From NCBI GenBank assembly GCA_934565775.1, contig CAKTIN010000019.1, positions 1 to 25,960 of the forward strand: 25,960 nucleotides of DNA, written 5' to 3'. Positions within the stretch are counted from its first letter, which is position 1, and every line of letters begins with the position of its first letter. The translations under genes were made by a program, and so were the position numbers. Shown here piece by piece: positions 1-25,960 of this stretch. The notes under the pieces are model-generated. The model was not told where the DNA came from. It worked only from the letters and a program-made list of their open reading frames with translations, and made no database searches. The DNA is from an uncultured Oscillospiraceae bacterium (GTDB taxonomy: Bacteria; Bacillota; Clostridia; Oscillospirales; Oscillospiraceae).

Positions 1-1445
1 GCATAATGTACGCTGTATCCTCTGCGGCTCCCGTTCAAGAGCTGCGAGACAAAGTCCCCGGACTCGTAAGGCAGGGCGCTTTCGTCATAGGTCAGCAGCG
101 CCTCTATCTGCGCCAGCAGGGACTGCCGGATTTGGGTCGTAGACTGCCCCCGGCAGGACAGGTCAAAGACCTGCTCCAGAAGGGCAAGGGTCTCCTCGGG
201 CACCTGCAAATTCTCCGCATACACCCGCTCCCGATAGGCGTTTTCTCCGTTCAAATAAGGGCAGTCCCCTATTTGCGACAGGGCCTGCTGCACCAGATAG
301 GCCTGGCTTGCGGGGTACAGAACACCCTGCCAGGTTCCGTTTTCCGGATTTTGGGTTCCCTCCCCGGCAAGGCGGCGGGGGTCCAGGGTGAGATTCTCCC
401 CGCCGTAGGGCGTATAGGCCCAGGCGCCGCAGGCGCCCAACCGCTGCACCGTTATGATCTGCCCGGCGTTTCCCAGCGCCCCGTTGGCAGTGGCCAGCTG
501 ATTGGCGGGGAAGAAATAATCCTTTTGCAGGCGGTAGGTCAGTCCGGCCTCCTCCCGGCTCCGGTCCTGCCCGGCCGGCTCCCAGGCGGAGCCGGTATAG
601 GTCTCCCCCGTGAAGCCCTTCAGATACAAGCTGGTCCAATGGGTCATGGTGACCCGAAGCGCTCCCTCGCCGGTGGGCGAAAAGCTGCCAAGATGCTCCA
701 GATTTCCCTCCGGGAGGGGATTCTTTGCCGGTTCATACTGCGCTCTGTGCAGGGAGCCGAGAATCCGGTCCCGGGACTGTACCACAGGGCCCTGCGGCAG
801 AAGCTCATAAGCGCCCAGAGCCAGTCCGGCCAAGGCCGCAGTCAGCCCAAGCCCCCAGAGGACGCGCCGCCAGGCGGGCCCCTCGTTCCAAACCAGCAAG
901 AGCAGCGTCCCGCACAGCAAGGCCGCAGCGGGCCATCCGGGCGTCAGCCGGACCGCAACGGCCGCAAGCCCGGCGGCGGTCAGAAGCCCATACAGCCAGG
1001 CCCAGCTCCCTCGGGCGGAGGCGCCAAGGGCCGCCCCCACAAGGATTCCCAAAAGGACCTCAAACTGCCAGGTCCGTTCCCCACCGGCAAAGGAAAAGTG
1101 AAGATACCCATGCCACCGGGTAAGAGCGGCAGCGCCGGCGGAGAGCGCCCCACGGAGCCCCTGCCCCAGGGGCTGGCGCATCAGCAGCCCTCCGGCCAGC
1201 AGCGCCAGAAAGCCGCCCGCCAGAAGCAGCCGTCCCCGCTTCGACCAGGGCAGCGCCAGAGCGATTGCTGCGGCGGCTCCCCCGGCTGCCAAAGGCCAGA
1301 GGCCCAGGTCCAGGAATTCCCGCCACGCGCCCCACAGGCCCAGCAGCGCCAGGCCCACCGGGAGAGCCAGCAGCAGTCTGGACCGTCCTCTCGGTTCCGT
1401 TCTATTCCCTTGCTGCGCCCGAAGGCCCGGGGAATTTCGTTTCAA
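1..1445 (-). CDS. Polytopic transglutaminase-like protein (partial, 3' end outside window)
   Basis: An open frame of about 481 codons runs from a TTG start to the window edge without a stop. Roughly the first 215 residues are mostly hydrophobic and can be read as about seven membrane segments. An extracytoplasmic region of about 250 residues follows. The window ends just inside what looks like a transglutaminase core, at SRRGYSVHYA, which lines up with the RRGFCEHFA-type active-site motif. At the Cys position this protein has Ser (AGC codon). The TTG at 1445 is preferred because GGAG lies 9 nt upstream; a TTG at 1454, overlapping the DUF58 stop, is the alternative. MoxR, DUF58 and membrane transglutaminase genes are a common trio in bacteria, thought to act in assembly or processing of envelope proteins. 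The exact role here is unknown. Confidence 0.85.
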   Translation of the reverse strand, partial: MKRNSPGLRAQQGNRTEPRGRSRLLLALPVGLALLGLWGAWREFLDLGLWPLAAGGAAAAIALALPWSKRGRLLLAGGFLALLAGGLLMRQPLGQGLRGALSAGAAALTRWHGYLHFSFAGGERTWQFEVLLGILVGAALGASARGSWAWLYGLLTAAGLAAVAVRLTPGWPAAALLCGTLLLLVWNEGPAWRRVLWGLGLTAALAGLALGAYELLPQGPVVQSRDRILGSLHRAQYEPAKNPLPEGNLEHLGSFSPTGEGALRVTMTHWTSLYLKGFTGETYTGSAWEPAGQDRSREEAGLTYRLQKDYFFPANQLATANGALGNAGQIITVQRLGACGAWAYTPYGGENLTLDPRRLAGEGTQNPENGTWQGVLYPASQAYLVQQALSQIGDCPYLNGENAYRERVYAENLQVPEETLALLEQVFDLSCRGQSTTQIRQSLLAQIEALLTYDESALPYESGDFVSQLLNGSRRGYSVHY

Positions 1446-1450
1446 AATGC

Positions 1451-2545
1451 TCAACTCCAACTAAAATTTTCCAGAGCGGACGCAAGCCCCTCCGGTGGAA
1501 AGGCCGCGATTTGCGGCTGCTCCAGAGGCGTGCTCAGGCACAGCAGCGCCTTTCCGCCCCGATTTGCGGCAAACTCCTCCCAGGATTCCGGCAAGCGGCA
1601 GCTGAAATACAGCAGCCGACTGCCCCGGCCGGACAGCTGGGCCAAGGCGTCCGTCTCTCCGGGGTGCGCCTTCAAAAGGGAGGCCACTGCCTCCGGCAGC
1701 TGCTCCGGGGTACGCACATCCATATGCCCCAGCCGCTCTCCTGCGGTCCAGACCAGGCGGAAAGGCAGCCCCGTCTCGCACAGGGCCTGGCAGACGGAGC
1801 AAACCGCCTCGCCGATGGCGTCCGCCTGGGCGGGGGATGCGGAATCCCAGCTCCGGTCAAACAGCACGGTCAGCTGCCGGTCCACCGGCAGCGCCGGGTC
1901 CCGCACCACCATCTGCCCCAGCTTGGAGCTCAGTTTCCAGTGGATCAGACTGAGACTGTCTCCGGTGGTATAGGGCCGGAGCTGATAGGTCTCGGTACGG
2001 TCCTGTCCGCGCCGGTCCTGGGCATATTCCTGGCTGTCCGCCAGGTCGGAGGGGGCGTTCTCCGGCATACCGGGCACGGAATAAATCTCCGGCATCACCA
2101 CGGCGCGCTTTTTCGCCGCAGCGTGTACCGACAGGGAGAAAATCCCAAAAAGGTCCCAGACCCGCGCCCGTTCCAGCCGGAAGGTCAGGCAGCCACAGTA
2201 GGGGCTCTCCACCGTCCAGCACAGCCGCTCCGCTCCCCGTCCCCGAAGGGTCAGGCGCTCATCCGTCAGGGCGTTCTGCACGGACACCTCCGCAGCGATC
2301 CGGCCCCGGGGAAGCACTCCGCCCCCCTCTGCCCGAAGGCAGACGGAAAACGGTTCCCCCTTTCCGGCGGTCGCCGGGCAGTCCAGGGTCCATTGCAGCC
2401 TTTTTCTGGCCAGAAGCAAACCGGCCAGCGACCCCGCAGGCAGCAGGAGCAGCGCAAAGAAGCACACCTCCGCCGCAGCCGAGGCGGTCAGCAGCCAAGC
2501 GCCCAGGGAGAGCAAAAGAAGAAGCCCATACACAACAAGATTCAT
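1451..2545 (-). CDS. DUF58 domain protein
   Basis: This 364-residue protein has two N-terminal membrane segments (about residues 2-20 and 28-46), then a soluble region. The DUF58 signature is seen as LRPYTTGD (189-196) and IHWKLSSK (201-208), followed by a von Willebrand A-like portion with VLFDRS. Its ATG overlaps the stop codon of the MoxR gene by 4 bp (ATGA), and its own stop lies against the start of the transglutaminase-like gene, so the three are translationally coupled. DUF58 proteins are usual partners of MoxR ATPases and are believed to work as an adaptor with a metal-ion-dependent adhesion-like fold. No enzymatic activity can be assigned. Confidence 0.93.
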   Translation of the reverse strand: MNLVVYGLLLLLSLGAWLLTASAAAEVCFFALLLLPAGSLAGLLLARKRLQWTLDCPATAGKGEPFSVCLRAEGGGVLPRGRIAAEVSVQNALTDERLTLRGRGAERLCWTVESPYCGCLTFRLERARVWDLFGIFSLSVHAAAKKRAVVMPEIYSVPGMPENAPSDLADSQEYAQDRRGQDRTETYQLRPYTTGDSLSLIHWKLSSKLGQMVVRDPALPVDRQLTVLFDRSWDSASPAQADAIGEAVCSVCQALCETGLPFRLVWTAGERLGHMDVRTPEQLPEAVASLLKAHPGETDALAQLSGRGSRLLYFSCRLPESWEEFAANRGGKALLCLSTPLEQPQIAAFPPEGLASALENFSWS

Positions 2546-3480
2546 GCTTTTTTCCCGGGCAGGCCGGGCACCGGGACCGCCGCCAGAATTTCCGCCAGCG
2601 CTGTCTCCTGGTCATACTCATGGAGCCGCGCCTTGGACGACAGGAGCAGCCGGTGCGCAAACACGTCGTTCACGCAGCGGCGCACATCCTCCGGGACCAC
2701 ATAGTCCCGGCCTTGGACAAAAGCGCCGGCCTTTGCCGCCCGGCACAGCGCCAGCGCGCCCCGGGGGCTGACGCCCAGCTGCACCATGGGGTGGTTCCGG
2801 GTCGCCTCCGCCAGAGCGGCTATGTAATCATAGATCGCATCCGCCACGTGCGTCCCCGCCGCCTGGGCCTTGGCCCGGCAGAGGGCCTCCCGGTCCAGGA
2901 CCTGACTGACCGCATCCAAAGGATTGCCGTCATGCCGGTCCTTCAAAATACTGATCTGGCTCTCCCGGTCCGGATAGCCCATGTGCAGCTTCATCAGGAA
3001 CCGGTCCAGCTGAGAATTGGGCAGATTCTGCGTTCCGGCGGAGCCCGCCGGATTCTGCGTCGCCAGGACCACAAAGGGGTCCGGCAGCGGATGGGTCTTG
3101 CCGTCTACGGTGACGCGCCCCTCCTCCATGGCCTCCAGCAGCGCGGACTGGGTCTTGCTGCTGGTGCGGTTGATCTCGTCGGCCAGGAGAAGGTTGGTCA
3201 TAATGGCCCCGGGCTGATACACCAGCCGGTCCTGGCGAAATACGGAAAAGCCAATAATATCCGAGGGCATGGTATCCGGCGTAAACTGCACGCGCTTTTC
3301 CTCCAGGCCCAGGGCCTTGGCAAAGGACAGGGCCATGGTGGTCTTTCCCACGCCGGGCACATCCTCCAGCAGCACGTGGCCGCCCGCCAGAATGGCGATC
3401 CAGATTTTCTCAATGACCTCGTCCTTGCCGATGATCACCTTTTTGACCTGGGCGATCACCTGCTGCGTCATTTCATTCAT
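2542..3480 (-). CDS. MoxR family AAA+ ATPase
   Basis: This is a 312-residue MoxR-type AAA+ ATPase with Walker A GVGKTT (43-48), Walker B LLLADE (97-102) and the sensor stretch ATQNP (140-144). The rest of the protein looks complete for the family. I chose the ATG at 3480: it follows a purine-rich GGAAAGGAAAG ribosome binding region and gives the usual N-terminus, whereas an upstream ATG at 3507 adds nine unlikely residues. The start overlaps the end of the preceding toroid protein gene by 8 bp. MoxR ATPases act as chaperone-like remodelers with DUF58/VWA partners, and the next gene is exactly that partner. Its position inside a B12-riboswitch operon is unusual and suggests it serves the surface proteins encoded upstream. 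Confidence 0.95.
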   Translation of the reverse strand: MNEMTQQVIAQVKKVIIGKDEVIEKIWIAILAGGHVLLEDVPGVGKTTMALSFAKALGLEEKRVQFTPDTMPSDIIGFSVFRQDRLVYQPGAIMTNLLLADEINRTSSKTQSALLEAMEEGRVTVDGKTHPLPDPFVVLATQNPAGSAGTQNLPNSQLDRFLMKLHMGYPDRESQISILKDRHDGNPLDAVSQVLDREALCRAKAQAAGTHVADAIYDYIAALAEATRNHPMVQLGVSPRGALALCRAAKAGAFVQGRDYVVPEDVRRCVNDVFAHRLLLSSKARLHEYDQETALAEILAAVPVPGLPGKKA

Positions 3481-4825
3481 GCTTTTTCTTTCCTTTCCAA
3501 ATTGCAAAGCCTGCCGCCGCGGCGATCAGCACTCCGCCGCCCACGATTTGGGGCCAGACCGGCGCATCCGCGTCATAGGTGATCGTTCCGTCCCCCGGCA
3601 GGGTCACATTGTAGCTTTCCGCAGGATCCTCCCCCTCCAGGCTCACACCCAGCGCGGCAAAGCGCGCCGCAGCGAAGGATACATAGCTCCGCTCCGCTGC
3701 CGGAAGGGCCAGATAGCGCCGGTACAGCGCCGGAGCCTCCGACGCACCGGCCCCTGCCAGGGCCTCATTCAGGGCGGCGATCTCCGCCTGCACTGCCGGG
3801 TCCATAGGCTCCCGGAGGTCATACAGCCGCCGCCCGCCGCTTGCCAGCCGCTCCATGGCAAGCAGAGCCATGCCCGCCTGCTCCGTGGTGAACAGGTCGC
3901 CAGTCTGCTCCTGCATGGTGTGGGCGAAGGAGCCGTCCGGCAGGCGGTAACGCAGCAGGCCGTCCCTTGCGCTGCCGCCGTCCTTGACAAAGCGCGGGTC
4001 CGCCGCCGGGTCCAAGCCCAGACTGCACAGGGCCAAAACGACCTGGGCGGTGCTGTCACAGTTTGCGTCTCCCCAGCTCTCGAAATCGCCCGATGCCGTC
4101 TGGGCCCGGGAGAGATAGGTCAGCGCCCGCTCCGCAGCCTGGGCAACCGTCTGCTGCGTTCCTGCGGCATCGGTAAAGGAAGCCGTCGCGTTGCTATAAG
4201 GCGCCAGCGCAAGCAGCGCCATTGCGGTAATATCCACATCCGCGCTTCCCCGCACCAGGCCGAAGCCCCCGTCCGCCTCCTGACAGGCCAGCAGGGCGGA
4301 GAGCATCGCCGCCCGGTCAAAGCGGCTCCCCGCCGGGACCGCATAGAGCTTGGCGTCCAGGGTGATCAGGCTGAAGATCCAGCCGTTCGCCCCCTGAGTC
4401 CCGGGGTTTTCCGTAGCCGACCAGGCATAAGTCCCGTCGGCAATCAAGTCGATCAGCGTCCCGTCCTGCCGCCTGCCGAAGCAGGTGGGGTCCGCCCCCA
4501 GGGACAGGACGGTCAGGCTGATGCGGTGCCAGTCTGTGGCCTTGCTCTGGCTCAGTCCCCCCTGGTCCCGGTATAGCCGGGTGACGTAGGCCCAAAGGCC
4601 CTGTAAATAGGATTCCTTCTCCGTCTCCTCGCCGGTCCGTCCGGCAAAAAATGCCGCCCAGTCGGAGACGGAGCTGCCGGGCTGAAGGTCCTTGCTCTGC
4701 AAAAGATGCGCCGCGTCGGTGCCGGCCAGGCCCGCAGCCGCCGAAAGGGCGTCTGCACTCCCGGCGGCCGGTACGGCCAAGGTCAAAAACAGGCACAGCG
4801 CCAGAAACAGGCTGAGCTTTCTCAC
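3473..4825 (-). CDS. Secreted, membrane-anchored alpha/alpha-toroid (prenyltransferase/squalene oxidase repeat) protein, candidate corrinoid binder
   Basis: The protein is 450 residues from a GTG start. That start is chosen because AAGGAGGAC lies just upstream, it overlaps the preceding stop as GTGA, and it opens directly into a signal peptide (KLSLFLALCLFLTLAVPAAG). The body holds repeats of the terpene cyclase/prenyltransferase toroid type: DGGFGL with DVDITAMALLALAPY, DFESWGDANCDSTAQVVLAL, and DGSFAH with TTEQAGMALLAM. A C-terminal membrane helix (IVGGGVLIAAAAGFAIW) followed by lysines anchors it to the cell. The same fold and the D-x-x-AM-x-LAL pattern form the alpha domain of intrinsic factor and transcobalamin. 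With the DUF4430 partner upstream and a cobalamin riboswitch in front, extracellular corrinoid capture is a reasonable inference. An unrelated ligand or peptide-binding role remains possible. Confidence 0.88.
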   Translation of the reverse strand: MRKLSLFLALCLFLTLAVPAAGSADALSAAAGLAGTDAAHLLQSKDLQPGSSVSDWAAFFAGRTGEETEKESYLQGLWAYVTRLYRDQGGLSQSKATDWHRISLTVLSLGADPTCFGRRQDGTLIDLIADGTYAWSATENPGTQGANGWIFSLITLDAKLYAVPAGSRFDRAAMLSALLACQEADGGFGLVRGSADVDITAMALLALAPYSNATASFTDAAGTQQTVAQAAERALTYLSRAQTASGDFESWGDANCDSTAQVVLALCSLGLDPAADPRFVKDGGSARDGLLRYRLPDGSFAHTMQEQTGDLFTTEQAGMALLAMERLASGGRRLYDLREPMDPAVQAEIAALNEALAGAGASEAPALYRRYLALPAAERSYVSFAAARFAALGVSLEGEDPAESYNVTLPGDGTITYDADAPVWPQIVGGGVLIAAAAGFAIWKGKKKHE

Positions 4826-6852
4826 GGGTTGTCCTCCTTTTTCCGGGGGATCGGCTCGGTTTTTTCCCCGCCGCACCGGGTGCAGCGATACTTGATCCAG
4901 CCGTCCGCCTCCTCGGTGGGCTCCTGTCTGCCGGTCTCCACATAGGTATGCCCCAGCGCCGGCAGCTCCTTCCGCTCCAGCTCGGAGCCGCATACCGTGC
5001 AGCTCACGGTCTCCAGCCCCGGATTCTCGCAGTCCGGCTCCCGGACCCGGACCGCAGGGCCGGGGGTGTGCCCGTTGGCGCACCGGGAGAGCACCTCGGT
5101 CTTTTCCTCTCCGCAGCGGGTACAGCGATAGCGCACCCAGCCGTCCGCATCTGCGATCGGCTCCTGCCGGGCCGTCTCGACGAAGTCGTGACCCAGAGGC
5201 TCCAGAGTCTGAATCTCACTGTGGTCCCCGCAGACCGCGCATACCCGGGCCACCTCGCCTGGCTCGGTGCAGGTCGGCTCCTTCAGGGTCTGGGCCTGCC
5301 CCCACTGGTGCTGATCGATGTAGGTGCCGTTGATCCATTTGCCGCAATAGGTCGGCAGGAGGCCGTAGCTGCCTCCGGTGGCGCTGTAGCCGCCGATGTC
5401 TTTGCCGTAAGCCAGGGTGAAGCGGAGATAGATGGTATCCCCGTCGTTCAGATAATAGCGCGACAGGCTCTTGCCTGCATACAGCACGCCGTTCACCGAA
5501 TACATCCACCCGGAGCCCTGGGTATAGTCAAACTCCCCCAGGCTGTCATAGCTTCGGGCGCCGGTAAGGTTCAGCCCGTCCGCCAGGACCTTCTGCCACA
5601 GATTCTCGGGGATCTGGGCATAGTCCGCCATGCCGGGGCGGGAGATCCGGCGAATGTAGAAATCGTGGTCCAGGGTTCCGCCGTACTGCACTTCAAAGTC
5701 AAAATACTTGAGCATGGCCAGCACCGCGTAGGAGGCGGGCTCGTCCTGCTTGATCTCATAGGTAAAGGTCTCATCCGCCAGGTCCCAGGGGGCCAGCCCG
5801 ACGGTGGTCGCGTCCAGGACCACATAGGCCTTGCCCACCACGCCGCCGCTGTCTACCAGGGAATAAATTACGGTGTACTCCACATAGGTGGAGTTCCCCG
5901 CCTGGTCCCAGGCCAGGACCGAAATTTTGTGGCTCTCCTCGTCTCCGCGCACCGGGTCCGGGAAATACAGCTCGTATTCGTAGGTGGGGCCGCCGGTGGG
6001 ATTGGAGATCACCTTTCCGTCCATCCGCACCTGGATATTGCTGGCGAAAATTGTCTTGTCCTCCCAGGTTTTTGCAGTGACCTGGAAGGTGAAATTCCGG
6101 TTTGTGATCTTCTCCGTCCAGCCGTCCAGATTGGTTCGGATGGTAGGCGGGTGTTCCCCCACCTCCGGGGTCCCGGCATCCGCCTTCTTCGCCGTGTAGA
6201 AGATGGTATAGGTGACCTCATAAACCGTTTCCGCTCCGCGCTTGACATACAGGGTGATCACGTTCCGCTCCTGCCGGGCAAGCTTCGCCGTATAGTCCCG
6301 GCCGTCTGGGGTTAAATAGGTGCCGTTGCCGGAGGTCAAGCTGTTGCGGAGCTTCACGCGGAGGTATTCGTCCGCTTCGCCGTTTACGATGTACGCGTAA
6401 AATGGGAGAATGTCCTGGGTCAGCTGGTCATAGGTCATGACGCCGCCCGTCAGATCGGTAACGATCTTCAGCTTCGAATCATCCTCCGGGCCGGTGGGGT
6501 CCGTCTCGGCGCCCGGCCCCGTGGTGGGCTCCGTGCCGGGGACCGGCTCCGGCTGCTCCGGGGTCGTAGCCTCCGGCGTTGTGGGCGACTGGGGCTCCTG
6601 CTGCGGCTCAGACGGAGGCTGAGTAGGCAGCTCCGTCTCCTCCGGCTCGGTCTGCTGAGGCTCCGTCTCCTCCGCCGGGTCCTGCCCCTTTGCCCCCGCA
6701 CCCTCGGTGCGAATGGCGGCAGGGCCCGTGGGGATCTCCGCCTCCGGCTCCTGCCGGGCAAAGCCGGAGCCCAGGAAGCAGGCGCTCAGCAGCGCCAGGA
6801 CCAGCACCAAAGCCAAAGCGCTGTAGATCCATTTCGTTCGGCGGTTTCCCAT
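4822..6852 (-). CDS. Lipoprotein with Ig-like regions, DUF4430 (transcobalamin C-terminal-like) domain and Cys-rich repeats
   Basis: This 676-residue protein starts at the ATG after AAAGGAGTGGACC; longer starts would run into the riboswitch leader. A basic N-terminus and hydrophobic helix end in a lipobox LLSAC with the lipidated Cys at 25. Residues about 34-126 are a Pro/Glu/Thr-rich linker. Two beta-rich, Ig-like regions follow (about 128-221 and 235-335). A DUF4430 domain (about 339-490) carries SGWMYSVNG and the typical ending LNDGDTIYLRFTLAYGKDIG. The C-terminus (528-664) contains a duplicated unit of about 80 residues with CxxCG knuckles. DUF4430 corresponds to the C-terminal domain of animal transcobalamins. 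This is the first gene behind the cobalamin riboswitch and is coupled to the toroid protein, which suggests a cell-surface corrinoid-binding lipoprotein. Binding itself is not shown by the sequence. Confidence 0.92.
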   Translation of the reverse strand: MGNRRTKWIYSALALVLVLALLSACFLGSGFARQEPEAEIPTGPAAIRTEGAGAKGQDPAEETEPQQTEPEETELPTQPPSEPQQEPQSPTTPEATTPEQPEPVPGTEPTTGPGAETDPTGPEDDSKLKIVTDLTGGVMTYDQLTQDILPFYAYIVNGEADEYLRVKLRNSLTSGNGTYLTPDGRDYTAKLARQERNVITLYVKRGAETVYEVTYTIFYTAKKADAGTPEVGEHPPTIRTNLDGWTEKITNRNFTFQVTAKTWEDKTIFASNIQVRMDGKVISNPTGGPTYEYELYFPDPVRGDEESHKISVLAWDQAGNSTYVEYTVIYSLVDSGGVVGKAYVVLDATTVGLAPWDLADETFTYEIKQDEPASYAVLAMLKYFDFEVQYGGTLDHDFYIRRISRPGMADYAQIPENLWQKVLADGLNLTGARSYDSLGEFDYTQGSGWMYSVNGVLYAGKSLSRYYLNDGDTIYLRFTLAYGKDIGGYSATGGSYGLLPTYCGKWINGTYIDQHQWGQAQTLKEPTCTEPGEVARVCAVCGDHSEIQTLEPLGHDFVETARQEPIADADGWVRYRCTRCGEEKTEVLSRCANGHTPGPAVRVREPDCENPGLETVSCTVCGSELERKELPALGHTYVETGRQEPTEEADGWIKYRCTRCGGEKTEPIPRKKEDNP

Positions 6853-6874
6853 GGTCCACTCCTTTCCGAACATA

Positions 6875-6907
6875 CAAAAGCCGCGGCAGTCCCAAGACCG
6901 CCGCGGC
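6875..6907 (-). terminator. Intrinsic terminator of the cobalamin riboswitch expression platform
   Basis: On the minus strand a 12-bp stem (GCCGCGGCGGTC paired with GACTGCCGCGGC, one G-U pair) encloses a TTGG loop and is followed by CTTTTGT. It lies between the riboswitch aptamer and the ribosome binding site of the DUF4430 lipoprotein gene. It is therefore the likely OFF structure formed when cobalamin is bound. Confidence 0.85.
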
Positions 6908-6959
6908 CGATTTCTCGCGACAAGCAAGCTGCCCGCCTCTACGCGCAAGGCGGCAGCAT

Positions 6960-7136
6960 GAAAGGCAAAGCAGGTCTTCTGACTTACGCATCGTCAGCTC
7001 CGCGCGCCTTCTCGGATTGCTCCAATGGCCGGCTTTCGCCCTGCGCGAAGCCTCCGCGTTTACAGCGGCGGCACCGTCCGGGATTTGCACCCGATTCTCT
7101 ATTCTCCCGCAAATAGCGGGCACTTCGCCTATACTC
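6960..7136 (-). promoter_or_regulatory. Cobalamin (B12) riboswitch
   Basis: Read on the minus strand, the leader contains the conserved aptamer core: GGGTGCAAATCCC, then GCCGCTGTAAACGCGG, and the B12 box AAGTCAGAAGACCTGC (6970-6985). These sit in the expected order and spacing between a sigma-A promoter and an intrinsic terminator. Binding of adenosyl- or methylcobalamin would favour termination and shut down the downstream operon when B12 is plentiful. That identifies the downstream lipoprotein/toroid pair as part of the B12 regulon. The boundaries are approximate. Confidence 0.95.
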
Positions 7137-7142
7137 GTCCTT

Positions 7143-7171
7143 ATTATATCCACATAAGGGCACAAAGTCAA
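7143..7171 (-). promoter_or_regulatory. Sigma-A promoter of the B12-riboswitch operon
   Basis: A TTGACT -35 (7166-7171) and a perfect TATAAT -10 (7143-7148) are separated by 17 bp. The -35 hexamer contains the TGA stop codon of the upstream Nudix gene. Initiation about 7 nt downstream places the start just before the riboswitch aptamer. Confidence 0.88.
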
Positions 7172-7572
7172 GCTTTGCCATAGTCCCGCCGCAGGCGCTC
7201 CAGAATGGTCTCGTCTGCCGGGCAAAATGCGTAGCGGTCGATCTCCTCCGCCGTAATCCAGGCCAGAGCATTGTGCTCCAGCAGCTTCGGCGTCCCCTCC
7301 TCGATGGCCGCATGGAAAAGCGTCAGCTCCACGGTAAGGTCCGGATAGGCGTGGACCACCTGCATAAACACCTGGCCGACCCGCAGGCCGATGTCCAGCT
7401 CCTCCCGGCACTCCCGGATCAGCGCCTGCTCCTTTGTCTCCCCGGGCTCGACCTTTCCGCCGACAAATTCCCACAAAAGCCCCCGGGCTTTGTACTCCGG
7501 GCGCTGGCAAATCAGGAAGCGGTCCCCCTGCCAGATCAGCGCAGCCACGACCTGTGTTATGTTATTCTTCAT
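7168..7572 (-). CDS. MutT-type Nudix hydrolase (probable 8-oxo-dGTP diphosphatase)
   Basis: This is a 134-residue Nudix protein, the usual length for MutT. The Nudix box runs from G39 to about residue 61 with E45, R53-E54 and E57-E58 as metal-binding and catalytic positions; the glycine near the end of the consensus is Asp here. The N-terminal VVAALIWQGDRFLICQRPE and WEFVGGKVEPGE are typical of MutT/8-oxo-dGTP pyrophosphatases, which sanitise the nucleotide pool, but other nucleotide substrates are possible. The ATG follows directly on the TAA of the barstar-CAT gene, with GGAGG 5 nt upstream, so it is the third gene of the barnase operon. Its stop codon lies inside the -35 box of the next operon. 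Confidence 0.93.
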   Translation of the reverse strand: MKNNITQVVAALIWQGDRFLICQRPEYKARGLLWEFVGGKVEPGETKEQALIRECREELDIGLRVGQVFMQVVHAYPDLTVELTLFHAAIEEGTPKLLEHNALAWITAEEIDRYAFCPADETILERLRRDYGKA

Positions 7573-8460
7573 TTAGGCCTCCAATTTCTCGATTTCCCGG
7601 CAAAACGCCTCATAGAATTGACCGATATGATAGCCGTCCACCAGCCGGTGGTTCACCTCAAGGGACACGGTCAGGACCTTTCTGCCGTTCTGCTCTAAGT
7701 ATTTTCCCCAGGCCACCCGAGGAAACGCATCGTCCCGGTCTCCGCTGTTCTCATTGGTCAGCGCAGTAAAGGGCACCCAGGGCAGGCAGGAAATGTACAG
7801 CGCATCGTCCCGCTCCTCCGCACCAAAGAGGGTGCTCTGGCTCTCGCTCCGCGCCTTTGCGGCGGCGCAGAAGGACTCCAGCGCCGGCTCCATCTCCATG
7901 GTGACGATCTTCAGCGCGTCGCTGCCCCTTTTCAGATCAATAAAGCTGGGCACACGCCGGTCCAGGAGCACCGGCTCCCCCCGGTCGAAGCTGGTCCGCA
8001 GCGCCGGGACCGTATTCGCCGCCCGGGTGCAGAGCCAGGTCATCGCATAGTAAAAGGAAAGGCCCCTTGCCTTAGCATACCGGTACACCGGCGTCACGTC
8101 CAGGGGGAAGGCCACGCTGTACCGCGGGTTTGCCGAGTGAGAAAACAGAGCGTACTGCTCCCGCCGGGACCATGTCTCCAGATCGATGGAGCGCCGCCCC
8201 AGGCGAAGGACAAACCGGGGGTTCTCCCGGGCCGCATCCTTCAGACACCGCAGCAGCCGGTCCCCCCCCTTCCCCAGCGCTTCCTTCAGAGCATCCAGGT
8301 GATACAGCTCCAGGGTCCTATCCGCCGGTTCGCTCAGGCAGTCGTAAAGGCTGTCCAGATTGCCGCCGTACCACGCAGGCAGCTCCAGGTCCCGGACCAG
8401 AATCCGATGGACCTGCTCCAGATCCCGGACGGTTTTCCCGTCAATGGCACATTTCTTCAT
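7573..8460 (-). CDS. Barstar-like immunity domain fused to a type A chloramphenicol acetyltransferase-like domain
   Basis: This single uninterrupted 295-residue frame contains two recognisable domains. Residues 1 to about 90 resemble barstar: LPAWYGGNLDSLYDCL (27-42) aligns with barstar LPEYYGENLDALWDCL, keeping the key Asp (D40, equivalent to barstar D39). Residues from about 93 are a CAT-like domain: IDLETWSRREQ, NPRYSVAFPLDVT, LSFYYAM, and the catalytic segment NHRLVDGYH with H271 and D275 in the HxxxD spacing of CAT. The start overlaps the barnase-like gene by 4 bp (ATGA). The barstar part should neutralise that RNase in the cytoplasm. The acetyltransferase substrate is unknown; the second histidine of the classical HH pair is Asn, and chloramphenicol resistance should not be assumed. 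Such a fusion is unusual in my knowledge. Confidence 0.92.
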   Translation of the reverse strand: MKKCAIDGKTVRDLEQVHRILVRDLELPAWYGGNLDSLYDCLSEPADRTLELYHLDALKEALGKGGDRLLRCLKDAARENPRFVLRLGRRSIDLETWSRREQYALFSHSANPRYSVAFPLDVTPVYRYAKARGLSFYYAMTWLCTRAANTVPALRTSFDRGEPVLLDRRVPSFIDLKRGSDALKIVTMEMEPALESFCAAAKARSESQSTLFGAEERDDALYISCLPWVPFTALTNENSGDRDDAFPRVAWGKYLEQNGRKVLTVSLEVNHRLVDGYHIGQFYEAFCREIEKLEA

Positions 8461-8996
8461 GTTTCCGGATCTCCATACAGCAGTTCAAATGTTTCGTAGT
8501 GGTCGCCGGTATAGTAAATCAGGCCGTCGTTGGAGAAAACGATGCGCTTTGGCCCCCGGCTCTTGGCTCCCAGGGTGTCAATGTCGCACTCCGTATAGGT
8601 CCGCCCGTCCTTTTCCGGCAGAAGCCCCTCATAATTGCCGAAGCGGCTGCCGCCGATGCACTTTCCCGGGGCATAGGGCTCCAGGCTTCCGCCGCTCCAG
8701 CCCAGGGCTTCCGCCTCTTTCTTGGTGATAAAATTCTGGGGCAGGCGCCTGTAGAGATGGATGTAAAGCGCCACGTCCTCCTTGGTAGTATAAGAGCCGT
8801 CCTCCGCCAAGGCGGCCTGCGCCGGCGCCTGGGATGGTTCGGGCTCGCCCTCGGTGGCCTGCGCCGGCGCAGAGGCCTCCGTGGGCTCTGCGATTTCCTC
8901 CCCGTACAGGGGGAGCGTTGTCTCCAGCTCCAGGCCGCAGGCGCACAGGGACAGCGCCAGCGCCAGAGTCAGGAGCAGGCAAAGCAGCTTTTTCAC
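8457..8996 (-). CDS. Barnase-like guanyl-preferring ribonuclease, lipoprotein
   Basis: This 179-residue protein starts at a GTG preceded by GAAAGGG and opens into a lipoprotein signal peptide ending LSLCAC (lipid Cys20). A low-complexity Ala/Glu/Pro linker runs to about residue 75, then a barnase (N1/T1 superfamily) domain. LPQNFITKKEAEALGW matches barnase LPDNYITKSEAQALGW. The catalytic set is present: K92 (barnase K27), E136 (E73), R147 (R83), R151 (R87) and H166 (H102) in GDHYETF. An active, surface-tethered RNase is expected, either for RNA scavenging or for antagonism of other cells. The next gene, overlapping by ATGA, encodes the barstar-like inhibitor that would protect the producer before export. 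The linker places the enzyme away from the membrane. Confidence 0.94.
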   Translation of the reverse strand: MKKLLCLLLTLALALSLCACGLELETTLPLYGEEIAEPTEASAPAQATEGEPEPSQAPAQAALAEDGSYTTKEDVALYIHLYRRLPQNFITKKEAEALGWSGGSLEPYAPGKCIGGSRFGNYEGLLPEKDGRTYTECDIDTLGAKSRGPKRIVFSNDGLIYYTGDHYETFELLYGDPET

Positions 8997-9026
8997 GGTT
9001 TTCCCTTTCTTTCTCTGTTTTTCTTT

Positions 9027-9055
9027 ATCATAGCACACCCGGCGGCAAAAGGCAA
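9027..9055 (-). promoter_or_regulatory. Sigma-A promoter of the barnase/barstar-CAT/nudix operon
   Basis: TTGCCT (9050-9055) and TATGAT (9027-9032) are separated by 17 bp, about 30 nt upstream of the GTG start of the RNase gene. The promoter lies in the short gap after the AI-2E permease gene. No terminator is visible in that gap, so some read-through from the permease gene is possible. Confidence 0.75.
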
Positions 9056-9062
9056 CCGGCGT

Positions 9063-10124
9063 TCAAAGCTGTCTGCGCGGCTGGAGCATCTGCCCCAGCT
9101 CCTGGGCCGTAATGACAAGCATGGGCGCCAGAAGCATCCCCAGCACCCCCCAAAGGCGATAGCCCACATAAATACACACCAAAGTGAGCAGCGGGTGAAT
9201 TCCCATCTGGTCCCCTACCAGCCGGGGCTCCAGGGCCGTCCGGGCCATGGCGGAAACGCCGTAGAGAATCACAAGGCCCAGGCCGGTGCCGGGCCTTCCC
9301 TGCAAAAAGCACAGGATCCCCCATGGGACCAGAATCGTCCCTGTCCCCAGCATGGGCAGAGCGTCCACCAGCGCAATCAGCGCTCCTGCCAGCAGAGGCG
9401 CCTGGGTCCGCAGAATGCACAGTCCCGCCGTAACGATGCAGAAGGTCATACCCATCAGCTTGGCCTGGGCCTTAAACCATCCGGCCACGGAGGTCCGCAA
9501 ATTGACCGCCACGGGGCGCAGCCTGCCCATCCATTTTTCCGGAATTCGGCGGCGGAGCCAAGGGCGCAGCTTAGGGAGGCTGGCAGAGATCATGAAGCTG
9601 GCCAGAATTCCGGTCCCTGTAAAAAGCAGGCCGTCGGGCAGCCCGGCAATCACCCCGGAGGCCAGACGGAGTACCCGTCCCGTGGCCTTGGCCGCCATGG
9701 CGTCTCCGCCGGAAAACAGGCCGTTGATGGCGTTCAGAAAGGCGCTTCGCAGTCCGTCCGGCGTATGGTCCGCCTGCTCCAGCAGCCACTGCTTGACCCG
9801 CCCCACAGGCTGCGCCGCCTGCTCCAGCAGCCCCGGAAGGCTTTCAGCCAGATTGTTCAGCTCCCGGTAGGCAGCCATCCCCAGTGCGTAAAGCGCCAGG
9901 CCCAGCAGCCCCAGCAGGACGCTCATCCCTACCCCCGTCGCCAGCCACCGGGGAAAATGGGCCCTTCGCTCCAGCAGCCGCACCCCGGGCTCTGCCAGCA
10001 GGGCGGCCAGGAATCCCACCAGGAAGGGCAGCGTGACCGGCAGGAGAAAGCGCACCCCCAGCCACGCCAGGAGGAACACGCCACCCAGAACCAGCGCACC
10101 TTTTCCGAAGCTCTCCGCTTTCAT
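9063..10124 (-). CDS. AI-2E family permease, YtvI-like sporulation membrane protein
   Basis: This 353-residue polytopic membrane protein starts at the ATG preceded by GGAGAGGAGCAGGAG. It begins with two closely spaced hydrophobic segments (about residues 9-45) and a third after a short amphipathic stretch. A long soluble region follows, then a cluster of C-terminal membrane helices containing ALIALVDALPMLGTGTILVP and a PRLVGDQMGIHPLLTL segment, both hallmarks of the AI-2E/UPF0118 family. Clostridia and bacilli carry a sporulation member (YtvI), and the sequence resembles that group more than the AI-2 exporter TqsA. Family members are proposed exporters or ion antiporters; the substrate here is unknown. 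It is divergent from the alcohol dehydrogenase gene and upstream of the barnase operon. Confidence 0.9.
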   Translation of the reverse strand: MKAESFGKGALVLGGVFLLAWLGVRFLLPVTLPFLVGFLAALLAEPGVRLLERRAHFPRWLATGVGMSVLLGLLGLALYALGMAAYRELNNLAESLPGLLEQAAQPVGRVKQWLLEQADHTPDGLRSAFLNAINGLFSGGDAMAAKATGRVLRLASGVIAGLPDGLLFTGTGILASFMISASLPKLRPWLRRRIPEKWMGRLRPVAVNLRTSVAGWFKAQAKLMGMTFCIVTAGLCILRTQAPLLAGALIALVDALPMLGTGTILVPWGILCFLQGRPGTGLGLVILYGVSAMARTALEPRLVGDQMGIHPLLTLVCIYVGYRLWGVLGMLLAPMLVITAQELGQMLQPRRQL

Positions 10125-10152
10125 CTCCTGCTCCTCTCCTTCCGAACCGACC

Positions 10153-10188
10153 CTTGCATTTTCCCGGGGGTATGTTACAATATGCAAG
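10153..10188. repeat. Inverted repeat in the divergent promoter region, candidate operator
   Basis: CTTGCAT (10153-10159) and ATGCAAG (10182-10188) form a perfect 7-bp inverted repeat. It brackets the -35 and -10 region of the plus-strand promoter and lies between two divergent genes. It could be a repressor site. No known operator consensus is recognised. Confidence 0.5.
10154..10181 (+). promoter_or_regulatory. Sigma-A-like promoter of the alcohol dehydrogenase operon
   Basis: TTGCAT (10154-10159) and TACAAT (10176-10181) are separated by 16 bp on the plus strand. A leader of about 160 nt lies between it and the ATG at 10349. The leader contains a perfect 8-bp hairpin (CTCCCTGC with loop CGG, 10313-10331) just upstream of the purine-rich ribosome binding site. 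Confidence 0.65.
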
Positions 10189-10348
10189 AGGATCCCCCCA
10201 CAACACTACCCTATTCTTTCCGGCGGGGCTCCATGCCTCCGGGAAGCGGATCCACACTCTAAAAACCATTTTTACCCGGAGACGGGGAAATATACCCAAA
10301 AACAGAACAAATCTCCCTGCCGGGCAGGGAGGGAAAGGGCGCAGACGT

Positions 10349-11551
10349 ATGCACGATTTTGACTTTTACACCCCCACCTATATCCACTTCGGACACGACG
10401 CGGAGCTGGCCGCCGGAGCAATGGTCCGCCGGTTCGGAGGCAGCCATGTGCTGCTGGTTTCCGGCGGGCAGAGCGCGCGGCGTTCCGGTCTGCTGGACCG
10501 GGTAGAGGCCAGCCTGGCTCAGGAGAACATCGCCTGCACCCGCTTTGAAGGGGCGCAGCCCAATCCCCTGCTGTCCCACGCTCAGGCCGGGGTGGAGGCT
10601 GCCCGGCAGGCCGGAGCCGACTTTATTCTGGCGGTCGGCGGCGGCTCCGTCATTGATACCGGCAAGGCCATTGCCCACGGGCTGGCCAACCCCGGGGCGG
10701 ACCTCTGGGCAATCTGGACGGGAAAGCTCCCCCTGGAGCGGACGACGCCCCTGGGCGTGGTGCTCACCATCCCCGCAGCCGGAAGTGAGATGAGCAACTC
10801 CGCCGTGCTGACCAATTCGGCTCTCCTGACCAAGCGCGGCCTGAGCACCGATCTGAATCGGCCGAAATTTGCGCTGATCGATCCCGCCTTGGCTCTGACG
10901 CTGCCCTGGTACCAGAAGGCCTGCGGCATTACGGACATTCTGCTGCACACCATGGAGCGCTACTTTAATCCGGTCTGGGACAACGACACCACCTACGCCC
11001 TGGCGGAAGCCCTACTCCGGACCGTGATCCAAAATGGCCGGGCGCTCCGGGCGGATCCCCAGGATCTTCACGCCATGAGCGAGATTACCTGGTGCGGCAG
11101 CCTGTCTCACAACGATCTCACCGGCCTGGGCGGAAAGAAGGATTTCGCAACCCACCAGCTGGGCATGGCCATCGGCGCCGTGTATGACGTTGCCCACGGG
11201 GCGACCCTTTCCGCTACCTGGGGCAGCTGGGCCCGGTACGTCCTGCCCCAGGGTCCGGCGCTGTTTGCCCGGTATGCCCGGAACGTCTGGGGCATTTCGG
11301 AGCCGGAGGAGAACGCCGCCGCTCTGGCGGGCATCCGGGCTACGGAGGACTACTTTGCCTCTCTGGGAATGCCCATCCGCCTGGGGCAGATGGAGCTCCA
11401 CGGCCAGCGTCTCCCCGCCTTTGGGGCAGAAGCGCTGGACCGGCTGGCGGAGGTGTGCAGCTTCGGCGGCACCCGGACCATCGGCAGCTTCCAAAAGCTG
11501 GACCGGACGGACATCCGCAGCATCTACGAAGCCGCCAACCGGCCGGACTGA
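10349..11551 (+). CDS. Iron-containing alcohol dehydrogenase (butanol dehydrogenase-like)
   Basis: This 400-residue group III iron alcohol dehydrogenase starts at the ATG after GGAAAGGG; the in-frame extension upstream is non-coding leader. GGGSVIDTGKA (97-107) is the nucleotide-binding motif and IPAAGSEMS (141-149) is typical of the BDH/YqdH branch. Candidate metal ligands are D196 and H200 (DILLH), H269 (FATHQ) and H283 (DVAHGATLS). The branch usually reduces aldehydes such as butyraldehyde or other short-chain carbonyls with NAD(P)H, supporting fermentative redox balance or aldehyde detoxification in the cytoplasm. The precise substrate and cofactor cannot be read from the sequence. It is followed after 23 bp by a GNAT gene, likely in the same transcript. 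Confidence 0.95.
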   Translation: MHDFDFYTPTYIHFGHDAELAAGAMVRRFGGSHVLLVSGGQSARRSGLLDRVEASLAQENIACTRFEGAQPNPLLSHAQAGVEAARQAGADFILAVGGGSVIDTGKAIAHGLANPGADLWAIWTGKLPLERTTPLGVVLTIPAAGSEMSNSAVLTNSALLTKRGLSTDLNRPKFALIDPALALTLPWYQKACGITDILLHTMERYFNPVWDNDTTYALAEALLRTVIQNGRALRADPQDLHAMSEITWCGSLSHNDLTGLGGKKDFATHQLGMAIGAVYDVAHGATLSATWGSWARYVLPQGPALFARYARNVWGISEPEENAAALAGIRATEDYFASLGMPIRLGQMELHGQRLPAFGAEALDRLAEVCSFGGTRTIGSFQKLDRTDIRSIYEAANRPD

Positions 11552-11574
11552 GCCGGTGCAAAGGAGAAATCGCC

Positions 11575-12099
11575 ATGGAAATCAAGCCGCTGGACCCCGC
11601 CCAGTATGGCGGTCGGCCCTTTACCGCCCGCTATGAGACCAAGGGCTATTATGAGATCCGGTCTGCGGCGGACGGGTTTCGGATCACCTACCTTTCCTTC
11701 CCCGCGCCGGTGCAAAAATCCTTTGACGACGAATTCTTCGGCTCCTGGCTGGAGGCCCCCGTTGCCTACGGCGCCTTTGAGGGAGAGGCCCTTCTGGGCT
11801 TCGTAGAGGGCTCCCCGGAATCCTGGAACCGGCGCTACCGGATCAGCAATCTGTGCATCTTCGATCCGGCCTACCGGCGCTGCGGCCTGGGGGCCCGGCT
11901 CATGGCCGCCATTTTAGAGCAGGCCGCCGCCCAGGGGGCGCGGATGGCCGTTCTGGAGACCCAGACCTGCAACGAAGCGGCCATTGCCTTTTATCGGAAA
12001 ATGGGCTTTTCCCTCATTGGCTTCGACCTGTATTCCTACTCCAATCAGGACCCGGAGCAGCATGAGGTCCGCCTCGAAATGGGGAAAAAGCTGCTCTGA
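11575..12099 (+). CDS. GNAT family N-acetyltransferase
   Basis: This 174-residue protein has an excellent ribosome binding site (AAAGGAG, 7 nt before the ATG). The acetyl-CoA binding region is visible as ISNLCIFDPAYRRCGLGARL, with the R/Q-x-x-G-x-G/A type loop at RRCGLGA. It is followed by NEAAIAFYRKMGF, the common C-terminal GNAT motif. The N-terminal ~60 residues carry no domain I recognise. The acceptor, whether an amine metabolite, a peptide or a ribosomal protein, cannot be predicted. It lies just downstream of the alcohol dehydrogenase gene and ends at the strong terminator at 12108-12147. Confidence 0.92.
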   Translation: MEIKPLDPAQYGGRPFTARYETKGYYEIRSAADGFRITYLSFPAPVQKSFDDEFFGSWLEAPVAYGAFEGEALLGFVEGSPESWNRRYRISNLCIFDPAYRRCGLGARLMAAILEQAAAQGARMAVLETQTCNEAAIAFYRKMGFSLIGFDLYSYSNQDPEQHEVRLEMGKKLL

Positions 12100-12107
12100 G
12101 AGCAGAA

Positions 12108-12147
12108 AAAACGTCCCTTGCGCTGCTGATTGCGCAAGGGACGTTTT
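12108..12147. terminator. Bidirectional intrinsic terminator
   Basis: A perfect 16-bp stem (AAAACGTCCCTTGCGC and its complement) with an 8-nt loop is flanked by T-rich tracts on both strands. It separates the converging GNAT gene on the plus strand from the DHHW gene on the minus strand, whose stop is only a few bases away. Confidence 0.92.
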
Positions 12148-12154
12148 CCTTTTG

Positions 12155-13267
12155 TCAATAGGTCAGCTTATAGGTGTTGGCGTCGCTCAGGAAGTTGCTC
12201 ATCTCATAAAGGATCAACGCGTCCGTAATACCATACTCCTGAATCAGGCCCTTTACGGAGCCGCCGAAGTACCGCAGGTCCACCATGATGATCTGCTCAT
12301 AATCCTCCAGCAGGAAGGGCACCAGGCTGTTGGCAAAGGAGTCCTTCACCACAAGCAGCCGCTTGCCATTCCCCGCGCCGGTATCGATCACCGTCTGCCC
12401 CGGGTTGCCCCCAAAGAATACGGCGTACTTGTCCTTGGTCTCCAGCTTCTCCAGGTCGTAAACAGAGGCGCTCTGTACCCCGTCCTCCGTTACGGTCACC
12501 TCCGGCAGATTCTGGGGCACCTCGATGGCGTCCGGCAGGGCGCTGCCATCCAGGGTCTTGGAATAGAGGGTCCCGTAGAAGGAGTCAGTGAGCTGCTGCA
12601 CCCGGAAGCTCTCATAGGACCGCGCCTCCAGCCCGGCAGCCTCGCAGTAGCTCCGGTAGCCCAGGTAGGCCCCATAGGTCGTCCAATGGTGATCCGTGCG
12701 GTAATACACCTGCCGGGTCTGCCCGGAGAGCGCCTGGCGCAGATCGATCACCTGGCACTGGGGCAGCGCCGCCTCCACCGCCGCAAAAACCCGGTCCATG
12801 TCATACAGCACGGCGTGCTCCGGCAGCAGGTCGGGCAGGATCTTCCCCGGCGTCGGGGCAAAGAGCACCCGCACCGGAATCTCCTGCTCCCGGGCAAACT
12901 GTGCAAGCAGGTCCAGCTGCGCCTGGAAGCGGTCGGCAGAATAGCTGTCATCCGTAAATTTTTCAAAGAAATAGTGTTCCTTGCCCAAATAGACCCCGCC
13001 GATGTCCTTGCGGCCGGAGAGCTTTTTGGTCAGGGCCCCCGTCGCCGTCCAGAAATCCCGCTGGGGAAACTGGTCGCTGAGGAAATCCGAGAGCTTGTCC
13101 TGGAACTTGCCGTCCAGAACGGACTGAGCCGTCAGCTCCGGGCGGCCGGTCAGATAGCGGTTTTCGTTTTCGGAAAAGGCCCGGTCCGGCGTGGCAAACA
13201 TCCAGACCGCGCAGCCCGCCAGGGCCAGGAAAAACAGGAGGGCAAAGCCAATTCTCAGTTTTTTCAT
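12155..13267 (-). CDS. DHHW family protein (AlgJ/AlgX-like, SGNH-type) for polysaccharide O-acetylation
   Basis: This 370-residue protein has an N-terminal signal or anchor helix (about residues 5-25). It carries the name-giving motif TDHHWT at 191-196 and a likely nucleophile region KDSFANSLVPFL with S310. GAGGAGG lies upstream of the ATG. DHHW proteins resemble the alginate O-acetylation factors AlgJ/AlgX and are encoded next to MBOAT acyltransferases. The MBOAT protein brings the acetyl group across the membrane and the extracytoplasmic SGNH-like partner is expected to pass it to a cell wall or capsule polymer. The gene is 11 bp downstream of the MBOAT gene and ends the operon at a strong terminator. 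The polymer acceptor is unknown. Confidence 0.9.
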   Translation of the reverse strand: MKKLRIGFALLFFLALAGCAVWMFATPDRAFSENENRYLTGRPELTAQSVLDGKFQDKLSDFLSDQFPQRDFWTATGALTKKLSGRKDIGGVYLGKEHYFFEKFTDDSYSADRFQAQLDLLAQFAREQEIPVRVLFAPTPGKILPDLLPEHAVLYDMDRVFAAVEAALPQCQVIDLRQALSGQTRQVYYRTDHHWTTYGAYLGYRSYCEAAGLEARSYESFRVQQLTDSFYGTLYSKTLDGSALPDAIEVPQNLPEVTVTEDGVQSASVYDLEKLETKDKYAVFFGGNPGQTVIDTGAGNGKRLLVVKDSFANSLVPFLLEDYEQIIMVDLRYFGGSVKGLIQEYGITDALILYEMSNFLSDANTYKLTY

Positions 13268-13278
13268 CTCTTGCCTCC

Positions 13279-14685
13279 TCAGAACCGGAAATACAGGAAG
13301 GGATTATAGGAATCCCCCACCAGGAACGCAATGCAGAAGAACAGCACCACCAGGCACAGCACGTCCGCCCCGATCTCCCGGACCACAGGCGGCAGCTTCT
13401 GCCCCAGCCATTCGGCCGCCCGCTTGGGCAGCCGGGTGCTGCCGATGGCCAGGATCACGAGCAGAGGCCCATAGGTCAGCCAGTCGTAAGCCGCCAGGCC
13501 CGCAGAGAACGGCACGCCGATTCCAAACATAGCGCTATACCATCTCCCCGCCAGGGACAGGTCCTCGCAGGCGAAAACCACCCAGCCGAGCAGGATGAAG
13601 AAGATCGCATAGAGGTGCTGGAAAAAGGCGGGAAGCTTCTTCAGGGCCTTCAGAAGGGCAAATTTCTCCACCATCAGCACTACAAAGAAATATAGCCCCC
13701 ACAGCACAAAGCACCAGTCCGCCCCGTGCCACAGGCCGGTCAGCAGCCAGACGATAAAAAGATTCAGCACCTGCCTGCCCTTGCCCCGGCGGTTTCCGCC
13801 CAGAGGAATATACACATACTCCCTAAACCAGGTGGACAGAGTGATGTGCCACCGCCGCCAGAACTCCGTAATGCTCCGGGACTGGTAGGGATAGTCAAAG
13901 TTCTCCGTAAAGGTGAAGCCCAGCATATGCCCCAGGCCGATGGCCATGTCCGAATAGCTGGAAAAATCAAAGTAGATCTGGAAGGCATAGGCCAGGGCGC
14001 CCAGCCAGGCCAAGCTGACGCTGAGCTGGCCCGTGGCGGAGATCTCATCCCACAGCGCGCCGATCTGATTGGCCAGCAGGACCTTCTTCCCCAGGCCCAG
14101 AATGAACCGGCGAATGCCCATGCTCATGCTCTGCCAGCTCTCCCCCCGGACCTTCAGCTGGTTTTCCACATCGCTGTAGCGCACAATGGGCCCGGCGATC
14201 AGCTGGGGGAACAGGCTGATATACATGGCAAAATCCACCCAGCTGTGCTGGGCCTTTACATCCCCCCGGTAGACGTCAATGGTATACGACAGGGACTGGA
14301 AGGTGTAAAAGGAGATACCGATGGGCAGCGCCAGGCGCAGGGTGCTGAGCCCCAGGCCCGTCAGGGAATTCAGATTCGTAATGAGAAAGTCTGTGTACTT
14401 GAAAAAGCCCAAAGTCCCCAGGCTCACCACCAGAGAGGCGATGAGCACCGCCTTCCGGGCCTTGGGCTTCCGCTTCTGCTCAAAGCGCTCCATCAGCAGT
14501 CCGCAGCCCCAGGCAAACAGGGTGCAGAAGATCATAATCAGCACATATTTCGGCTCGCCCCAGGCATAAAACGCCAGGCTCACCACAAGCAGCAGGAAAT
14601 TCCGCAGCCGCTTTGGGCACAGATAGTACAGGCCGATCACCAGAGGCAGGTAGATGCAGAGAAACAGGATACTGCTAAAAACCAT
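13279..14685 (-). CDS. MBOAT family O-acyltransferase (AlgI-like)
   Basis: This 468-residue protein has many membrane helices. The AlgI/DltB-type signature is present: SITEFWRRWHITLSTWFREY at 271-290, YIPLGGNR, and the catalytic His in LLTGLWHGADW (H320). PIGISFYTFQSLSYTIDVYRG (residues 121-141) is typical of AlgI homologues. The ATG is preceded by AAGGATG. The protein should move acetyl groups from cytoplasmic donors to the outer face of the membrane for transfer to a glycan by the DHHW proteins. It lies between two genes for DHHW-type proteins, an arrangement that fits a single O-acetylation machine. A hairpin 5' to it may adjust its expression. Confidence 0.96.
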   Translation of the reverse strand: MVFSSILFLCIYLPLVIGLYYLCPKRLRNFLLLVVSLAFYAWGEPKYVLIMIFCTLFAWGCGLLMERFEQKRKPKARKAVLIASLVVSLGTLGFFKYTDFLITNLNSLTGLGLSTLRLALPIGISFYTFQSLSYTIDVYRGDVKAQHSWVDFAMYISLFPQLIAGPIVRYSDVENQLKVRGESWQSMSMGIRRFILGLGKKVLLANQIGALWDEISATGQLSVSLAWLGALAYAFQIYFDFSSYSDMAIGLGHMLGFTFTENFDYPYQSRSITEFWRRWHITLSTWFREYVYIPLGGNRRGKGRQVLNLFIVWLLTGLWHGADWCFVLWGLYFFVVLMVEKFALLKALKKLPAFFQHLYAIFFILLGWVVFACEDLSLAGRWYSAMFGIGVPFSAGLAAYDWLTYGPLLVILAIGSTRLPKRAAEWLGQKLPPVVREIGADVLCLVVLFFCIAFLVGDSYNPFLYFRF

Positions 14686-14721
14686 GGTCGTAACATCCTT
14701 CGGTACTTATTTTTCCGCAGT

Positions 14722-14761
14722 CCGGAAAAGCCGACAAGTCCCGGACGGGGCCTGCCGGCTT
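14722..14761 (-). terminator. Intra-operon hairpin, possible weak terminator or processing site
   Basis: On the minus strand, AAGCCGGCAGG pairs with CTTGTCGGCTT (11 bp, two G-U pairs) and is followed by TTTTCC. It lies in the 87-bp gap between the DHHW lipoprotein gene and the MBOAT gene. It could partly terminate or stabilise the upstream message. Confidence 0.5.
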
Positions 14762-14772
14762 GTTCGTATGAA

Positions 14773-15951
14773 TTATTCCGCAATCTGGGCCAAAGAGCCA
14801 ATGAGGTAATTGCTGCGGATCATGGACAGATTATTTGCAAAAATAACATCCTTGACCCCGTGCTCCTTAACAAAGTCGATAACGTTGCCGTCCCAGTAGC
14901 GGTAGTCCAGCTCATAAATGGTGCCGTAATGCTCCACCAGGAACGGCAGCAGGGCGTTGCCGAAGGACTCCTTGATATAGACGCAGGAGGAGCCGTCCGT
15001 AATGGAGGGATTGGTCAGCACGGAATAGGGGTTATCCCCGGCGCAGAAGGTGTTATACTTGGACGATGAGGCCCAATTGGACACATCCATAATAATGTCC
15101 CAGGCGTAGGTGTCGCCCTTGTTATCCGTGAATTCCATGGTTGCGTCCTCGCACAGGGGCTCGTACGCAATGACGGTATCCGCCTCCAGGGCATCGTCCT
15201 CCCCGGAGTTGTTCCAGTAGAAGGAGCCCAGGAAGTTGTCGAATTCCACCGTCTTATGCTGCTCCGGCGTAACGGGGGCAATCCCCTTCACGTCGCAGAA
15301 GGTCTCATAGGAATAGTAAGCGCCTAGGGCGGTCCAATGGTGGTCCGTCCGGAAATACAGATATTCGTTGCGGTGACGCATCAGATTCTCATAGCTGTTA
15401 ACGACCTTCACATTGCTGTCCAGCAGGGCCACGATCTTCTGCATGGCCTCCCCCTGGTCGGAATAGCTGTTCAGCTTCTCACGAATATCGTCCGGCAAGG
15501 TAATGCCGTAGCTGGTGGGGATAGGGATGCAATAGACGCTGGCCGTCCCGGCCAGGCTGTCGGCCACCTTGTTCACCACGGTGGCGTAATTCTGGGCGGC
15601 GTCGCTGCTGAAGCTGTAGGGCTCATAAGCGGCATTGTCCACCCGGAACACTCCGTCGTCATAGGTGGTGACCTCGCCGGATTTGCTGGTCAGGGCGGGA
15701 TAGCCCTGGGCATTCAGCGGCAGCTCCGCGCCGCCGGTGGTCTCGGAGGGGGTCGTATCCCCTGTGGGATCGGTGTTCTCCGTCCCGGAGGGGTCGGTGC
15801 TCTCCGTTACGAAGATCACCGGAGGAAAGGTCTCCTGCTGGGTGGAATCCGTCGCCGCCTGGGTGGGGTTGGGGTTCTTGGCGCCGCACCCGGTCAGGAG
15901 CAGCATCGCTGCCAGGACCAGGGCGGTGCAACGATACTTGGCAGCCGTCAT
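14773..15951 (-). CDS. DHHW family lipoprotein
   Basis: This 392-residue lipoprotein has lipobox LLTGC (Cys22), a Thr/Ser/Pro-rich linker to about residue 75, and then a DHHW domain with TDHHWT at 202-207. A segment at 327-337 (KESFGNALLPF, with S329) matches the equivalent KDSFANSLVPF of the other DHHW protein in this cluster. GGGAGG lies 6 nt upstream of the ATG. The gene is 12 bp downstream of the DUF4358 lipoprotein gene and upstream of the MBOAT gene. It is probably a surface-tethered acetyl-transfer or esterase component acting on an exported polysaccharide. The two DHHW proteins share motifs but differ clearly in length and anchoring, so they may act at different steps. Confidence 0.9.
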   Translation of the reverse strand: MTAAKYRCTALVLAAMLLLTGCGAKNPNPTQAATDSTQQETFPPVIFVTESTDPSGTENTDPTGDTTPSETTGGAELPLNAQGYPALTSKSGEVTTYDDGVFRVDNAAYEPYSFSSDAAQNYATVVNKVADSLAGTASVYCIPIPTSYGITLPDDIREKLNSYSDQGEAMQKIVALLDSNVKVVNSYENLMRHRNEYLYFRTDHHWTALGAYYSYETFCDVKGIAPVTPEQHKTVEFDNFLGSFYWNNSGEDDALEADTVIAYEPLCEDATMEFTDNKGDTYAWDIIMDVSNWASSSKYNTFCAGDNPYSVLTNPSITDGSSCVYIKESFGNALLPFLVEHYGTIYELDYRYWDGNVIDFVKEHGVKDVIFANNLSMIRSNYLIGSLAQIAE

Positions 15952-15963
15952 AGTGTGCCTCCC

Positions 15964-16428
15964 TTAGCCGATCGCCCGATCCAGCACGGTAGCGGCATTG
16001 CCGTAATCATTGGTGACGCACACAAACACATACTTCCCGGCGACCTTAATGACGGCGTTGTCGATCTTGTCCAACTCGGCCGGGACATAGTTGGCATAGC
16101 TGTTGTGCAGCTCCTGGATGTGCGCCTTGGCAGCGGCCTCCAGCTTCTGGGCGTCTGCCTCGGAAGCGCCGGTCAGGATGGCAATCTCGTCGGCATACTC
16201 CCCTGCGCCCTTATACAGCTTGACCTGAGCCCCGTCGGGCAGGTTGGAGAAGAACATGCTGGCAGCAGAACCGGCATCGGAAAGCTCATAGTCAAACTTG
16301 ACGTCCTTCTGAACGGCGGCCAGGACGGCGTCCGGGTTGACTTCCTTCTTGCCGCAGGAGGCAAGACACAAAACAGCAGCCGCGATCAGCAGCAGAGACA
16401 GCATTTTTACAAAAACAGAACGTTTCAT
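15964..16428 (-). CDS. DUF4358 family lipoprotein
   Basis: This 154-residue protein has a basic N-terminus (MKRSVFVKM), a hydrophobic helix and a lipobox LASC. Of the closely spaced ATG codons, the one at 16428 is preferred because AGGCGG lies 8 nt upstream; the one at 16434 is the alternative. The mature part is small and alpha/beta in character, with a repeated Glu/Ala-rich helix (ASEADAQKLEAAAKAHIQEL) and KVAGKYVFVCVTND near the C-terminus, which I recognise as DUF4358-like. DUF4358 genes are often found beside MBOAT and DHHW genes in clostridia, as here. Function is unknown; an accessory role in polymer modification at the membrane is likely from context. Confidence 0.82.
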   Translation of the reverse strand: MKRSVFVKMLSLLLIAAAVLCLASCGKKEVNPDAVLAAVQKDVKFDYELSDAGSAASMFFSNLPDGAQVKLYKGAGEYADEIAILTGASEADAQKLEAAAKAHIQELHNSYANYVPAELDKIDNAVIKVAGKYVFVCVTNDYGNAATVLDRAIG

Positions 16429-16461
16429 TTTCATTTCCGCCTTTCTAATTTTTACCGGGCT

Positions 16462-16490
16462 AGTATAGCACATTTCGACGGGGATTTCTA
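16462..16490 (-). promoter_or_regulatory. Probable promoter of the O-acetylation operon
   Basis: TATACT (16462-16467) is a good -10. The -35 at 17-bp spacing is a weak TAGAAA (16485-16490). The start would lie about 25 nt before the DUF4358 start codon. The weak -35 makes this a moderate call. Confidence 0.55.
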
Positions 16491-16512
16491 TCCCTTTTTT
16501 CCTTTTCATTTC

Positions 16513-17118
16513 TTAATTTTTATTAGGATTTGCAGCTTCCTGACTTTTAACCGTCTTTTCCTGGGCAAACGGAGCCCCTTTCAGCACCACCTGCCGGATA
16601 AACCGGAAGGTCTCCTTCTCCCCCCGGTCCCGGAGCATAGTCAGCAGAAAGGTCAGCTCCCGGAGGGTCTGAGGGTGGAGATGCTTGGTCTCCCGGGCGC
16701 GCTCCAGATATTCCAGCGGCGCGCCGTCGTGGTAGGCCTTGCCCAGATAGTTCTTGCTGGCAGCAATGCGGTCCATGACCATCTCCGCCAGATACCGCCT
16801 GGGCATGGGGACCGGCCGGTACTCCCCGGTTGCCGGATCAATGTCCGTCCAATACTCATAGTGGTGCTTGTTGCGCCCCTTGTGGTGCATCCAGGCCAGG
16901 GAGTAGCCATTGGCCTCCCGCTCTGCGCCGTTGGGGCTGCGGAAGCCCTGATAGTACCGCGCCCCGGGCAGAAACTCCGTCAGAGAATACTTTGACAGAT
17001 CGTGGGCCAGCCCCTGGCGGATCAGGCCCACGCGGAAGCAGCCGCCCATGACCAGCAGCTTATGGTGGGTAATGGTTTTGAAGTGCTTCCAGGGGTGGCT
17101 CTTTTGTTTGGTGCTCAC
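16513..17118 (-). CDS. DUF5662 family protein
   Basis: This 201-residue soluble protein starts at GTG, three bases after the sigK stop, with GAGG in the end of sigK as the ribosome binding site. The sequence is rich in conserved His/Asp: HDLSKYS near residue 40, then WMHHKGRNKHHYEYW, and MVMDRIAASKNYLGK. The pattern recalls a helical metal-binding (HD-like) fold, and I recognise the family as DUF5662, common in clostridia. No enzymatic reaction can be assigned. The coupling to sigK suggests expression at a late sporulation stage, but this may simply reflect gene order. The C-terminus is lysine-rich and variable. Confidence 0.85.
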   Translation of the reverse strand: MSTKQKSHPWKHFKTITHHKLLVMGGCFRVGLIRQGLAHDLSKYSLTEFLPGARYYQGFRSPNGAEREANGYSLAWMHHKGRNKHHYEYWTDIDPATGEYRPVPMPRRYLAEMVMDRIAASKNYLGKAYHDGAPLEYLERARETKHLHPQTLRELTFLLTMLRDRGEKETFRFIRQVVLKGAPFAQEKTVKSQEAANPNKN

Positions 17119-17121
17119 AGT

Positions 17122-17808
17122 TTATCCATCCTCTTTCAGGGCCGCGCGGAGCTTCTCCAGGCCCTTTTTTTCAATTCTGCTCACATAGGAGCGGCTGATG
17201 CCGCAGGCCTCCGCCACCTCCCGCTGGGGCTGCGGCGGGCGGCCGTCCAGACCGTAGCGCAGGGTCAGAACCAGGCGCTCCCGCTCCGTCAGCACCTCCC
17301 GCACCGCCCGGCGCAGGGCCCGGACGTTCTCCTTGGCGCTCACCTGCTCGAACAGGTCCTCGTCCTGGCTGACCACATCCATCAGCGACAGGGCGTTTCC
17401 GTCCTTCCCGGTTTCGATGTAATCCGACAGCGACACATCCGAGGCGGTTTTCCGCTGACTGCGGAAATACATGAGGATCTCGTTTTCCACACAGCGGGCG
17501 GCATAGGTCGCCAGGCGGATTCCCTTGGCCGGGTCAAAGGTGGACACGGCCTTGATCAGTCCGATGGTGCCGATGGAGATCAGGTCCTCCTGATCGGCGG
17601 TCTGGGCGTAATACTTCTTCATAATATGGGCGACCAGGCGCAGATTCCGCTCGATGAGCACATTGCGCGCCTCCAGGTCTCCCTGGGCTGCCCGCTCCAG
17701 ATACATCCGTTCCTCTTCGGCAGACAGGGGCTTGGGAAAGCTCCCGCTCTGAAGCCGCAGGGAATACAGCATACTGCTCAGCATGAGCCACGCGGCGGCT
17801 GAGATCAT
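17122..17808 (-). CDS. sigK: Sporulation sigma factor SigK (pro-sigma-K)
   Basis: This 228-residue sigma-70 family factor starts at an ATG with a strong GGAGGTGAGG site. It opens with a hydrophobic N-terminal stretch (about residues 1-20), as expected for a pro-sequence, then SFPKPLSAEEE, a typical sigma-K entry into region 2. Region 2 shows ARNVLIERNLRLVAHI, DLISIGTIGLIKA and LATYAARCVENEILM; region 4.2 shows EVAEACGISRSYVSRIEKK. Sigma-K directs late mother-cell genes for spore coat and cortex. The coding sequence is uninterrupted, so no skin-type element splits it here. SigE is the closest alternative, but the N-terminal pattern favours SigK. It is probably followed in the same transcript by the DUF5662 gene. 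Confidence 0.93.
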   Translation of the reverse strand: MISAAAWLMLSSMLYSLRLQSGSFPKPLSAEEERMYLERAAQGDLEARNVLIERNLRLVAHIMKKYYAQTADQEDLISIGTIGLIKAVSTFDPAKGIRLATYAARCVENEILMYFRSQRKTASDVSLSDYIETGKDGNALSLMDVVSQDEDLFEQVSAKENVRALRRAVREVLTERERLVLTLRYGLDGRPPQPQREVAEACGISRSYVSRIEKKGLEKLRAALKEDG

Positions 17809-17831
17809 AGCCTCACCTCCGATTATAATAC

Positions 17832-17861
17832 ACTGTACGTCCCATAGCAAGTCCATATGTC
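17832..17861 (-). promoter_or_regulatory. Candidate sigma-E-type promoter of sigK
   Basis: On the minus strand GACATAT (17855-17861) and CGTACAGT (17832-17839) are separated by 15 bp. This resembles the sporulation sigma-E consensus (ATAT-like -35, CATACA-T -10), and sigK is known to be sigma-E-dependent in Bacillus. A TATAAT nearer the gene touches the ribosome binding site and is a poor promoter candidate. Confidence 0.45.
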
Positions 17862-17916
17862 GGAGGATTTTTCTTTTTTCTCCCGGGATAGACAGGCACA
17901 GCCCCGGACAGCCCCG

Positions 17917-17956
17917 AAAAAAAGCCTGCCGGAGATTCCGAGGAATCCCTGGCAGG
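17917..17956 (-). terminator. Intrinsic terminator of rnpB
   Basis: A 15-bp imperfect stem (CCTGCCAGGGATTCC with GGAATCTCCGGCAGG) closes with a short loop and is followed by C and seven T residues on the minus strand. It lies directly downstream of the RNase P RNA 3' end. Confidence 0.88.
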
Positions 17957-17959
17957 GCA

Positions 17960-18298
17960 GCAATCGGGTCTATAAGCCGGGTTCTGTAATCGACAGCCAT
18001 CTATCTAGACCCGCAGTTGCCTGCGGGTTCCAGCCACCTATCCGGGGACAGCCGGGCCAGCCTTGTCCCCTATGCGGTGTTGCTCCGGATAGAGTTTACA
18101 GCGCCGCGATGTTCCCATGCGGCGGGTGCGCTCTTACCGCACCTTTTCACCCTTACCTCAAAGAGGCGGTATCTCTCTGTTGCACTTTTCCTGGGGTCAC
18201 CCCCGGCGGGCGTTACCCGTTATCCTCGCCCTATGGAGCCCGGACTTTCCTCACAGGGCAGCTTTCGCCGCTCCCGCGCGGCTGTCCGACCCGGTTGC
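17960..18298 (-). ncRNA. rnpB: RNase P RNA, bacterial class A
   Basis: On the minus strand the catalytic RNA core is clear. GAGGAAAGTCCGGGCTCC and the GGCGAGGATAACGGG region lie in the 5' half. GGTAAGGGTGAAAAGGTGCG, GTAAGAGCGCACC and GTAAACTCTATCCGGAGCAA lie in the middle. ACAGAACCCGGCTTATAGACCC lies near the 3' end in two parts. The P1 helix is visible, pairing GCAACCGGGTC at the 5' end with GACCCGATTGC at the 3' end. The length of about 339 nt and the helix order fit class A. The RNA matures tRNA 5' ends. It has its own promoter and terminator. Confidence 0.97.
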
Positions 18299-18305
18299 TG
18301 AGGCT

Positions 18306-18334
18306 ATTCTAGCAGATTTCTCCGCCGTTGTCAA
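18306..18334 (-). promoter_or_regulatory. Strong sigma-A promoter of rnpB
   Basis: A perfect TTGACA (18329-18334) and TAGAAT (18306-18311) are separated by 17 bp. The first three bases of the -10 are the TAG stop codon of mutY. Initiation would fall at about 18299, directly at the P1 helix of RNase P RNA. Confidence 0.92.
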
Positions 18335-19376
18335 ATGGCAGCAGGTCCCAGAACTGCTTAAAAGCCGACGGCAGCGCCAGCTCCCGCTCCGCCTGCTCCC
18401 GGTCTGCCCAGGTAAAGCCCCCAGGCATTTCCCGGCAGGTCAGATAGTAGCACCGCAGCTCCCAGAGCACATGGGTAAAGATGTGCTGCCGCTCCACCAC
18501 GCGCTCCGGTCCCTCCGGGGCCAGGCCCTGCGCCTCCGCCCAGGCAAGGGCCTGGGGCAGGTCCAGATACCCGGGCACATTGGGAAATTCCCAGAGCCCT
18601 GCCAGCAGCCCCCGCTCGGGCCGCTTCACAAAGGCATAGCGGTTGCCGCACCGCAGGAGAAAAACCGTCCGCTCCTCAGTCCTACGCCCGCGCTTGGGCA
18701 GACGCACCGGCAGAAGCTCCGGCTGCCCCTGGGCCCGGCCCAGGCAGAATCCCACACAGGGGCACCGTCCGCACTGCGGCTTTCCGTTTGGACCGCAGAC
18801 GGTGGCCCCCAGCTCCATCAGGGCCTGGGTAAAAGCACCGCACTGCCCCGGCGGGTAAACCGCCTCCAGGGCCGCTTCGATGCGCTTCTTTTCCGCGGGG
18901 GTCTCCACCGGAGTCCGGATTGTCAGCAGCCGGGCCATCACCCGGAGCACATTGCCGTCCACCGCCGGGGTAGGCAGGTCAAAGGCGATGGAGCCGATGG
19001 CTCCGGCGGTATAGGCCCCGATCCCCGGCAGCGCCAGCAGCGCCGCCCGGTCCCGGGGAAATACGCCGCCATGATCCCGGCAGAGGATCACGGCGGCCTT
19101 CTTCATATTCAGGACCCGGTTGTAATAGCCAAGACCCTGCCACAGCTTCCGGAGCTGATCCTCCGGGGCCGCCGCCAGGGCCTCCACCGTGGGCAGCGCC
19201 TCCAAAAAGCGGGTATAATACCCCTTCACGGCCTCCACCCGGGTCTGCTGAAGCATGATCTCCGATACCCAGATATGGTAAGGCTCCCGGTCCCGCCGCC
19301 AGGGTAGGTCCCGGCGATTGTCCGCATACCAGGGCAGCAGCGCCTCCGGCAGACGGGCCAAGATCTCCGCGCTCAC
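18309..19376 (-). CDS. mutY: A/G-specific adenine DNA glycosylase MutY
   Basis: This complete 355-residue MutY starts at a GTG overlapping the exonuclease stop (GTGA). The catalytic Glu is E39 in SEIMLQQTR; the helix-hairpin-helix is LPGIGAYTAGAI from residue 116; the catalytic Asp is D140 in AVDGNVLR, exactly 101 residues after the Glu as in Bacillus MutY. The [4Fe-4S] ligands are C194, C202, C205 and C211, with seven rather than the commoner six residues in the first gap. The C-terminal Nudix-like domain recognising 8-oxoguanine begins near residue 235. The enzyme removes adenine mispaired with 8-oxoG. Its stop codon lies in the promoter of rnpB. A MutT-type gene elsewhere in the window serves the same 8-oxoG defence. 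Confidence 0.97.
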   Translation of the reverse strand: MSAEILARLPEALLPWYADNRRDLPWRRDREPYHIWVSEIMLQQTRVEAVKGYYTRFLEALPTVEALAAAPEDQLRKLWQGLGYYNRVLNMKKAAVILCRDHGGVFPRDRAALLALPGIGAYTAGAIGSIAFDLPTPAVDGNVLRVMARLLTIRTPVETPAEKKRIEAALEAVYPPGQCGAFTQALMELGATVCGPNGKPQCGRCPCVGFCLGRAQGQPELLPVRLPKRGRRTEERTVFLLRCGNRYAFVKRPERGLLAGLWEFPNVPGYLDLPQALAWAEAQGLAPEGPERVVERQHIFTHVLWELRCYYLTCREMPGGFTWADREQAERELALPSAFKQFWDLLPFDNGGEIC

Positions 19377-20383
19377 GGCTCCTGGGCCTCCCGGGTCTCC
19401 GCCTTCTCCCGGGACTGGGCGGAGCGTCTGCGCCGCCGGCGGCGGGAGGGGGCGGCATTGGCAGCGCCGGCCTTTTCCGCCCGGCGATTGTAAGCCTCCG
19501 CCGCAACGGAGGTCCCCTCATAGGTCAGGCGGCTGGCCCGCACCGAGCCGTCATTCTGATCCGCCAGACGGACCCGAATGAGAAACTGCCCGTGCTCCGG
19601 GCACTCCGCCATGGCCATATACCGCCGCCCGGGCTGGGCAAACCACCGGGCGCTGGTCATCTGCGCGCCGCAGGTGGGGCAGACGTTCTCCTGCCCGGCC
19701 ATAGCGGCCAGAGCCTCGTCCTTCCCCCCATAATCGTAAAAGACCTTCCGGGCCACGCACCCGGGCAGCTCCGCCCCATGGAAGCCGTTTTCATGGCTCT
19801 TCAGTGCCTGCTCATACTCTTCGATGCCCCGGGGCAGGTCCAGCTTTGCGCAGATCAGCGCCGTATGGTAGGCGTCCCCCAGCGCGTCGTGGGCCGGGCG
19901 GCTGGCCTCGATCTCAAAGATCTCCATGGCCGTCTTAAGGGCCTTCTGGGCAGTGGAGCCGTCAGTCTGGGCGTTGAAGATCATCTGGACATTGTACCAC
20001 CGGTCCGTCCAGCCCACATCCATATTAAATAGGGTCAGATTCTCCCGGAGGATCACAATATCATCAAAGCCCCAGGTCAGAAACACTGCGTCCTCCCCGC
20101 ACCACTGGCGGAAGCGCTCCATGGCAGCGGGAAAGCTCACGCCGTTGGCCCGGAGCTGCGCCTCCTTGATGCCGGTCAGCTTCGAGACCCGCTTATTCAG
20201 CCGCCGGTAGTATTTGGGCTGGATCATAATCTGAAATTCGTCCGCCACGGTGCTGTCGTCCAGCAGGCGCACCGCGCCGATCTGGATGATCTCCCCACGG
20301 ATGGCCACCGGCAGGACCTTCTTCGCGGAGGGAGAGCCCGGCCAAGGCTGATTCCACTCCATATCCAAAACAATGTAATTCAT
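19373..20383 (-). CDS. DEDDh 3'-5' exonuclease with C-terminal Cys motifs
   Basis: This 336-residue protein starts at the ATG preceded by GGGAG, giving the characteristic opening MNYIVLDMEWNQP with the DxE metal ligands. Later motifs include FLTWGFDDIVILREN for the second Asp region and RPAHDALGDAYHTALI for the His/Asp of the DEDDh class. The nuclease domain covers about residues 1-190. The C-terminal part has CPTCG and CPEHG, possibly one zinc-binding site, and ends in a highly basic run of arginines and an acidic tail. It resembles RNase T/KapD-like exonucleases. DNA or RNA may be the substrate. It is co-transcribed with and overlaps mutY, which suggests but does not prove a repair role. 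Confidence 0.9.
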   Translation of the reverse strand: MNYIVLDMEWNQPWPGSPSAKKVLPVAIRGEIIQIGAVRLLDDSTVADEFQIMIQPKYYRRLNKRVSKLTGIKEAQLRANGVSFPAAMERFRQWCGEDAVFLTWGFDDIVILRENLTLFNMDVGWTDRWYNVQMIFNAQTDGSTAQKALKTAMEIFEIEASRPAHDALGDAYHTALICAKLDLPRGIEEYEQALKSHENGFHGAELPGCVARKVFYDYGGKDEALAAMAGQENVCPTCGAQMTSARWFAQPGRRYMAMAECPEHGQFLIRVRLADQNDGSVRASRLTYEGTSVAAEAYNRRAEKAGAANAAPSRRRRRRRSAQSREKAETREAQEP

Positions 20384-20436
20384 AATAATCTCCCATCCCC
20401 GGCGCAATAGGCCGGGTACACGTTCCCATTTTGCTT

Positions 20437-20465
20437 ATCATACCATATTCTCCTCTGCATTGCAA
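20437..20465 (-). promoter_or_regulatory. Sigma-A promoter of the exonuclease-mutY operon
   Basis: TTGCAA (20460-20465) and TATGAT (20437-20442) are separated by 17 bp, about 50 nt upstream of the exonuclease ATG. The hairpin island begins immediately upstream. Confidence 0.8.
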
Positions 20466-20482
20466 ACAGAAAACAGAAAATC

Positions 20483-20804
20483 AGCCCCACTTCCGCAGGT
20501 TTTGCGGAAGTGGGGCTCAGCGTGTCAAAAACTCGTTTTTTGACACGCTGCCAGACGTCAAGAAAGCGCCGGAGACAAGCAATTTGCTCCCGTCGGCGTA
20601 TAGAAATACGGTAGGGAGCAAATTGTGCAGTAAGTTAAAATGCTTACTTTCTGTAGATTCCGAACTTTTTCTTCAAATTCTCAATTGCGCAGAGTGTTGA
20701 GGAAAGGAGAAAGCCTTCTTGTGGATTGCTTTGCATTTTAACGGTCCGTGGGTTTATTGACAGTCTGAGCCCCACTTCCGCATTTTTTGCGAAAGTGGGG
20801 CTCA
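20483..20804. repeat. Non-coding hairpin island with inverted repeats, candidate MITE/REP-like element
   Basis: This stretch of about 320 bp has no convincing gene and is less GC-rich than its surroundings. It contains four structured parts. Hairpin A (20483-20517) has perfect 15-bp arms AGCCCCACTTCCGCA. Hairpin B (20519-20549) has 13-bp arms AGCGTGTCAAAAA. Hairpin C (20580-20625) has outer arms CAATTTGCTCCC and an inner CGTAT/ATACG stem with an AGAA loop. Hairpin D (20766-20804) is a near copy of A. In addition, a 26-nt segment at 20503-20528 is repeated inverted at 20757-20782 with two mismatches. The organisation suggests a small non-autonomous element or a nested pair of terminators for the upstream operon. 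Confidence 0.7.
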
Positions 20805-20822
20805 GGTCGATATAGCAGACCG

Positions 20823-21575
20823 TCAGAACAGCTTCTGCAGGGCGCTCAGCAGCGCGCCGCCCAGGGCCGCGCTGACCCCATTGGCGCAGATGGCACAGAG
20901 CACCGCCCGGCCGCCCTTGTGCTCCCGGAGGAGCAGGCAGTAGACCGCCGCCTCCAGCAGGGTGATGTATCCCTCCACAGCCCAGAAGCTCAGCCAGGGC
21001 GCGCCCATATTCCAAATTTTCAGACTCATGAAATAGCTCAGGGCCCCTTGGGTAAGGAGGTTCATAATAAAAAACAGAATCCAGCTTTCCTTCCTGCGAT
21101 ACCCGAAGAGATAAAACACCCCGCCCTCCAGCAGCAGCGTCAGAAGCAGACGGCCCACGGCCCCCAGGATCACATTTCCAAGGGTAGGCTCGTCCAGCTC
21201 CAGACTTCCCTGCTCCCAGTCCAGCGTCAGCTCGATTCCATAGCGCTTCAGCATGGAATCCGTCAGCTCAAAGGTCTGCTTCTGCCCACGGTATTCCGCG
21301 ACCAGATAGACCGGCTTACCACCGGCTGCGCCGCGGATAAAGCCGGTCCGGGTAGCCCAGGTCCCGGAGCCGCGCTCCGTTTTGTCTAGGCGCAGATCCA
21401 GCACCCGCTCACCGCCCGCAAGGATATACAGGTCGAATTCGCTGTAGTCCGCCTCGCTGCCTGCCTTCACCCGCACAGAAAAGTTCGGCTGAACTGCGGC
21501 GTTTGCGCTGATGCTCCCGCACAGAGTCAGCAAAATCGCCGCCAGCAGCAGGAGGGAAAGTCCCCTTCGCTTCAT
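20823..21575 (-). CDS. Secretory membrane protein of unknown function
   Basis: This 250-residue protein starts at the ATG with GAGGGG 8 nt upstream; a TTG six bases earlier is less likely. A signal peptide (about residues 1-26, ending SANA) is followed by an extracytoplasmic beta-rich region of about 110 residues with many charged residues. Four hydrophobic helices fill the C-terminal half, beginning at NVILGAVGRLLLTLLL. I do not recognise a family. The topology, a sensing or binding domain outside plus four helices, is compatible with a membrane sensor or a transporter accessory protein. It lies downstream of pncC with a short gap lacking a clear promoter, so it may be the last gene of the comM-thiI-pncC transcript. 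Confidence 0.75.
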   Translation of the reverse strand: MKRRGLSLLLLAAILLTLCGSISANAAVQPNFSVRVKAGSEADYSEFDLYILAGGERVLDLRLDKTERGSGTWATRTGFIRGAAGGKPVYLVAEYRGQKQTFELTDSMLKRYGIELTLDWEQGSLELDEPTLGNVILGAVGRLLLTLLLEGGVFYLFGYRRKESWILFFIMNLLTQGALSYFMSLKIWNMGAPWLSFWAVEGYITLLEAAVYCLLLREHKGGRAVLCAICANGVSAALGGALLSALQKLF

Positions 21576-21624
21576 TTCCAATTCCCCTCTTTTCTCAAAG
21601 CCTCAAGACTTGTTCCGGGATGAA

Positions 21625-22104
21625 TCACGACTGCTTGGGGAAAACCTCCAGCAGCCATTCAAGCGCCCGGCTGCACGCCGCCCGGCGGATCGCCTCCCGG
21701 TCCCCGAAGAACAGGTGCTTTTCCGCAAAGGTCCCGCCGCTCCAGGACAGGCCGATCCAGACCGTTCCCACCGGATTGCCGAATTCATCGCCGCCGGGAC
21801 CGGCCAGCCCCGTCACCGACACCGCCGCATCCGCCCCGATGGCCCGCCGGGCCCCCAAGGCCATGGCCTCCGCCACGGGACCGGACACCGGCCCGATCTC
21901 ATCAAGCAGCGCCCTGGGCACCCCAAGGAGCTTCTCCTTCACCCCGTTGGTATAGGAGATCACGCCTCCCAGATACACCTGGGAGCTCCCGGGCACCTCC
22001 GTCAGCGCCCGGCCGATGCCGCCGCCGGTGCAGCTCTCCGCCGTAGCCAGAGTCAGCCCCCGGCTGCCCAAGCTGTGAATCACGTCAAAGGTAAGGCTCG
22101 TCAT
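21625..22104 (-). CDS. pncC: CinA C-terminal domain protein, nicotinamide-nucleotide amidase
   Basis: This 159-residue stand-alone CinA C-terminal domain is the full family length for PncC/YgaD. Key segments are LATAESCTGGGIGRAL (residues 18-33), YLGGVISYTNGVKEKLLGV, SGPVAEAMALGAR, and SVTGLAGPGGDEFGNPVGTVWIG in two parts. The enzyme hydrolyses nicotinamide mononucleotide to nicotinic acid mononucleotide in pyridine nucleotide salvage. The ATG overlaps the end of thiI by 20 bp, so the two are coupled. The N-terminal molybdopterin-binding domain of full CinA is absent, which is normal for this short form. Confidence 0.94.
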   Translation of the reverse strand: MTSLTFDVIHSLGSRGLTLATAESCTGGGIGRALTEVPGSSQVYLGGVISYTNGVKEKLLGVPRALLDEIGPVSGPVAEAMALGARRAIGADAAVSVTGLAGPGGDEFGNPVGTVWIGLSWSGGTFAEKHLFFGDREAIRRAACSRALEWLLEVFPKQS

Positions 22105-23275
22105 TATACCGCACCGTCACTTTCTCAATCGACTCCATCGCCTGTGCCACCATGGCCTCCACATCCAGCTTTGCCTCCGCCGCCTCGACCTGCCCCAGGG
22201 TGGGCTTCGTCTTGGGATGCTTGGGGGTAAACACCGTGCAGCAGTCCTCATAAGGCAGGATAGAGGTATCCAGAGTCCCGATCCTCCGGGCAATGGTCAC
22301 GATCTCTTCCTTATCCATTCCCACCAGAGGCATAAAGACCGGCAGATCCACCACTGCGCCGGTCACACCCATGGCCTCCATGGTCTGGCTGGCCACCTGG
22401 CCCAGATTTTCGCCGGTAATCAGGCATTTGCACCCGTCCTGCCGGGCGATTTCCCGGGAAATGCGCATCATGAACCGGCGCATGATCAGGGTAAAGTATT
22501 CCTCCGGGCACCGGTCCCGGATTGCCTCCTGGATCTGGGTGAAGCCCACAATATTTACGGTCATCCGGCCGCAGTACCGGGTCACCAGCCGGGCCAGCTC
22601 CAGGACCTTGGCCTTGGCCTGCTCCGAGGTATAGGGATAGGAGAAGAAATGGACGCACTCCAGCTCCACGCCCCGCTTGGCGATCATATAGGCCGCCACC
22701 GGAGAATCGATCCCTCCGGACAGGAGCACCGCGCCCCGTCCGCCTACGCCGGTGGGCAGGCCGCCCGCCCCGGGCTCCGCAGGCCCGTGGACATAGGCTG
22801 CCAGGTCCCGGACCTCCACATACACCGTATAGGCCGGGTGATGCACATCCACCTCCAGCCGGGGGCGAGCCTCGGCAATCCGGCCGCCGATCTCCTGAGA
22901 AAGGCCGATGGAGGTCAGGGGGAAGCGCTTGTCCGAGCGCTTGGACTCCACCTTAAAGGACCGGGCGGCGTCCAGCTCCGGACCCAGATAGGCCTCCACG
23001 GCGGCGTAAATGCTGTCCACGTCCTTTTCGCAGGGGCGGCAGCGGCACAGCGACACGATGCCGAACACCGCGTGGCAGGCCTCCCAGGCGCCGTCTACAT
23101 CCGCATCCTCATCCAAAGGCTCCACATAAACCGTGGACTGCATGAGGTACACGTCAAAATTCCCGAAGGGCTTCATTCTCCGGCGGATATTCTGCCGGAG
23201 GACATTCTCAAACTGGCGCTTGTTCTGTCCCTTCAGGACGATCTCCCCCAGCTTGAGCAAAAAGATTTCATTCAT
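22085..23275 (-). CDS. thiI: tRNA 4-thiouridine synthase / thiamine thiazole sulfurtransferase ThiI
   Basis: This 396-residue ThiI starts at the ATG preceded by GGGAG, giving the typical opening NEIFLLKLGEIVLKGQNK. The N-terminal ferredoxin-like and THUMP domains extend to about residue 165. The PP-loop ATP pyrophosphatase motif SGGIDS is at 186-191. The length and the ending match the Bacillus-type protein without the C-terminal rhodanese domain of E. coli ThiI, so sulfur is probably received from a cysteine desulfurase directly. Conserved CLITGENLGQVASQT and LPYEDCCTVFTPKHP are present. It makes s4U in tRNA and may supply sulfur for thiamine. The customary NifS-like desulfurase gene is not adjacent here. 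Confidence 0.96.
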   Translation of the reverse strand: MNEIFLLKLGEIVLKGQNKRQFENVLRQNIRRRMKPFGNFDVYLMQSTVYVEPLDEDADVDGAWEACHAVFGIVSLCRCRPCEKDVDSIYAAVEAYLGPELDAARSFKVESKRSDKRFPLTSIGLSQEIGGRIAEARPRLEVDVHHPAYTVYVEVRDLAAYVHGPAEPGAGGLPTGVGGRGAVLLSGGIDSPVAAYMIAKRGVELECVHFFSYPYTSEQAKAKVLELARLVTRYCGRMTVNIVGFTQIQEAIRDRCPEEYFTLIMRRFMMRISREIARQDGCKCLITGENLGQVASQTMEAMGVTGAVVDLPVFMPLVGMDKEEIVTIARRIGTLDTSILPYEDCCTVFTPKHPKTKPTLGQVEAAEAKLDVEAMVAQAMESIEKVTVRYNDEPYL

Positions 23276-23308
23276 TGGCGTATTCTCCCGTCGTTTGTAC
23301 TTTCCTAC

Positions 23309-23337
23309 AGTGTAGCACACCGGCCGCCGTTTTTCCA
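23309..23337 (-). promoter_or_regulatory. Possible promoter of thiI
   Basis: TACACT (23309-23314) and TGGAAA (23332-23337) are separated by 17 bp in the gap between comM and thiI. The -35 is poor, so co-transcription from the comM promoter is equally likely. Confidence 0.4.
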
Positions 23338-23345
23338 GCCGAAAA

Positions 23346-24857
23346 TTACAGCAGCTTCACATTCCGGTATTGGATGGCCTCCGCCAGATGCTGCGGCGCC
23401 AGCTGCTCCGCCCCGTCCAGGTCTGCAATGGTCCGGGCCACCCGCAGGATCCGGTCATAGCTCCGGGCGGTCAGGCCCAGGGTCTCAAAGGCCTGCTTCA
23501 TCAGCCCGGCGCAGGTCTCGTCCAGGGCGCAGAACTGCCGGAGCATCCCGCCGTTCATCCCGGCGTTGGACTGGATCCCCAGCCCCGCATAGCGCTCCAG
23601 CTGCCGCTGCCGCGCCGCATTCACCCGGGCCTTGACGGCGCTGGAGGGCTCCGCAGGCTCCCGCCGCCGGAGCTCGTCAAAGTGCACCGCCAGGACCTCC
23701 ACCACCAGGTCGATCCGGTCCAGCAGAGGGCCGGAGACCCGGCTCCTGTAATTCTCCACCGCCGCCTGGGAGCAGGTGCACCGGCCGGAGGGGTCCCCGT
23801 ACCAGCCGCACTTGCAGGGGTTCATGGCGCACACCAGCATAAAGTCCGCCGGATAGGTCACCGCGCCGGAGGCCCGTGAAATGGTCACGCAGCCGTCCTC
23901 CAAGGGCTGGCGCATGATGTCCAGGGTGTCCTTCTTGAACTCCGGCAGCTCATCTAAAAACAGAACGCCCTTGTGGGCCATGGAGATCTCCCCGGGCCGG
24001 GGATTGGAGCCGCCCCCGGCCAGCCCCGCCATGGAGATGGTATGATGCGGGCTCCGGAAGGGCCGCCCGGAGATCATGGGCTCCTTCGCCGTCAGCAGCC
24101 CCAGGACGGAGTACACCTTTGTAACCTCCAGGGCCTCCTCCCAGGTCATATCCGGCAGAATAGAAGGCAGGCGCTTGCTGAGCATACTCTTTCCAGAGCC
24201 CGGCGGCCCGATGAGCAGCACGTTGTGCCCCCCGGCTGCCGCCACCTCCAGGGCCCGCTTAACATTTTCCTGGCCCATCACGTCCGAAAAGTCCAGCACA
24301 TGGCCGCCGGACTCCCGGGGCTCCCAGTTCTCCTGGGGGGCAATGGGCGCCTCCCCCCGGAGATGGGCCGCGAGCTGCGCCACGGTATCCACCGGGATCA
24401 CCGCCGGTCCCCGGGCAAGGGTCGCCTCCGGGGCGTTCTCCCGGGGAACATATAAAGTTGTGATCCCGGTCTCCTTGGCGGCAATGGCCATAGGCAGCAC
24501 GCCGCTGACGGGCCGCACCGCCCCCTCCAGGCTCAACTCCCCCAGAAAGGCGGCGTCGTCCCCGGGCCGGGGGATCAGGCCGGAGGCAGAGAGAATACCC
24601 AGCAAAATCGGAAGGTCATACAGCGTTCCGGTCTTTTTCGCGCTGGCCGGGGCCAGATTCACGGTGATCCGGCTCACGGGGAACTTAAAGCCGCTGTTTT
24701 TTGCCGCCGCCCGGACGCGCTCCCGGGCCTCCTTGACCGCCGCATCCGGCAGACCCACAATCTCAAAGGCCGGAAGCCCATTGGACAGAAAGCACTCCAC
24801 ACTGATCCGGCTGCCCCGCACCCCGGACAGGCCCAGCGAATTCACCCTGCTGATCAT
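23346..24857 (-). CDS. YifB/ComM family Mg-chelatase-like AAA+ ATPase
   Basis: This complete 503-residue ComM/YifB protein starts at the second of two nearby ATG codons (24857), which has GAGGG at 6-nt spacing and yields MISRVNSLGLSG. The N-terminal Lon-protease-like (ChlI) domain covers about residues 1-170. The Mg-chelatase ATPase follows, with Walker A GPPGSGKS (217-224) and Walker B GVLFLDELPEF. ALLDRIDL-type and C-terminal Mg_chelatase_C motifs are present (LLDRIDLVVEV, LTARSYDRILRVARTIADL). In Gram-negatives ComM is a branch-migration helicase in natural transformation; in Firmicutes its role is less defined. A Cys-rich insert (CAMNPCKCGWYGD and CTCSQ) is typical of the family. Confidence 0.95.
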   Translation of the reverse strand: MISRVNSLGLSGVRGSRISVECFLSNGLPAFEIVGLPDAAVKEARERVRAAAKNSGFKFPVSRITVNLAPASAKKTGTLYDLPILLGILSASGLIPRPGDDAAFLGELSLEGAVRPVSGVLPMAIAAKETGITTLYVPRENAPEATLARGPAVIPVDTVAQLAAHLRGEAPIAPQENWEPRESGGHVLDFSDVMGQENVKRALEVAAAGGHNVLLIGPPGSGKSMLSKRLPSILPDMTWEEALEVTKVYSVLGLLTAKEPMISGRPFRSPHHTISMAGLAGGGSNPRPGEISMAHKGVLFLDELPEFKKDTLDIMRQPLEDGCVTISRASGAVTYPADFMLVCAMNPCKCGWYGDPSGRCTCSQAAVENYRSRVSGPLLDRIDLVVEVLAVHFDELRRREPAEPSSAVKARVNAARQRQLERYAGLGIQSNAGMNGGMLRQFCALDETCAGLMKQAFETLGLTARSYDRILRVARTIADLDGAEQLAPQHLAEAIQYRNVKLL

Positions 24858-24885
24858 TGCCATCCCTCTTTCGCTCTTTTTTCTT

Positions 24886-24914
24886 ATCATACTCCATTTC
24901 CCGGCAAAAGACAA
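24886..24914 (-). promoter_or_regulatory. Sigma-A promoter of comM/yifB operon
   Basis: TTGTCT (24909-24914) and TATGAT (24886-24891) are separated by 17 bp on the minus strand, about 30 nt upstream of the start codon. It is divergent from the PFOR promoter about 100 bp away. Confidence 0.78.
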
Positions 24915-25018
24915 CTGAAATCTGTCCGTCCGAGGGAAAAAATCCCCGAGAATCAGCGGGTTTTGGTACACTTTTCATCGAAAATGCAAAAATGATCAAA
25001 TTCTTCCGCAAATTCTGA

Positions 25019-25047
25019 TTTACAAATGGGCAATTTGGTGTTAGAAT
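25019..25047 (+). promoter_or_regulatory. Sigma-A promoter of the PFOR gene
   Basis: TTTACA (25019-25024) and TAGAAT (25042-25047) are separated by 17 bp on the plus strand, followed by AGGAGG and the TTG start. I saw no clear Rex or other redox operator nearby. Confidence 0.78.
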
Positions 25048-25059
25048 AGTCCTGTCTGA

Positions 25060-25960
<901 letters not shown>

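Follow-up and report, generated by a model that had tools for sequence, protein, structure and literature searches.

A cobalamin riboswitch-led operon in an uncultured Oscillospiraceae bacterium encodes a toroid and a DUF4430 surface protein, the two domain types of transcobalamin

Introduction

The locus described here raises the question of whether an alpha/alpha toroid and a DUF4430 domain, encoded on separate chains behind a cobalamin riboswitch, make up a surface system that captures corrinoids. It lies in a stretch of 25,960 nucleotides (the window) from an uncultured Oscillospiraceae bacterium, a relative of gut species. A preliminary description of the window had treated the two proteins as a split transcobalamin-like pair and suggested that they close over a corrinoid together. 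Among the titles and abstract beginnings of the open full-text literature, a scope outside which most subscription papers and preprints fall, no description of this system was found.

A riboswitch-led operon

On the minus strand, a promoter-like site is followed by the cobalamin riboswitch, a terminator-like hairpin, the DUF4430 gene, the toroid gene, and genes for MoxR, DUF58-like, and transglutaminase-like proteins (Table 1). The riboswitch of the preliminary description is borne out by a full-length match to the Rfam model, well above its gathering score. The hairpin sits between the aptamer and the start codon, and the same helix is present in the predicted fold of the leader, although 12 of 200 shuffles of the leader fold equally well; because shuffles also give 0.7 terminator-like sites on average, the position of the hairpin is the main argument for it. 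Promoter-like sites occur in shuffles of the region at a mean of 0.1. Judged by sequence, the terminator-like stem and the promoter-like site appear to be placed to control the downstream gene.

The 4-bp overlap reported for the DUF4430 and toroid genes is real; its sequence is GTGA, GTG being the start codon of the toroid gene. Within the partial sequence up to the window edge, the transglutaminase-like protein itself matches no Pfam domain; its Clostridium cadaveris match carries PF01841. How the operon continues past base 1 is known from relatives only. As had been noted before, the window holds no B12 transporter: there is no ECF component among its open reading frames of at least 60 codons and no ABC transporter among the 17 open reading frames scanned with Pfam.

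Table 1. Features of the operon in the window, listed in the direction of transcription
Feature	Positions	Strand	Basis and remarks
Promoter-like site, TTGACT-17-TATAAT	7143..7171	-	Abuts the aptamer on its upstream side; 11 of 12 consensus bases
Cobalamin riboswitch aptamer, RF00174	6952..7142	-	98.6 bits (gathering score 31.5); model positions 1-189
Intrinsic-terminator-like hairpin, putative expression platform	6879..6908	-	13 pairs, 10 of them G-C; T-rich tail
DUF4430 surface protein, 676 aa	4822..6852	-	PF14478 and predicted structure
Alpha/alpha-toroid protein, 450 aa, GTG start	3473..4825	-	AF2 model and PF00432 matches of the family
MoxR-type AAA+ ATPase	2542..3480	-	AAA_3, 7.4e-54
DUF58-like protein	1451..2545	-	PF01882 at 16.9 bits, under the cut-off of 23.4; 3e-16 to a C. 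cadaveris operon gene
Transglutaminase-like protein, truncated at the window edge	3..1460	-	1.9e-22 to a C. cadaveris gene

Two anchored surface proteins

The toroid protein consists of a signal peptide, the toroid, a C-terminal membrane helix (residues 425-444), and a basic tail, in keeping with the earlier view of a secreted, C-terminally anchored protein. AF2 predicts an alpha/alpha toroid with confidence (pLDDT 92.7), and PF00432, against which the window protein itself scores 24.8 bits, just under the cut-off of 26.5, is found at E <= 0.001 in 99 of the 118 aligned family members; the fold first proposed thus stands. D198 is kept in 117 of the 118, and D55, W56, R101, Q144, N147, Q261, and H302 are further conserved positions. 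Against PF01122, the eukaryotic cobalamin-binding family, the window toroid scores 11.5 bits (cut-off 25), and five of the 118 relatives match at E <= 0.001; when nine toroids were scanned singly, only P0031 passed (26.9 bits), P0042 (24.6) and P0028 (24.1) came just short, and the other six fell well short. By sequence and fold, the best solved matches of the toroid are terpene cyclases and transcobalamin ranks 43rd; a profile search of the PDB returned squalene-hopene cyclases and drimenyl diphosphate synthases but did not recover transcobalamin. Its absence from the best 50 VIA matches for the toroid is uninformative either way, and a profile of subfamily A7 reached transcobalamin-2 at a non-significant E of 1.7. 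Two other identities were set aside: class II terpene cyclase, as the DxDD motif occurs in 0 of 118 members, and thioester domain, as the CGEQ motif likewise occurs in 0 of 118.

The DUF4430 protein is built from an N-terminal signal/anchor, a Pro/Glu-rich spacer, two Ig-like domains, the DUF4430 domain, and C-terminal Cys-rich repeats. PF14478 is matched at 25.0 bits (cut-off 23.8) over residues 440-479, a partial match to positions 33-71 of 72, and the third domain of the AF2 model, as we read it, spans residues 338-491 or so, which fits the range of 339-490 given previously. The protein had also been called a lipoprotein; this holds for the window protein, which has the lipobox LSAC, but not as a family trait, since a lipobox occurs in 1 of 87 homologues checked. 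Single-sequence PDB searches with the DUF4430 and toroid proteins gave no match below E 0.03; in profile searches of the PDB, the best match of the long DUF4430 protein was intimin (0.028), and the short DUF4430 protein had none below 1. VIA-align returned mainly Ig-like matches for the DUF4430 protein over model residues 8-212, which are the Ig-like domains, so these matches hardly compare the DUF4430 domain with the beta domain of transcobalamin. Foldseek returned cadherin- and Ig-type matches, listed without residue ranges.

Pairing, fusion, and B12 control among relatives

In 34 of 39 related loci the toroid gene lies next to a DUF4430 gene, on the same strand and no more than 700 bp away, and many longer homologues carry both domains on one chain, which upholds the idea that the two belong together. 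In 33 of the 39 relatives a MoxR gene follows the DUF4430 gene at a distance of up to 9 kb, and MoxR takes the toroid's place directly 3' of that gene in L023 and L036, as a transglutaminase gene does in L037. Many of the 39 relatives bear names that point to a gut or rumen sample.

In the 39 loci no single gene encodes both domains, PF14478 appears in none of the 120 homologues listed for the window toroid as query, and in the window itself the toroid and the DUF4430 domain occupy two anchored chains rather than one. With a fused protein (L060) as query, both domains share a chain in 98 of the 120 homologues listed, a count that bears less on a shared site than its size suggests, because a fused, length-filtered query favours long proteins. 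The L060 gene lies directly behind a B12 riboswitch, and its product carries cohesin and dockerin; PF00395 S-layer homology domains are present in many fused homologues. In 81 of the 98 bacterial fusions, DUF4430 stands N-terminal to the best toroid match; many of the 98 are arranged toroid-DUF4430-toroid, and two or more toroid matches per DUF4430 are common among fused forms. Because the phylum also contains fused forms, the term 'split' applies only in a relative sense.

A same-strand B12 riboswitch lies upstream in 23 of the 39 loci (in 19 cases within the locus, always on the operon strand, and in 4 past its edge), which amounts to 23 of the 27 loci having at least 2 kb of upstream sequence. 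Six of the 23 have it within 1.5 kb, and 17 at 2.7-11.8 kb with other genes intervening. The four remaining loci of the 27 are L016, L023, L027, and L031, and a permissive Rfam rescan of L016, L027, and L031 found no riboswitch. Homologous pairs mostly lacking B12 regulation, which the preliminary description had named as evidence against itself, are not what was found, given a riboswitch in 23 of 27, for 17 of those 23 at the larger distances. A sample of 299 genomes of the phylum (G022 included) comprises 39 genomes with 62 toroid matches and 260 without a toroid; for 44 of the 62 matches, a riboswitch lies on the same strand no more than 10 kb upstream, where 0.57 would be expected, against 0 on the opposite strand. 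A riboswitch lies near a toroid in 32 of these 39 genomes, and none lies within 10 kb in the other 7. Taken over the 39 loci and the phylum sample, B12 control in the vicinity of the pair greatly exceeds the chance level.

A CbrT-type transporter

ECF vitamin transporters bind their substrate with a membrane S component, and CbrT is a demonstrated B12 transporter, according to PMC5997447. A transporter downstream or elsewhere had been considered possible, and relatives do encode an ECF module with a CbrT-matching S component: a profile of the relatives' S components finds CbrT (6fnp_A) at 1.6e-16, with 4hzu_S next at 0.002. EcfT, EcfA, and a CbrT-type S component stand beside the pair in L003, L004, and L033; ECF genes occur in only 7 of the 39 loci, and a CbrT-type S component in 37 of the 39 genomes of relatives. 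In the phylum sample, a CbrT-like S component is present in 39 of 39 toroid genomes and in 34 of the 260 others (Fisher p 6e-29, a value that overstates independence, as do all p-values here, because the genomes are related), and it is encoded on the same strand within 10 kb of 41 of the 62 toroids.

Several relatives encode a short stand-alone DUF4430 protein directly before ECF genes. Three of 20 further riboswitch-led stretches, taken from the genomes of nine relatives, hold a short DUF4430-EcfT-EcfA set (G001 and G008, both with EcfS, and G002 as far as its available sequence extends), and in all three genomes the pair locus has no ECF genes and the set lies behind another riboswitch. The other 17 stretches show no such set; on visual inspection they contain genes for corrinoid synthesis, BtuFCD-like genes, surface-protein genes, unrelated genes, or too little sequence; two of them, L059 and L063, are the pair's own loci.

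Discussion

Since the family travels with B12 riboswitches and with a B12-type transporter, it is very probably a means by which bacteria catch B12. We favour, as rather probable, the reading of the locus as a corrinoid-acquisition operon that encodes a B12-repressed surface receptor for an ECF-CbrT-type transporter, the DUF4430 domain providing the second half-site. With ample intracellular cobalamin, the riboswitch would favour the terminator and the operon would be off; when B12 is short, the operon would be transcribed. The DUF4430 and toroid proteins would then be exported, anchored at the cell surface, and capture corrinoids jointly: the toroid, with its conserved polar residues, would be the principal bowl for the ligand, and the DUF4430 domain would complete the site, as in transcobalamin. 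The ligand would be handed to an ECF transporter with a CbrT-like S component, whose genes in relatives belong to the same operon or follow a different B12 riboswitch, and the MoxR, DUF58, and transglutaminase-like proteins probably help in assembling or loading the receptor. A further-reaching proposal, toward which we are inclined to be sceptical while still entertaining it, is that the Bacillota hold a true transcobalamin counterpart, in which toroid and DUF4430, on two chains in the window and on one chain elsewhere, would clamp the corrinoid at the surface and deliver it to ECF-CbrT, so that an ECF transporter would gain an extracellular capture receptor, and that the animal carriers descend from this module or share an ancestor with it.

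The operon could also serve corrinoid capture without a joint site, either the toroid or DUF4430 binding alone while its partner serves as a scaffold or attaches to the ECF S component. The short DUF4430 proteins before ECF genes suggest that DUF4430 can act near the transporter without a toroid, and many fusions have at least two toroid matches per DUF4430; however, the adjacency of toroid and long DUF4430 in 34 of 39 loci, together with the fusions, is the pairing expected of interacting halves, and we consider a single binder less likely. We give considerably less credence to the idea that these surface proteins, repressed by B12, function in attachment or wall remodelling rather than uptake; the toroid and DUF4430 would be adhesion modules and MoxR-DUF58-transglutaminase a cross-linking machinery, with repression lifted when B12 runs low. 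Neighbouring proteins do carry Big_2, Big_3, dockerin, cell-wall-binding, and List_Bact repeats, to which the cohesin and dockerin of L060 and the PF00395 domains of many fused homologues can be added, but surface anchoring modules are equally expected in a capture system, and the linkage to and co-occurrence with a CbrT-like S component point to uptake. That the toroid is an enzyme of the terpene cyclase or prenyltransferase type is highly improbable even though its best Pfam, PDB-profile, and fold matches lie in that superfamily: neither DxDD nor the CGEQ thioester motif is found in any of the 118 members, and the signal peptide and membrane anchor place the toroid outside the cell.

A conserved surface pair that goes together with a CbrT-like S component would constitute an added capture layer in Gram-positive-type bacteria. 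The gut and rumen are habitats where corrinoids are contested. Bacterial relatives of intrinsic factor and transcobalamin also become directly testable.

Among known systems, BtuFCD with the outer-membrane proteins BtuB and BtuG likewise imports corrinoids by means of a binder outside the inner membrane that feeds a transporter. BtuF has a single periplasmic-binding-protein fold and BtuG is a beta-propeller; neither is a toroid plus DUF4430. The ECF-CbrT transporter of Lactobacillus delbrueckii (PDB 6fnp) is closer to what the relatives encode, namely EcfT, EcfAA, and an S component matching CbrT; the available excerpt of the L. delbrueckii study places CbrT in an nrdJ-cbrS-cbrT-pduO cluster and, in describing ECF-CbrT, makes no mention of a surface capture protein; ECF-CbrT was reportedly expressed there in an E. 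coli strain devoid of a B12 transporter of its own (PMC5997447). The animal binders differ from the window proteins in being one soluble chain rather than two anchored ones, the window proteins have extra Ig-like and Cys-rich parts, and sequence similarity is marginal. The domain order differs as well: DUF4430 mostly precedes the best toroid match in bacterial fusions, whereas it is C-terminal in the animal proteins, lying at the C-terminus of TCN proteins in vertebrates (PMC4350170). Transcobalamin, intrinsic factor, and haptocorrin nevertheless combine the same two domain types, a PF01122 toroid and a DUF4430-type C-terminal domain, and the likeness extends to a bacterial toroid relative (P0031) that passes PF01122 and to bacterial proteins in which both domains are fused.

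Riboswitch leader and gene layout

The DUF4430 and toroid genes follow a cobalamin riboswitch whose order of promoter-like site, aptamer and hairpin is, on sequence, the layout of a putative transcriptional OFF switch; a review characterises cobalamin riboswitches as OFF switches governing transport or biosynthesis (PMC11477304). In the DUF4430 protein a signal/anchor and a spacer rich in Pro and Glu precede two Ig-like domains, the DUF4430 domain and Cys-rich repeats. The toroid protein has a signal peptide, its alpha/alpha toroid and, at the C-terminus, a membrane helix. Downstream lie genes for MoxR, DUF58-like and transglutaminase-like proteins; the window edge truncates the transglutaminase-like gene. 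The preliminary description had given a 4-bp gene overlap, which is borne out as GTGA, with the correction that the toroid gene starts at GTG. It had also called the DUF4430 protein a lipoprotein; a lipobox is present in the window protein, but the term is unfit to define the family because only 1 of 87 homologues checked has one. The remainder of that description holds.

Features of the window, with positions and strand
Feature	Position	Strand	Remarks
Promoter-like site	7171-7143	-	abuts aptamer
Cobalamin aptamer, full-length	7142-6952	-	98.6 bits
Terminator-like hairpin, 13 pairs	6908-6879	-	between aptamer and first start codon
DUF4430 protein gene (first gene), 676 aa	6852-4822	-	
Toroid protein gene (second gene)	4825-3473	-	
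Barstar/acetyltransferase-like ORF	7573-8460	-	single ORF; N-terminal barstar domain (residues 1-80), chloramphenicol-acetyltransferase-like domain (91-283)
DHHW-MBOAT-DHHW gene set	12155-15951	-	similar to alginate-type O-acetylation cassette
RNase P RNA, bacterial class A	17957-18297	-	278.6 bits

Gene order and B12 riboswitches in relatives

Scanning genomes with an alignment of the DUF4430 protein yielded 39 loci, many cut by contig ends. The toroid gene adjoins the DUF4430 gene in 34; also present are MoxR (33), DUF58 (31), transglutaminase (29) and ECF genes (7). Among the five loci lacking an adjoining toroid, two (L032, L036) carry it farther downstream, beyond MoxR, DUF58 and transglutaminase, L029 stops 217 bp past the DUF4430 gene, and in L023 and L037 the next gene is MoxR and transglutaminase, respectively, both contigs stopping within 3 kb. 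The MoxR-DUF58-transglutaminase set is tightly kept downstream of the pair (33/39 loci); our guess is that it may serve receptor assembly or loading.

A riboswitch lies inside 19 of the 39 loci, always upstream and on the operon strand, and past the locus edge in four more. At least 2 kb of upstream sequence is present in 27 loci, and 23 of these have a riboswitch; the exceptions are L016, L023, L027 and L031, and a rescan of L016, L027 and L031 gave no riboswitch match. It starts 168-1422 bp from the DUF4430 frame (within 1.5 kb) in 6 of the 23, and lies 2.7-11.8 kb upstream, with intervening genes, in the other 17.

We also sampled 299 genomes from the phylum of Clostridium cadaveris, sharing only G022 with the first set. 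Toroids of the window family occur in 39 genomes (62 matches, E <= 1e-30), with a same-strand riboswitch upstream within 10 kb in 44/62 (0.57 expected from riboswitch density) and within 5 kb in 31/62 (0.28 expected). A riboswitch lies downstream within 10 kb in 13/62, and upstream on the opposite strand in 0/62; in 7 of the 39 genomes no riboswitch lies within 10 kb of a toroid. Leaving out the four G022 matches (two positive) gives 42/58, and a partial count over 17 genomes gave 24/42. Five toroid-bearing contigs (G136:C2, G170:C14, G073:C1, G319:C29, G234:C46) carry at least two B12 riboswitches close together, possibly a form of tandem control.

Several proteins have further modules. Cohesin and/or dockerin modules occur in L060:341-2929, L026:3429-7214 and L016:1508-6340 (no riboswitch found in L016), which hints that B12-capture proteins may dock in the manner of a cellulosome. 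PQQ_2/BamB-like propeller matches occur in large proteins of B12-linked operons (L022:3644-7003, where the match falls below its cut-off, L026:3429-7214 and L032:12907-14874); BtuG, the Bacteroides B12 binder, is a beta-propeller.

Association with a CbrT-like ECF transporter

The S component beside the pair genes matches B12-specific CbrT (6fnp_A, 1.6e-16; next match 0.002), and we infer S-component specificity in each genome. In locus L004 the order is riboswitch, short DUF4430, EcfT, EcfAA, EcfS, DUF4430 protein, toroid, MoxR, DUF58 and transglutaminase, and in C. cadaveris (L022) riboswitch, surface proteins, DUF4430 protein, toroid, MoxR, DUF58, transglutaminase, short DUF4430 and EcfT, with EcfS just past the locus. 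A CbrT-like S component is matched in 37 of 39 relatives' genomes and, in the phylum sample, in 39/39 toroid genomes vs 34/260 others (Fisher p 6e-29, not a p-value of independent trials because the genomes are related to one another). There it lies within 10 kb on the same strand for 41 of 62 toroids, and within 15 kb on the opposite strand for none.

Of 20 additional stretches headed by a riboswitch, drawn from the genomes of nine relatives, three carry a short DUF4430-EcfT-EcfA set (L044 and L053, both with EcfS; L045, which stops at EcfA) and 17 lack it; the genomes of these three have a pair locus without ECF genes. In three other stretches (L062 in G004, L054 in G008, L058 in G010) a B12 riboswitch precedes an apparent BtuFCD-type binding protein, permease and ATPase, identified by visual inspection and, for the ATPase, a weak match.

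Readings of the pair

In a Christensenellaceae MAG (L060), one riboswitch-led gene encodes DUF4430, cohesin, toroid and dockerin on a single chain, its DUF4430 match scoring below the Pfam cut-off (16.7 vs 23.8; family profile E 5e-08). The L060 toroid as query gave 3269 proteins, and among the 120 matches listed both domains share a chain in 98 by profile (DUF4430 preceding the best toroid match in 81 and following in 17) or 78 by precomputed PF14478 label; this search retains only proteins 0.55-1.75 times the query length, favouring long, multi-domain proteins. Named fused members include S-layer-homology proteins of Paenibacillus, Cohnella and Aneurinibacillus. With the window toroid as query, PF14478 occurs in none of the 120 matches listed, and no gene across the 39 loci encodes both domains. 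Domains encoded apart in one genome but joined on a single chain in another are frequently interaction partners.

We think it probable that the pair acts as a receptor, binding corrinoids at a site shared by its two domains and passing them to a CbrT-type ECF transporter. Corrinoid capture without a shared site is a less likely alternative, and non-uptake roles account for the small remainder; capture in either form is therefore very likely, as it combines the first two readings. Searches of an open-access library listed no account of this system, judged by titles and abstract beginnings.

The two domain types are the same as those of transcobalamin. The transcobalamin family PF01122 is matched by 5 of 118 toroids at E <= 0.001, and among nine toroids scanned singly only one homologue (P0031) exceeds the cut-off. 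The conserved toroid residue D198 sits within the PF01122-aligned segment; transcobalamin Asp176 is, we presume, a corrinoid contact. In Foldseek, terpene cyclases, prenyltransferases and others outrank transcobalamin as fold matches of the window toroid, transcobalamin ranking 43 and 47 (E 7.8e-03 and 8.6e-03; probability 1.00; TM about 0.4). On these comparisons, that the window protein is a transcobalamin is not established, whereas the analogy that the pair may work like one is plausible and well motivated.
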